From the NCBI GenBank assembly GCA_015501585.1, contig JADNRY010000109.1, positions 124,001 to 188,000 of the forward strand: a stretch of DNA of 64,000 nt. The letters run 5' to 3'. This document shows positions 1 to 64,000 of the stretch, in pieces. This DNA comes from Rhodocollybia butyracea. Lineage: Eukaryota > Basidiomycota > Agaricomycetes > Agaricales > Omphalotaceae. The position numbers were made by a program, and so were the translations under genes. The notes below the pieces were generated by a model, which was given only the letters and a program-made list of their open reading frames with translations, had not been told where the DNA came from and made no database searches. Positions within the stretch are counted from its first letter, which is position 1. The number at the start of each line of letters is the position of its first letter.

Positions 1-2022
1 GAACAGCTGGGTTCCGCAAAATATATAATACATCCAGCAAAACAATTCCAGCACAAAAACTACGCAGCGTGAAGTCAATCACCCCGCCAACCAGGTACAC
101 GCGTAGAAACGAACAAACGAGTCAACACCGCATCAGTACGGAGCAGGATGTGGTTGAAGGACGGGTCTAGAATAGATATCTAGATCGTTCGAAGAACACT
201 CAACGAGATTCCGTTCGAAAGAGGCCAGGGGGGATGGGAAGCCTAAACGACTTCAACTGGAAGAGACACAGATCCTGTTCGGAGATGCTAGATAACAGAT
301 CAAATAGAAGAAGACAAGGAAATAAGTATAACATTACTTGAATGAAATCCAGTACATCCGGAAGAGTGAAAACTACTAGATACTTGGACAGCATCTCAAC
401 TACAAAGGTAGAATAGCAGTAGATGGACGTTAACAATAACAGACTGATAACAAATGACAAGCTAGAACGAAAGACATTCTAGTTATTCAGATTACGAGTC
501 CCGTCAGTCCAGTGCGCCTCGAGAGGCCCCCCGTTGAACGCCGCCATGATTTTGTTCAGCCGTTGGTAGGAGATCAATGTAGCTAGTAACCGAAGGGGGA
601 GGCGTCGGGCAGCTGGTAAATTGACGTTGGTTGAAGTAGTAACCTAACTTAGGAGAGGGATTTCCCCATCTTCGATGAGCAGGGCTGGATGATGCGGAGC
701 TGTGACATCGATTGGATAAGAGATCGATGCAAATGGACGACTGGGGTTGTATGATACCAGAGGACAGAAAAGAGATGCTCACCTGTACAGTGACCCTCCA
801 ACATCGCCATATGTGTCATGGCATGGTCAGGCGAATGGCCGGTGGCCCGAGATCGAGCATAGAAGAGAAAAATCTTGTATGCTTAGGAATTACATACAAA
901 ATTGTAAGTTCGATAACTCACGAATGAAGCGTTTGAAGCTGTAAGAATGAGCCAAGAAAATTCACCGTAATAATAAGTATTCAACAAGCTCTCAGAATAC
1001 TCCTGCGACTCGGATGTAAACGACCTCTGCAGTACACTGCTAGATGCCTAGTGCAACGAATGGTCAAAGATCGAGGTGAGATGGAAGTTCAACATTTAGG
1101 ATATCTGTTGTTCGACAAAGTCCGTGAAATCCAAATCCGAACCTATGTGAACCACGAAGATTTGGTGAATTAGAGTTCGATGTCGGAGATACCACTAGCG
1201 CGCTTGTTTATCTGTCGAAATTTTTCGATTTTCTCGTCCTCTTGGAGCTCTCGGCTTTATGGACGAATATCTCAAAGTTGAGTGAGCAACAATGAGATCT
1301 ACGATGCGGTATCGGATATAGGTTGTGCGCTTGTTAGAGGATTGGAACAAAGTTGGACGCAGATGTCAATGACAAAGTTCAAATACGCAACATGGAGCAC
1401 CGACGGAAATATTTACTGGACAGTCCTATATCTCAAGGGGTATAAAAGTACTATAACGGATCCGTAAGCATAAGTATTGTCAAGTAACACTGATATGCTC
1501 ACTCATACGTATATCCCAGTATCCGAGTCATGTCATTGTAAAGAACCTGTCGAATGAAAGTTTTGCCACTTCTGCGCAATGCAAGATGTGAAATTTTGGT
1601 TCTGGCAACCCCATCTTATATATTGTTGTTGACGTTGGCCTGAGGCCTTGAGGCAAGGAACTCCACACAGAGTTTGAGGGAGCCTAGGAGCACGATGTAG
1701 GACTGGGCGCCTATTCGGGTCGATATCGATAACTCTTTGACGCCTGTCCAACAATAACCTACCGTAGTAACACTGTACAACCATCCAGCCTGTGGCTAGG
1801 ACCAGTCACTGTGGTCTCTTGTCCCTTAGGCTAAACTATAACTATGAACTTCATCATGATCATGGAGGTTCGCTTCTATACGGTGGTATTGGTAGTCGAA
1901 GACCGGAAGAAAGGGAAGATTTTTTGGACTCGTTCTATGGTAAAAGTTAAGCGTAAACTTTCCATGGTCATTAATGAGAAACGTTTCATTTGATTTACTG
2001 TACAAACATGGGAACTTTTTCA
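1..2022. other. left flank of the duplicon array, no gene supported
   Basis: No convincing gene is visible. Bases 130-245 match the segment that lies downstream of the other secreted-family genes (a diverged copy with the landmarks TCTAGA, ATCGTTCGAAG and CCGTTCGAA followed by a G-rich run). Bases 1530-1760 resemble 3940-4140 of the next duplicon. Bases 1826-2022 are the 3' UTR of the first secreted-family gene: read on the minus strand they match the sequence after the plus-strand member ending at 47032, including GACCATGGAAAGTT. The remaining roughly 1.2 kb (250-1500) shows nothing I recognise. Confidence 0.5.
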
Positions 2023-2699
2023 TCAGGTTGAGGCATAGAGTCCAAGAAGCCCCTCCGCAGCCTCCTTCACGGCCTCCTCCTTCGCAGCCTCCACTTCAAT
2101 GAAGCTTATCAGAACCGTGGCGGCGGATTTCCATTCTTTTAACGGCCCAAAGTTGTCCCTAAACTCCGAGGTTTTGTCCTCCAACATTTCAAGGGCTTTG
2201 GGATTTTTGGAAAGGCGAGGGGGTATATACTGGTATTCGGGATCAGGGTACGAATTTGGACTGATAATTGCACCAAGCAACATGGGAGGCAAGCGGTCAG
2301 ATTTGGTCTTGGCTGTGGTGATGACAAATCCATAACAGTTCGGGAGACAGCGCGTGCCTCCGATGAGCTCGTAATAAGCGATTGCTTCAGTGTCGTGTTC
2401 GACATAGCTCAAGCTGTTCAGAGGCGTTATGCGATTAACAGTCTCTCTCAATGTCTTCGCCATCTCACGAATGACTATATCAATGCGTTTCCGCAAGGAA
2501 TCTTGGACCTCATCTACTGGGTTACCATCTGCATGGAGCACTCTCACTTTATACTCGACAGGAATGAATGGTTCCTAGGTTTGGGAAAGTTATAACCAGG
2601 ATAGATGCGTCATGTATGTCTTACCGGCATTGGCGCAGCAAACGTGGAGGAAATGAGTACCGCGAGGATGAAACCCAGCCAGTGATGTGTTATGAGCAT
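2023..2699 (-). CDS. secreted one-domain family protein (copy 1)
   Basis: Two exons, 2699-2625 and 2574-2023, are joined across a 50-nt intron (GTAAG donor, CTAG acceptor) in phase 0, giving 208 aa. Exon 1 is a signal peptide that begins MLITHHWLGFILAVLI and ends in TFAAP. The first ATG follows the 5' UTR shared by the whole family, which fixes the start. The body carries the family domain: a VEYKVRVLHADG strand, a helix-like stretch, the core GGTRCLPNCYGFVITT with two cysteines, then LLGAII, and an Ala/Glu-rich helical tail (about residues 180-205). This copy groups with those at 4525, 46155 and 50014 (one domain, helical tail). The domain matches no family I know, so the function is unknown. 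The signal peptide implies secretion. The frame is fully open. Confidence 0.82.
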
Positions 2700-3081
2700 C
2701 GAGGGAGACAATCGGATACTGATGTGTGAGAGGATCGTTGGGAAGGGAGCGTTGGGAAGAAATGCTAGCGACAAAGCGACGCGAGATAGAGTGTACTGAA
2801 CCAGCAGTTAGGGAAGATTTTGCTATCTCGTTTCAATTTATGTCCTCAACGCATTGGACATATGCGTATATGATGAGTTGGCACAGAAAGATTTACTATC
2901 TGGTATTGCCAATTTATGGAACAGCCCTCATCCTCCTTCGCCGTGAGCAGCAGAGCAACTGAATATTTATACAAGTTATCAGCAAGTAGAAACCTGTAGA
3001 ACCGAAGATGAGCAGCGATACACAACTCGAATGAAGAACGAGGGGCGTACTAGTTAGTCACGAGCGCCAGATCGAACGCAA
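2700..3081. promoter_or_regulatory. divergent promoter region, copy 1
   Basis: This stretch contains the 5' UTR of the copy 1 gene (reverse-complement landmark TTCAGTTCACTC) and a CATAAAT element where the better-preserved copies have TATAAAT. Beyond it lies the upstream block found in all units (on the plus strand GAGTTGGCACAGAAAGATTT, then TTGCCAATTTATG). The region was ancestrally shared with the ALDH copy that starts to the right on the other strand. Confidence 0.5.
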
Positions 3082-3480
3082 TATTTTACCAACATCCCAA
3101 ACCACAATCAGCCAGTACAGCCTACTACCCGGATCTATCCCTCTGTCACTTAACTAGATGCTACAATCGCAAAAGATTACCAAGGCACAGAAGTTCAAGC
3201 AACGGGTAAGTACCAAGTTTATTGTAGGTCTCGCATTACAACCAATTGCTTCCTCGCCCTCGTCGCTTCTTTATCGAGCGAACGATGCAAATGGGCCAAC
3301 TGATCTCCAAGACCTAGGTAATCCTTCTTGGTCTATAGCAGTCTATAGCAATCCGTACCGAATCCGTATGATTTTGATTGCCAAATCGTCTTGCCAAGAT
3401 CATTGAAGAAGACACAGGGAAAGATAAGCCGGGATTCAGGCTCAGGTGTTAGTAATTGGTTATTGCACTGTGGCAGTAAA
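3082..3480 (+). pseudogene. ALDH remnant (exons 1-3), duplicon 1
   Basis: The sequence aligns with the intact ALDH at 21098: exon 1 (about 3087-3205), exon 2 with the ATGCAAATGGGCC motif (3240-3300), and exon 3 ending like the ALDH PLGVVLVIAPW region (3368-3475). The start codon is lost, stop codons interrupt the frame (for example TAA near 3152) and nothing matching ALDH exons 4-11 follows. It is a decayed, 3'-truncated copy. Confidence 0.75.
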
Positions 3481-3489
3481 TTTCGCGTC

Positions 3490-3960
3490 TTTTCAGCGAC
3501 GACTTATGTCGGAAGAGCGGAAGCTAAGAAGCTTGAGATAGTTCGAGAAAGGGTTGCCGGAGGCATTGGAGGACGAGGAAGACAGTCTGCGTCGGGCACA
3601 GATGATACGAGAACTGCAAATGTGGTCTGCGTCTCTGGATGAAAGACAGTTTGGACACGAAAAGAAGCTCGTAATGCATGGTACATCTTTTCCTCCGAAG
3701 AACCATAATACTTGGGAGCAAACAGCCAGGAGAATACGTCAGTTGTGTTTCGGGAGGCGACAGTTGAATCAGATTCGTTGATTCAGACCGTGACGCAGAA
3801 TCATTTATTCTGTAGAACCTGTTTCGCTGCCAGTGCTAGTACTCGTGCAGCGGGGTTCCTGTATCCGTATGCCTTTGCCAGCTCAATCATCATCTCATCC
3901 CGCTGAACATATGTTGCATCGCCCGATTTTAACTGTTACGGACAGAACAAAGGAATGGAA
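3490..3960. repeat. segment Q/R of duplicon 1
   Basis: The segment is shared with 5836-6480, 14256-14990 and 17871-18490. Landmarks are GAAGCTAAGAAGCTTGA, GTCTGCGTCGGGCACAGATGA, TTCTGTAGAACCTG and CATCGCCCGATTT. Short open frames exist, but none is conserved across the four copies and no domain is recognisable. It is probably a fragment of an unrelated sequence that became fused behind the truncated ALDH before the array expanded. Confidence 0.55.
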
Positions 3961-4524
3961 TAATTGCCACTTCTGGGCAATCCGAGAAGCGAAATTTTTT
4001 GGTTCTAGCGGCGCCGCCTGACGTTGCTGTTGAGGTTACAAGCCCTTTGATAAAGATGAAAGCTATCCACAGTTAAAGCAAGATTGATCAAAGAGCAATG
4101 AAGAAATAGGATTAAGCGCCTATTCGGGCCAAAAGAGCGCCTGCTACATCTTCTCTCCGCGTACCGTGGCCAACATAGCTAGAACTGGCTCGTGTCCAAG
4201 GAATACAAACAGCTGCACCAGAAACTACCATGGTACCGAGACCATTAGGCTTGTGGACGGACTCAATCACACCCTAACTTGCCTCTCGTCCGCTAACAAT
4301 CCTGTTCTCGCTGGAAAAATGATGATTTTCAGCCATGTCAAGTAGCAGCTACAGCATCTCAAGCTCTCAAGCTTTCAAATCAGAAGAGGAAACAAGAATG
4401 GGAAGATTTTATGAATTACAACTACAAATCTATTGCACCGTAAGGAAAAACCTATTTTTATCAGGATGCTTGTTTGAGAGACGCCAGAGCCTGGACCGCG
4501 GTTTCTCTGTCAGCCTTCTCCGCA

Positions 4525-5178
4525 TCACCCATCCATTCGTTTATCGTAAAACTCATCAGAATCTTGGCCGCATCCTCTGCGGCATCCTCCATCCATTTTT
4601 TTTACTGGCACAAAATTACGCTCAAATTCGCCATATTTCTCCTTCTGGATTTCAACGGCTAGGGGATTTCCGGAAAGGGAAAAGGGCATATCTTTGACCA
4701 CGGGAAGTGGAGTCGGACCCGTCTGGGCGATAACTGCGCCAACCTGCATGGTACTCACACCGGGAGCAGGATCTGTGCTGACGATAAATCCATAGCATTG
4801 TATGCGACAGAAGGCGCCTCCGTGGAGCCCGAAATAATCCATTTTCTTCCTGTTGGCATCCGTTTTCCTCGTCTTTGTAGCGACCCCGATATTCAGAAAT
4901 CTAACTTCACCATCTCCCAATCTCGACCTCATTCTATGAATTAAGGCTTTAATGCGGCCCGGCACGAAGTCTGCGATCGCATTGGCATCCATTGGGTCAC
5001 CTTTTGCATCGAGCACTTTCACTACAAATTGGATACCAGTGGGTGGTTGCTAGTTTTGGATGAGTTAGTAACGAAAGTGGATACGTCGTGGATGTCCTAC
5101 CGGCGTTGGCGCAGCACACGCGGGGGAAATGAGTACCACGAGGAGGATGAGACCCAGCCAGCATTGTGTTAGGAGCAT
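4525..5178 (-). CDS. secreted one-domain family protein (copy 2), frameshifted near its C-terminus
   Basis: Exons 5178-5101 and 5049-4525 (intron 51 nt, phase 0) give 200 aa as read. Exon 1 is the family signal peptide (MLLTQCWLGLILLVVL, ending in ACAAP). The domain core reads GGAFCRIQCYGFIVST followed by VGAVIAQTG. After residue FVPVKK the frame changes at a run of eight A (minus strand, near 4600). Read with seven, the frame continues to a stop at 4461 and matches the Ala/Glu-rich helical tail of copy 1; as given, it ends early at 4525 with an unrelated Gly/Cys-rich tail. Either this is a real one-base insertion or a homopolymer sequencing error. Function unknown; signal peptide present. 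Confidence 0.72.
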
Positions 5179-5527
5179 CGAAGGCGGTATTCAGATACTG
5201 CTGTGTGAGAGGAGTGTTGGGAAGAGATGCTAGTGGCAAAGCGGCGTGAGAGGAGTGAACTGAACCAGCAGCTGGGGAAGATTTCGCTCTTTTGTTTGAT
5301 TTAAATCCTCGACGTAATGGACATATGCGTATATGGTGAGTTGGCTCAGTAAGATTTGCTATCTAGAATTGCCAATTTATGGAACAGCCCATCGCGAGCA
5401 GCACAAGTGTTAGTAAGAGTACTTGAGTATCTAAATTATCAGCAAGTAGGAACGAACAAATGAGCAATTGTAGGAACTTGAAGAATGATTGAAGGCGGCG
5501 TACTAGTCACGAGCGCCAAATGCGATG
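5179..5527. promoter_or_regulatory. divergent promoter region, copy 2
   Basis: This region corresponds to the other duplicons: the family 5' UTR (CAGCAGCTGGGGAAGATTTCGC on the plus strand), an ATTTAAAT element in the TATA position, then the AGTTGGCTCAGTAAGATTTGC and TTGCCAATTTATGG blocks. The ALDH remnant begins on the right. Confidence 0.5.
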
Positions 5528-5835
5528 CCTTCCTTCCTTCCTTCCTTCCTTCCACATCGCAAACTACGATCAACCCGCACAGCCAAGAGCCTTATACGAC
5601 CCGGATATATCCCTCTGTCACTAGATGCTACAATTGCAAAGGTTGCCGAGGCACAGAAGGAACGGACAAATGGATCCGAGAATCCAGGTTGCTATAGGTC
5701 TCGCATTATAATCAACCAGAACAAAATGGTACATAACAACTCTTTGGTAGGAAATCTTTACTTCTCTCACTTCCTCCTCGTTGTCCCTCTTTATCAAGTT
5801 GACGATGCGACCGGAAGATTCTTTCTTGGTCTAGC
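5528..5835 (+). pseudogene. ALDH remnant (exons 1-2), duplicon 2
   Basis: A (CCTT)n microsatellite at 5528-5553 sits where the ALDH start codon should be. The sequence then follows ALDH exon 1 (CCCGCACAGCCAAGAGCC), with an internal deletion before the intron 1 donor region, then exon 2 up to GACGATGCGACCGG and part of intron 2. Reading frames are broken by the deletion and by stops. Confidence 0.72.
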
Positions 5836-6480
5836 GGTCCACCTATCCGCAGTATCTTCGTTGTTGCAAGGCGCAACTTCGGATCTTCACTTGAGTCCAC
5901 AATACGACAGGCATCTCTGAGCCCTTGATATCAACCATCGTTACACAGGACGGCGGAAGAAGAAGCTAAGAAGATTGGTATGGTTCGAGACACAGAGAAG
6001 AAGACGCCGACGGGTGGCGGAGGCATTGAACGATGAGTGTAGGAAGACGGTCTGCGTCAGTTACGGATAACGCAGTTGGTCGTCACCTTTGGATGAAATA
6101 GTTTGGAGGTGAAAAACTTAAACCTCGTATATCAGCTGAGTTTCGGTAGGCAATGGTTGAACCACATTCGCTGATTCAAGCTCTAAAATCCAAAACTGAT
6201 TTTATTCTGTAGAACCTGTCGTCTCTTCTGGAGGGAAAATGTAGCAATCTGGATTTACCAATGAAAGTTGGCTCGTCTATGCTGGCCATCGCAACACTTG
6301 AGTAACGGTGACACTGCCAGTATTCCTGTACGTCTTTTATCAGCTTGAATAACTCTCCCCTCAACCCGCCGCACATAGAACATATGTCGCATCGCCCGAT
6401 TTGAGCTGCTTGTTGGCGTTACAGGCAGACTAGAAAGGTAATGAGCTAGAGCTGGGTTGAACGTTGGAGCTTGAAGGACG
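5836..6480. repeat. segment Q/R of duplicon 2
   Basis: This is a copy of the unidentified segment behind the ALDH remnant (AGGACGGCGGAAGAAG, TTCTGTAGAACCTGTCG, CATCGCCCGATTTGAGC). The minus strand of 6176-6376 has a short open frame, but it is not conserved as protein in the other copies. Confidence 0.5.
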
Positions 6481-6883
6481 AATTTAGAGCAAATAGACAA
6501 ATCGTTCGAAAGAGGCTAGGGAGTGACAATATTGGTGGTTCCATCATACATCCTTCGCTCTGTAAAATTATTCCGTCCTGATATTTAGGCGATATCAAGT
6601 AGCATCTCAAATTCAGACTCTGAACTCATGCAAGTCCGCTTCTATGTGGGTGGTTTCCGCAGTTATCGATATACCCACATTGGTTTGTCCATGGATGGTC
6701 AAATCAGACGAAGAAACAGAGGCTGCACGGGGAGAAAGGGATGGATTTCGCGGACTCGTTGGAGCTTGTTGGAAGCATGAACTGGGGGCAAAGTTTCCAG
6801 GGACAACTGAAAAATGATTTATTTGCATGTATAGAAACCGTAAGTAAACTTGTCCATCAGGGTACTGACGAATTATCGATCCT

Positions 6884-8311
6884 CTACATCGTCCTCTTGT
6901 GATTGACCGCCGTCCAACCCAACCCCGACTCCGACTCCGACTTGGATGTCTTCTGCTTCTTGTTTGGTGGCAGCGTGGCAGCCGTCGCAGAATGGTGGGC
7001 AGGTGCGAGAGATCCAGATCCACGTAATCCTCCTTGTTCGTCTTGCACGGGGGCTGCAAGAGGTCCAGGGAGCTTAGGAGCATCATCTGCATCCTTCGTC
7101 CATGTCCAAGCTTTTGTCGGCGTAAAATGATCCAGAAAGTAGACATATTTGTCTCGATGAGTTATAAGGCACTGGCGGTCGTTGGAAGAGGAATAATGAA
7201 CCACGGAGTCTGTCGGATGCTGCGTGACAATTGCACCAAGCATTACCTTCGCACTCGGTTCCTTGGAACAAGCTGTTCCGGCGACATATCCAAAGCATCC
7301 CTTCGCACAGAGGATGCCTTCGACGCCGATGATCTTGAAAGGAAGCATTTCGTTGATCTTGCCCTTGGGATTCATGGAGACCTGCAGCTGTGCGGAATTA
7401 AGTTGTACAGAATCGCTGGCTTTTAATTCCGGCCCCATGGCGGCACGAATGAACCCCACTAGATAGAGCTGCTCGGTTATTGAGACCGACTTTACTGCTT
7501 CACCATCTAGACCGAGCACTGTCACTTCATACTTGTGGACAGCGTCCGCAAGTAACCGCGCCCCAGCGTTCGCAGGCCCAGGCACTGTCTTCCTTTTGGC
7601 ACCCGTCCCAGGTCCCGGCTTCCTTTTAGCACCCGTCGAAGGCCCCGGAGCGTCTAGAGCCGCAGAATAAGGATCCTGAGGAGCCCCAGACTCCTTGGTC
7701 TCTGCCCACTTCCAATCTTCTGTCGGAGTCGACTTGAATTCCCTCAAAAACTTCAAAAACTTGAGATATATGTCATAATGGGTTTTACGTGCGGTTTTGC
7801 GGGCGACAGCGATATGATGAATCACGGACTTCTTGGTCTTGGCGATTATTGCACCAAGTTCCATTTTCTTCGTCGTGTCTTCGGATTTCTCGGAACGAGG
7901 TGTGCTGACGAGATATGCGTAGCATCCATTCTTACAGAACTCGCCCTCGATGAGCTCGAAATAAACCACTTCGAGGACATTATCAATATACCCCTCCGGC
8001 GGCAGGACAACTTTTTGGGGCTTGTACGACATGCTCTTCCCACCTACATCCCCCAATTTCGGCCCCATCTTTTTAATGAAGTTATCAATGCGTCCCGCCA
8101 TGGGTCTTGAGACCGTCTCTCGTGTTTGACCAGCTGCATCAAACACTGTCACTTTATACTCCGTCTGCTTTTGGGAAAGTTAGCAACCGGGATAGAGGCA
8201 ACATGTCATTGTATGTCTTACCACCGGCACTATCAGCATTGGCCCAGCAAACGTGGAGGAAATGAGGACCGCGAGAGGGATGAGACCGAGCCAGTGAAGT
8301 GTTAGGAGCAT
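6884..8311 (-). CDS. secreted two-domain family protein (copy 3)
   Basis: Exons 8311-8222 (30 codons) and 8164-6884 (426 codons), intron 57 nt, phase 0; 456 aa. Exon 1 is the family signal peptide (MLLTLHWLGLIPLAVLI). Domain 1 (about residues 34-190) contains FELIEGEFCKNGCYAYLVST and LGAIIAKTKKSVIHH. Domain 2 (about 245-400) is a diverged copy with GILCAKGCFGYVAGT and LGAIVTQ. The linker (about 190-240) is Pro/Gly rich with two GAKRK dibasic motifs, which could be Kex2-type processing sites. The C-terminus has a basic LPPNKKQKTSK patch followed by GWTAVNHK, an element also seen in the copy at 15367. The frame is fully open and this is one of the best-preserved members. Function unknown. Confidence 0.85.
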
Positions 8312-8739
8312 TGAAGGCAATAAATAACGATGTGTGGGAGGAACGTTGGGAAGAGAGCGTCGAGAGGAGATGCTAGCGACAAAGTGAAGCGAGAAGAGTG
8401 AACTGAACCAGCAGCTGGGGAAGGAGGAGCGTTGGGAAGAGAGCGTTAGGAAGAGATGCTAGTGACAAGGCGACGCGGGAAGAGTGAACTGAACCAGCAG
8501 CTGGGGAATATTTCGCTCTTTCTTTTGATATATAAATGTTCGATGCACCATATATGCGCATATGGTGAGTTGGCACAGAAAGATTTTACATACTATCTTA
8601 TTGCCAATTTATGAAACAACGCTCCGCAAGTAAGAGGCTGTAAGAGGATACTTAAAATTATCACCAAGTAGAAGCAAACTTGAAATGAGCACCAGTATTG
8701 TAGGAAGGGCGTAGTAGTGGGCCACGAGCGCCAGATGCT
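8312..8739. promoter_or_regulatory. divergent promoter region with duplicated 5' UTR, copy 3
   Basis: The family 5' UTR block (on the plus strand: GATGCTAG, GAAGAGTGAACTGAACCAGC, AGCTGGGGAA) occurs twice in tandem, at about 8341-8428 and 8429-8508. A TATATAAAT-type element follows at 8530-8536, then the shared upstream block to 8600. The ALDH remnant starts at 8740. Confidence 0.55.
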
Positions 8740-8866
8740 ATGTCTGCAACGCAATACTTGAGTTTAGTGCAACAGCGTACCAAGCCGCACAGCCAAGAGC
8801 CACACACCACCCGGATCTATCCCTCTATAGATGTCACCGAACTAGATGTTACAATCGCGCCTGAGC
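8740..8866 (+). pseudogene. ALDH remnant (exon 1 only), duplicon 3
   Basis: It begins ATGTCTGCAACGCAATAC like the ALDH N-terminus and matches exon 1 through ACTAGATGTTACAATCGC. It then breaks off and joins unrelated sequence followed directly by segment A of the next unit. The shortest ALDH relic in the array. Confidence 0.7.
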
Positions 8867-8934
8867 CTTGCCTGAGCCTCAACCACATCCTCGGAAGGGT
8901 CTTCAGAGTACCGAGTGCAGGAGCAACTAATGGT

Positions 8935-9260
8935 GGCTTTAAGGACGAATCTAGTACCGGTATCAGAATCGTTCGAAGAAAACTTGACGAAACTCCGTTC
9001 GAACGAGGCCAGGAGGGACGGGCAGAAATCCTGGTGGTTCCTAAAATGATGACGTTTTGATATTTAGGCCATATCAAGTAGCATCTCAAAGCCAGACTCT
9101 GAACTCATAGAAGCCCGCTTCTATGCGGTCTCTGAAGTTATCGGTACGCTCACACGTTACTCTAGTGTTTTGTCCATGGGTGGTCAAATCAGACGAGGAA
9201 ATAGCCCCAGGAGGTACGGGGAAAAAGGGATGATTACATGCATATGGATCGCTGGAGGTG
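8935..9260. repeat. segment A (downstream region of the secreted genes)
   Basis: This segment recurs at about 130-245 (partly), 6470-6800, 15000-15300 and 18570-18900, always 100-500 bp beyond the stop codon of a minus-strand secreted-family gene. Landmarks are TCGTTCGAAG, GGCCAGGAGGGA, GATATTTAGGCCATATCAAG, GAACTCATAGAAG, GGTCAAATCAGACGA and GTACATAAACTGGGCGCA. It includes the family 3' UTR; I see no coding potential. Confidence 0.6.
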
Positions 9261-9378
9261 TAAACTGGGCGTAGTAACAAGGTCAACAAAATAACTTATT
9301 TACATGTATGTATACAAGAGCTGTATAAAAACCGTAAAAGTAAACTTGTCCATCAGGGTACCGACAGATCGTCTACTA

Positions 9379-10289
9379 TCATTTACCGCTGTTCAACCTC
9401 TGCTTCTTCCGTGGAGGGCCCTCCAGCTCCGGTGAAGGGGACTTCGAAGGGTACATGGATTTCATCGCAAGTTGAACATAATCGTCCACATTAAATCTGT
9501 TCGCATCAACTTTATCCACATTAACCTCTCTATCCACATCAACTTTATCCACAGATGCGAGAGACTTAGGTCCATGGAATCTTCCTTGTGTGTTTCTCAG
9601 ACGAGGCTTCCGAGTTCCTTGTGTGTTCCTCAGACGAGGCTTCTGAGGAGTCTCCGACGTCGCCCAATCCCAATTTTGGGTCGGCATAATCTTCTTCAAG
9701 AAATTCAAAAATTCGATATATTTGTTGCAATGGATTTGATGGCTTGTGCCTCTTGTGGCACTCGAAGGCACATAATGAACTACGGAGTGCTTGGTCTTGG
9801 CGACGAATGCGCCAAGCCTCATGGTGCTCCTGGTGTCTTTGGAACCCTCATAATGACCTGTGGTGATGAGATATGCGTAGCATCCATCCTGACAGAAGTT
9901 GCCTCCAACGAGCTCGAAATAAACCATTTTCGTGAAGTCATCAAAATACCCCTGTGGTAGTAGGTAGACAACACTTTTCGTTCACCGTCTTGGGTCTGAT
10001 ATACACACTTCATTTGCTTCACCTCATCTCCCAATATTTTCGGTCCCACGTCACGAATGAAGTTGTCAATGCGGTTTCGCATGGGTCCTGGAACCGTCTC
10101 TCGTGGTTGACCATCTGTTGCATTGAGCACTGTCACTTTGTACTCGATCTAGTTTTGGGAAAGTAAGTAACCAGGATAGATGCGTCATGTAGTATGTTTT
10201 ACCGGCGTTGGCGGCGTTGGTGCAGCAAACGTGCAGGAAATGAGTATTGCTAGGGCGATGAAACCCAGCCAGTGATGTATTAGGAGCAT
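9379..10289 (-). pseudogene. secreted family copy 4, frameshifted
   Basis: Exon 1 (10289-10203, 29 codons) is an intact signal peptide (MLLIHHWLGFIALAILI, ending AAPTPPTP). A 54-nt intron leads to exon 2 at 10148. The family domain starts normally, but a net frameshift near 9945-9970 separates the N-terminal half from the rest, which continues in another frame with FELVGGNFCQDGCYAYLITT and ends at 9379. The C-terminal part carries a tandem RLRNTQG repeat, a VDKVD repeat and a basic PPRKKQRLNSGK end. One frameshift within otherwise good coding sequence suggests a recent loss or an assembly error. Function unknown. Confidence 0.75.
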
Positions 10290-10886
10290 TGAAGGCGATA
10301 ATCGGATGCTGATGTGCGAGAGAAGCGTTGGGAAAAGATGCTAGAAGAGAGCGTTGGGAAAAGATGCTAGCGACGAAGCGGCGCGAGAAGAGTGAACTGA
10401 ACCAGCAGTTGGGGAAAAGCTTGCTATCTTGTTTCAATTTATGTCCATAACGCATTGGATATATGCATCGATGATGAGTTGCCACAAAAAGATTTTAACT
10501 TAGTACCTAGTATTGCCAATTCAAGTAGAGTGCCAGAGGCCCCTAGGACTGACTGTACGGCTTTTGGGAGGAAGTATAACCTGTGCGGCGGGTAGAGAGG
10601 AAACAAATGAACGAAAAGAATATCGATGCTTTGACATTACCTTTCAACATTAGTGGTAGTCTTGAGGATCGGCAGAGGTCAAACTAGGTCAAACCCCATC
10701 GATGGAGTAAGGCGGTACACAATGGATCTTGATGCGTAGCGGCGGGGTCTCTTTTCCATGTTACAGAGCACAGCAGAGCACTCTGCTAGGACCGACCATA
10801 CAGTTCGGGCTTGGCTGCCCCGTATAATCGGAGGGGTTTGAAGACCCCACACCCAGCTGAGATGTTTGTATCAAAAAGCTGCAGCC
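10290..10886. promoter_or_regulatory. promoter region of copy 4 and left part of a GC-richer block
   Basis: Bases 10290-10530 hold the family 5' UTR (with a short tandem duplication of GCGTTGGGAAAAGATGCTAG) and the upstream block ending near TTGCCAATTCAAG. Bases 10640-10886 match 20560-20650 beside the intact ALDH (GAGGCGTTTGAAGACCTCACACCCAG in that copy). The match is interrupted by the TIR element at 10887 and resumes after 12290. Confidence 0.5.
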
Positions 10887-12290
10887 AGGAATGGGATTCC
10901 ATTTTCTTAAAGAATCAACTTTATTTATGATCATGTACTTTAAGTACTTTAAGAAGTACTTACTACTTATACAACTACTTAAGAACTATAAAATTACTTA
11001 ACAACAATCTTAAGAGATTTTTAAGGTTGCTTTTTCTTAAGAGTACTCTCAAAACTCACCAGTGGACACGAGAATGCCAAGGTTTGAGGTAAGATCTTAA
11101 AGGAGTGTTTAAGAACAATTTCTTAAGATCAGAAGAATACCATGAGCTCACATCGAAGACATCAATCTTAAGGAATTTTTAAGGAGGGTATTTCTTAAGA
11201 GCACTCTAAAAACTTGCCTCTTTTGCTATCAGAGTCACCTGGCGCCACTACAGCACACAAGTCAATCTTGAACCGAGAAGGCGCGTCAACGACCTGTGAG
11301 TTGAAAGTCTGTTACTCAAGTACTATACAGACAGAGCCACCACACTAAATGGTAGGCCCAGGAGTGACAGACAGTGGCTGGACAGTGGATTGGTTGAGCC
11401 GATGTGGCGCAACGAGGTCGGAAGATGAAAGAAAGAAAGAAAGAGGCGAAGTGGTGTTAGCGCCCATTTGCATCAACCATGTGATGGGTCAAAGCACCGG
11501 CTGTTGGCTCGGAAAATACAATAAGAGGCTAAGAGTCGGCATGGGCTTTGTCCAATCTCCTTTTGTCTTTTCAAACAATAGACAGAAGTACTCTTAAATG
11601 CTTGACCACCTGCAGGCCACATCTTCTTGCCTTCTCTTTTGGCCCCCTTCCTGCCTATGTATTGTAGTTGATGCAAAGTAATTTCAAAGTGTTGTTATTA
11701 GGAACGGCTGGGGCCCGCGTTATGGTAGCGCTTGGAAATGACAATAAGTATCGGGCCAGTCACACCTTCTGTCTATTGTTTGAGCACTCCTTTGTCTTTT
11801 CAAACAATAGACAAAAGCACTACTTATTAATGCTCAACCACTCGTTGAATTGCTGCCGTTTTACCCCATCCCCCTCCCCCCCTGCTTGTGAAGGTAATTC
11901 TTAGATTCCAGACGCCAGGCTCGCATGTGGTTGGCAGCCAATGCCATGATATGTTGGGGGACAGGAAGAGGCAGTGAGCTTCTTTTTGCTTGAAAAGTGC
12001 GCTTCTTATTGTTCTTAAGAAGCAAGTAAGATTTTTTCCTTAATGAATATTTGCACACAAGAGAACGATTTGCTAACAGCATTGTTCTTAAGGAAAATTT
12101 CTTAAGAATTAAAGAAATAAGTAAAGAATGTTAAGAAATAAAGTATCTTAAGAAACATTTGGTACTATATTGTAAGTGCGAGGAAATACCACGGGAGACA
12201 TTAAACACTTAAAGAATACTTATAGGTTTTCTTAAAGTATATGATCATAAATAATGTTTATTCTTTAAGAACAATTGAATCCCACTGTAC
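10887..12290. mobile_element. non-autonomous TIR element, 1.4 kb, possibly hAT-like
   Basis: The ends form an imperfect inverted repeat of about 50 bp: left 10891-10944 (TGGGATTCC, CTTAAAGAATC, TTATTTATGATCATGTACTT) and right 12231-12286, its reverse complement with a few mismatches. The octamer CTGCAGCC flanks both sides (10879-10886 and 12291-12298), compatible with an 8-bp target-site duplication. The flanks join to match the uninterrupted copy near 20620-20680. The arms are full of CTTAAGAA-type motifs, and there is a perfect 14-bp hairpin at 770-783/800-813 of the 11-kb block (11770-11783 with 11800-11813). No transposase is visible. The superfamily is inferred only from the duplication length. 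Confidence 0.72.
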
Positions 12291-13965
12291 CTGCAGCCGG
12301 TCGAGAGCTCATATCAGGAAACCCCGCCAAACTGCTCTCTTGATGACACTGTGCTGGAGAAAGCTTGCAGATAGTGGGTCAGAAGGAAGACACTAACACA
12401 AATGGGACTTCTATCTCTATTTCTCCTACACCGGGAGTCTACTTACCTACGGATTGAGCGCGTTGGGGCTGGGTTCCAACGTTCCCCTGAGGCCTGTAAG
12501 ACGGGGGAGCCAGTGTTCAAATAAGTATCATCATTGGCTACACGGAAAACGCGCACTCCCACCTCTGTCGGTCCATCCTGGACTCTATCGGACAGCGCGG
12601 TTTCCACTTTTGATATATATAATTGAGAAGGTGGATTTGGCGGCTAACGGGTCTCTACATGCCTGGGCACTGCGACAAAATAACCAAGGTCATAAGTGGC
12701 CATCCATGTGATGAAACCCACTGCTTGCGGTGGCTCCTGCCGCCTGTACTCAATAGTCCTTTGCCAAAAAGACGGGCTGAAGACCTATTCATCTTGAGTC
12801 CACAGCTAGCATTTAAATAAATACAGCACGACACCTAAGGAAAAGTTGATAGAACGAGGACACATCCTAAAAATGCGTTAATATGATGTCACAGCGTTGA
12901 ATGATCCTTATTTTGACAGGAATGTGGTACATGGCTTAGGGATCGAATGAGCGAGAAAGCTTGTTCTGTAAGATCTGGACTCAACGATGATATTTTGCGT
13001 AGGAGCAATTTTCCTACACGGAAGAATTCGTTTCAGTTTTACGGCGGGTCCGTCTATGAACACATCAGCCGTGAACTACATCCTAACATTGGCAGAATGC
13101 GTACACTCTGCTAGTGCCTGGTGGAAATCTCACATTCTTTAAATCGGTGAGACGGTGATGGCCCAGGGAGTTCACCGATGGTCGATACACCTTGCACCTT
13201 CCGGCGACGGAACATCATAGACCAAAGGCGCACGTGCACAGAGAGAGCAACGATAGAGAGACTTTGCAGCATGCGTGGATAGTCAGAGGAGCTGATAGAA
13301 TTGGTGTACGCCTGAAAGTGAGAGACGAACAACATGTTCGTGCGCGTGGAAGCACTTGGTTTGCTTCTATATTTATATAGTGTTGGGAGCTTTCCGGTAA
13401 GAATGAGGGAGGGTAGTATTATGACTCTCGGATCGGATGTAAGACGCAGCAGGAACTCGACTGTAGATTGTCACATGATGGTAGACGAAGAGCAGCAGGT
13501 CAACAAGAAATTGAAGAGTGACTAGAAGAAGACGAGCGAGAATCGGCGGGAGGGAATCATTTAACTTTCGTATTTCTGGTAAATCGATACACATAGCCTG
13601 AATAGACTTCACGTGAAATAGCTCTTTTTTAAGTGGCCTAGTGCACCGCTAATGAACGTAGTGAGGCCTTTGCTCTGAGTGTTGTGCGGGGAAAAAAATA
13701 AGGATAACTGACGTGGCATTCCGAGTCCGACCCGCTTTGTAAAACTAGCTTTGACCTTAGACTGATCCAATTACCGTGCAAGGGTGTCGATTCTTGGAAA
13801 AGAAAAACAAGAAACAGGAGTGAAGAACAGTAACCAGCATCGACAGTGCGCCAGCAGCTGCAAATAAGATTCGATTTGTAGCTAGTGACTCTAAGCATCA
13901 AAATACTGTGAAGCTGGCGCCTCTGTTTCCGGTTTCCGGTTTCCGATGAGATGGGAAAATTCTCG
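12291..13965. other. right half of the split duplicon-4 intergenic region plus about 1 kb unique sequence
   Basis: Bases 12291-12830 continue the GC-richer intergenic block (compare 20660-20860 and 17150-17340). Bases 12840-13820 are not found in the other units. On their minus strand a TATATAAATA element near 13366-13378 lies about 35 bp before an ATG at 13335 that opens a 74-codon frame. It has a hydrophobic stretch but no recognisable domain, and I do not call it a gene. Bases 13830-13965 match the sequence just upstream of the other ALDH copies (GATGGGAAAATTCT, ATGAGCGCCAAATG). Confidence 0.4.
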
Positions 13966-14255
13966 TCATGAGCGCCAAATGTTATAACTTTCCGTCACCA
14001 TGTCTGCAACGCAATTTTCTACTAAAATCCAAACTACAATCAGCCCGCACAGTAGTAGTAGTAGTAGTCACAGAGCCCCATGCTACCCGGATCTACTGGG
14101 CCTCTGACACTGAAGATGCTACAATTTTCAATAGCTGTCGCAGCACAGAAGGAATGGGCAAAAGTATCTTTGGATCAGAAAATTCACCTCTCGCTTCCTC
14201 ACCCTCCTCGCCACTCTTTACCGAACTGACGATGCAAATGGGCCACCGCATCCAC
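13966..14255 (+). pseudogene. ALDH remnant (exons 1-2), duplicon 4
   Basis: The ATG at 14000 is followed by the ALDH N-terminus, an expanded AGT microsatellite (14050-14067), the rest of exon 1 (GCAGCACAGAAGGAATGGGC) and, after loss of intron 1, exon 2 (CTTTACCGAACTGACGATGC). The frame is broken. Segment Q follows directly. Confidence 0.72.
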
Positions 14256-14990
14256 AGTATCTGCCTTGTTTAAGTTACGCCTCGCAACTACGGATCTTCA
14301 CTCAAGTCCACACATCCAACAAGCATCCTCCCCGATATCAATATATCAACCATCGTTACACAGGACGGCGGAAGAAGCTAAGAAGCTTGATACGGCTCGA
14401 GAAATGTTCGAGATGGAGATGGGATTAGAGGAAGACATTGACAGACTCTTTGGCAGAGGCATTGAAGGATTTGTCGAGGGTAGGAATAAGACGATCTATG
14501 TCGGGCACAGATGACGCGGGAATTATCACCGCGGTCGTTGCCTTTGGATGAAATAGAGTTCAAACTTGGGTAAGAGAATTTAAAAACCCCGTAATGCATG
14601 CCATTTCATTTCCTTCGAAGAACCGTAATACTTGAGAGCAAATAGTCTCTCACCAGTATCGTCACCCAGGAGAAAGGCCAATCGGGCGAAATGATTGAAC
14701 TAGATTCGTTAATTCGGAATTCAAAATTAAATCATTTTGTAGAACCTGTCATCTCCTGGAGGCTGGAGGGAAGCCGGTAGCAATCTGGATTTACCGACAG
14801 AAACTGGTTCGTTGATGGTGGCCATCGCAACGTTTGAGATACGGTGAGACTGTCAGTACTTTTGCAGCGATGGGATTCCTGTATATCTTTTACCAGTTCA
14901 GTGCTCAATATCAATTTTCATCTCAACCTGCTGAACACATCCCACATTGCCCGATTTGAGCTGCTTGTTGGCGTTAAGAAAATATTAAGC
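14256..14990. repeat. segment Q/R of duplicon 4
   Basis: The most complete copy of the unidentified segment. Q (14256-14620) includes GATATCAACCATCGTTACACAGGACGGCGGAAG. R (14735-14975) includes TTTTGTAGAACCTGTCATC and CATTGCCCGATTTGAGC. One plus-strand frame is open for 82 codons (14266-14514), but it is interrupted in the other copies. Confidence 0.5.
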
Positions 14991-15366
14991 TAGAGTTGGT
15001 GGATTGACCGTCGAAGGACCAATCTAGAACAGATATCCGAATCGTTCGAAGAAAATCTGTTCGAGCGAAGCCAGGAGGGATGGGTGACACATATCCTTCG
15101 CCCTGTGAAATGAAGACCTCTTTATATCTAGGCCATATAAACTAGCCTCTCAAAGACAGACTTTGAACTCATAGAAATCCACTCCTATGTGGTTTCAGCA
15201 GTTATCGCTATCAATTTTGGTATGCTCAAGCTGTTGCTTTAGTTTTTATCCGGTCAAAATTCAAATCAGACGAAAGAATCGTTGGAAGGGTACATAAACT
15301 GGGCGCAGACTATGGTCAACTGAGGAGTGATTTATTTGAATATAAGTATAAGAACTGTAAGTAAAC

Positions 15367-16775
15367 TTAAGGATCATGGCCAGTCTTCATCTTCTTGTTG
15401 ATCGGCGTCCAACCCGACGGATGTCTCCCGGAATCCGAATCCTCGGCAGCTTTGCCCTTTGGTGAAGAGGGCGCAGCAGCTGTCGCAGGAGCCACAGGAG
15501 CCACAGGAGCTGGAGGGCCCATAGCCGTAGGGCTCCTAGGAGCCCCAGACGCGGTCTCCGCCCAATCCCGACTTTTCATCATCAGGGGTCCCGTCACAAA
15601 GTCGATATATCCGTCATAGTGTGCTTGAATGCATGGGGTTGCCTTGGACTGTTTGGAGGGAATATAATCAATCACGGAGGGATTCGGACTCTCGCGGATA
15701 ATTGCACCAAGCCTTGTGGTTATGGAAGGGTAACAAGCTGTGGAGACGACGTATCCGGAGCATCCCTCCTCACAGAAGGTGTTTTTGGGACTGATGAGAC
15801 GAAACTGGGCCCTTTCCTCGAAATTGTAAGCTGGAGGATTAATGGAGAGCTCGAAGTTCTGATGTTTTATTCGTTCCATCACATCTGACTTCGAACCAGC
15901 TCCCAATTTCGACCACATGTCAAAAATGAACTTATTGATGTGGGTATGTTTGGGTCTCAGGACCTTCTCCTCTTTTTTACCATTTGCATCGAACACTGTC
16001 ACATAAAACATGTTCTCGGGGGCAGCGTCCGCAGCTAACTGCGCCGTATTCCCGGCGTTTGCACGCGAAGGCCCAGATACGGACGCTGCCTTCTTGTGGC
16101 GCTTAGGCTTTGGAGCATCTGCAGAGTGCGGCTCCTGAGACCTCGCCCACTTCCAATTTTCTGTCGACCCCTTGGGCTTGGTTTCCTCCAAAAAGTCCAA
16201 GAACTCGCTATATATGTTATAATGGACTTTGTATGCGGATGCTGGAGCCTTGTCAGGGATATAATGAATCACGGACTTCTCGGGCTTGGACTTTTCGGTC
16301 TTGGCGATAATTGCACCAACCTGCACTGTCTTACTGGGGGAAGTAGGTCTGGTGACGAAATAAGCGTAGCATCCATTTCGACAGAACTCGCCTCCGATGA
16401 CCTCGATAGAAACCCTTTCCGCGACGTCATCAGTGTACTTCTGCGCGGGCTCTCCTTGGGGCTCATACGACAACTTCACTCCAGCTTTCAATTCATCTTT
16501 CAATTGCCCTATCTTCATAAGGAAGGCTCTGATGCGGTTCTCAACGAGTCCTGGGAAGTAATCTGCTTTTTGACGTGTTTTATCATTGAGCAATATCACT
16601 TTAATAACGCTCTGATTTTGAAAAAAAGTTAGCAACCGGGATAGAAGCAACATGTATATCTTACCGAAGCTGGCGTTAGGGGCGCTAGGGGCGCTGGCGG
16701 CGTTGGCGCAGCACACGCGGGGGAAACGAGTACCGCGAAGAGGATGAGACTCAGCCAGTGTGGTGTTATGAGCAT
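15367..16775 (-). CDS. secreted two-domain family protein (copy 5)
   Basis: Exons 16775-16665 (37 codons) and 16611-15367 (414 codons), intron 53 nt, phase 0; 451 aa. Exon 1 is the family signal peptide plus a short Pro/Ala-rich tail (APTPPAPLAPLTPAS). Domain 1 (about 40-205) has IEVIGGEFCRNGCYAYFVTR and GAIIAKTEKS. Domain 2 (about 250-405) has NTFCEEGCSGYVVST and LGAIIRESPN. The linker is very basic (KPKRHKKAA). The C-terminus is an Ala/Pro-rich low-complexity run ending in GWTPINKKMKTGHDP, matching copy 3. The intron happens to be open in one frame, so a naive ORF overruns exon 1; the signal peptide and the conserved splice sites decide the model. Function unknown. Confidence 0.85.
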
Positions 16776-17429
16776 CGAGGGAGATAATCAGATACTGGTG
16801 TGCGAGAGGAGTGTTGGGAAGAAATGCAAGTGACAAAACGAGTCCAGCGGCGTTGGGAAGAGATACTAGTGAACTAGCAGCTGCGAAGGAGGAGCGTTGG
16901 GAAGAACTGAACCAGCAGTTGGGAAGGAGGGTGAGGAAGAAAAGTGAACTGAACCAGCAGCTGGGGAAAATTTTGCTCTTTCGTTTGATTTATATCCAAG
17001 ACGCGCTGGATACATGCGCATATGGTGAGATGGCACAGAAAGATTTCATAGTATTGTCAATTTACGCAACACCTACTAGTTAGACGTTGGTTAACGTTGA
17101 GTACTTTGAGTACTGAGTACTCTGATTAATGGTTACATTAACACAGTCCGCTGGAGAAGGTTCAGGTCAGAGAAGGGTCTATTTCTCCCGCCGCGCGCTA
17201 CTGTCTACCTCTTCGTGCATTGAGCTCGTTGTAGCGCGGCCCTGCGTGGCCGTGTGGGGCCCGGCCGGTTGTTCCCCTGTGGCCTGTGCGGTGTGCATCG
17301 TCCTATGGCGGAGCCGAGTCTAAATCTAGGGAAGACCAGGGAGCCTGCATCGCGCCAGGGTTTGTAGTAGACTGCGATGTAACAAGCGTTGCTGCTTATC
17401 TTCGAAAGCGTCTGCCCAACTCCGGTGAT
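16776..17429. promoter_or_regulatory. divergent promoter region, copy 5
   Basis: The family 5' UTR block is repeated in two to three partial copies (16830-16975). The minus strand then has GATATAAATCAAACG near 16985-17000, the best TATA match among the minus-strand members. The shared upstream block and a GC-rich stretch (17150-17340, matching 20660-20850) follow. Near 17316 the latter has GTCTAAATC where the intact ALDH unit has GTATAAATC. Confidence 0.55.
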
Positions 17430-17870
17430 ATGGGAAAATTCTAGTCATGAGCGCCAAATGCTACAACTTTCATTAGTGCCACCATGTCTTCAACGTAATT
17501 GTCTACCGAAATCCAAACGACAATCAGCCTGCACTGCCAAGAGCCACATACTACCCCTCTATCACTGAACTAGTTGCTACAACCGCGAAGGCTGCTGTGG
17601 CACAGAAGCAATGGGCAAGAGTCGTTGGATCAGAGAAACTTCCCTTGAGTGAACGATTTTTCTTCACTCTCGTGAATTTTGGCTTGCGAGACTACAGAGA
17701 AACTAGATTGCTATCAATTTTGTTGTAGGTCTCACATTACAAGTAACCAGAAAAACCGGATTCTTTGCTAGCAAATCTTTACTTCTCTCGCTTCTCGTCA
17801 CCTTTCTGTAAGGAGCTGACGATGGAAATGGACTGACCGATTTTCCAGACTTAGATGATTCCTTTTGGTC
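17430..17870 (+). pseudogene. ALDH remnant (exons 1-2), duplicon 5
   Basis: The ATG at 17484 is followed by the ALDH N-terminus with an in-frame TAA after five codons (TCAACGTAATTG). Exon 1 continues with an insertion of about 70 bp before TTTTGTTGTAGGT (intron 1 donor). Exon 2 follows to ACGATGGAAATGGACTGACC, then part of intron 2. It cannot be expressed as ALDH. Confidence 0.75.
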
Positions 17871-18490
17871 TAACAGTCCACTATATTCGCAGCATCTTCC
17901 TTGTTACGCCTCACAACTCCGGATCTCCAATCAAGTACACACATCCAACAAGCACCCTCCCTGATATCAACCATCGCTACACAGGATAGCGGAAGAAGAA
18001 GGTAAGAAGCTTGATACGGTTTGAGAAAGGGAGACGGGATCGGGTGAAGACGCTGACGGACTATTTGGCGGAGGCATTGAAGCATTCGATGAGGGTAGGA
18101 AGATGGTCTGCGTCGGGTACAGATGACGCGGGAATCATCACCGTGGTTATCGCCTTTGCTTGGATATGAAAAGAAACAAGGCATGGTATATTGGTTCAGT
18201 TTCGGGAGGCAATGGTTGACCTACATTCGCTGATTCAGGCTATAGAACCCGAAACTGATTTTATTCTGTACATCCCGTTGTCTCTCGAGGAAAGGTGTAG
18301 TAACCTGGATTTACCAATGAAAATTGGTTCGTCAACGGTGGTCATTGCAACGATTGAGCGCTTGAGCAACGATGACACTACAAGTACTCGTGCAGCCATT
18401 AACTTCAATTCTCATCTCAAACGCTGAACATACGATGCAATGCCCAATTTGAGCTACTTGTCTGCGTTAGGGACAGACAACAAAAGCAAT
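17871..18490. repeat. segment Q/R of duplicon 5
   Basis: A fourth copy of the unidentified segment, starting CCACTATATTCGCAGCATC within former ALDH intron 2 and ending at CAATGCCCAATTTGAGC. No conserved coding frame. Confidence 0.5.
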
Positions 18491-18943
18491 TTTGCGTCAT
18501 GTTCCGGGGGTCTTCAGAGCTACGAGGTACAGGAGCATCTGCTAATGCAGAGTGAGCTAAGTTTGATGCACTGGTGGGTTGGGAGACAAGCCTAGAACAG
18601 ATGTTCTAATCGCTCGAAGCAACCTCAACGAAATTCTGTTCGGAAGAGGGCAGGAGGGATGGGTGTCATATATTATATATGTTTTCATATCGCGCAACAT
18701 CTCAAAGACAGATCCTGAATTCATCGAAGATATATAGAAGTGGACTTTTATATGGTTTCAGCAGTTATTATCGGTATGCTCACGCTGTGCTTTAGTTTTT
18801 TGCCACAGTCCATGTACAGGTGGTCAAAGCAGACGAAGAAATAGTCCAGGAGGTACGATTTCATGAAGCGTACATAAACTGAGCGCAAACTTTGTTAACC
18901 GGAAAATGATTTATTTGCATAAATACAAGTATAAGGTAACTTA

Positions 18944-20327
18944 TCAGTGTATCCTTGGCTTCTTCGTCGGAGGAGCGAAATCCTCCACACCCGTATTCAC
19001 AAATCCATCTTCTGGGCCCTCATAATCCTGATGCGAAGGGTCCTCAAGGACTCCCTTAGGAGCCCCAGACGCGGTCTTCGCCCACTTCCAACTTTGCGTC
19101 GGCGGAAACTCCGTCACAAACTTGACATATACGTCGTGATGGGTCTGAAGATATGTTTTCGTTCTGGTACCATAATGAGGGATAGAATGAACCACGGCGT
19201 GATCTGGTCTCTCGCGGATAATTGCACCAATCTTCATTTCGCTGTGGGACTTCTCGGAACATGCTGTGGTGACGACATATCCGAAGCATCCCTCCTCACA
19301 GAAGGTGCCTTTGGGGCTGAAGAGACGAAAAGGAAGCATTTCGTAGATATCGAAAGGCGGAGGTCTGGCCGGAGAGCTCGCGGTGTTGATGTTTTATGTT
19401 CAGCCTCACATCGTCCAGGAGCCAGCTCCCAATTCCGACCACATTTCAGAAATGAACGTATCGATGCGGTTATGCTTGGGTCTTGGGACCTCCTCAAGTT
19501 CTTGACCGTTTTTATCGAACACTGTCACTTTATACGCCTTCTCGGGGGCAACACCGGGTAAATGCGTCGTTTTCTTAGCCTTCGGACGCGAAAGCCCACT
19601 CTTCCTTTTTCCCGCAAGCGAAGGGTCTGGAGCCTTAGGAGGAGCCCCAGACTCCACGGTCCTCGCCCACTTCCAACCTTGTACCGGCTCAAAATTATCC
19701 AAGAACTCGATATATTTGAGATGATGCATTTCACAGCATGCGAGTTGTGAGGAAAGCCGATCAGGCATATAATGAACCACGGAATGCCGGTCTTGGCGAT
19801 AATTGCACCAAGCCTCATGAGGTTATCTGTGGAATGAAGGACGGTAGGGAGTTTATTATTGGCGTCCTTAGAACGACCTGTGGTGACGAGATATGCATAG
19901 CATCCTTTCTTGCAGAAGGTGCCTCCGATGAACTCGAGATAAACCGTTTTCCTGGGGTCATCAGCATACCCCAGCGGCGGGTCAAAGACATCTTGAAGCT
20001 CAGGTTCTTTTTTGGGGTCAAGCGCCGGGAGCTGATATAGATACTTCATACTCTTCGCACCCTCATCTTCCAATTTCGGCCCCATGAGAGTAATGAAGTT
20101 ATTAATGCGTGTCTGCACGGGTCTTGCGACTCTCTCTAGTGGTTTACCATCTGCATAGAGCACTGTCACTCTATACAGGATCTAGTTTTGGGAAAGTTAG
20201 AACTACGATAGATGTGTCACGTGGTATGTCTTACTGACGTTGGCGCTGTTGCCGTTGGCGCAGCAAACGTGGAGGAAATGAGTACCATGAGGGGGATGAA
20301 ACCCAGCCAGTGATGTGCTATGAGCAT
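18944..20327 (-). pseudogene. secreted family copy 6 (two-domain), multiply frameshifted
   Basis: Exon 1 (20327-20235, 31 codons) is an intact signal peptide (MLIAHHWLGFIPLMVLI). Exon 2 starts at 20181 after a 53-nt intron. Domain 1 reads well through IGGTFCKKGCYAYLVTT and LGAIIAKTG, then loses one base near 19782. Its second half (SVVHYMPD to GWKWARTV) continues in another frame. Domain 2 opens in that frame, hits TGA near 19405, and resumes in the frame ending with TFCEEGCFGYVVTT and a basic APPTKKPRIH end. At least three frame changes mark it as a pseudogene. It is the partner of the only intact ALDH. Confidence 0.78.
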
Positions 20328-21097
20328 CGAGGGAGATAATCGGATACTGATGTGTGAGAGGAGGAGATGCTAGCGACAAAGCGACGCGAGAAGAGCGAAC
20401 TGAACCAGCAGCCGGGGAAAATTAGAGAAAATTTCACTCTTTCGTTTGATTTAAATCCTCGATGCACTGGATATGCGTATATGGTGAGTTGGCGCAGAAA
20501 GATCTTCTTATCTAGTATTGCCAATTTACGCAACACCAAGTCTACGATTAATGACTCTCAGGCCTCAGGCCTCAGGTTCGAGCTCGTAATCATCGATCAT
20601 GAGGCGTTTGAAGACCTCACACCCAGTTGAGATACTCGTAGCAAAGGGCCTCCCGCAGGCGGAACCGGTTGGGAGTTCATATCATCTGCTGAAGCCTGAC
20701 ACAGTACATAGTTTGCGGAGAGCGGGTCAGAAGACGGAGGACACGATTTCTTCGACGGCGCGCCAGTCTACCTACCTCTTCGTGGGTCCGCTGTTCCGCT
20801 GTGGCCTGTGCATGTGGGACCCGTCCTATGGCGGAGCCGAGTATAAATCTAGGGAAGAACCTGCATCAAACCACCAATCCGCCAACAGTGGCAAATAAAT
20901 TTCGTTGGATGTAACTTTGTAGTACTAGTAACTGGAGTATTAGTGAATAGTTACTGTGAAGTAACAAAGATTGCTGCTTATCTTCGAATGTGTCTGCCCA
21001 AGGGCCATAGCCTGGCTAGCCGTCTTTATAGTTCACGAAGAAACTCGTAAAAATGCCTACTAGTCACGAGCGTCGGGCGCCAGATGTCAGTGTCACC
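20328..21097. promoter_or_regulatory. intergenic region between secreted copy 6 and the intact ALDH
   Basis: The left part holds the family 5' UTR and upstream block of the minus-strand gene (TTGCCAATTTACGCAACACC at 20518-20537). The right part is the GC-richer block with GTATAAATCTAGGG (TATAAAT at 20842-20848), a candidate ALDH core promoter. A roughly 250-bp leader to the ATG at 21098 would be long, so a 5' UTR intron is possible. The remnant copies keep parts of this block, so the ancestral unit was a divergent gene pair. Confidence 0.5.
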
Positions 21098-23381
21098 ATG
21101 TCTTCAACGCAATTTTCTACTGAAATCCAAACTACAATCAGCCCGCACAGCCAAGAGCCCTACACTACCCGGATATATCCCTCTATCACTGAACTAGACG
21201 CTACAATCGCAAAGGTTGCCGCGGCACAGAAGCAATGGGCAAAAGTATCGTTAGATCAGAGAATCCAGATTGCTACCAAGTTTGTTGTAGGTCTCGAATC
21301 ACAATCAACCAGAAGAAACAGTACATAACGACTCTTTGCCAGGAAATCTTTACTTCTCTCGCTTCCTCGCCCTCGTCGCCTCTGTTTACCGAGCTGACGA
21401 TGCAAATGGGCCGACCGATCGCCCAGACGAAATCAGAAATCAACGGTTTTCTAGGTGATTCGTCTTCGTCTAGTAGTTCACCTTCAGTTTCTCAGCTTAT
21501 CAGATCGCGCAAAGTACATGATCGCGATAGCCAAATCGTCGTTGCAAGATATACCCATCGTTGAGCAAGACACTGGGAAAGATAAACCGGGCTTCAAGAG
21601 ATTTATCAGGAGAACACCATTAGGCGTAGTATTGGTTATTGCGCCGTGGAAGTAAGTCTATCGATCCTTCTTTTCAACGATTCAAGGACAGCTAATACTC
21701 TTATCATTTTAGCTTCCCTTATCTAACCTCCATAAACTCTGTCCTCCCCGCACTCATCTCCGGAAACACTGTCCTCCTCAAGCCATCCCCACAAACGCCA
21801 CTGACTGCCGAACGATTTGCTGCTGCGCTTATCGAGGCTGGTGTGCCGGAAGATGTTATTCAAGTCGTGCATCTCACGCCGGAACTGACGCAGCACGCGG
21901 TTGAGGATAAGAGAGTGGATTTTGTTAGCTTTACGGGGAGTGTTGTCGGAGGCAAGAAGGTCGAGGAGGCAGCTGTTAGGGCGAATGGATTCAAGGGTGT
22001 TGCGTTGGAGGTAGGCGCGATATGCGATCTTCCAAGATCATTTTTCTAATACAGATATAGCTTGGAGGAAAGGACCCGGCGTACGTCCGCTCAGATGCGG
22101 ATTTGGACTATACGGCAGCGGAGCTGGTGGATGGTTCGTACCTGTCGTCTCTCTACATTCTACACACTTCTTTCTACCTCTTTCGCCGACTCGATCTACT
22201 TCTGCGCTGTCGTGTGCAGCTAGCCATTCGCCATGTGTATCCTGCCTTCACATCTTCCTTTTTCGCTTCGTTATTATCCAAACTAACATGATGTTCCTAT
22301 TTAGGTGCATTCTTCAACTCAGGACAAAGCTGCTGTGCTGTCGAGGTACTTTCGCTGCCTCAAATTCTTATCAAATCCTCACATACGATGACCACCAGCG
22401 TATATACGTCCACGAATCGATATATGAACCGTTCGTGGAAAAGTATGTCGATATCGTCAAGGTATACATACTACCACTCTGTTTACCCTCTCTTCCCTCC
22501 GAACTAAGTTTTTACCCATAATGCAGAAATACAAACTCGGCGACCCGACAGACACCAGCACGAATCTCGGTCCTGTCGTTTCGCTCGCCGCGGCGGAAAG
22601 GATCAGAAAACAGGTCGATGATGCGGTGAACAAGGGGGCGAAGCGTTTGATTAAGGAGGGCGAGTTCAAGGAAGAAAAAATGTGGGTGTTCCTTCGTTTA
22701 TTTGCTTTCTAGGCCAAAATGCTGATATGATCTTTCGTTTTTTTACAGCGGAACGACATACGTTGCGCCGCAAGTCTTGATAGATGTCGATCACTGTAAG
22801 TCCTTTCCAAATTTCCATTCCATTACGTATGCTTTCCCCATCTTAATACCCCCCGTCTCTAGCCATGGACCTCATGACGGAAGAAACCTTCGGGCCCGTC
22901 ATAGGCATCCAAAAAGTCTCTTCCGACGACGAAGCCATCAAGCTGATGAACGACTCTCCGTACGGGCTGACCGCATCCGTGTGGACTGCAGCGGAGCACA
23001 ACCCCGCGTCGGAAGCCGCGTTCATGAATATCGTTGACCAAGTTGAGACAGGAACTGTTTTCTTGAATAGGTGTGATTTCTTAGATCCTGCGCTTGCGTG
23101 GACGGGGGTGAAGGATTCGGGGAGAGGGATCAGTTTGTCCAAGTTTGGTGAGTGTTTTCGTTATTGAATTCATTAGAAGATTAGAAGTGGAGTGGTTAAT
23201 TGTTGCTGTTGGCCTCTGGTGGGTTTGTTGACGCTCGAGGCGTCAAGGTTGTTCCTGCTTGATTGGTCTCTTTGATGTTCGACGGACATGGACGTTATAC
23301 GATTATGCGATCCCTTTTCTTCTAGGCTACGACCAGCTCACGCGAGCGAAGAGCGTTCATATGAAGATCAAGACTGCGTGA
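21098..23381 (+). CDS. aldehyde dehydrogenase (NAD(P)-dependent, ALDH superfamily)
   Basis: Eleven exons: 21098-21286, 21343-21454, 21504-21651, 21713-22010, 22061-22133, 22305-22345, 22399-22461, 22527-22681, 22749-22795, 22863-23147, 23326-23381. They join in frame to 488 aa. The family oxidises aldehydes to acids with NAD(P)+. Visible motifs: VIAPWNFPYL (cofactor-binding start), LLKPSPQTP, FTGSVVGGK, the catalytic Glu in LELGGKDP (E249), the catalytic Cys in NSGQSCCA (C283), and EETFGPVIG near residue 380. No signal peptide, so probably cytosolic. I start at 21098 because the remnants begin at the same ATG; an in-frame ATG at 21053 would add 15 residues. The substrate cannot be read from sequence. 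The intron 5 donor (GTTCGT) is weak. Confidence 0.93.
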
Positions 23382-24125
23382 GGATGAGGAATTGGGGGAT
23401 GAATAACAACAATCTTGTATTCTATTTTGACAACCCTGTCATGTCGGTGACTGTGTAGCATCATAGCATGGACAGTTTCGGCTTTTACAATCATGACCAG
23501 TTCCTGTTGATTTTCACCAGCTTTCATTCCATAAGTGATCGAGGACAGACTCTCAGCACCTAACCCATAATGCCCTCAGTTTATCAAGTACAATCGGCAA
23601 TGCTGGACTTCGGGAATATGATGTACTTCGCGCCATCGGTCTGTCTCAAACTCGAGGTATATTACGATTTTCGCCTTGTTATTGCAACAAGTATAACTCG
23701 GCATCCGAAGGTGATGCTGGTATGACCTAGAGGTGATGCTTTTAGCCTGAGGAGGAAGGATCGCCCATAAACGAAGGTCATGGTTGGGGGCTTTCATTTC
23801 ACATACCTTATGCGAAGGCTCTAAGTATAACCTCAGTCATTGTTTTCCTACATAAATTTTCAATTTTCAATGTAAGCTGCCTGATCAGCGTGGACCCTTC
23901 CACCTTCCCACTGAACGCACTGGAAATGGAATTCGGCTTCCAACTCTCTCACAAGAAAGTGCTCCACAAATGCTGTTTGTAATTGGAAGCCACTATCTAG
24001 AGATATTGAATCCAGTTGAATCTCACACGAACTGATGATAATTGCTCTTCACCAACCTCATCCATTCACCAGTTCTTTTCAAAATCAAAAATACCAGTCA
24101 CTTTCACACCCATATCCAGCCCATA
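23382..24125. other. intergenic, nothing recognised
   Basis: This holds the ALDH 3' flank followed by AT-balanced sequence. There is a short minus-strand open frame (23576-23797) without a domain or a plausible start context, and no other gene is supported. Confidence 0.4.
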
Positions 24126-24205
24126 GCCCACCGCGAGGGTCGAACTCGCAGCCTTCAGATCCACTTGTAAAAGTCTGACGCTCTATCCGATTGAGCTAGG
24201 CGGGC
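24126..24205 (-). tRNA. tRNA-Lys (anticodon UUU), with a short intron
   Basis: The minus strand folds as a tRNA. The acceptor stem pairs GCCCGCC with GGTGGGC. The D arm is TAGCTCAATCGGATAGAGC. The anticodon arm is TCAGA-CTTTTA-intron-A-TCTGA with UUU at positions 34-36 and a roughly 7-nt intron (CAAGTGG) in the usual place after position 37. The T arm is TGCGAGTTCGACCCTCGCG, carrying the B box GTTCGACCC. At 80 nt including the intron it looks functional. CCA is not encoded, as expected in eukaryotes. Confidence 0.9.
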
Positions 24206-24314
24206 CTTATTTTTATCCCATACTTGAAGACCTTATACGTAGCGGGTGGGGAGTTATATTCATTTCTCACTCTTGGAACGACTGAAAGCATACTAGTAGT
24301 CTAGGTCAGCTGAG

Positions 24315-24415
24315 ACGGGAGGATCGGAAGCTCGAACTAAAGGACAACATGCTTTCTGCAAGTGTAATGTAACAGTCGGACGATTGAGCGAGCCGGGCGT
24401 TACTTACTTCGACAC
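24315..24415 (-). pseudogene. decayed tRNA-Lys copy
   Basis: The plus-strand sequence GCTCGAACT...CTTTCTGCAAGTGTAATGTAACAGTC...GATTGAGCGAGCCGGGCG aligns with the tRNA-Lys gene 190 bp to the left. The adjacent 5' flank is also similar (CGACACCCTACTTGGAAG against CCCATACTTGAAG). The acceptor and anticodon stems no longer pair. It appears to be an old tandem duplication of the tRNA with its flank. Confidence 0.4.
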
Positions 24416-26120
24416 CCTACTTGGAAGCTAGAGCTGAAGGGCAGCCTACTTCGCTGCAAATGTTATAGACATACTTTTTTGTTCGAAAGTGTCATTATAT
24501 GCAGTTCAATTTCTGGTCCAGCCTTCCCTATAATCTGACCAGCATCAGAAAAAGTGCATATATGCATTACCTCACGAGTGCCAGGCTAATACATGTGGTG
24601 ACTGCCTGAGTTTCGCCCTGAGCTCAGGTCGTGAGGATCCCGTAATTACGTGCTGTTTGGGTATTGGCACTTGTGCGTCGAGATACTAGACTCGGACCGG
24701 CCTTCCCTCTTGCGTAGCAACAGCCAGAAAGGAGAAATCATTAGAACCGGGTGCGTATTTGAGCAAATACTGTCACTAGTTGAAATCGGGAAAAAACAGC
24801 ACACGGAAGCCATACACATTATATAGTCCCAAAAAGAAGTAAAAATATTGATGTCAAGTCTCCAGTTCCTTTCGGATGCAGCTGACCTCCTCGCACTCCT
24901 TCTCCCCACACTACGGCGCGTTCTATAAACGGCGCGCGAAAAAGTCAGCGACAGTGTTCCTGCGCGTCAAGAGTAGCTGTGAAAAGATGAGCGAGGACAG
25001 GAGTAGTGGCTCAGGTGCATACCGCGTTCCACAAACACTACGCGAAAGCCATCCATCATGATACCTACTTCAGCTGGAAGATTATGTTGTACCTGGAGGT
25101 CAAGCTTGGTGTGCCTGAGTGAGTGCCAAGAAGTTATAGCAACATACCTTGATAAGCATGGCGCGGCCACTCTCTTGCTTCGTAGGTTTGTACTGATGGG
25201 CCTTGACAAGGTCTGCACAATGGCTAGCGAGTACTGTTGGTTCTATAACTTGAAGACTGACCCATTTTGACGCCTCGTCCCGGCCGACTTCGAAACTCAA
25301 TAGATTCCGGCCTTGGGGGAAGCAGGACCAATTTTCTAGAGTCGCGCTCAGCGACCGTAAACGGACGTCCAGAGCATGAAGGACATTTCTAGCTATTACA
25401 TGTAAAGCGCAGGAACGGTCAGCTTCGTTAGCCGACGTTTTGGCCTGATCCGAATGCTGCCGGACCCAAGACCCCAAGTACCCTTCACATGACCTGTGAC
25501 ACAGACGTCGGCCTTTGCCCAACCTTTGCCGTATGTTGGTGGAAAACCCAAGGCAAACCCCGAAGAGGGGAGTCAAGCGGTGAAGCCTGTATATGATACA
25601 TCGAGCCGTGCGCGTGAGCTTGTTGCCATCTGGGCCCAGATTGGGATTTGGATCCAAAGACCCAAAACTCAGCTGCCATGCCCCAACCCCGGTGAGCGCC
25701 TGTTAGCCTCAGACGCGTCGTGTCAAGCTTCCAAGTCGCGTCGTTTTCTGCAAGTTATATATGATTAATATACATGTAATAGGCTAGTAAACGGAACCAA
25801 TATCCCGACACGTTACAATGCCCTAATCCGACGTGAATATCCCCACAAGCAATTATTTGGGTTGAACGCTACTATTGCGTTAAGCTTCTCTGTTACATGA
25901 TCAACTGATTCTGAACCCTAGATAAGGAGGAGAAAGCCCAGGATAGCGCCAATAACAATGTTCATCGAGCTTTGGAAGCTCAGTCCGCTTAGTGACGTAG
26001 GAGGATTGGCCGAGATTACTTTTTTTCCTGACCGCTGAAATAGATTGGATCGAGGTGAGCACAAGAGTCGTCCTGAAGAGACTAGATTAGCATATCACAT
26101 AGGTACGGAGGAGGAACACA
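24416..26120. other. intergenic, no gene supported
   Basis: This is a long stretch between the tRNA and the LINE. Several open frames occur on both strands, the longest 185 codons on the minus strand at 25100-25657. None has a recognisable domain, conserved splice pattern, signal peptide or convincing start, and the frames overlap each other. It may contain old transposon debris. Confidence 0.35.
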
Positions 26121-26132
26121 AAGAGTCCAATG
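26121..26132. repeat. LINE target-site duplication, left copy
   Basis: AAGAGTCCAATG, identical to the sequence right after the poly(A) tail at 32373-32384. A perfect 12-bp duplication marks this as the 5' insertion boundary. Confidence 0.85.
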
Positions 26133-26318
26133 AGGGAGACTTCTTGATTCAATACCGCCACCTACACCGACTTTCTCACGGTTCGACTGAGCCAAAAAAG
26201 TGAGCGTCGGGCCTCGGTAGGCCTCTGTATTCGAATAAGAAGCAATAAAACAATTTCTTCATATCCCTAAAACCTAAAATTCGCCAATAGCGAAACGAGC
26301 CAGCAGCACAAGTCAGAA

Positions 26319-28027
26319 ATGGTTAACGGCTCACAATCACGGTCAGGTGCAGATGATGTACTCGACCTCGAGGCACGAGCAGTCGAAGAAAAACTCATGA
26401 GAGAGGGCGAAAACTTCTTCCAGGTGTTTCCAAAACGTATAGTGCAAATAGCACGCGAGCAGATAGCCCAGTCCACCACTGCACCCTTAAGGAAGAAAGC
26501 TTGGGAGAAAGTGGAGATCATGGGCATGCTCATGCAACAACAGATCTGGAAAAGCAGCGCAGAACACCTAACGAAAGAGTTGGCGAGAAAAATTGCTGCA
26601 CAAGTGGATGAGAAACTAGAACCAGTCACACAGGAGTTGAAGGCAACACGCGAGGCTTTAGGGGTAGCAGTCAAAAAGGTAGAAGGGTTAACAAAAGGAA
26701 CAGAAGATGGCGAAGATGGCGAAATTACTGGCACTGCTTTTCCGCATCTACAGCAATCATATGCTCGGGTTTTGCAAGCCGGAAGTCTTGCCAAGGCAAC
26801 GGCTGAGACGCTGCAACGCCCCAGCATGCTGCTGCCATACATGCAGGAGAAATAGCAGACCGGCGATTCTTCATCAAATCCGAGTCACCTTCGGCTTGGA
26901 CAACACTTTCAGAATCAGTCATTGCCCAGAAAGCCAACCTAGCTTTTGAAAGCATGTTGAAGGAAGAGGGCGAGGATGCAGACACAGTAAAGGTGGTTGC
27001 AGTCACCAAGCTCCGCAGTGGAGGAGCCTTCTGTGTAATGCGAAAGGCTGACGAGCTGGTATGGTTAGAGGACAAAAGCAGACGCGAATGGATTGCCAAA
27101 GCATGGGGTAGTGATGTGACTATTGAGCTCCCTCGACACGATGTGGTGGCTGAATTTGTCCCCTTATCGGTGACGTTGGAGTCTCCATTTACACTGGCAA
27201 GGATTGCAGAGGACAGCGGACTAGGTCCATGTGCCATTTCATCAGCGCGGTGGCTGCGCAAACCAGAGAGGCGAAGCCCTGGTCAAAAAATGGGTTTTGC
27301 GATCTTCTCATTTGACAGCAGACACAACGCGAATAAGGCGATACGGGAGGGACTCACAATTGAAAGTAAGTTCATCAATGCCCGACGAGATGAGAAGGAC
27401 CCCCAACGATGCATGAAATGCCAGCAGTATGGCCACATTGCTCGGGAGTGCGGCTCAACGCGGGACGTTTGCGGGCGCTGTGGCAAGGATCATCCCACCC
27501 AAACCTGCACAGCCAAAGCTGACATATTCTACTGTGCTGTCTGCAAAGCAAAAGGACACATTGCAGCTGACCGTGACTGCCCAACTCTTCTGCAGCAGAT
27601 CCAGAGGCGGGCGCAGCGAGACCCAACTCGCGGATATTGCTTCTATGTCACCGATGACCCTGAAACTTGGGTCCGGCGTGGCGACAAGACGGTGGAGAAC
27701 ATAAACCAGAACTGGAGATTAGAGGTACAAAAGGGGTATGACCAAAACTGGAAAACGGTACAGAGAGGTAAAGGTAAAGGTCGCTTAGCAAGAGGACAGC
27801 CAGGGAACGGCAGCGGAGTACAGTCTCAAGAGCCAGTACGCGGCCGTACACCGGCAAGGCAATCAGCTCCCACAGCCCCAAGACAGGGAACTCTCGATGC
27901 CTACATTTCGCGATCACAGTCCAGGGCGAGGCCCAGCCAGCCAAGTCAACCTAGGAGCAGAGGTGAGTGGGGGAACTCAAGCATGCCACCATGGAATAGA
28001 CAGGCGCTTCCTGGAGGCTCCCAATGA
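26319..28027 (+). pseudogene. LINE ORF1 (gag-like, zinc knuckles), frameshifted
   Basis: The first part (26319 to about 26815) encodes a charged, coiled-coil-like N-terminus that ends early at 26855 in its own frame. From about 26815 another frame is open (QHAAAIHAGEIADRRFF...) and runs to the TGA at 28027, so one indel near 26800-26820 broke the ORF. The second part contains an RNA-binding-like region and cysteine motifs CMKCQQYGHIAREC, CGRCGKDHPTQTC and CAVCKAKGHIAADRDC, that is, three CCHC-type knuckles, then a basic, Gln/Arg/Gly-rich tail. It would bind LINE RNA as the ribonucleoprotein partner of ORF2. Confidence 0.85.
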
Positions 28028-31000
28028 ATAGGGGACCCCAGTCGCCACACACGCAAGACAGGATTACAGTGGCGCAGCTAAACACCAACAAATCCGACAC
28101 CTGCATGCATGACTACCTACACGGGAGTGCCACAAACGCAGACTTCCTGATGATACAGGAACCATACATTGACTTTTTAGGCAGAACACGAGCACTTCCA
28201 CATCTCCACCTAATTTATCCCTCGCAACACCGTGACCTATGGTCCACAATCCCAACCCGGTCCCTCATCATGGTCAATAAACGCCTCCCTACTAACGCCT
28301 GGACAGCTCTCAAAATCAACCACCAAGACATTTCTGCAGTCCAATTAGTTGGACAATTTGGAACTTTGCGCCTCTTTAATATCTATAACGACTGCGAGAA
28401 TAACAGCACAACGGCCGCTTTAGCTCAATGGCTACGCAGTCCTGCAGCACACAACATCCCAAAAACGCCACTACACATGGCTTGGTTTGGCGACTTCAAC
28501 CGACACCACCCCATGTGGGACGAGCCTCGGAATTCCCACCTCTTCACCACTCGAAACCTCGACGCAGCCCACCAGCTTATCACATTACTTGCGGTGCACT
28601 CTATGCGCATGGCCCTCCCAGAGTTTATACCAACCCTGCGTTCCTTTTCAACAGGCAACTACACCAGAGTTGATAACGTGTTCTGTACCAGTGACCTATT
28701 GGGTCATGTTGTACAGTGCAACACCAGCCCAGCCTCTCAGCCAGTTAAAACCGACCACTTTCCAATCCTGACAATTTTTGATTTACAGACAGGCGTTGCG
28801 GACCCACGGAAACGGAGGAACTGGAAAAGAGTCAATTGGGAGGAATTTAGGAAACGCCTCGATGAAAAAGTGAAGGAACTCGACGAACCTAAAGAAATAG
28901 AGCACACACAACAGTTTTGGTCCAAACTCGAGGAGATAGATGGCGTAATTGGAGAGGTCGTGGAAGAGCGGGTCCCACTGTTCAGCCGGCACCCACAACA
29001 ACGTCGGTGGTGGAATACAAACCTCGCAAACATGCGGCGGACCCGGAACAACCTGGGCAACAAATCATATAGGAAACGACTCAATCCTGAACACCCGGTC
29101 CATGAAGAATATCGCCGCATACGCCAAACATTTTCTGCGGAGGTAAAGCGAGCAAAGACAGAGAAGTGGATTGAATACTTGGAACAAGCTACGTCAAGCA
29201 CAATGTGGGACGTTGGTAAGTTAGTGGAAGCGGGGCCTACGGATGGAGGGCATTCCCGGATCCCAGATCTAGTCACCCGAGATTCTAGCGGAACAGAGAG
29301 ACGCGTCAGCGACAATAACAAAAAAGCGGAAGTTTTCAGGACAGCGTTCTTTCCTCCACCACCTACAACTTCGAATGTGCCACCCAATCCAACTTATCCA
29401 CCTCCAGCTTGGCAGTTTCAACTCCCAACCAACCGACTAATCATCAAGCGCATACGGCGCATGAAGAATGGAAAAGCTACCCGCATCGGCACCTTTCCAA
29501 ACGACCTATTCAAGGCCTGTATCGACATCCTTGTCCCATACCTCGGCCCAATATACCGGGCCACATCCTCCCTCCACATTTATCCAGAGGACTGGTCCAC
29601 AACAGAGACCATTGTCTTGAGGAAACCAGGCAAGCCGGATTATCGCCAACCTGGGGCCCATCGTCCAATTACTCTCTCGCATCACCACGGCCGCAACACT
29701 AACAGTTGCACGGTTGACGAGATATCATGCGAGGCTGAAATGCGGAACTTACTGCCAGGAATGCAGTTCGGAGCGAGACCCGGACGGTCAACCACAGACT
29801 CAATTCATCTAATGGTCGATCGAATCAAGCAACTCTGGCGAGAAGGGTACGTAGTTTCTGCTTTGTTCATGGATGTGAAGGGGGCCTTTCCAAGCGTTGA
29901 CCTTGATATGCTCTACCATGAGCTTCGAATGATGGGAGTACCAGTGGAGCTTGTCGAATGGTTGAAGCGACGATATGCTAAGCGCAAAACACGGATAAGT
30001 TTTGACGACTTTGTATCAGATATATTCAACGTACAGGGAGGCGAAGACCAAGGAGATCCATTCTCAGGGTTGGGTTATGTCCTTTACGCGGCTGGGCTAC
30101 TCCGATTATTCAGGAAAGAAAACAGTGAAGAGGGCTTCGGCTTCATGGACGACGTGGCAGCACTGAAATGGGCCAGAACTGTGGAAGACGCACACGATCA
30201 GCTACAGGATCTAATGCACCGTCAAGACGGGATACTCCAGTGGGCACAATCCCATAACTGCTCATTTGGCGTCGACAAATTCCAACTCACCGACTTTACC
30301 CGACGCAGGCGACCCACTCCTGACCCCAAGACCAAACAGAAAACAAGCGTACTAACAGGACCGGGCGTACAGGTAGCAGGCGAGCTGGTGAAGCCAAAGA
30401 ACGCTTCAAGGTTCTTGGGAGCCCTGATGGACAGCGGCTTGAGATGGAAGGAACACCACGCCCTGATGATCAAGAGAGGAACGGAATGGTTAGTACAATT
30501 TCGCCGATTAGCGAAAAGCAAAGGAGGCATGATAGCAAGCCACATACGCCAGCTTTACAAAGCTAAGGCCCTACCGCGAATGCTCTATGCAGCAGACATT
30601 GTGCTAGTCCCTCAGACTCGGAGAAGAGGCAGACAACTAGCTGTGACACGACGTCTTATTTCCATCCAACGCCAAGCGGCGCAACTGATTACAGGAGCAA
30701 TGTCTACAACAGCTACTGACATTTTAGATATCCATGCGGCCCTACTGCCAATGCCGTTAGAGATCGAACGACAGCGACAACGGGCAGCGACAAGACTCAC
30801 CACACTTCCCGACTCTCATCCCCTTGCCAAGCGAGTAGAGAATGCAGCCCGTTACTCCAAACGGACCCGGCATTTCTCTCCCCTTCATGACCTAATGGGA
30901 TCCTACGGGTTGAAACCAAAGGTAATGGAGAAACGGAAGGCTGTCCGATACGAGGCAAACTGGGATCCTGGGCTAATTGTTCACATTTGCGAAGATGAAA

Positions 31001-31991
31001 ACGAGGCACTGAAGATGGTGGATGAGGACAGAGCAGATGTACAAGTCTTTACAGACGGTTCAGGATACAAAAACCATGTCGGGGCATCTGCCGTGCTTTT
31101 CAGAGAAGGCGAAGAGATAGCGGCCGTGAGATACAGGCTGGGGCACGAAGACGATCACGAAGTATACGAAGGAGAGCTGATTGGATGGTCATGGGATTGC
31201 ACTTGGCGTCACGGGAACAAGCTATTCGGGAGCTGTCAATATGGGCCGATAATACCGCCGCGATCACGGCGGCTGATACGTCCTCCACCAATTCTTCCCA
31301 CTACATCCTTGACATCTTCCACTCTTTACTCACTCGCCTACGCGCCATCTTTCCGGATATTCGCATAAAGATCTCCTGGGTTCCGAGCCATAAAGGTGTA
31401 GAAGGAAACGAGAGAGCAGATCAGGAGGCGAAAAGAGCAGCAGCTGGCAGATCCAGCAATAGAAGGCTATTACCGGAGGAACTACATCGTCGATTACCCC
31501 GCAGTCGCACCGCCGCTGTCCGCGTCTACCGCCGCAAGGTCGAGAAACAACACGACGATTTGTGGAAGAAGTCCCCCCGTTATACAAAATTCAAGGAAAT
31601 TGACCCAGCGCCAGCCACGAAAGCCAGCCGGAACTACTGGAAGCTATCTCGCCATCTACCTCGGAAACTTCTCACCATCCTCACTCAACTTCGTACCGGG
31701 CATATCCCTCTGCAGAAACATCTCCACCGCATAAAACGAGCAGACTCACCTACATGTCCATGTTGCCGCCGGCACCCCGAAACGGTATTCCACTATATCT
31801 TCCAGTGCTCAGCGCATCGCGAGGCAAGGCACCGCCTACGACAGATTGTCAGCAGGAAGCACTGGAATATGCGCTCTCTCCTCACATCACCCAAACTCTT
31901 ACGGCATCTTTTTCTATATGTTGACGAAACCAAGCGCTTCCACCACATCCTCGGGGACCTACCGGAGTTGCCAGAAGAGGAAGACGGGTAG
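28024..31991 (+). pseudogene. LINE ORF2: endonuclease, reverse transcriptase, RNase H; frameshifted
   Basis: The ATG overlaps the ORF1 stop (ATGA), suggesting coupled translation. N-terminal endonuclease motifs: MIQEPYID, AWFGDFNRHHPMWD and KTDHFPI. RT motifs: MDVKGAFPSVD, GGEDQGDPFS and GFMDDVA (FMDD at the catalytic site). In the sequence between HRPIT and MRNLLPGMQFGARPGRSTTD the expected residues lie in another frame for about 55 nt, pointing to a compensating indel pair near 29680 and 29735. RNase H begins VFTDGSGYKNHVGAS; after YEGELIG a one-base loss near 31184 shifts the frame, and ADNTAAI plus WVPSHKGVEGNERAD follow in the 31185-31991 frame. The C-terminal finger is CPCCRRHPETVFHYIFQC. 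Confidence 0.9.
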
Positions 31992-32372
31992 TTTCTCGTT
32001 TCCTCTGTCTCATTTACCTTTCACTCAGTCTCTGCTCTATCTATCTTCTTTCCTGTTCTCTCTCACTATCATCTCTTTCACATCTCTTTCACATCTATCT
32101 CTCTCATCTCTCATCTTTTCTCTTATATACATTACCTACCTTACATTACCCATCCACCACAACGCACGGACATTGACACACCGCTGACCAGTGCGTAATC
32201 TGGCAGGGAGCACGCTCTCGCCCTGTTCCTTCGGGAACTTACTGTTGCAGACAGAGCCATTCACCTTGACAGTACAAATTCTCTCACTGTAGTACCTACT
32301 GTACGCATACTCGCTACCATACGCTATCGCGCAGATGCGAATAAATATGATTGAAAAAAAAAAAAAAAAAAA

Positions 32373-32384
32373 AAGAGTCCAATG
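32373..32384. repeat. LINE target-site duplication, right copy
   Basis: AAGAGTCCAATG directly after the poly(A) tail; pairs with 26121-26132. Confidence 0.85.
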
Positions 32385-32620
32385 GTCCATTAAAAGTATT
32401 TGAAGGAATACTGTACATTAGAATATAAAAAAACGGTTATCACTTGTAGTTAGTAGGTCATGTAGTAGGTGCTAGTCTGGGGTGGATCTCACCATCCACT
32501 CGTGCCAGCGCCATTGTTGTTAGTAGGGAAGCCAGCGCTGAGTCCTGGGATGCACAGGGATTCAATGTTAGAGTTACAATCTTTCTTGTTGTTGACCATG
32601 GAGTCAAAGGTGATGGAGTC

Positions 32621-33431
32621 TTAGGGAGGCCTTGCATTAGGAGTAGCTTTCATACCAGATAGTACAGCTGGGCATCGGCTGTCGATGTGCCAAATGAAGT
32701 AGGCCGAGTTGGCAAAGTTTCTGAAGCGGAGAACAATGTGGGCGGGGTTGGTTCCTGAAACCCAATATGCCGCATAGAGCATCCCAAGGTGGATGTTGCT
32801 GCCTATTGATGCGAAGATCATCTTGGTGGTGTTTCCAGGAGTCTCTGAGGGTTGCAGACCTTTGAACAGAACATCAGTGGTGTCGGCAGTGAGGTTAGGT
32901 CTTTGGTGATGGGGTAGGTAGGCTCAGGGAGTCTGCGCTTCTCCGAGGTACTAGCGATCCCCTGCGCAGATGCAGGGAAAGGGTTAGGTTGAACATGCTC
33001 AGAGCCTCGAGCCGTCGAGCCGGAGCAGGCCAGTTGCCCAACGTTCCCATAGAGTTGGGAGTCACGGATGTATTACTGTTATTGGTGGTAGCAGGGGCAA
33101 TTTGGTCAGGAAGGCTAATGATGTAGTCCCGTAGCTCACTTAAGCCCACTTGGAGGGAAGAGATATTGGTTTGGATGGATGTTCGGACATCCATGAGCCT
33201 ACCGCTGAGGGTGTTATAGACATCCCTAAATTCTTCATTCTCTGCCTGGGAAACAGGAGAAGGAGAAGGTGTCACACCGGGGAGGGTTGTCTGCGAGTCC
33301 TGAAGGATTCTCATGATTTGAGGGTCGACGTTGTCAGTGATGTGTCCGATGATGTTGGTCACGTCTATGATACAGGTGTCCACGGTGGAGGTCGCTACTC
33401 GGCGGTAGAGATATAGTGTCATATTGAACAT
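32621..33431 (-). pseudogene. uncharacterised protein, probably decayed
   Basis: A 178-codon frame (33431-32895) carries a Ser/Thr/Pro-rich and a short helical region (SSLQVGLSELRDYIISLP). Shortly after, a second frame (about 32880-32621) encodes FKGLQPSETPGNTTKMIFAS and LHLGMLYAAYWVSG-like sequence. The alternative frame through 33000-32890 (QGIASTSEKRRLPEPTYPIT) would connect the two if two frameshifts or an unrecognised intron are allowed. I do not recognise the family, and the broken frame makes an intact product doubtful. Confidence 0.35.
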
Positions 33432-33657
33432 GTTTTCATTCGTGCGGAATCTGAATGCTCCAGCAAGGATTCACATCGATGGTATGGCCATTGCCTTATG
33501 TATGAGCAATCATCTATGAGTCACTGTCATGCGGTGGCAGATGTCCATCATTAGTTAAGCCTCGCCAATCATGTTTTGAAGCTGACCGCTCCTGCTTGCA
33601 ATAATTACAATCCAATAACCGATTGATTGTACTGCGTCTGCTTCTGTTGTGATAGCG

Positions 33658-34057
33658 TCAGTGATATTCCGCTCGAAGGATGGTAGGGCTGAAACAATGG
33701 ATGAAGGCAAAGGATCGCAAGATTCCTCGCCGAGCTAGTTCATCTTCGAATGTGTCGATTATACGAGAAGGAAAATCTTTTGCAGACACATCAGGTTTGG
33801 CGTAAAAATTCGGAAGAATCTGGAGCGTGGCGCACTGAGTATGGAGCAATAGACACTTTTGTTGTGGATATGTTTTCCAGTCCAGGACCTTGGGCAGGAG
33901 AGTATTGAAGGAAGTCTTCCCAGGTTTGCATGTATTGATATCGGAATTGAGGAAATAATTGAGGAAATAATTGAGAGAGAGGGGCTCTCTGAGTCACATG
34001 ATGCCGAGGTTGAAATATAAAGGAGGAAACATAAGATGTACTCAAGGGCTTATCCAT
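33658..34057 (-). CDS. uncharacterised ORF pair
   Basis: Two overlapping minus-strand frames (34057-33791 and 33849-33658). The second is part of a longer open stretch (about 33900-33658) containing LPKVLDWKTYPQQKCLL and RIIDTFEDELARRGI, which looks protein-like. No domain is recognised and no splice solution is clear. It lies downstream of the cysteine-rich gene on the same strand. Confidence 0.25.
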
Positions 34058-34248
34058 ACTATCTACAGACTACGAGCCCAATGCCTTTCGGGAAAAGTTA
34101 TCAGATTTGAACTTCAATCAGGATAATTCATTACCACAGGTCAAAGCTGTATATATCGAACAATAACGGGAACTCTTATTTTAGAACTCTTTAAACAAGT
34201 ACATCAAACGATTTCACGATTATGGGTATGATCTTCAGTAAAATACAA

Positions 34249-35052
34249 TCACAAACTAGGCAAGGCACAGTTAAGAGCACCGTTCTGGCATCTAATACAC
34301 AGAAGGAACAAAAAAGTCAGTGTTGTTCCAAGATAACGCATCGAGGAACTCACGCCCAAGATCCCGAGTTGTAGCAGCAAAGATCACCCGAAGAGCCTGG
34401 AATAAAGGTTATTATATACTATCAGGATTTTGCGATAATGGTACTCACACTAGATTGGTAGAAAGATGAGGTAAATTGAGATGACTGAGGACATCCAAAT
34501 GAAAGTTACCAAGACTCACACTGGTATCGCCCTCTCCAGCACCTATTCATACAGCGTAAGTGTTCATACTTGTTTCATATTGGACTACATGTTGACTTAC
34601 AGGGAGTTGGAAGGGCACAGAGAAGCCCAGCACCTTGGCATCTGGTACAAAACACCAAAGTCAGCGACTCCGATCGCATATATGTTCATCATAATAATGA
34701 TTCATCGTAATACTCACTCCCAGGCCCCCGTGTTATAGCAGCAAAGCTGGTCCGAATAGCCTAAAGATTAGGTTAGCCTTGTGCTCTGGTATAGTATCCG
34801 CACAAATGGTACTCACACTAATGATATGCATAACGCGGAGCAGTCAGTAGTTATACATACACAACTATAAAACCATCCTCACGCTATGGGAGTCGTTTTC
34901 TCCTTTGCCTAGTAATCGTCAATCATAAATATCTCATCGTGTCTCATATTGGTTCAAAGAGACTTACAGGCAGTAGCGCTAACGCTCGCGACCGTGAAAG
35001 TGCTGAGCAACAATGCAGAGAATACAGTGGAGAGAGTGAGTTTCGAAAACAT
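34249..35052 (-). CDS. secreted 101-aa protein with two six-cysteine (knottin-like) repeats; two 1-nt exons
   Basis: Nine exons: 35052-34968, 34908-34883, 34817 (1 nt), 34760-34718, 34641-34601, 34542-34520, 34449 (1 nt), 34396-34354, 34291-34249. They total 306 nt. Exon 1 is a signal peptide (MFSKLTLSTVFSALLLSTF, cleavage near SATA). The mature protein is two repeats with spacing C-x8-C-x5-CC-x7-C-x6-C and C-x7-C-x5-CC-x7-C-x6-C; shared residues are LCCYN-[TS]-G-[AS]-W and CALP. The CC pattern resembles inhibitor cystine knots, but the fold is inferred. Both 1-nt exons supply the first base of a Cys codon (T|GC). Without them the second repeat hits a stop and the cysteine pattern is lost. 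Introns are 50-76 nt with GTRAG donors. The exon set was duplicated inside the gene. Function unknown. Confidence 0.8.
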
Positions 35053-35121
35053 TATGAGCAGGTATTCCGAGCAGGTAGGGGCTTCTCGAATTTAACGTCA
35101 AGGGAAGTGCCTTTTATGTTA

Positions 35122-35128
35122 TTTTATA
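35122..35128 (-). promoter_or_regulatory. TATA box of the cysteine-rich gene
   Basis: TATAAAA on the minus strand, 70 bp before the ATG at 35052, a normal distance for a fungal gene with a short leader. Confidence 0.6.
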
Positions 35129-35136
35129 CTTCATAG

Positions 35137-37607
35137 GACAGGGTGGAGCCTGTCAAGAATCTTGACGAGTAGCATTGGTGTTCACTTGTTAATTCAAGGT
35201 CCTCCCGATGAGGGTACGGTTATGTCGAATATGCATATGTGCTAGTACCATACGTATCTCCTTCTTGCAATGTGAAACTTGAAGTGCTGTATAACACTGC
35301 GCTCGACGGATATTCAACTGTCGTACGTACCAATATACTTCACTGAATATCAGGACCCTCGAAAGGTACGGAGTCCGGACTGTCTGCGTCTGTACGGACC
35401 TTCCGGCTGGTGAGATTGTAGTGGATCGATATCAGCGCAGATTTAGTGAGAGTTGATAAGGAGAAGAGTTGAGCGAGACTTCTCACCTGGCGCGGTTCAG
35501 ATTTCCAAAGCTCCCTCCCCTTCCCCAGGGCCACTGTACGACAGAAAATAATCGTCAAAGACGGACGATGTACTTGTAGCACGGGTTCCTAGATTCTCGC
35601 AATGAAGATAAATGCCGAACGTATTATAATGCGTAATACTGCTCTATACACATATACGGATGTCACCCTGCCGCCTGCGGTGACTGCTCGCCACAGACAC
35701 TAGAGGTGACGGGGCGGGAATTTAATTTCTATTGAATCAGGTACTAAGATACTTTCCTTGTTCAATAGTGGGGCCCTAGTTCTCTCTGGAGCTGCGCGGC
35801 AACTAATCCAGGGATCGTATTATCCTTTCGCTAGAAACCTTTAGCATCTCATTCTGAAAGATCACGCTCAACTTTAGTACTTTAGACCCAGATACAAAAC
35901 CAGATACACTTGAATCCACATACCCAGATCTATCGTTCACCGTCTTTCTCAACTGATCCGGAAGTCCCGAAGTGTTCAGCCTGAACGCGCGATGCACTTC
36001 AAGGCGTTCTATGTAGGTACCGTACGAAAGCAACGGAGCGGTCTCCCGCTTCGAATCGATCGCGAGTCTAGATACGGCTGAATCTGTGTTCACTCTGATA
36101 GAAACAATTATACCTTCTTCCTTTTTAGGATACAGATGAATATCAACTTGTAAACTTGTAAACAATGTTGTGTAAGTGTGATCTTCAAGAATAATTTAGT
36201 GACACACTATTCCTAGCTTGAAGAAGTCTTGATAACACTAGGTGGGGCGATGACTCCTGGCTGTATTTTGTTGGGGTAAATCTCGGGATCCTCAGAATAC
36301 GCGGAACGACCTAGTGTTATTTGACTGTTTGGAGAAATGATGAGAGGGACCCAGATTACGGAGGTATACATTCATCTGAGAATGGAAGGATTGAAACTCA
36401 CTGTATTTCCCGATTGTGTGCCTCAGATGGCGATATAAGTAGCGATATAAGTCATCGGCAACATAGCCTACGACAGCGTTTTCAGTGCGGATGCCTATTG
36501 GCTTCGGTAGCGAACTCGGAGATATAGTCGTCAATAATGACAAGAGCGATAGATTCCACATTTCTTGAAGTCATTTGCTGCTTCAGCCTCTTGCCTACAC
36601 TTGGGCCGTTTCTACGAGCGACATCCAACAGGATTTATGCTAGAAAGAACAACGTTAACTTTTTTGAATCTGATATTGTAACCCACGACAGCCTTTCCAG
36701 TAGGATCTCCATTCGACTAATAATTTTTCCATTTACTCGCGGAAACGGCACTTTCTCAGTTCATGGCGTTGAACAGAGCAACCGGACCGTCAAGCGCCCA
36801 TCGTCTTTCAACTTGAACGAACGGCGTGGCACTTATCCTCCTCCTCCTGGGATAGCATCTTCTGATCTCAAAGTGCTTTCAAGTCATAACCCGTACTCGG
36901 AAATTTCCCAAGAAGTCCTCCTACACCAGATAGCGCTGCGAAACCTTCATACACTCCTAATACTGCGTGTTCTGATTTTTACAACTTCCATTTGCCATTT
37001 GGGCTGTTTTCGCCTCTCGGCAGATGCTTGCAAGATTCATAGGTTTTACCGTTTTCCAATTGCGATAAATTCAGCCTCAGGCGTCCGCGTCAGATCCAGC
37101 CAGAAACGAAACAGCGTTGGAGTAATGGGCGTCAAATTACAGCCAGGTCAATGACAATCGGTTGGATGGACTCTGTTGGAACGTCTGGACTCTGAGGTCA
37201 TCGAGTTGGTCGGGACTATAGGAATGCGCTAGAGATAGTTGCAATCGTACTGTCGTTCGTCCTCTTTATTTCTGCCTACTCAAATTCCTGTTACTATTCC
37301 ATGACTCCTCTCAAGCTTTTGAACGGCCCGAAGACCTGAACCTGATTTGAACGTGGGCTGACAGGATGAAGAAAAGCGTTAGTTGGATCAATCCGTCATG
37401 CGCAAGAGCTCGAACCATTGAAGGGTGCTGATAGGGAGGTGCTGGTGCCAGTGAACGTTGAGCTACTCGTATCCGTCTTCTAGATCTGGGGATCTGAGAG
37501 ACACCCAAGTCTCGCGTGTAAAATCATTTGAATATCCAATATCCACGTCGTTAGGTTTGTTCAGAGGACCTTCAAAACATAAAAGGTGGAACGCAAGGGA
37601 TTCAATA
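35137..37607. other. intergenic, only weak ORFs
   Basis: Candidate minus-strand frames are 36165-35803 (120 codons) and 36561-36292 (89 codons). A plus-strand frame of 205 codons spans 36537-37154, but the opposite strand there also has protein-like stretches (VIIDDYISEFATEAN, DVARRNGPSVGKRLKQQ) broken by stops. This suggests an old minus-strand gene or element in decay rather than a plus-strand gene. No domain recognised. Confidence 0.3.
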
Positions 37608-37684
37608 GCCCACCGCGAGGGTTGAACTCGCAGCCTTTAGATTATATTCTCCAGAGCCTATCCGATTGAGCTGGCCATATGGGC
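37608..37684 (-). pseudogene. tRNA-Lys-derived pseudogene
   Basis: The 3' half (GGCTGCGAGTTCAACCCTCGCGGTGGGC) is nearly identical to the tRNA-Lys at 24126-24205 and the D-arm region (AGCTCAATCGGATAG) is kept. The anticodon stem-loop is destroyed and the acceptor stem has a mismatch. The GTTCAACCC B box differs from that of the intact gene by one base. It is a tRNA pseudogene or a tRNA-derived short element. Confidence 0.6.
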
Positions 37685-37980
37685 AAATGCAGTCCCCACA
37701 TTCGCGCCATATGGTGTTGAATGTTATAAAAGACTGGACATAGTAGTCACAATTGTCATTTTCTAATCACTGTGTACTAATCTGGGTCAGAATACTCGTT
37801 TGGACCATCATGCATCAAGGCTCTTGGCTGAGCATATACCACTGAGTTCTACATTTACTACTTGCATATGCAAGGTTGGAGGATTGTTGGAGGACGACAC
37901 TTGAGGGCTCAAGAGAACGTTAAATTGGACATGTCAATTGTAGCTTACCTACCTACCTACTGGGATATATTGTATAGCTA

Positions 37981-38571
37981 TCACAACACACTGGTCTTAC
38001 TCCGGATTTTGGCCTGATAATCCCTCCAAGCTTGACACAACAACGGGTCATCCCAACGTAAGCTGTCTCTTTTGATAATGCTGGCCGATTCATGGATAAC
38101 TGCCGTTTCCCTCTTACCTTGTGGATGTGGAGCCGCGAGAATCCTAAGCCTTTGTTTCACAGAAGCGCCCCGGCTATCTAATGACATTTCCTGCTCTGGC
38201 ACTTCCCAAGTCCGCTTTAGCGCTTGCTGCTGCAGATAGATCGTCAAAACAAGGGGACTGGAAAGATCCGGAAAGCGCACCCATTGTGTATCAATGCGAT
38301 TGACGACCACGCACCTCTCGTCATCCTCGCCAATAGAGTAGTGGTATAGTCCAAGTTTCTGAGCAATCGATTGCACGACCTGGTACTGTGGCGGTGTTGG
38401 CGTCGAAAACACCAGCACGTCGCGCGTATGGTCACTCTTGAATAAGAAAATCTTGTTATAAGTATCGAGAGTCGAGGGTTGATTGAGATCCAATTCAGTG
38501 ACCGATACCTCGTTATATGGAGGCTCAGGAGGAATCTGTAGTGCAGCAGGGAGTGTTAAGGGCAAAGCCAC
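37981..38571 (-). CDS. R3H-like domain protein
   Basis: A single open frame of 196 codons. Residues about 58-90 (YQVVQSIAQKLGLYHYSIG, then DDERCVVVNRI) fit the R3H pattern, in which a helix is followed by a G-L-x-H-x-S-x-G turn and a basic strand; R3H domains bind single-stranded nucleic acid. A basic C-terminal half follows (KQRLRILAAPHPQGKRE). No signal peptide or membrane segment, so probably intracellular. It lies 292 bp downstream of the kinase stop on the same strand. The domain call is by eye; an additional 5' or 3' exon cannot be excluded. Confidence 0.55.
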   Translation of the reverse strand: MALPLTLPAALQIPPEPPYNEVSVTELDLNQPSTLDTYNKIFLFKSDHTRDVLVFSTPTPPQYQVVQSIAQKLGLYHYSIGEDDERCVVVNRIDTQWVRFPDLSSPLVLTIYLQQQALKRTWEVPEQEMSLDSRGASVKQRLRILAAPHPQGKRETAVIHESASIIKRDSLRWDDPLLCQAWRDYQAKIRSKTSVL

Positions 38572-38863
38572 GGCGTTGTGGAGAGATGCAGTAAAAATAT
38601 GACGAGAAGAATGATGTGGCTGCTGGTGGTGGCGCGAACCGGACGCGAAGGATCGTTGTACATGTGGTGTAAAGCTAGCGGAGCGGTCAGTTGGACCAGT
38701 GGGAGCGACCCCACCACCGTGTTCTGCATTTATTCCCGTGGGATTCTACCATGGAAAACATTAGTCGCCGCTGAGCATATGAATGGTGCAACAGTTCAAA
38801 CCTTTGGCGTTGGGCTAATTTCACGCTATAATGAAGTCGGGACAGTCAGTAAGATATACAGTT

Positions 38864-40335
38864 TCAACAGAGGGAAGAAATGTGTAGTACTTGTACTGAA
38901 CCTCGAAGCGAGATGTCATGCGGGCTGGTAATTAAATCTAATATTCTCTGTGCACTAGGTCGATCGCTGTTTTTTTCTGACCAACACTGCTCCAACATCG
39001 AATGCATTGACTCGAAAGCAGATTCTAGTGGGATTGCTTGTGCAGGAAGCAAAGGCCTTTCCCCTCCTAAGACCTTCATCGCAACAGTGATATCTTGAGA
39101 AAGATGCGAGAATGGCGGTTTCCCAGTCAAGATCTACAAAAATGTGTCAGAGATTGTGAATTTGACCCGTTTGATAGACTTACCTCGACTACTGTACATC
39201 CAAATGCATAAATATCTCGCGGTATCAACATTCCGGCTCCCGCCACAGTATAAGAAGGAGGATTGATGAATTCTGGTGCTAACCAACGAAGCGAACCTTG
39301 AGTGGAAGCGGTTTGTGTGGGATTCATAGATTGTGTATCCAAAACAGATAGGCCAAAGTCAGCGAGGCAGCAGGAACGACAATCGTCGGGGATCAAGATG
39401 TTGGCCTGCCAATTGATGAGTGAGGATCGACAAGTAAGATGGTTGACAAACCCCTTTGATGTCACCGTGAGCAACAGGCGGATCGAGTCCGTGCAAGTAT
39501 ACAAGGCCTTCAGCGATTTGAGCGGTCTATAATTCATCGTTTATGAGTATGTTTATGCGGATGAACAGGCACATACATGTTTCAATTTCGTATCCAAATT
39601 CAGTGGATTTTTCTGAGCATATGAGATGATATCACCGTTGAACATCCAAGGAGAAATAATACAGAAGCTAGGCGAAAAGATTTCGGTATTCACACCAAGG
39701 AAAGGGAGGATTTTCGGATGATTAAGCTGCCGCCACAACAGAACTTCTTTACTTAGTGCCTGAAAGTAAATCCTCAGTATTTGTTGCAGATAGTGCAGGT
39801 CCAGTTGACATACCTTGAGCAGAGTTTCCCTCTCCGACCCTTCCTGAAAATACCGCAAAACCTTCATGCACACTCGTCGGTTATCCCAGCGTCCAATCCA
39901 AACATCCTGCCAGAAATGACATGAGTAACCAGAATACCGTTCTAACAACAGAATTCGTACAGCGAAACCCCCACCTTTCACCGCACGCTTACTCTCGCAG
40001 ACCAGACCGTCAAGAATCATTGAAGGTGGAAGAACTCCATACTGGCGATTCAAACGGCGCATGAGTTTCAAACATCTCTTCCATTTCTTCCTGAATTGAT
40101 AGTTATTTGTATTATGCGCGCGGTCAAGCTCCTGTGTCGCATCATGAACATGAATCCATACTAGTAAAGCAAACGAGCAGGGTACCGTTTGTAACAGCTC
40201 CATCGCCCCCAACGATTCCTCTGGATTTAAAGTCGGAACGAAGGTATTGAAGTCTTTCTCTGAGTCATCGTGGCCATTGGCTTCTATCAAAGAAAGAATC
40301 CGGGTACTGGTCTTGGTAGATAGAGTTGGTGGCAT
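38864..40335 (-). CDS. protein kinase domain protein (TKL-like)
   Basis: Six exons: 40335-39961, 39906-39814, 39759-39577, 39526-39452, 39405-39184, 39133-38864; all junctions are phase 0, giving 405 aa. Residues 1-120 are a non-kinase N-terminus. The kinase domain follows: the ATP-anchoring Lys is in VCMKVLRYF (K140), the catalytic loop is HGDIKGANIL (H237-D239, lacking the usual Arg of HRD), the metal-binding DFG is D258-G260, WLAPEF is the activation-segment end, and CWSEKNSDRPSA is the end of subdomain XI. All catalytic residues are present, so an active Ser/Thr or dual kinase is likely. A TATATATATA stretch at 40363-40372 lies about 30 bp upstream of the ATG. The substrate is unknown. 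Confidence 0.9.
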
Positions 40336-40375
40336 TCTCAGAGAAAGCTGAACAGCAAAGGGCTATATATATATC

Positions 40376-41590
40376 GAATATCTCCCAGTATACTGGGCGC
40401 CTGAGGGACCAAAGGTGACATTCTGAGGCAAGGTACTGTGTTGACCTATCGGAAGCAATGTATCTTCAAGAGAGCTGTGCACAGATTAGCGCTCGCTCTA
40501 TTCCAGCCGGTCAAAGCGTCTCACGTTAGGCTACAGTGGGCATCAAAATTTGAAGCTGCTCAGCTGTCCATAATAAATCCATGTCTACACACGCAAAATC
40601 AATGGCATTCAAGCACTGAAAAGAGCAAGGTGTATTGATGCATACATTAAACATGCTCGCACATTCAAAGAGCGATTTTTTGCTCCCTAAACTTGTCGCG
40701 CCATTACCAACTTACCAGTCCCCAGGGGGGTTTACAGTCCGACTAATCCTTTTCATATCTTCCTGGTGGAATTTGACTTGTCCAAACTCTGGCGAGCTTT
40801 TTTTTCGTTAGACAGTGACGGATTCCCAATACGGAACTGAATGTATGCCAGTGTTTAGAGGTGTATAGCTCCCGTCTTACCCTCAAAGACTAATAGTTGC
40901 TCCGAAAAATCCAAGGACTATGTCTCAACCCCTTAATGAAGCATGAAAGGTTGTGAATTTCGAGACGGAGAAATGTCACGAGAGCGTCACTCGGATAGCT
41001 GTGAGGGGGCGCCGGACTGTTGTGCACCGAACTTTTTTCCTTTTAGGCACGACTAAATATCAAGGAAATACTTAACGTGGCTAAGACAGCGTTTTTCTGA
41101 TATTGTGGATATACCCTGTTCTTCCGCTTCCGAACCTCAGTTGTGTCTGGTTACCTGCAGATTCACCCTGGGACCTAGGTTACTGTTGGTAGTAATTGCG
41201 TTGCGAAACCTAGGACGGTCCAATACAACTACTTCGGCAAGTGTCTGGCCTCAGAAGCAAAAGACCTGATCACCAACTGTTGACTGACTCCATCCGACTG
41301 GTTCACCTGGCTCTAGTTTTACAGAAACCTTGTTCTACGCTCTTCTGGCAGGCGAGGTGATACAAAACATAGTCATCATTTAGTGCGGAAAAGGTAAAGG
41401 TGTAAGAGAGCTATACCGTACTTAATATCAGAGAGGCTACTATGGCAGAAACTACTAGTCGATACCGACATCGGCTATGATCATTGGGCTAAAAGCGTAC
41501 GAGGAAATTGCCCATGCCTATAACTTGCTGACAAGCTGGATAACATACCAAGGCCGTCAGTGAACAAACAAAACAAACCCAATTTCCAGG
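40376..41590. other. intergenic, nothing recognised
   Basis: About 1.2 kb between the kinase promoter and the protease stop codon. Only one short plus-strand frame (40438-40638) occurs, without a domain. No repeats or RNA genes were seen. Confidence 0.4.
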
Positions 41591-43873
41591 TCAAGTAGCC
41601 GAAGTCCCTTCACCTGCAGGAACAACAAGAGTAGGGCTGAGGTGGGCCTGCGGGAAGCGCTTGGTGAGGACCTGCATGATGAAGGAGATGGGAGTGACAT
41701 AAGTCACGTCGGCGGACTCAGTGGCACCAGAGCCACTAGTGAGGATCCCAGCAACACGTCCGAAAATATCAGCAACGCAAGACCCAGAGTCCCCTTTAGC
41801 CGAGAATGCGCCTGATTCCTGATTGGTTGCAATCACTGGCCACTCCTTCGACTCCCTGTACTGGCCAGCAAGGCAAGTACGGGTGAAAGACGAAACGTTG
41901 TTGGCTTTGCCAAACGTCATACCAGTCTTCCCGCCGTTCTTGAAAACGATAAAGCATGGTTTGCTGTCAGCATCACGCATTGGCGGATTGAACAGAGCGT
42001 CCTCAGGGACCTGGTCTTCAAGCTTCACGAGACGGTTGCCAGGTATTTTGAAGGAAGGGGAGCTGGAAGAATGCAGATGGACCTTTTGGGCGAGTTCTAG
42101 AGGAGTATATTTCTTCCCAAGGTTTACAGTATTGCCCAAAAAGTTTTCGGCGTCGAGCATACCCGGGTCGATCTTGATGACGGCGAGATCTAGAGTGTAG
42201 CGACCGGGTTCGGTGGAGGGAATGATGGGAGGAGCCCAGACAAGTTCCCCAAATACACGATTCTCTGCCCCCTCCCAGTGAGTGGCGATGTCCTTCAGCA
42301 AGAGGTTGAGTTGCTCCAACTCCGTCTTTGCCATCTGCAAATTTTTCTCTTCCAATATGCGTGCTTCCACCCACACAAAGTCATTCTTGTCCTTCATTAA
42401 CCGAATCCGGTCCTGAATATCTTTGATCACGAACTCTTTTTCTTTAATCTCTCTGTCAAAGGCGGCGAGATTCTCATCGAACGAGGTGGTCCCATGGATC
42501 ACCACTCGTAGTTTGTTGTCATCCGGTTGCTCGTATTCCTCGTTATCGTCCTGACCGAGGGGGAGGACAACGTGTCGAGCCGTAACAAGGTAGATGTTAC
42601 TGTCGTTGCCGCCAGCACTGAAATAGAATCCTCCTGTTCCCTCATCCCAGAGCCTATCTTTAGTGGAGATTGGGCTGCCAAGGGTCGCAGTGTATGGGCT
42701 GCGGATAGTGAAAGTCGCATGATTGAAGTGGACAAGATTGAGGAACTTATTGCCTATCTGTCTCATAACACGAGACTCCCTAATCTCTACACGGCAGTCT
42801 TCGATATGCCATTGACCAATGATGCCTTGGAGGATCCTGTGTGCGACATTACTGCCTTCTTCATAGCTGAGTGCCCCGAACTCGACACCGATCCAGACAG
42901 TTGCCAGACCAGAGGACTCGTCTCCGACTTTGGCAATAGTGAGGGCATCCAGACTTGTCCAATTTACATGCATCGTGTTTAGGCCCTCGCAAATACTGGT
43001 TGCTAGACCCTTGTCCCAAACACTAGCAAGAGAATGGTCACCTAAGGCCCTTATCTCTTTGAGTACAGCGCTATGACCAGAATCTGGCCACCACCTATCC
43101 TCCCAGCCCCATTGGTCCTCCATCTGGCCACCGGATGGAGGATCTATAGTGCTAGGATGAGTGGTAGCAATCAGGCATGGGTTAGAAGGCAAGCCTTTGT
43201 AATAGCTCTCAGAAATATCATCGATTACTACGAACGGGGTAAGTTCCATCGTAGGAGATTTGGAGGTGACAGGATTAGGGAGGTTATTGCCTGTCTGTCT
43301 CATAACACGGGACTCCCTAATCTCTACGCGGCAGTCTGGGATGTGCCATTGATCAACGATGTATTTGAGGATGCTGTGTGCGACGTTACTGCCTTCTTCA
43401 TAGCTGAGCGCCCCAGACTCGACGCCAATCCAAACAGTGGCCGGGCCAGAGGACTCTTCTCCGACTTTGGCGATAGTGAGGGCCTCCAAACTTGTCCAGT
43501 TTACACCTATCATGTTTAGGTCCAGGCTAATGCCGACCGCTAGACCGTTGTCCCAAACACTAATAAGAGGGTGGTCACGTAAGACCCTGATCTCTTTAAG
43601 GACAGAGGAGGCCGCAAGGTCAGATGGAGGCTCGGCAGGGCTGGGATGAGTGGAAGCAACAAGGCGTGGGCTGGAAGGCAAGCCCTTGTAATAGTTTTTA
43701 GACATATTGTCGGTAACGACAAACGGGGTATGTTCCATCGTAAGAGGGTTGGTAAGAGATGCAGGGTCGCTCGGGGTTCCATCACCAGCACCAACGGCGT
43801 CAGTTTGAGAGCGAGGGGATTGTAGGTCGGGCTGGTCCTTGCTAAAGACTATGGGAAGCTGGGAGAGGTCCAC
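41591..43873 (-). CDS. trypsin-like serine protease with two N-terminal repeats
   Basis: A single exon of 760 codons. The N-terminal region holds two near-identical repeats of about 150 aa (residues 46-196 and 209-377), sharing ME[HL]TPFVV, YYKGLPS, NWTSL[ED]ALTIAKVG, ATVWIGVE and WHI[PE]DCRVEIRESRVMRQ. The C-terminal domain (about 395-750) has a chymotrypsin-fold triad: His433 in VTARHVV, Asp562 in LDLAVIKID and Ser696 in AKGDSGSCV. A coiled-coil-like Glu/Lys/Leu-rich insertion lies between the His and the Asp. No signal peptide, so an intracellular protease is likely. Activity is inferred from the intact triad; the role of the repeats is unknown. Confidence 0.8.
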   Translation of the reverse strand: MDLSQLPIVFSKDQPDLQSPRSQTDAVGAGDGTPSDPASLTNPLTMEHTPFVVTDNMSKNYYKGLPSSPRLVASTHPSPAEPPSDLAASSVLKEIRVLRDHPLISVWDNGLAVGISLDLNMIGVNWTSLEALTIAKVGEESSGPATVWIGVESGALSYEEGSNVAHSILKYIVDQWHIPDCRVEIRESRVMRQTGNNLPNPVTSKSPTMELTPFVVIDDISESYYKGLPSNPCLIATTHPSTIDPPSGGQMEDQWGWEDRWWPDSGHSAVLKEIRALGDHSLASVWDKGLATSICEGLNTMHVNWTSLDALTIAKVGDESSGLATVWIGVEFGALSYEEGSNVAHRILQGIIGQWHIEDCRVEIRESRVMRQIGNKFLNLVHFNHATFTIRSPYTATLGSPISTKDRLWDEGTGGFYFSAGGNDSNIYLVTARHVVLPLGQDDNEEYEQPDDNKLRVVIHGTTSFDENLAAFDREIKEKEFVIKDIQDRIRLMKDKNDFVWVEARILEEKNLQMAKTELEQLNLLLKDIATHWEGAENRVFGELVWAPPIIPSTEPGRYTLDLAVIKIDPGMLDAENFLGNTVNLGKKYTPLELAQKVHLHSSSSPSFKIPGNRLVKLEDQVPEDALFNPPMRDADSKPCFIVFKNGGKTGMTFGKANNVSSFTRTCLAGQYRESKEWPVIATNQESGAFSAKGDSGSCVADIFGRVAGILTSGSGATESADVTYVTPISFIMQVLTKRFPQAHLSPTLVVPAGEGTSAT

Positions 43874-45164
43874 TGAAAAAAAGGGGTAAACAAATGTTGG
43901 TACAGAAAAGCAGTGAAAAAAGAACGAAAAAGAAACGCACTGGCTATAGATATTCTGTCACAGAAGAGTCTTCAGGAGAGCGATATGAGAGAGCAGAGTC
44001 AAGACATATTGCTTCCGCTTCCCGGGCCGACGTGAAAAATCAAATCTCGAAGCGTGTTGAGAAAACGGATGCTGGGAAAGGATGCGGGGACGATGCGGGA
44101 TTGGATTTTCCAAGCGCCGAGGCAAGATTTCAGAATATACTGGGAAGGTGCGTCACCTAACCTTTCCTCCCTCTTTCCAATGGTTAGATATCGTAGATCC
44201 TCATCCAACGCGCTCTGATAATCGGGAACGATAGCTCTTCCGACGACATAACTTCCCACCTCACACCACTGGCCTCAGTCGCTGTATATTGCAGCATCCG
44301 TCGTCTGAATAAGCTTTTATGCATTTCGTCAGTCTTCCTAATCCGCGAATTCATTCGTGACGACAACGGGAGCTAAAAGACGGTACAAAATCGAGGATAT
44401 CGATATCGTTTTTTGTTGGTCCGGAATACATACCGATTCCCAGTTTCATTCATCGCGACACAACACCTTCCAGCTCCGATATCCTATGACGCAAGCTCGA
44501 AGCCCCCAACCGCGTTGTATCTGCCCCCTGCATAAACACATGCTATACGCGTATAACCCTACCTTTGTTCAGTCATGTCCCTTCACTATCGCAGACGTCC
44601 AGTACCTGGCTTACCCTCGCATGGTCTAATCGAGTCCAATTCCCTCCTTCTCCCGAGACATGGCTGCAGTTTGAAAAAGAGTGTATACAGAGCATTGAAT
44701 GACGGGTCGTGAGGCCTTGAGGTTTTGTCTTTGTACACCACGCTGGAGACTAGTGAGGAAGATTATCCTGCTGGTTTAAAAGAAGCGATAGTCGCCGCTA
44801 AGCTGGAATGGCGGTCTTTGTTGTGACGGAAGAAGCAGAAGATGAGTTGGAGAGGTAGAAGGGTGCCGGTGAATGGTGATAGTCGTTCATAATTGACTCG
44901 TGTATCAGGCCGATGTTATTGGGGTCAAGAAATGTATATGCTTGTCTAATGATTCAACACACAATTAGGTACTTGGTAGAAAAGGTATTTTGTGCCACGC
45001 CAGTACAGTTGAGTTTCTGTCGCTGAATAGTATCTGGAATTTGCCCATGAGTTGAACACAATAACGGCCGGAAACGTAAGATAAATGGATAATAAATGGA
45101 TATCGGGCTCTAGAGCTCTAGAGTTATAGCAGACCAGCGAGGAAGGACAAGAGAGTCATGAAGG

Positions 45165-45400
45165 AACAAGTCGTTGGTCCGTGCGTGGGTTTTGACTCAA
45201 TTACATGTGGTCAAAGTGGTCAAAGCAGGGTTTCTGTTCTCGACGCTCGCATGATGTATCTCAAAATCACAACGCTTCAAAGGCTTCTTCAAGATCAGAC
45301 TCCTCAGAATCTATTACGCTTGGCTTTAGCACGTTGGCGACACATTGCCCATACTGATAACGGTCGCGATACATTGAAAACAACTGTCATCCAAAGACAA
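45165..45400. repeat. diverged repeat shared with 51180-51330
   Basis: GGTCCGTGCGTGG, GGTCAAAGCAG, TCTGTTCTCGACG and TTGGCGACA appear in the same order at 51180-51330, on the far side of the second plus-strand secreted gene. The two plus-strand genes therefore probably arose by duplication of a block larger than the gene. Confidence 0.5.
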
Positions 45401-45831
45401 GAAGGAAGAGCATCGATGAAAATGAGTAAGCGTCAAGAAACAAAGATAAATGCGTCGTGCTTGAGCTTGCTGCATCTGTTACTGTACTCTAAAATTGTGG
45501 CTCACGTCTCTTTGGGGTTCAAGTGTTATGGATGACTTTGAACATGGCCCCTCCGCATACCTAGGTAAGTAGAGGTTGCTTTGATATACGTTGATTCCAC
45601 CAGTCTTACTGGACACTCCTACCTTCAACCTCTGTCAGCCCTCTTTTTGTACCCTGAAATGCTAGTGAACGTCTCGAGCCCTGGCCAATATTCGTTTGTT
45701 TTTTTCTGTCTCTGTACCGTTCTCATGCTCTACTTCCTAAATTATATAGGGTACGGCGTACGTCTTTTTCCTTGATGAGTTTTCATCCTGACACGCTTCT
45801 CCCTTTGAATCCGGATACAGTTCATACAGTA

Positions 45832-45863
45832 ACAGGCTCTGACAGGCTCTGACAGGCTCTGAC
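45832..45863. repeat. 10-bp tandem repeat, three units
   Basis: Three exact ACAGGCTCTG units in a row, upstream of the secreted gene at 46155. Confidence 0.8.
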
Positions 45864-45964
45864 TCGGATACGATAGGCAGTGGTTGTGAGAGCAGAGTAT
45901 CGCTTGGCTGTGCCAACAGGACAGGCTTCAAGAAAAGCCTCTAAAGCCTTCTAAAGCTTGGTGT

Positions 45965-46154
45965 TTGTTGTTTCATAAATTGGATATGTAAATCTTTCTG
46001 TGACAACTCATCATATATTCAGATATTCAGATATAAATCAAACGAAGGAGAAAACCTTCCCCAGCTGCTGGTTCAGCTCACTCCTCTCGCGCCGCTCCGC
46101 CGTTAGCACTTCCCAACGCTCCTCTCACACAACAGCATCCGATTATCTCCCTCG
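45965..46154 (+). promoter_or_regulatory. core promoter and 5' UTR of the plus-strand secreted gene (copy 7)
   Basis: GATATAAATCAAACGAAGGAG (TATAAAT at 46032-46038) is followed by the family leader TTCCCCAGCTGCTGGTTCAG, CTCACTCCTCTCGCGCCGC and CTCCCTCG just before the ATG at 46155. Upstream, GTTTCATAAATTGG matches the conserved block of the minus-strand copies, so the promoter was duplicated with the gene. Confidence 0.7.
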
Positions 46155-47032
46155 ATGCTCATAACACATCATTGGTTGGGTTTCATCCTCCTCGCGGTCC
46201 TCGTTTCCCCAGCATGTGCTGCGCCCATGCAGGTAAGAGATACGTGATACATCTAGTATCCTGGTTAATAACTTTCCCAAAACTAGAGCACTACTGCTGA
46301 GCATTCAGCGACCGTGGTAAGTCATACATGATGCGTCTATTCTGGTTACTAACGTTCCGGGGACTAGGGACATTCCAGTCATAGTACGACGACGGTGGTA
46401 AGATATAATGACAGTTCTATCCTCGTTACTAACTTTCCGAAAACTAGGGACAATCCATTACCGTCGAGTATAAAGTGACTGTGTTGGGTGAAGATGGTAA
46501 CGCTTTAGAAAAGGTCCCGAGACTCACGGGCTTGCGCGTTGAGAAAATCATCAGAGACATAGGGAAGAAACTAGGAGATGACCCGGAACATAGCGAAATA
46601 CACCCTCAGAGCTTGCGGGATGACACGCTAGTATTCAACGACTGGGGAATGATCTATTTCCAGCTGGAGGGAGCCAAATTCTGTGTCGGGATATGTTATG
46701 GATATACCGTGAAAGCAAGCAAAAGATACCCCCAGCTGGTTGGTGGAGTTGTCACCCAGGTTACCCAGGGCCGATGTGTCATAGTCCATAAACCCTTGCC
46801 AAAAGACAGGGGTAGTATTAACATCGCAAACTTCGTGGCAATCCAGCAAAGGTGGCAAAATGAATTTCTGGAATTTCTGAAGACACTTGTGTTGTTAGGA
46901 CGTTGGGCTTCCTGCCAGGTTGTCAAAGAGGGTACGCAGGATGCGAGGGACGCCTACGCCGCATTAGCTGCAGCTGAGAGATTAGCCGCAGCCGAGTCTA
47001 TGGCGATTCTCAGGTTCGGACTTCTATCGTGA
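46155..47032 (+). CDS. secreted one-domain family protein (copy 7) with two 30-nt exons
   Basis: Exons 46155-46232, 46287-46316, 46368-46397 and 46448-47032, all phase 0; 240 aa. Exon 1 is the signal peptide (MLITHHWLGFILLAVLV, ending ACAAPMQ). Exons 2 and 3 are 30 nt each and encode STTAEHSATV and GHSSHSTTTV; with their introns (50-54 nt) they look like a tandemly duplicated exon-intron unit. The last exon begins GQSITVEYKVTVLGEDG and holds the family domain with GAKFCVGICYGYTVKA and an Ala-rich helical tail. Open throughout. The minus-strand copies lack the small exons. Function unknown; secretion inferred. Confidence 0.85.
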
Positions 47033-47444
47033 TGAAAAAGTTTCCTTATAGTCCATTCAACCTATGTCTACTTGTAATTCAAGTACATAAATCATTTCTC
47101 CTACTTGACCATGGAAAGTTGACGCTTATATTCGAGACTCCGAGTCCCAAAAATCTTCCCTTTCTCCTCATATGTACCTCCTGGTCTGTTTATTTAACCG
47201 CGTCGGTTTTCCTTTCCTTTTCCGATAACTATCAAAGATGCCATCATTTTACAGGGATATTAGCTGATATTAGCGCTCCTCCGGATGGTTCGCTGTCCGG
47301 CTCAGGTCCGGCTGGAGGGGGAGAGGGTTGCTCGCTCCGACATACAGTCCCTTCGATGCAGAACAAAGGAGTGTGGAGGAACCAAGTGTAGAGGAACCAC
47401 CGGGATTGTCAGCCACAACCTGCCACAACACGGAAACCACTGCC
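47033..47444 (+). other. 3' flank of copy 7
   Basis: It starts with TGAAAAAGTTTCC and contains GACCATGGAAAGTTGACGCTTA, homologous to the 3' UTR of copy 1 at 1826-2022 (minus strand). Otherwise no gene. Confidence 0.5.
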
Positions 47445-47450
47445 ATCAAA
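47445..47450. repeat. foldback element target-site duplication, left
   Basis: ATCAAA, repeated exactly at 49796-49801. Confidence 0.7.
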
Positions 47451-49795
47451 GCACCTCATATGCCCGGTAAAGCTAGATAATAGCCTTTGACATGGGGGGG
47501 GTGATGGTGTAGGCAGTTGTCATGTTGAACCACTATTGTACGGTAGCGGAATAAAAGCGCAATATTTCATGTGGACTTTGACAGAGGGATCACTCGGGTA
47601 CCCGGAAAGGTAGTACTGAGATTGCGCGTATGCCGCCCCTGACTTTGCGCCGCCTCCAAGCCGCCTCCTGAACGAACCATCTCCCGCCCTACTCCCTCCC
47701 TTGCTTTCTGGTAAAATAAAGCTCACGTTATAAACTTACAACTATATGGCAGCCCCAGTATGTACATAAGGGCATGCACAATTGACACCGTCGTATAGAT
47801 AAGTTGTTTAAGTACAATGTTCTCTAAATTATTGTACGAAGAAACTCTTTCGGAATCGTTCGAGAACTCCGGGAACGCCTCTGAGGTGCAAGGACATGTT
47901 TCAGACTTGAGAGTCAATGAATTTGAGCTTCCTAGAGGGTGCTATGGTGCAAGCAACTCACCATATAGAGGTCACAAGTATTAGGTACCCAATGCGTTAA
48001 GGTACTACCATATACCTACCTCTTACTGGAGTCTTCCTCATTCTACTACTACACTATACCTTATCATCTCCGAATCTTCAGTAGTTGCAGTTGATAAATT
48101 ATACGTTGCTCGTATATTGTAAGTATCTGATAGTTTTCAATGTACAGCAGTCAAGGAAGCTCTCCATGTAAGTTAAAGACCATATATTGCTTTGTAGCTG
48201 TGCCAAACGACGAGGAGAGGTGAAGCTGGGAGCGTGTGAATGTACCGGAAAAGTTTACAGGTGCTTCCGCTTGTTGTCCCAAACGGTGAACAGAGGAATG
48301 GTATAATTTCCGAGTGGGTGCGGACCTCCCGGAAGCTCATGGGGAGGTACAGTCGTCCCTCTTCATGCCACAATTACGGCCAATATACTGACAGTAGCTT
48401 AAAATATTCTTTCCTTGTGAAAAAGATGCAGTAAAACTCGTGCTCACTATCTAAAACAGTGAGCTCAAGAAGGAACGACTTCATCTATAAGCTTGATATG
48501 CTGGCAGTAGAGTCGCGTACAGGATATCAACATAATAAGGCAAAATCAGAATTATTGAAAATGTTCAGCAGTCTTAAGCGGGTAACAAGTCTTTAAGGAT
48601 GCAGGTAAGTACAACGACTTGCATGAATGTAAGTAACCTAGTATTAAGATCGTCAGACTGTTTCAATATAGCCAGATTTAATGTATAGTAGAGGACTTCT
48701 ATAGATGGCCCCATTTCTCAAACACGAAGGCCATAGTACTAGCATTGCTCTCTTGAGCTCACTGTTTTGCATAGTGAGCACGAGTTTTTACTGTATCTCT
48801 TTCACAAGGGAAGAATATCCCAAGCTGTTCCTGCTATATTTGCATAAAATTTTGGCCTCAAGGGGGATGAATGCGCCTCTTCATGAGATTCCATGAGGTC
48901 CGCACCTAATCGGAAACTATCTCACTCCTCTGTTCACCGTTTGGGACAACGAGCGGAAGCACCGGCAAACCTTTCCGGTACATTCACACGCTCCCATCCT
49001 CACCTCTCCTCATCGTTCGGCACAGCTACAAAGCAATAGTTGGCCATATAAACTACATAGAGAGCCTCTTTGACTGCTCTACATCTAAAACTACCAAATG
49101 CTTACAATATATGAGCAATGTATGAGTAATGTGTGATTTCTTAACTGCAACTACTACCGAAGATAAGATGGTAAGGTAGAATAAGGAAGACTCCATTAAG
49201 AGTACCTTAAGGCATTGAACATTGGATAATTTTATATGGCGAGTTGCGTGTACTATAGCACTCTTTATGAAGCTCAAATTCATTAATCGTATGCTGGTGC
49301 TTCCGTGTCACTTTCTCTCATTTCCTGACGTTCTTGTGCCTCATAGGTATTTTCGGAGCCAACAGCCTCTCAAACGGTTTTGAGAGAGTCTGTTTGTACA
49401 TTAATCTAGGTATATTTGGACAACATTGTGCAACTTATCTAAACAGTGGTCACTTATACACTATGTACAGGCCTGTCATACTGGGGCTGTACAGTTGTAA
49501 GGTTATGACAGCGTGAGCTTTATATTAGGATACCAGAAAGCAAGGGAGGGAGTAGGACAGGAGATGGTTCGTTCAGGAGGCGGCTTGGAGGCGGCGCAAA
49601 GTCAGGGGCGGCATACGCGCAATCTTGGTACTACCTTTCCGGGTACCCGAGTGATCCCTCATGTCAAAAGTCCACATGAAATATTGCGCTTTTATTCCGC
49701 TACCGTACAATAGTGGTTCAACATGACAACTGCCTACACCATCACCCCCCCCATGTCAAAGGCTATTATCTAGCTTTACCGGGCATATGAGGTGC
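47451..49795. mobile_element. 2345-bp foldback (long inverted repeat) element
   Basis: The ends are inverted: GCACCTCATATGCCCGGTAA at 47451 and its complement ending at 49795. The inverted similarity continues inward in several blocks: 47480-47760 with 49490-49770, 47760-47930 with 49330-49480, 48170-48340 with 48895-49060, and 48421-48470 with 48750-48800. Each arm is thus about 1 kb around a spacer of about 280 bp. Outer blocks are nearly identical, inner ones diverged. Flanking ATCAAA duplications indicate transposition. No transposase ORF is visible, so it is non-autonomous. It separates the two plus-strand secreted genes. Confidence 0.85.
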
Positions 49796-49801
49796 ATCAA
49801 A
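49796..49801. repeat. foldback element target-site duplication, right
   Basis: ATCAAA, matching 47445-47450. Confidence 0.7.
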
Positions 49802-49844
49802 GTCTCCGTATCAGAGATTGATGCTCTCCAAGGTCAGGGAGTTG

Positions 49845-50013
49845 GTGTTTCGTAAATTGGCAATATCATACTGATTGCTTTGAAGATATAAATGAAACGA
49901 AATAGCAAATTCTTCCCCAGCTGCTGGTTCAGCTCACTCGTCTCGCGCCGCTTTGTCGCTAGCATCTCTTCCCAACGCTCCTCTCATACAACAGCACCTT
50001 ATCATCTCCCTCG
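49845..50013 (+). promoter_or_regulatory. core promoter and 5' UTR of the second plus-strand secreted gene (copy 8)
   Basis: GTTTCGTAAATTGGCAATATC, then GATATAAATGAAACGAAATAG (TATAAAT at 49887-49893), then the leader CTTCCCCAGCTGCTGGTTCAG and CGCTTTGTCGCTAGCATCTC. The order is the same as before all family members. The 5' end of the leader is about 110 bp before the ATG at 50014. Confidence 0.7.
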
Positions 50014-50968
50014 ATGCTCCTAACACAAACGCACCACTGGCTGGGTTTTGTCCTCCTCGCGGTGCTCATTTTCCCAGCGTGTGCTGCGCCAATGCAGGTA
50101 AGTACAGGACACATCTATCCAACTGGTTACTAACTTTCCCAAAACTAGAGTACTGTAGAGCATTCAGCGACCGTGGTAAGAGATACATGATGCATCTATT
50201 CTGGTTACTGACTTTCCCAATTCCCAAAACTAGGGACAATCCATTACTGCCGAGCATTCAGCGACCGGGTTAAGACATGCTGTCTATAAGGTGACAGCGG
50301 TCGACGAAAAGGGCAACGATGTATTAAAGGTCTCAAAAGGAGCGCTCGTCCGCATTGAGGGTTTAATTTATGCCTTGGGGGAGCAATTGGGAGATGATGA
50401 AAGTAGGGAAGGGAAGGTAATAATACACCACAGCGTGGAGGATGCCGAGCTACCAGAACTCGACAAGTACAAACTGTCTCTTTTCAAGCTGAGCGGGGGC
50501 AAATTCTGTGATGGTGATCACGCTGCCGCACCATGCTATGGATTTGTCGTCACCCTCTCGAAAGGAAGTCAAGCGACGACTGGTGCAATTATTACCCAGA
50601 AATCCCCGGAAACCCACCGTCGATATGCCGAAGTCGTTAAACCCTTGACTGATACCCAGAGCTCCGGGAAGATTAACGGCCCGAAATGCTGGGACAACTG
50701 GCTTCGCGAGTTCTTGACGGAGCTTAAGCCGATAATGGAATGGGTGAAGGCAATGGCTCTATACAAGGACCCTGGGCCTTCCAAGATTGTAGAAGAGGCT
50801 GCAAAGTTTAACGCTGAAAAGGCTGTGAATAAAGCTTTATATGCAGAGGTTGCCAAAAAGGCTGCGGCCAAGGCTCAAACGCGTCTCCCATACATCACAA
50901 ACCCGCCAGTACACTCGTTAAATTCAAAGTTTCGTCACAACAAGCCGCCCCTTCATGCGATTCCATAA
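50014..50968 (+). CDS. secreted one-domain family protein (copy 8)
   Basis: Exons 50014-50097, 50149-50175 (27 nt) and 50234-50968; 281 aa. Exon 1 is the signal peptide (MLLTQTHHWLGFVLLAVLIF, ending ACAAPMQ); exon 2 encodes STVEHSATV. Exon 3 starts GQSITAEHSATGLRHAVYKV. Its first part repeats the small-exon motif EHSAT, and the following GGTTAAGACATG looks like a former GGTAAG donor spoiled by one inserted T, so a lost intron position is now read as coding. The family domain carries GGKFCDGDHAAAPCYGFVVT, with a longer loop between the two cysteines than elsewhere, and an Ala/Lys-rich tail. Open throughout. Function unknown. Confidence 0.83.
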
Positions 50969-51435
50969 ATCATTCTCCAGTCAAAGTACACATTTACACT
51001 TAGGTTTTACCAAAATTGAATCTTCCGAGTCTCCTGATCCCTACTTCCTTGTTTGGTTTTTCTTCTGATTTGACCACCCGTGACAGAACATCAAAGCACA
51101 GTGTGAGGATATATATACTGATAGCTGCTGTAACCACATAGAAGAGGGCTTCCATACTGCCAAGAGAGGCAGGACATAAGGGCAATGGTCCGTGCGTGGA
51201 AACGCGTCTGGTCAAAGCAGAAACTTCCTATTCTCGAACGGACACCTTGCGAGCAACTGCTTCATTGGCGACAGATCAGCATAGGGGATTGAACGTGTAC
51301 AAAGACCAGGCGAGTGCAAATACTACCGAAAAATGCGTCGTACTAAAACATGAAACTTCTTCGCCAAGTTCATAGCTTCCAAATACCAAATACCACGCGA
51401 ACCGTTCATCAAAACTGCGTCCAAAATCTAAACCC
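50969..51435. other. 3' flank of copy 8
   Basis: 3' UTR-like sequence, then at 51180-51330 the repeat shared with 45165-45400. No gene recognised. Confidence 0.4.
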
Positions 51436-51502
51436 ATGTTTGGGTATTCATCGAAGCCACCCACAGCCAGGAGAAATATAAAAGGACAAGGAATTTCGTT
51501 CA

Positions 51503-51960
51503 ATGCACTACCCCCGCACTTTTATCATCGAGCTACCTTTGCAATCATTCACATTGACAGCTCTTGTACAACTCCATCTAACTCTCCTTTTGCCCAAGTA
51601 CGTTTCCTCCTTTTTGTTCTTTTGCTTTCCTGTACCAACCACTGTTTTCCCCTTTCTCAGTGGATCTTTCCAAGCTTCCTGCACCCTTCGCAGCCTCCGG
51701 TCTCTTCGAATGATGTTATCTTCTCTTCGTCTGATGGAGGAACGTTCGACGGCCCAAGATCTTCTCTTGCCAAATTCCCGCGCTCATTTCCTCGTAGACA
51801 CAAAGCTACTACAACATCCTCCTATCTCACCCACGCCTCATTGCTCCCACTCATCCAAGCCCCGTCGAGCCTCCAAAAGAAGTGCCCTTACAACAATATA
51901 TATGCTAGGCCCCTCCGACCCCCCTGCCTTCACATTTACGTTGTGAAAACATTAGATTGA
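51503..51960 (+). pseudogene. possible decayed BTB/POZ-domain fragment
   Basis: After an intron-like stretch (GTACGTTTCC to TTTCTCAG), one frame reads VDLSKLPAPFAASGLFE then stops, and the next reads SSNDVIFSSSDGGTFDGP and LAKFPRSFP. Joined, they resemble the start of the BTB domains common in Agaricomycete proteins (DVIFxSSDGxxF). The expected rest of the domain is missing and frames disagree, so a relic is more likely than a working gene. The family call is tentative. Confidence 0.3.
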
Positions 51961-52908
51961 CCTGTTCCGCAGATGCCCTCTTCAATTCACCAATACTTGA
52001 CGCTGCTGGCGAGCCATGTTTGATTGATTATCTTCGAGAGATGCGTGAAGGTTGATACCACTTTCACCTGTACCTATTTTGCTGGCTGGTTCAGGTTGCC
52101 GATGGAGTGGCAAATTGATTCCAACTGATAAGGAACCGGGTGTGTTTTCTGCCACAGGGTACTCGAGATTGTGCGTCGCTGATGCGTATGGTTGTCATGC
52201 GCCTGGTGGGAATCTGGTTACTTGACTTCGCAATCACGTTCGTTTTGTTACTTTTCTTCCTATTGCCTCTACACACTGATGTCCTTTTATCACTGTCTAG
52301 CTTTTCAGAGACTTTAAGGGTAGTCGTGCAGGTCTTTGGCTTCGTTGTGGCTGATGCGATAGTTCCATCGAGGTGATCTGCAATATGGGCGGATGGGTGT
52401 TGGGCTCGCTATCTCTAAGCTTTGTAGTTATCAGCGATTGAACAGTATTATACTAGAATTGACTCACCCACGATCGGTTCCTGCAACCTATAGTAGTTCG
52501 GAGAAATGAGAACAGACTTCATATGGGCGAGGCCACTGGTTTCGGACCGGCCAGGTAGCCTTAAAAACTCAAGACAGGCAATTTGACGCACAAAATGTTA
52601 AGTTGATGATATCTTATCTACTTATGTTATCTATACGTTCGTGGACTTTTACCTCATGGGCACATGACATTTGCAATCCAGCTCGCAAATGTCACCTGAC
52701 CACTAATTCAGATGTACGTTACCTTATGTATCCTTAGCGCCGCTGGTGCGGCAATCCCCGACTCATGTCAGAACTCGGTAATGGGCATAGTTATGGAAAC
52801 AATAGGTAAATTTTGTAGGCTATAGTAAAACAATTTGTATATCGGTTAATTATTTATGTTCAGAGTGTAAAGTAAGGAAGGAAGCATAGTGAAAGAAAAT
52901 TGGACCGA
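51961..52908. other. intergenic, nothing recognised
   Basis: Short frames only (for example 52140-52376, hydrophobic). No domain, repeat or RNA gene seen. Confidence 0.4.
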
Positions 52909-55073
52909 TTAGTCAACATTCATATCATTGATCATTTTACTTTTCCCCTTGATGTCTACGTTGGGTCTGGAGGACCGACGCGTTACCCTTTTTAGTTCGT
53001 CGGAATTTCCGCGAGGATTAGCGTGTGTCGGACGTTTCTTTTTGGGGGCGTGAGCTGCTGTGGGCTCCACGGAGGCGCGTTTCAACGGAGAGGATTTTAA
53101 ATTGGAAGGACCAGCTATTGCAGCCGCATGCGTGACATCGTCGGTGACAGTAGAGGCATTCGTGTTCGTCTTCAAATCTGTCGTTGTCGAAGGAGGTTTA
53201 GAGTGAGGAAGTTTGACGTTGAGTTTCGGAACCGTGGTAGTCTTGGAGTATAGAACAGCGAGATGATTAAGTCGGTCGTTATTTCGAGCCGCAGCATCCG
53301 CAGAATTCCGAGTGATTTGTTTCAGACGTTCCTCCTCATTTTCTTGAATAATAAGATGTTCCGCTTGGGTTCGTTCGAGTTGAACTGTCCTTTCTCTTGC
53401 TGCGTCACGAATCGCTTGAGCATGAGACTGATAAAGGGAGGTGACGTCTTCTCTTGTGGTAGGGAGTACGTGAATTTCTTTTGCGATGTTCACGCAGTGA
53501 AGACTGGGGTTGGGGAGCGGCTGGCCATTCATCTTATCGTAGGTGATGTCCCATCTAAGTCACAATGATAAGTATCCGAAATAATTCTCAAAATGATGTT
53601 GCACAGATGACTTGTTATCGAAACCGCCACCTCGGAGTTAGGGATCAGTGTTTTTTCCCAGTCAAGAGGATGGATTTGTGTCCCATCTTTACCATAGACA
53701 GCAGCACGTGCGATGTGAATTGCACTCAAGTCTGTGTTTTCGCCTAACGCAAAGATCACGCTGTCAGGATCGGGCCAGCTGCCTATGGTGGTGCGAGAGG
53801 AATCTGAGGATGAAAAAGTGAGCATGGAAGGATAAATAATCATTGAAGACTTACCTTTGCCTGATTGAGCTTTCGTAAAAACTTCCAAATTTTTTCTTCG
53901 TTGTTCCTTTTGCACTTCCTCAAATGGTCGAAGAGTACGAGCTGGGTCAGAATTACATCGTAGGTAATTAGGAGAGAGAGTATGAACGCACATCCGGATC
54001 CACCATCTGAAAGTCTTGTCCGTGTCGTTGTTCCTCTTTTTGGAACATTAAGGAAGATCGGTTCAGTTACGAGTGGGATAGCATAACCGGAGGGCGTGTT
54101 CTTGACAAAAGGATTTCCAGAGACACTTTCGACGCCGAATATCTCATCTGAAAGGATTGTCATTGGAAGAATTGCGGAAGGCTGAGATGCATACCATCGC
54201 GTTCTCTTCGAGTGTCCAAATAATCCTTGTGAACACCGACCTTGTACCCATTATAGTCATTGAAGAGTTTGTTTGCTTTGTCAATAGTAGATTGAGCGTC
54301 AGGATAACCGGTGTGGTCATCTTGAAGTGGTTGAATCAACAATTTAGCTTTTGCGCTCCGAAGAGTGTCCAGTGAAACCTTTGATGAGGTTAGTAAGAAA
54401 GGGTTGTGACGAAAATGATAGATACCTCAGATTTGCGAAACAATTTCATGTCGAGATATCCTCCAAGGAGATTAGGACCATATGATGAGCCATCACTGAA
54501 AGCGATACGTCCAATGATGTTATGAATTGCGACTTGGTGATGTCCATCAACAAGATGTAAAGCTTGGTTGCCAGTGTTGGGCAAGCGGCGTAGAGTATGC
54601 GTAAGCTTGATGTCCGGACCTGGAATTTCCGTGGAAGGTTGAGCTAGATAATGAAGTCTTGCAGCGCCGATTGAACTCAAAGAATCAATTATTTCGTTCA
54701 CCATTGCTTCGGTCGTGTCTAGAAGGGCTGACGTAGTATCGGAACCTGCGTCAGATTCTGTGTCACTGCGATTGTTTACAGGTGATGTAGATTTTTCGTG
54801 GGCAGAGGATTCATTCTGGGGTTTCGGTTCGCCTGCAGTTTTCGGTTCGTCTGCAGTTTTTGGTTCGTCTGCAGTTTTCGATTCGTCATCAGTTTTCGAT
54901 TCGTCATCGAGTTCCTGTTCTGCGTCGGAGACCGTAGGTGTGTTAAAGTCTTCAATGATAGGAGGGGTGAGTTCGCCAGGAAACAGTGCTATAGATAGGC
55001 AATGTTAGGTTTGTGGTAATAGATAATAGTTATATTTACCGTCACTGTCGATGTCCATTGAAGTTACCGACAT
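52909..55073 (-). CDS. uncharacterised 622-aa protein, likely nuclear
   Basis: Seven exons: 55073-55040, 54988-54426, 54378-54195, 54147-53992, 53941-53855, 53803-53605, 53554-52909. They sum to 1869 nt with no internal stop, and all introns have GT-AG ends. The N-terminus has an acidic low-complexity repeat of (D/A)(D/E)(E)(S/P)KT units (near residues 30-60). The middle has a folded-looking region (LVDGHHQVAIHNIIGRIAFS, then GGYLDMKLFRKSE). The C-terminus is rich in Lys/Arg with likely nuclear localisation signals (APKKKRP, RRSSRPNVDIKGKSK). No signal peptide or catalytic motif recognised. The consistent splice solution makes the model reliable; the function is unknown. Confidence 0.75.
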
Positions 55074-55807
55074 GTAGAATTTACAGTGAGGAAAATTTAA
55101 AATGGGGAAATTTTGTGATACAACTTGGCTAAATAGAAAATATGAGAACCCAGGCAGTTTCGCTGTAGGCCTAGAAGTTGGAGTGAAATGTGAAATATCC
55201 GAGTCATATATTGTAGGTAGGTCATAATCGACGTTTTGCTCCAGTATAGGTCATAACCGACGATTGGTTCCAGATAGGTCATGGATTAGCAAGGAGCTTA
55301 CTAAGTGGAATATAAATCGAGAGCGTTGAATATACACGTGTTTCAGGCGCTAAAGGTTGAAGAGGCGGTGGTGAGTCCGTACCGGCCCAGCACTTCCCCT
55401 AAACATTGATGTCGGATATTATTAACTCACTTTGTTATTGTGTCAATGTCTGGATATTGATTGCGGTTGAAAGTCAAGATCGAGGTGCATCACACAATCA
55501 TGCCTTGCAGTTTCCGACTGTTAATTCAGTTGTAGAGGTATGTTGGATCATGGCGCATAAACCATTCACTTATCACAGATTCACAGCAACCTCATCGTAT
55601 TGTCGTGATTCGCCGACGTAAGTGTTTTGCTGTTGTCATTTGCGTTGTTTCACAGTGGTAGATACCACGCCGTGAGTGTTGTCGCTCATTCGAAGGATCA
55701 GTACATATATAGAGCTGGTCCGGCTTTTTATCAAGCACAAGGTTGAAGATTCGAAGTCATACAAGGTTAATTGGAAGGACTAGTATGGGAAAAGGAATAC
55801 TTTAGTA
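55074..55807. other. intergenic
   Basis: Only short frames. TAGGTCATAAnCGACG occurs twice (about 55216 and 55245), a short direct repeat. Nothing else seen. Confidence 0.35.
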
Positions 55808-57269
55808 CTACACGGTCACAGATAAATACACGTGGTGAAATTTTGCACTATTGAATATGATTTCTACAGTTCTTTTCGTCAATGGTTCTGCTCGAAGAAG
55901 CATATAAGGACCAGATAGTAGTGGTGTTAGTACAGCACGAATGTGTTGCACAGTTGGCAGCGAAACTGTAAGTGGCAAAGAAGTTGTAAAACTTGTTAAA
56001 CATGTCATTCGAGGCATGATCATCCTGAGATATACGAGAATGTCCTGCAATCAAATGAGTACAATTTGAACTGGAAACAAATAATCATACATGGGTTGGG
56101 ACAGAGCCGTCTGGGATAAGAACAAGTTCGTTCAATGTAGTCAAGCACCCAACCAAAGAAGCATCGAATTCGGTTATGACGACGAAATTGCAGAGAGTCA
56201 AACATCTTAATGTGGTTGTTGACCCCAATGTTTCCAATATATATGCGACAGAGATAATGTTGCAAAGTGCAACGTCAATTGATTGGAGAGTCGCATGAGC
56301 AGGTGGAAAATACAACAGTCTTCGGACATCGAAGAGGGAACCGCGGAAATGTTGCAAGTTGTCGAAGTTATTTTCTCCTGCGAATAGTGTCGAGTTATCT
56401 GCCCGAATACCTGCCCATCTATAACAAAGCCGGATTATGAATGGGTGGTGATCCAGAAGCTCAAGACATGGAAGTTGCATATTCCATGAGCTTAAACCTA
56501 GCGATGTTAGTCTTGGGAAGAAAAAGTTGCCACTAGCAAGCAGTACTCTCAGATCTTCAACTGATTTTTGTTGTATAATTGCAGGAAGGGTGAGGTGTAA
56601 ATCCTCTAGGTTGGGTGTTTTAGAGCGTAAGCTTCGTAGGATGTTTAATATCGAATTTGTCGATTTGCCTGGAATTAGGTTGGTTGTATGTTTTCAGCGC
56701 AACAGGTTATTTACCTTGTTCAAAATCAGGATCAAAATGCAAATGAAGAACAGCTAAGTTGTTAGTCAGTAGTTCCGACTGAATCCAGATAAGCTTCATT
56801 CGGTGATTGTACAGTTTGTACATACCAAGCAGTTTATATTTTCGGAGGAGTAAACAGTGATATGTATTTCTAGTGTTGATAAGTGGTGCAAGGATTGCGG
56901 TACACCGTTTGGGAAGACAGGCACCAATGAATCTTTGACCATCCAGTGGAATTCGCGGACGTTACTGCGGTTGGTGAGTCTTTGCCATACTTTACAAAGA
57001 AGTGTAATTGTTTCCATGGTGAGATTATTATGATTTTCTTTCGTAGGCATGATCAGAATTGAGCGGATTGAAGGTACAAAATCTGTGGAACACTGGGACA
57101 GAGGCTGAGATAAGGTTAACAATGCACCGGAAGGAATTTTTCTGTACAGCGCAGCGATGGAGGCGCTATGTACATTTTTACTGATGGAAGTCCAAGCTGC
57201 GATAGATTTCACGTCGAGTCCCAACCAAGACAAAATTTCGGAATGGATTTCCACAGGCAGGTCAATCAT
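55808..57269 (-). CDS. F-box / leucine-rich-repeat-like protein
   Basis: Four exons: 57269-56826, 56778-56715, 56668-56091, 56044-55808; 440 aa. The N-terminus MIDLPVEIHSEILSWLGL begins an F-box-like helix pair (LPVEIHSEILSWL, then WTSISKNVHSASIAALYRK), which would bind Skp1 of an SCF ubiquitin ligase. The rest has irregular leucine-rich repeats (TPNLEDLHLTLPAI, FPRLTSLGLSSWNM, CLTTLNELVLIPDG) typical of substrate-recruiting F-box proteins. The first intron (47 nt, acceptor GGATTCAG) is the only choice that keeps the frame. The substrate is unknown. Confidence 0.75.
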
Positions 57270-57453
57270 GGATGTTTATGAGAAGAGGTGAAATAATAAT
57301 TTTCGTAGTACACGGAACATGATTAATCTGAGTCAGAATACTCCCAACGCAGGAGGAAAACAATTCCGAGGTTAATTAAAGCCATTAAATCCTTTTGAAT
57401 ATCACAGCTGAAGCGAGGTTCTGAGCCAGTGCATCTTATATGGACCCCAGCGC

Positions 57454-59008
57454 TCAGAGCAACTGACCCCGGTCTATCATGAATTTCGTAGTCAGACTGT
57501 TACGAGAATTAGTGTCCGTTATTAATAGTAGAAAGAAACACACGATTGTCGCATTAGGGAAAGCAGAAAAAATTCTGCGTAAGAACTGCAGTGTAGCATA
57601 AGCCATGGAGCAATCAACTTCAAACTGTTCTCCCAATGGAGAAGCGAACGCTAAAAAGTCACACGTAGCGCGTTCCGCATTGGAACCTAAATTATTGGGA
57701 GTTCGCCGAAGGCTACTGTTCTTTTGAATGATGTATACTGCAGAATCTCCACTAGAAAGAATCATAAGTATCAAGGTCAACTGATGTAAGCCCTATGCAC
57801 CTGAGTGTACCATCGTAAATGAGGTGGTGGTAGTAGCGTAGGTGAGTTCTAAGTCTAGGTTTTTCCTGTTTTGAGATAATGTAAGTCGAACTGCCCGGTG
57901 GAACTTGTGCGCGTTCAAAAATAAATTTGTTCGTATTCCCCGAAAAAGCTAGTTCGAAGCTATTGCACTCGAGACGATCGCGGTGGGACTGTTGATTACC
58001 AAAGTAAGGTAACTCTCGCGAATAACAAAAATTGTCGCGCGGAAACCTTGCAATTCCGCTGTAAAATTCGGAGTTGAAATCGATAATAGATTGCCAATCC
58101 AGTGTTTTCGAAGAAGCATAACCCCGATCGTTCCATTTTTGTAATAAGGCCTGTTGCGGTTGTTTGCCTCGGTTGAATACGACAGTCTCGTGTTTTACAA
58201 GAGTTGTCCGTGGAAACAGACTGAACGCAGAATAGTGAGAGATGATGTTCATTACGCAAGCTTTTAACAAGATATTAGACACTACATGTCCACAAAAAAA
58301 ATCGGCATACTGGAATGGAAAGATAACACCGCTTCTAGGGGCCCACATCGCAGCGCTATGAGTTGAATCTTTGTTTCGTTGCGAGAAAAATTCCAGACAC
58401 TGATTATGATATCTGAACGATATTGATTTTCTGGGATATTTGGGGGTTGATGTATTACTTGGATTTGTGATTCGCCTAATAAGGTTCGCTTGTACTCATC
58501 GGTGAACGTAGATTTTTGGTCTCTCGATGCAATGTACTTATAGCCAACGCGTTGCAACCATTGTGCTAGTTCAGTGCACTTTTGAAGTTCACAATATAGA
58601 TCAAGGTCGCTCTCGTACACCTCACGAGAAAAATATTGTAGGGCAATAGAGCCTGAAATGAGTGTTCCTGTGTAAGCCTATTGAATTGTCTCAGACACGA
58701 AATAAAGAAAAGAGGCTTAAGCGCACCTGGATGTCTTGAAATTCTCCGTATTCCGCTGGTGAGTGAAAGAAGCGTTTCATAGTATGCCATAAAGTGGCGG
58801 TAAGAAAAATCGAAGTGTGATTGGCCATGAAACGATTGATACGACGAAGAACAACTATTGTTGATGTCTCGAATTCATTGAAGAAAACGAATGGGGTGTT
58901 GTTGAGAGTATCGTTATTTAGAGAAGTAAACGCTTCGAAGACACGTTCAAAAGAAACCGACATTGGTGATGGTTGTAGTAAGGAAGGGTGTACGATCCAT
59001 GGGAACAT
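57454..59008 (-). CDS. uncharacterised protein with nucleotidyltransferase-like motif
   Basis: Four exons: 59008-58727, 58677-58311, 58260-57801, 57751-57454; 374 aa; in-frame joins across 40-50-nt introns. Exon 1 resembles an F-box-like N-terminus. At the start of exon 2 the sequence GTLISGSIALQYFSR is followed by YESDLDLYCE, then a region predicted to be helical (LAQWLQRVGYKY). This GS...(S)DLD arrangement resembles the active-site turn of small nucleotidyltransferases, but that is a motif resemblance only. Later conserved-looking parts are FHSTCVMNIISHYSAFSLFP and CDFLAFASPLG. A second in-frame ATG (58963) could be the true start. No signal peptide. Confidence 0.65.
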
Positions 59009-59630
59009 TTGATCAGAGAAGGAAGTGAGGTCAGGGCGGCGAGTTATGTGGATTTAGTGTATGAAGTTGAGGGAGAGTTGTCCAAAAAAGTGAAATCGAG
59101 TCGGTATTGAACGCAGTGAACGATCTGGATGTTGTTCTAAAAAGCTGATATGTATGTTGTATAATAGACTAAAAGGTGCCTAAGTAGCAATTATATTTCA
59201 TCTTTGACTATGAGCGAATAGATCGTCTGTCCTAGATGGCGCAGAGTTTGGCCAAGGCTCTGTACGGTAGTACGCTCTTACGGGCAGAGTAATCAAGAAG
59301 GAAAAAAAAGCTATGTGGCCATTCTCTTCCTGGTCCGCAGTCAGAGTAAGAGTTCCACAACACTCAAATTACTAGTACTATCACGAGGAAGACTTGAAGC
59401 ATTGCAGGCTACAATCGTTAACGTTAGGATACTACCTAGCATGCATGGTATGTATCGATATTTTCCTTGATGCAGAGAAACTTGAACATGAAAATACAGC
59501 CTCACAAGACAGTTAGCACTACATTTAGGACCTCTCGTGCGCTAAGTATATATTTACCGTTACTACTTTCCGAGTATGATGCAGCTAAAGCGGGGTCGCG
59601 CGCAGTGATAGGTCGGGCACAAAATCCGCC
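59009..59630. other. intergenic
   Basis: No supported gene; one short frame at 59467-59658 on the plus strand lies partly opposite the debranching-enzyme fragment. Confidence 0.35.
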
Positions 59631-59639
59631 GATACTGTC

Positions 59640-60215
59640 AGCGTCCAGCAGAATATAAATTTCTCAAGGCTGGTTGGCTCCGAGCGTGTCAAGGTCGTGG
59701 ACATCATGAATATGATTGCCGCGAGAACCTGTTCTTGCTGCAATTGGAAGAACGTATAATGGGGCGGTATTGCATGTCGAGGGATCCAGGGTCTTAAAGG
59801 CGAGCAAAGAACCTTGTCGGCAAGCTGTAAAGCTTGAGACCACTCCCTGGTAGCTCCAGAGCCATAGACATCCTTGTAGATACCACGACGGTTAACCAAC
59901 TTTGGATCTATGTTGTATTTCGAGTCTTTGGCAGGCTCTATGATTTCATCAGAATCGCAGTAGCCCTACGGATGAGAAAACATACTGAGAGGCACGTAGT
60001 AGCATTTCTCAAACGAAGTTTGGATAAGGTCAGCCCATTCCTTGTAAGTGACAAGTCGGTTCTTTCCATCGACTAAATCATTTGTTAGTAACTCGAGATG
60101 AATGGAATTCGAGGGGACGTACTAGTAGCTTGGACACCCTTGAAAGGGAATTTGCTTTTGCTCGACAGTCCATCCAACCAAGTCAATGCACTCTTCACCA
60201 AACCGAAAAAATAAA
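59640..60215 (-). pseudogene. glycogen debranching enzyme C-terminal fragment
   Basis: On the minus strand, successive frames encode SALTWLDGLSSKSKFPFKG, LVDGKNRLVTYKEWADLIQ, FEKCYYVPL, then VNRRGIYKDVYGSG and REWSQALQLADKVL. The VNRRGIYKDVYGSG stretch is characteristic of the C-terminal amylo-1,6-glucosidase half of eukaryotic glycogen debranching enzyme. Frames shift repeatedly (intron remnants or indels), the normal continuation after REWSDYQ is missing, and only some 150-190 codons remain of a protein of about 1500 aa. A duplicated, decayed fragment, not a working gene. Confidence 0.65.
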
Positions 60216-60400
60216 GTAATCAGCAGCTAAAATTTAAGTTTCTGGGGACCAGAGCCGCAGCAAAGTTTCACGCAGTCTGGAGGACCCTCGGCACTACCGC
60301 GATTACTGTACATGCAAGAGAAACAGGTATAAGAATTGAGCAGACTGGGTGTTATGTTCCATGGGGTATTATGAGGGTGCTAATCAGAGTGCAGTTCCGC

Positions 60401-63400
60401 TTAACTGGGCGACGTCGGTATATAATTGGTGAACTCTCCTTCATCATGTTCGACACTATCCACTTCCGCTATTGCAGTGTCTAGCTCGTCTTCTGCTTCT
60501 GCTTCGGCCTGCGCATCTGTGTCGTCGAAGATGACATGATACTGGAAACATACAAGATGAATATAAATAGTTCCACAACATTCGAAAAACGCACATGTGT
60601 GATCAGTGTCTTGACCAGTTTATGGGTATATGGCATATTCGCAAGGACCATGAGAAAATTGTTTTGAGGTGCACGCATCAAGTTGGGGCTGAACACGATT
60701 GCAAGTGCCTCAGCAGTCATCTGATTTTGTTCCTCGTAATCAGTCACTCTGTATGGTGAAGATTAAAAGGTCTGTAGGAACAGAAAGGTAATTAAGAAAC
60801 GCGCCTATCCAAGTGTTCTGATATCAATTTCAATAAATCAAAGTTAGGGCGAGGAAGATCCTCGACAATTCTTCGAAGGTTGGACAATCGTTCGTCGAGA
60901 TTCTCTAGTTCTGTAGGAATAAGAATTCAGCCTCCGTAAACGCAACAGAACATGGACCTACTGATTATTTGGATAGATTCATGATATAATGAGGGAGGAA
61001 ATAGAGGCTCAGGTAGAACACAAAACCATGACTTTATGAGATCGCAGACGGCATGAATGTCGGTGGAGCTGTCCAATGGGTTATCACCTGGCAGAGAACG
61101 TAAGTAGTTGTTAAGACATCAAAAGGTGACCCATCTTACCACGGTTGAACGCTTCCTTGAGATGAGCAATTTCAGAACTTGCACCTGCCATTTGGTCTGC
61201 AAGTAGTGTCAGCATGGAAAAAGGACAAAGTAGGGAGGACTTACAGATCCCAACTTCGGTCAACCCTCGACTCTCGACCTGGGCTAAACAATGTTTGATG
61301 ATAGACGGTATGGTACCTGGAGATATAGGGCCACCTCCGTTCTCCCGTTCTAGCAAGAAGTCGAGTTCAACACCAAAAACTAAGAGAAACGTCAACAAAA
61401 AGTACTATAGCTTTTCTTAGATATCATACATACCTGCTTTAGGATCCCTAGAAGCAGTCGTAGGATGATCGTGGATATGATCGGCAGCCTGTGGGCCCGG
61501 AGAGTTCCCTAGATACGTCAATTGCCTCTTCGCAGCCGTTTTTGAGATCTTCGCCAGCGTTTCTATCCATTTGATCATTTCCCGCTTCGACATTGCCTGG
61601 AGGAGATAATGTCCCCCATCCTCCATATTGAGCTGGAAAGTAAACGAACGATCATTGTTGATGAATTGGGACACGGTAGAATCACTGAGATTCAGCACCA
61701 AGGTTGGCTTCCCGGAAGGAACGAAATCGAGTTCAGAGGCTGTTCGTTTCAATGTAGGAGCATGAGAGGAATCTGCACCAAAGGCGCTGGAAATGGGTCG
61801 CATGAAGCTAAAAAACGCGGACATGCTCTTCTTGTTCCTATGTTGCTTTTGAACAATAGAGGACGGCCATCATCCTCCCTTCATTGCTCGATTCAACTGT
61901 TCTTCCCGTTTCTCATTCCGCGACTGTTCTGGTAATTTTTCTTTCTGCAGGCGCACATGTAAATTCTTGTCTCAACGGTGTTTCTCAACTTGAAATGCCA
62001 CAAGCCTTTGGAGAGGGTGGGATATCTTTCGTGAAGGTGTTCCAGTAATATTTCCAGCAGTACTTTCCTGATAAGCTTCGTCTTTGATTCCACGAAGATC
62101 AAAACTGGATAGAGAAAATCTCGCGTTCGATGTTGTTTAGACGTTCAAAGCCACGCCTGTTGATATCGTTTTTGGTGAGCAAACCTTCGCGAAAGCAAAG
62201 ATGGTGCGTTTGAAATAAAGTTACAAAGATTTCTAGAAGGAAATGTCATCAATTGTTCAAAAAACTTCAAAATTACAAAACTCACCGGCGTTTATCGAAA
62301 TTCACAAGACTTTGACCTTCCTCATTTTGAGATTCGACAAGATCCAGCATAGCAATGACACTTAAGATCCTCTCAATCAGCCAACCCATATCTACCGTCA
62401 GCGCCTCCTTCGACGATATCCCCTCCGTCATTGAGCGGGCCAACAGCTGAGCGAGGGTCTCATAATTACACCCTTGAGCCACAGCAATATTTTGCCATGC
62501 CCGTTGATGCATTCGGCATTCTGGACTTAGGATAGCAGATGTCACTGCGGCCTCGACAAACGACCTCACACAAGGTTGTTCAGAAACCAAGGTTGGGGTC
62601 AAGGATTCTGCATTTCGCAGCCGAGCGACTTTGATGACTTGTAACAAAAACTCTAACCGTGCTTGGTGCGTGTGAAGGCCAAGCCTTGGGGCGACAACTT
62701 TTTGAGACTATCCATTTCCGCACGATCGAGTGTGCTCTGATGCAGCTACAGATACCAGGGGGAAGAAGACGATATAGACTCTCTGGAGAGAGTTCAGATA
62801 TAAGGGAAGATGGTTCGACTTCTTGGATGTGAGTATGGATGGTTTGGATTTCGATATGATCTTCCAGCGCTGTTATTTCTCGGGGTAGGAACCATCCTGT
62901 ACGGTCAGCACTTTGTACTTCCAAAAGATCAGAGGTGATGTAGAGATCCTAAAAAAAGAGATCATGAATTAGAAGGAAGGTCGAGAGGATACCTCACTTA
63001 CTTCCTCCGTCACATTATTAAACGCAGCAAAGGCCATCCCATCAATATTATCCACAAATTCTTCCGGACTCATCCGGTCCATATCTGGAGGCTCCCTTGT
63101 ACTAAGATTCCTCATCCTCGACTCAGACGCCGTAACCGTGCTTCTCGAGATGTGATTCCTCGGGATCGAAGGTCTCATTGTCTGCGAACAAAGTATCTGT
63201 TCAACAACCTGTCGCGACTCTGTCAAACTGTCCCAAGCTTGTCGGACACTGGAATCTTCAAACATAGTAGGAGGGGAAGCATGAAGTATGGTGTGATCAC
63301 TGGAACTGGAGAAAAACGCTCGGAGAGCTTGTAAGAGCTGTGAATCATCTAATATGTCTTGGGCTCCTCCGCCTTTTGTCAACCAGAGTTTTACCGTTTC

Positions 63401-64000
63401 AAGGACTTGAGACTTTACAGATATGGCGGTGAGATACTGATCAGGTAAGGGAGGAGAGCCTATTGGTTGACTCTTGAGGTAAATCTTGCGTAAAAGCTAA
63501 GTAAAGACGTCAGTATCACACCTATCCATCCGCACAAACAGAGAGCCACCTCGAAAAATATTAACGGCGTCACAAAGCTCCGAAAAACATTCCACCACAC
63601 CCTCGTAAACTCCTTGTGGTCAAGCAACAACTCCCTCGTCATTCCCACTCGCAACGACATCTCTCCATTGTCGTCGGCAACAGAAACCGAAACATTATGA
63701 AGTCCTTGAACAAGGATATCCACCAGACGATCCAGGGTCCCTGCTTGAACAAGGACACGGAGCGGAGGCTCCGACGAGTTCTCAGATAAAGTTGGATGTT
63801 GCCGTTGAGATAAGGATGGCAAGTGAATTCCTTCGTGCAACACTGCTTTTTTCGCTCTAGGTTAGCTGATGACCTAGGCGTTACCCGAATGGAGGGTGTC
63901 CTCCCAATAGCGTTCAAGTCAGATTTCCCATCCAAGAACAACGACGCGTCCATATCAGCTGTACTCGGCGGACGAGACCTAACCAAAGACGAAGGTCTCG
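60401..64000 (-). CDS. Bem2-like RasGEF-N / PH / RhoGAP protein (3' part; 5' end beyond the window)
   Basis: Multi-exon gene read right to left. The first visible exons (about 63990-62282) carry a RasGEF-N/RasGEF-like region (LVQAGTLDRLVDILVQGL; EFTRVWWNVFRSFVTPLIFFE; later SLYRLLPPGICSCI and VMGWLIERILSVIAML-type helices). A PH-like domain follows (61800-61510: SGKPTLVLNLSDSTVSQ, YLLQAMSKREMIKWIETLA). The RhoGAP domain (about 61400-60500) has GVELDFLLERENGG, PSIIKHCLAQVESRGL, VCDLIKSWF-type sequence and MTAEALAIVFSPNLMRAP. The stop is at 60403-60401 after an acidic tail. This order is that of yeast Bem2, a GTPase-activating protein for Rho/Cdc42 acting in cell polarity. The protein is presumably complete outside the window. 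Exon borders in the 62-kb part were not all resolved. Confidence 0.85.

Follow-up and report, generated by a model that had tools for sequence, protein, structure and literature searches.

Can a gene whose reading frame depends on two exons of a single nucleotide each be intact, or is its frame better accounted for by more conventional splicing? The question is raised by positions 34249 to 35052 of a 64,000-nt stretch of DNA (called the window throughout) taken from contig JADNRY010000109.1 (positions 124,001 to 188,000) of the Rhodocollybia butyracea assembly GCA_015501585.1, which comprises 95.6 Mb in 1381 contigs. R. butyracea is an agaric of the Omphalotaceae and is described as a forest-litter decomposer (PMC8480192). 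The locus, referred to here as the window gene (C102), runs from 35052 to 34249 on the minus strand and is very probably an intact gene whose product is a small secreted protein with two six-cysteine repeats, in which the codon of the second cysteine of each repeat (Cys2) needs a one-nucleotide exon. Its nine exons measure 85, 26, 1, 43, 41, 23, 1, 43 and 43 nt, and its main features are as follows.

34968 to 35052, minus strand: exon 1, 85 nt, with the start codon, the signal peptide and the first base of the codon of the first cysteine (Cys1)
34883 to 34908, minus strand: exon 2, 26 nt, repeat 1; the same boundaries yield the public model P0001
34818 to 34882, minus strand: intron 5' of the first one-nucleotide exon, 65 nt, GTGAGG..TTAG, with CTGAC 25 nt from its end
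34817, minus strand: one-nucleotide exon T, first base of the Cys2 codon of repeat 1, conserved in 8/8 repeats
34761 to 34816, minus strand: intron 3' of the first one-nucleotide exon, 56 nt, GTGAGT..TTAG, with CTAAC 11 nt from its end
34718 to 34760, minus strand: exon 4, 43 nt, LCCYNTGAW of repeat 1
34601 to 34641, minus strand: exon 5, 41 nt, the end of repeat 1 and the first base of Cys1 of repeat 2
34520 to 34542, minus strand: exon 6, 23 nt, start of repeat 2
34450 to 34519, minus strand: intron 5' of the second one-nucleotide exon, 70 nt, YTRAY branch motif not found
34449, minus strand: one-nucleotide exon T, first base of the Cys2 codon of repeat 2, conserved in 8/8 repeats
34397 to 34448, minus strand: intron 3' of the second one-nucleotide exon, 52 nt, with CTGAT 24 nt from its end
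34354 to 34396, minus strand: exon 8, 43 nt, LCCYNSGSW of repeat 2
34249 to 34291, minus strand: exon 9, 43 nt, including the stop codon

Every splice site of this gene is GT-AG, and the joined exons come to 306 nt and translate into 101 aa, with a cysteine spacing of C-x8-C-x5-CC-x7-C-x6-C in repeat 1 and C-x7-C-x5-CC-x7-C-x6-C in repeat 2. The signal peptide was called by eye from the hydrophobic N-terminus. When the Ts at 34817 and 34449 are left out, the frame is lost from exon 4 onwards and a stop is reached in exon 8, as the initial annotation had anticipated for the second half of the gene. The coordinates, intron lengths, splice sites, both Ts, the 26-nt and 43-nt exons and the 306-nt total are likewise all as first claimed, and the signal-peptide-like start and the two six-cysteine repeats with matching spacing were reproduced in the spliced protein. 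Branch sites had been claimed for all four introns next to a T; two of them hold the CTGAC or CTAAC described, one has CTGAT instead, and the intron 34519-34450 offers weak candidates only. A further claim, that substitutions between the two 43-nt exons fall mostly at third positions, is also weaker than put forward, as the counts at codon positions 1, 2 and 3 are 3, 3 and 5 (5/11 at the third).

To look for conventional splicing of the same DNA, we listed every exon chain that the window gene allows when donors fit the consensus, acceptors are YAG and introns measure 45-130 nt. If each exon must be 3 nt or longer, no chain under these settings reaches the terminal stop in frame; with one-nucleotide exons permitted, 14 in-frame chains do, one of which has both repeats. 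A second enumeration covered the window gene and four sister genes of the same genome described below (C494A, C494B, C235 and C610) and added AAG acceptors. Here, exons of at least 3 nt gave 4, 6, 10, 0 and 0 chains to the stop (C102, C494A, C494B, C235 and C610, in that order), with no full-repeat chain in any of the five genes, and a minimum exon of 1 nt gave 1, 1, 1, 1 and 2 full-repeat chains, every one of which has one one-nucleotide exon per repeat.

Alternatives closer to each T were also considered. Shifting the edges of a single intron yields 119 in-frame possibilities over the 8 sites examined in the five genes, and in 24 the donor is consensus-like; not one of the 119 keeps the spacing C-x6-9-C-x4-6-CC, and some merely lose Cys2 or insert residues. 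For instance, an acceptor 14 nt into exon 4 of the window gene removes CYSDQ from repeat 1; repeat 2 of the same gene lacks an equivalent with a donor of this kind, its other alternatives losing Cys2, and C610 repeat 2 has a similar one. Mini-exons other than the T were sought with GT donors and with both introns at least 35 nt long, and at 5/8 sites the T is the sole option. At the others, 34- and 40-nt mini-exons are possible in C102 repeat 2, a one-nucleotide C exon that loses the cysteine is possible in C494A, and C494B could accommodate a one-nucleotide C, a 7-nt exon or a second one-nucleotide T, which has the weaker donor GTAACC and would result in the same protein; none of these is common to all 8 sites.

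The sister genes were sought by protein and DNA searches of the assembly, and each model was assembled manually, its splice sites being marked. At least five genes were found, gene counts being lower bounds, and together they hold 8 six-cysteine repeats: the window gene, the double-repeat genes C235 and C610, and C494A and C494B, a tandem pair on C494 with one repeat each. An allele of the window gene lies on C565 and differs by 5 SNPs in 804 bases, leaving the protein unchanged. In 8/8 repeats of the five genes the sequence reads TAG-T-GTRAGT (acceptor, exon, donor), followed by a 43-nt exon, and the introns flanking the T span 52-101 nt across the repeats. The six cysteines are invariant across all 8 repeats in the frame that includes the T. 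Because the repeats share descent, they are not 8 independent cases. The three double-repeat genes have the 41-nt linking exon in common, and in all three the reading that skips the T stops at the identical place in repeat 2.

By eye, no comparable gene was found at loci L011, L014 and L015, nor by pattern scan at L028, with L016 and L017 left out; the weak-match contigs behind these loci are C930, C511, C665, C472, C482 and C939. In the two C494 genes (L018 and L019) we also observed TAG-C-GTGAGT nine bases past the T, a second, overlapping candidate one-nucleotide exon, and this C, if used instead of the T, would place Arg where Cys stands.

We then compared identity outward from the T in an ungapped alignment of 5 divergent rows, C494B and the two C610 rows having been set aside because they are near-copies. 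Mean identity is 1.0 over TAG and 0.93 over GTRAGT and falls to 0.58 over positions +7 to +11. In the remaining intron stretches compared, it is 0.32 upstream (-30 to -6) and 0.31 downstream (+12 to +30). The exon base itself is T in all 8 rows. T is not the usual base at donor or acceptor edges, and splice-site consensus therefore does not account for its conservation. Counted over both strands, the window contains 4 instances of the motif YAG-N-GTRAGT, versus 0-5 in 20 mononucleotide shuffles, so that the motif alone is not rare and the evidence lies in its occurrence at the same place in 8/8 repeats. A YTRAY branch motif is missing in 5/16 of the T-adjacent introns.

Selection was assessed in the pair C235 and C610, which differ at 23 of 291 exon positions and at 65 of 528 intron positions, with 18 gap columns in addition. 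In the frame that includes the T, dN is 0.056 and dS is 0.195 over the coding sequence (no significance test). After the first T there are 1 synonymous and 5 non-synonymous differences in the T frame versus 3 and 3 in the frame without it, and this stretch, taken alone, does not favour the T frame. After the second T the corresponding counts are 5 and 4 versus 1 and 8, and this stretch favours the T frame. Pooled over 10 pairs of 43-nt exons, substitutions number 40, 29 and 49 by codon position, a mild third-position excess.

Protein searches to an E-value of 10 retrieved 23 homologous proteins from Rhodocollybia, Gymnopus, Collybiopsis, Mycena and Roridomyces. Judged by eye, the place of Cys2 is occupied by Cys in 15 of the 23, which makes Cys the family state; it is Gly in three (P0002, P0003 and the Gymnopus protein P0004), and the frame is lost in five (P0001, P0005, P0020, P0022 and P0023). 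The Omphalotaceae models P0012 and P0015 have Cys at this place, at the protein level only. Conservation of the one-nucleotide exon is seen within R. butyracea, and is indicated indirectly elsewhere by the Gymnopus protein models. One of these, P0023 of Gymnopus androsaceus, is suggestive of a skipped one-nucleotide exon and would be compatible with one, since CCxN[TS]GxW can be matched in it once the frame is shifted as in P0001 and P0005, a match that 46/5000 shuffles also give; P0023 is itself a weak match (E 2.8). Like P0023, the Mycena models P0020 and P0022 lose the frame at Cys2 or close to it; for these two, the shifted motif LCC[GA][STK] was matched by 276 and 325 of 3000 shuffled controls.

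The public models of the R. butyracea genes could be compared directly with the DNA. P0001 (BDP27DRAFT_436531) is, letter for letter, the T-skipped reading of C102/C565, a frame-shifted protein of 76 aa, and P0005 (BDP27DRAFT_1412817) is, likewise letter for letter, the T-skipped reading of C494A; both skip the T with canonical introns. P0002 differs from the spliced C235 protein only in having Gly in place of Cys at residues 36 and 72, and P0003 from the spliced C494B protein only by the same change at residue 45, in each case at the T codons. No AG-G-G[TC] one-nucleotide exon was found between the exons concerned in the P0002 and P0003 genes. Instead, a G is present one base past either splice edge, and its use makes the intron non-canonical, these two sources of a G being the ones examined. 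An extra base drawn from a non-canonical edge is what one would predict of transcripts that are one base longer than the joined exons: a program bound to GT-AG would not pick such an edge, and the alignment of a transcript with one unexplained base could. The paper that presumably describes this genome states that its annotation was improved with RNA-seq (PMC8480192). The glycines of P0002 and P0003 count as indirect evidence that transcripts contain one extra base.

These models also bear on the rival explanations. P0001 and P0005, as exact T-skipped readings, could be real transcripts, in which case the introns 34882-34761 and 34519-34397 would be removed whole and the product would be the frame-shifted 76-aa protein, or the gene would be decaying. 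The initial annotation had named a single longer intron without the T as the observation that would tell against it, and such an intron is indeed present in P0001, yet within a protein model that is frame-shifted and has lost five of the six repeat 1 cysteines and all of repeat 2. Skipping would also leave no evident reason for TAG-T-GTRAGT to persist in 8/8 repeats while nearby intron sequence diverges, the public models of two sister genes hold one extra base instead, and dN is below dS in the C235/C610 pair; we regard it as very unlikely. Gly stands at this place in P0002, P0003 and P0004, public models that come from two genera, so one might alternatively take the non-canonical junctions (TA/TG..AG or GT..TA/CA) as real, with the added G replacing Cys2 by Gly. 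This would require a non-canonical intron at each site that can be read in the DNA (Gymnopus not included) and would leave an odd number of cysteines per repeat, against the Cys found in 15/23 homologues. The glycines are better explained by an aligner forced to place one extra base at an exon edge, and we give the Gly reading scarcely any credence.

A third possibility is that both forms are made in a regulated ratio, with inclusion of the T acting as an on-switch and the skipped message being frame-shifted and probably degraded. The sister genes do show both kinds of public model, in each of the three double-repeat genes the skipped form reaches its stop at one shared point of repeat 2, and plant VPS55 is described as having isoforms with and without its one-nucleotide exon (PMC8831610). 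Differences between public models may, on the other hand, reflect model-building only; with the aligner STAR, reads spanning an unannotated one-nucleotide exon are reportedly mis-mapped (PMC8831610). We consider such regulation improbable, though a good deal less so than the two rivals above, and it adds to the reading in which the T is included rather than excluding it. That reading, with the frame dependent on two one-nucleotide exons as the initial annotation proposed, is supported by the chain enumeration, by conservation among the sister genes and by the one-base trace in the public models.

If the T is indeed retained, the Cys2 codon of each repeat would be put together from the T of the one-nucleotide exon plus the GC that opens the following 43-nt exon, and the short flanking introns (52-70 nt in the window gene) would most likely be excised in succession by standard GT-AG splicing. 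Since the TAG acceptor and the GTGAGT donor lie one base apart, they can hardly both be occupied together and are probably used in turn. Whichever intron were to leave first, the splice sites of the other would still be intact, and with the T kept the reading frame would be restored. Fungal introns are short and are recognised across the intron, so a minimum exon size is not expected in these organisms. The arrangement would most simply have arisen once, in an ancestral repeat, and have been copied by internal and gene duplication; the 41-nt linking exon of the three double-repeat genes suggests that the internal duplication predates their split and copied an existing one-nucleotide exon. Inclusion of the T in vivo, the order of splicing and the single origin are what we infer from these comparisons. 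A broader scenario, leaning somewhat to the doubtful side, has the one-nucleotide exon fixed before the Omphalotaceae genera split, spread through a secreted-protein family by internal and gene duplication, and serving as a shared, possibly regulated gate for production of the protein. If true, public models that systematically change Cys to Gly or lose the frame would provide a signature by which one-nucleotide exons still unrecognised in fungi could be searched for.

As to the protein itself, the repeats follow the consensus CxGxxDTSCPSGDLCCFNTGAWxCQxxxLxCxV, with one extra residue before Cys2 in some copies, and the product is predicted to be secreted and disulfide-bonded. Pfam searches assigned no relevant family to two full proteins. 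The WAP family (PF00095) gave weak matches in 5/8 repeats (best E 0.0086) and in 2/16 homologues (best E 0.0054), and was not among the matches to the two full proteins at E up to 1. Hydrophobins have an eight-cysteine pattern; the repeats have six cysteines each, no such Pfam family was found in the two full proteins, 8 repeats and 16 homologues, and partial PDB sequence matches to hydrophobins reached E 1.4 and 1.8 only. PDB sequence-profile searches returned nothing better than E 0.24. AlphaFold2 models of the homologues P0015 and P0011 are of low confidence (mean pLDDT 59 and 67) and place a hairpin across the second half of the repeat; Foldseek and VIA-align gave no reliable structural match to them. 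Our guess, a modest one, is that the present protein is a disulfide-stabilised extracellular mini-protein. Hevein- and knottin-like mini-proteins have a six-cysteine, CC-containing disulfide core with a beta hairpin. The UniRef names carried by P0002, P0004, P0016 and P0018 (Lipoprotein, CBM1 domain-containing and Hydrophobin, the last on two Mycena homologues) met with no support; precomputed Pfam annotation is empty for all four, and our own scan, which covered P0004 and P0016, listed no hydrophobin family.

Elsewhere in the window, a LINE-like element occupies 26807-31991 (+), in which one ORF bears motifs that by eye look like zinc knuckles, Pfam recognises endonuclease and reverse transcriptase domains in the ORF after it, and a further frame resembles RNase H (by eye). 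FCxxGCYAYLV-like motifs are common to the ORFs at 6884-8179 (-), 9379-9981 (-), 15367-16989 (-), 19525-20181 (-) and 50234-50968 (+), which by eye look like a local gene family; the only one tested, 6884-8179 (-), had no Pfam match. The long ORF at 41591-43957 (-) gave below-cut-off matches to the trypsin-like peptidase families PF08192 and PF13365.

A one-nucleotide exon is the lower limit of what the spliceosome can keep, and eight copies in one genome suggest that such an exon can pass to descendants, undergo duplication and persist even as its introns diverge. The gene family offers a natural replicate set for testing how splice sites are read, and it illustrates a concrete, detectable way for automatic annotation to corrupt small secreted proteins. 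Judged from the DNA, the T is a putative single-nucleotide exon of the class described for APC11, VPS55 and CYP621A, with AG and GT flanks, a frame that needs it and conservation within the genome. In Arabidopsis APC11, where the exon was demonstrated with cDNA and mutated reporter genes, a single base likewise lies between AG and GT, the frame needs it and annotation had missed it; in contrast to our genes, APC11 is a plant single-copy cell-cycle gene with one such exon, and the portions of the report consulted describe no internal duplication (PMC4674806). Plant VPS55 resembles the R. butyracea genes in its conserved one-nucleotide exon, its conserved GTRAGT donor and the absence of the exon from reference annotations, and differs in that some lineages also make a form without the exon and in that the portions of the source consulted describe no internal duplication (PMC8831610). 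A fungal parallel is Fusarium CYP621A, in which a one-nucleotide exon supported by SRA reads, and called by its authors the first for a fungal gene, completes one codon of a conserved motif; this is an ascomycete P450 with one such exon per gene, whose base is G, a splice-consensus base (PMC12940212). In our case, the base is T; three genes have two such exons each, and the five genes of this one basidiomycete together hold 8.

Stwintrons (spliceosomal twin introns) are similar in being described as neighbouring or nested introns removed in consecutive reactions. In a stwintron, the internal intron interrupts a splice signal of the external intron and nothing of the unit is retained; in the present genes a single base has to remain between the two introns, and removing everything between the exons destroys the frame and the repeats. 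Among the literature sources consulted, some of them available in part, nuclear one-nucleotide exons were found only in plants (APC11 and VPS55) and in Fusarium CYP621A, further mentions being possible, and the placozoan cox1 case is described as mitochondrial. Within the literature searched, the R. butyracea genes appear to be the first example from a basidiomycete; they also appear to be the first in which one-nucleotide exons occur twice per gene and are spread through a gene family.
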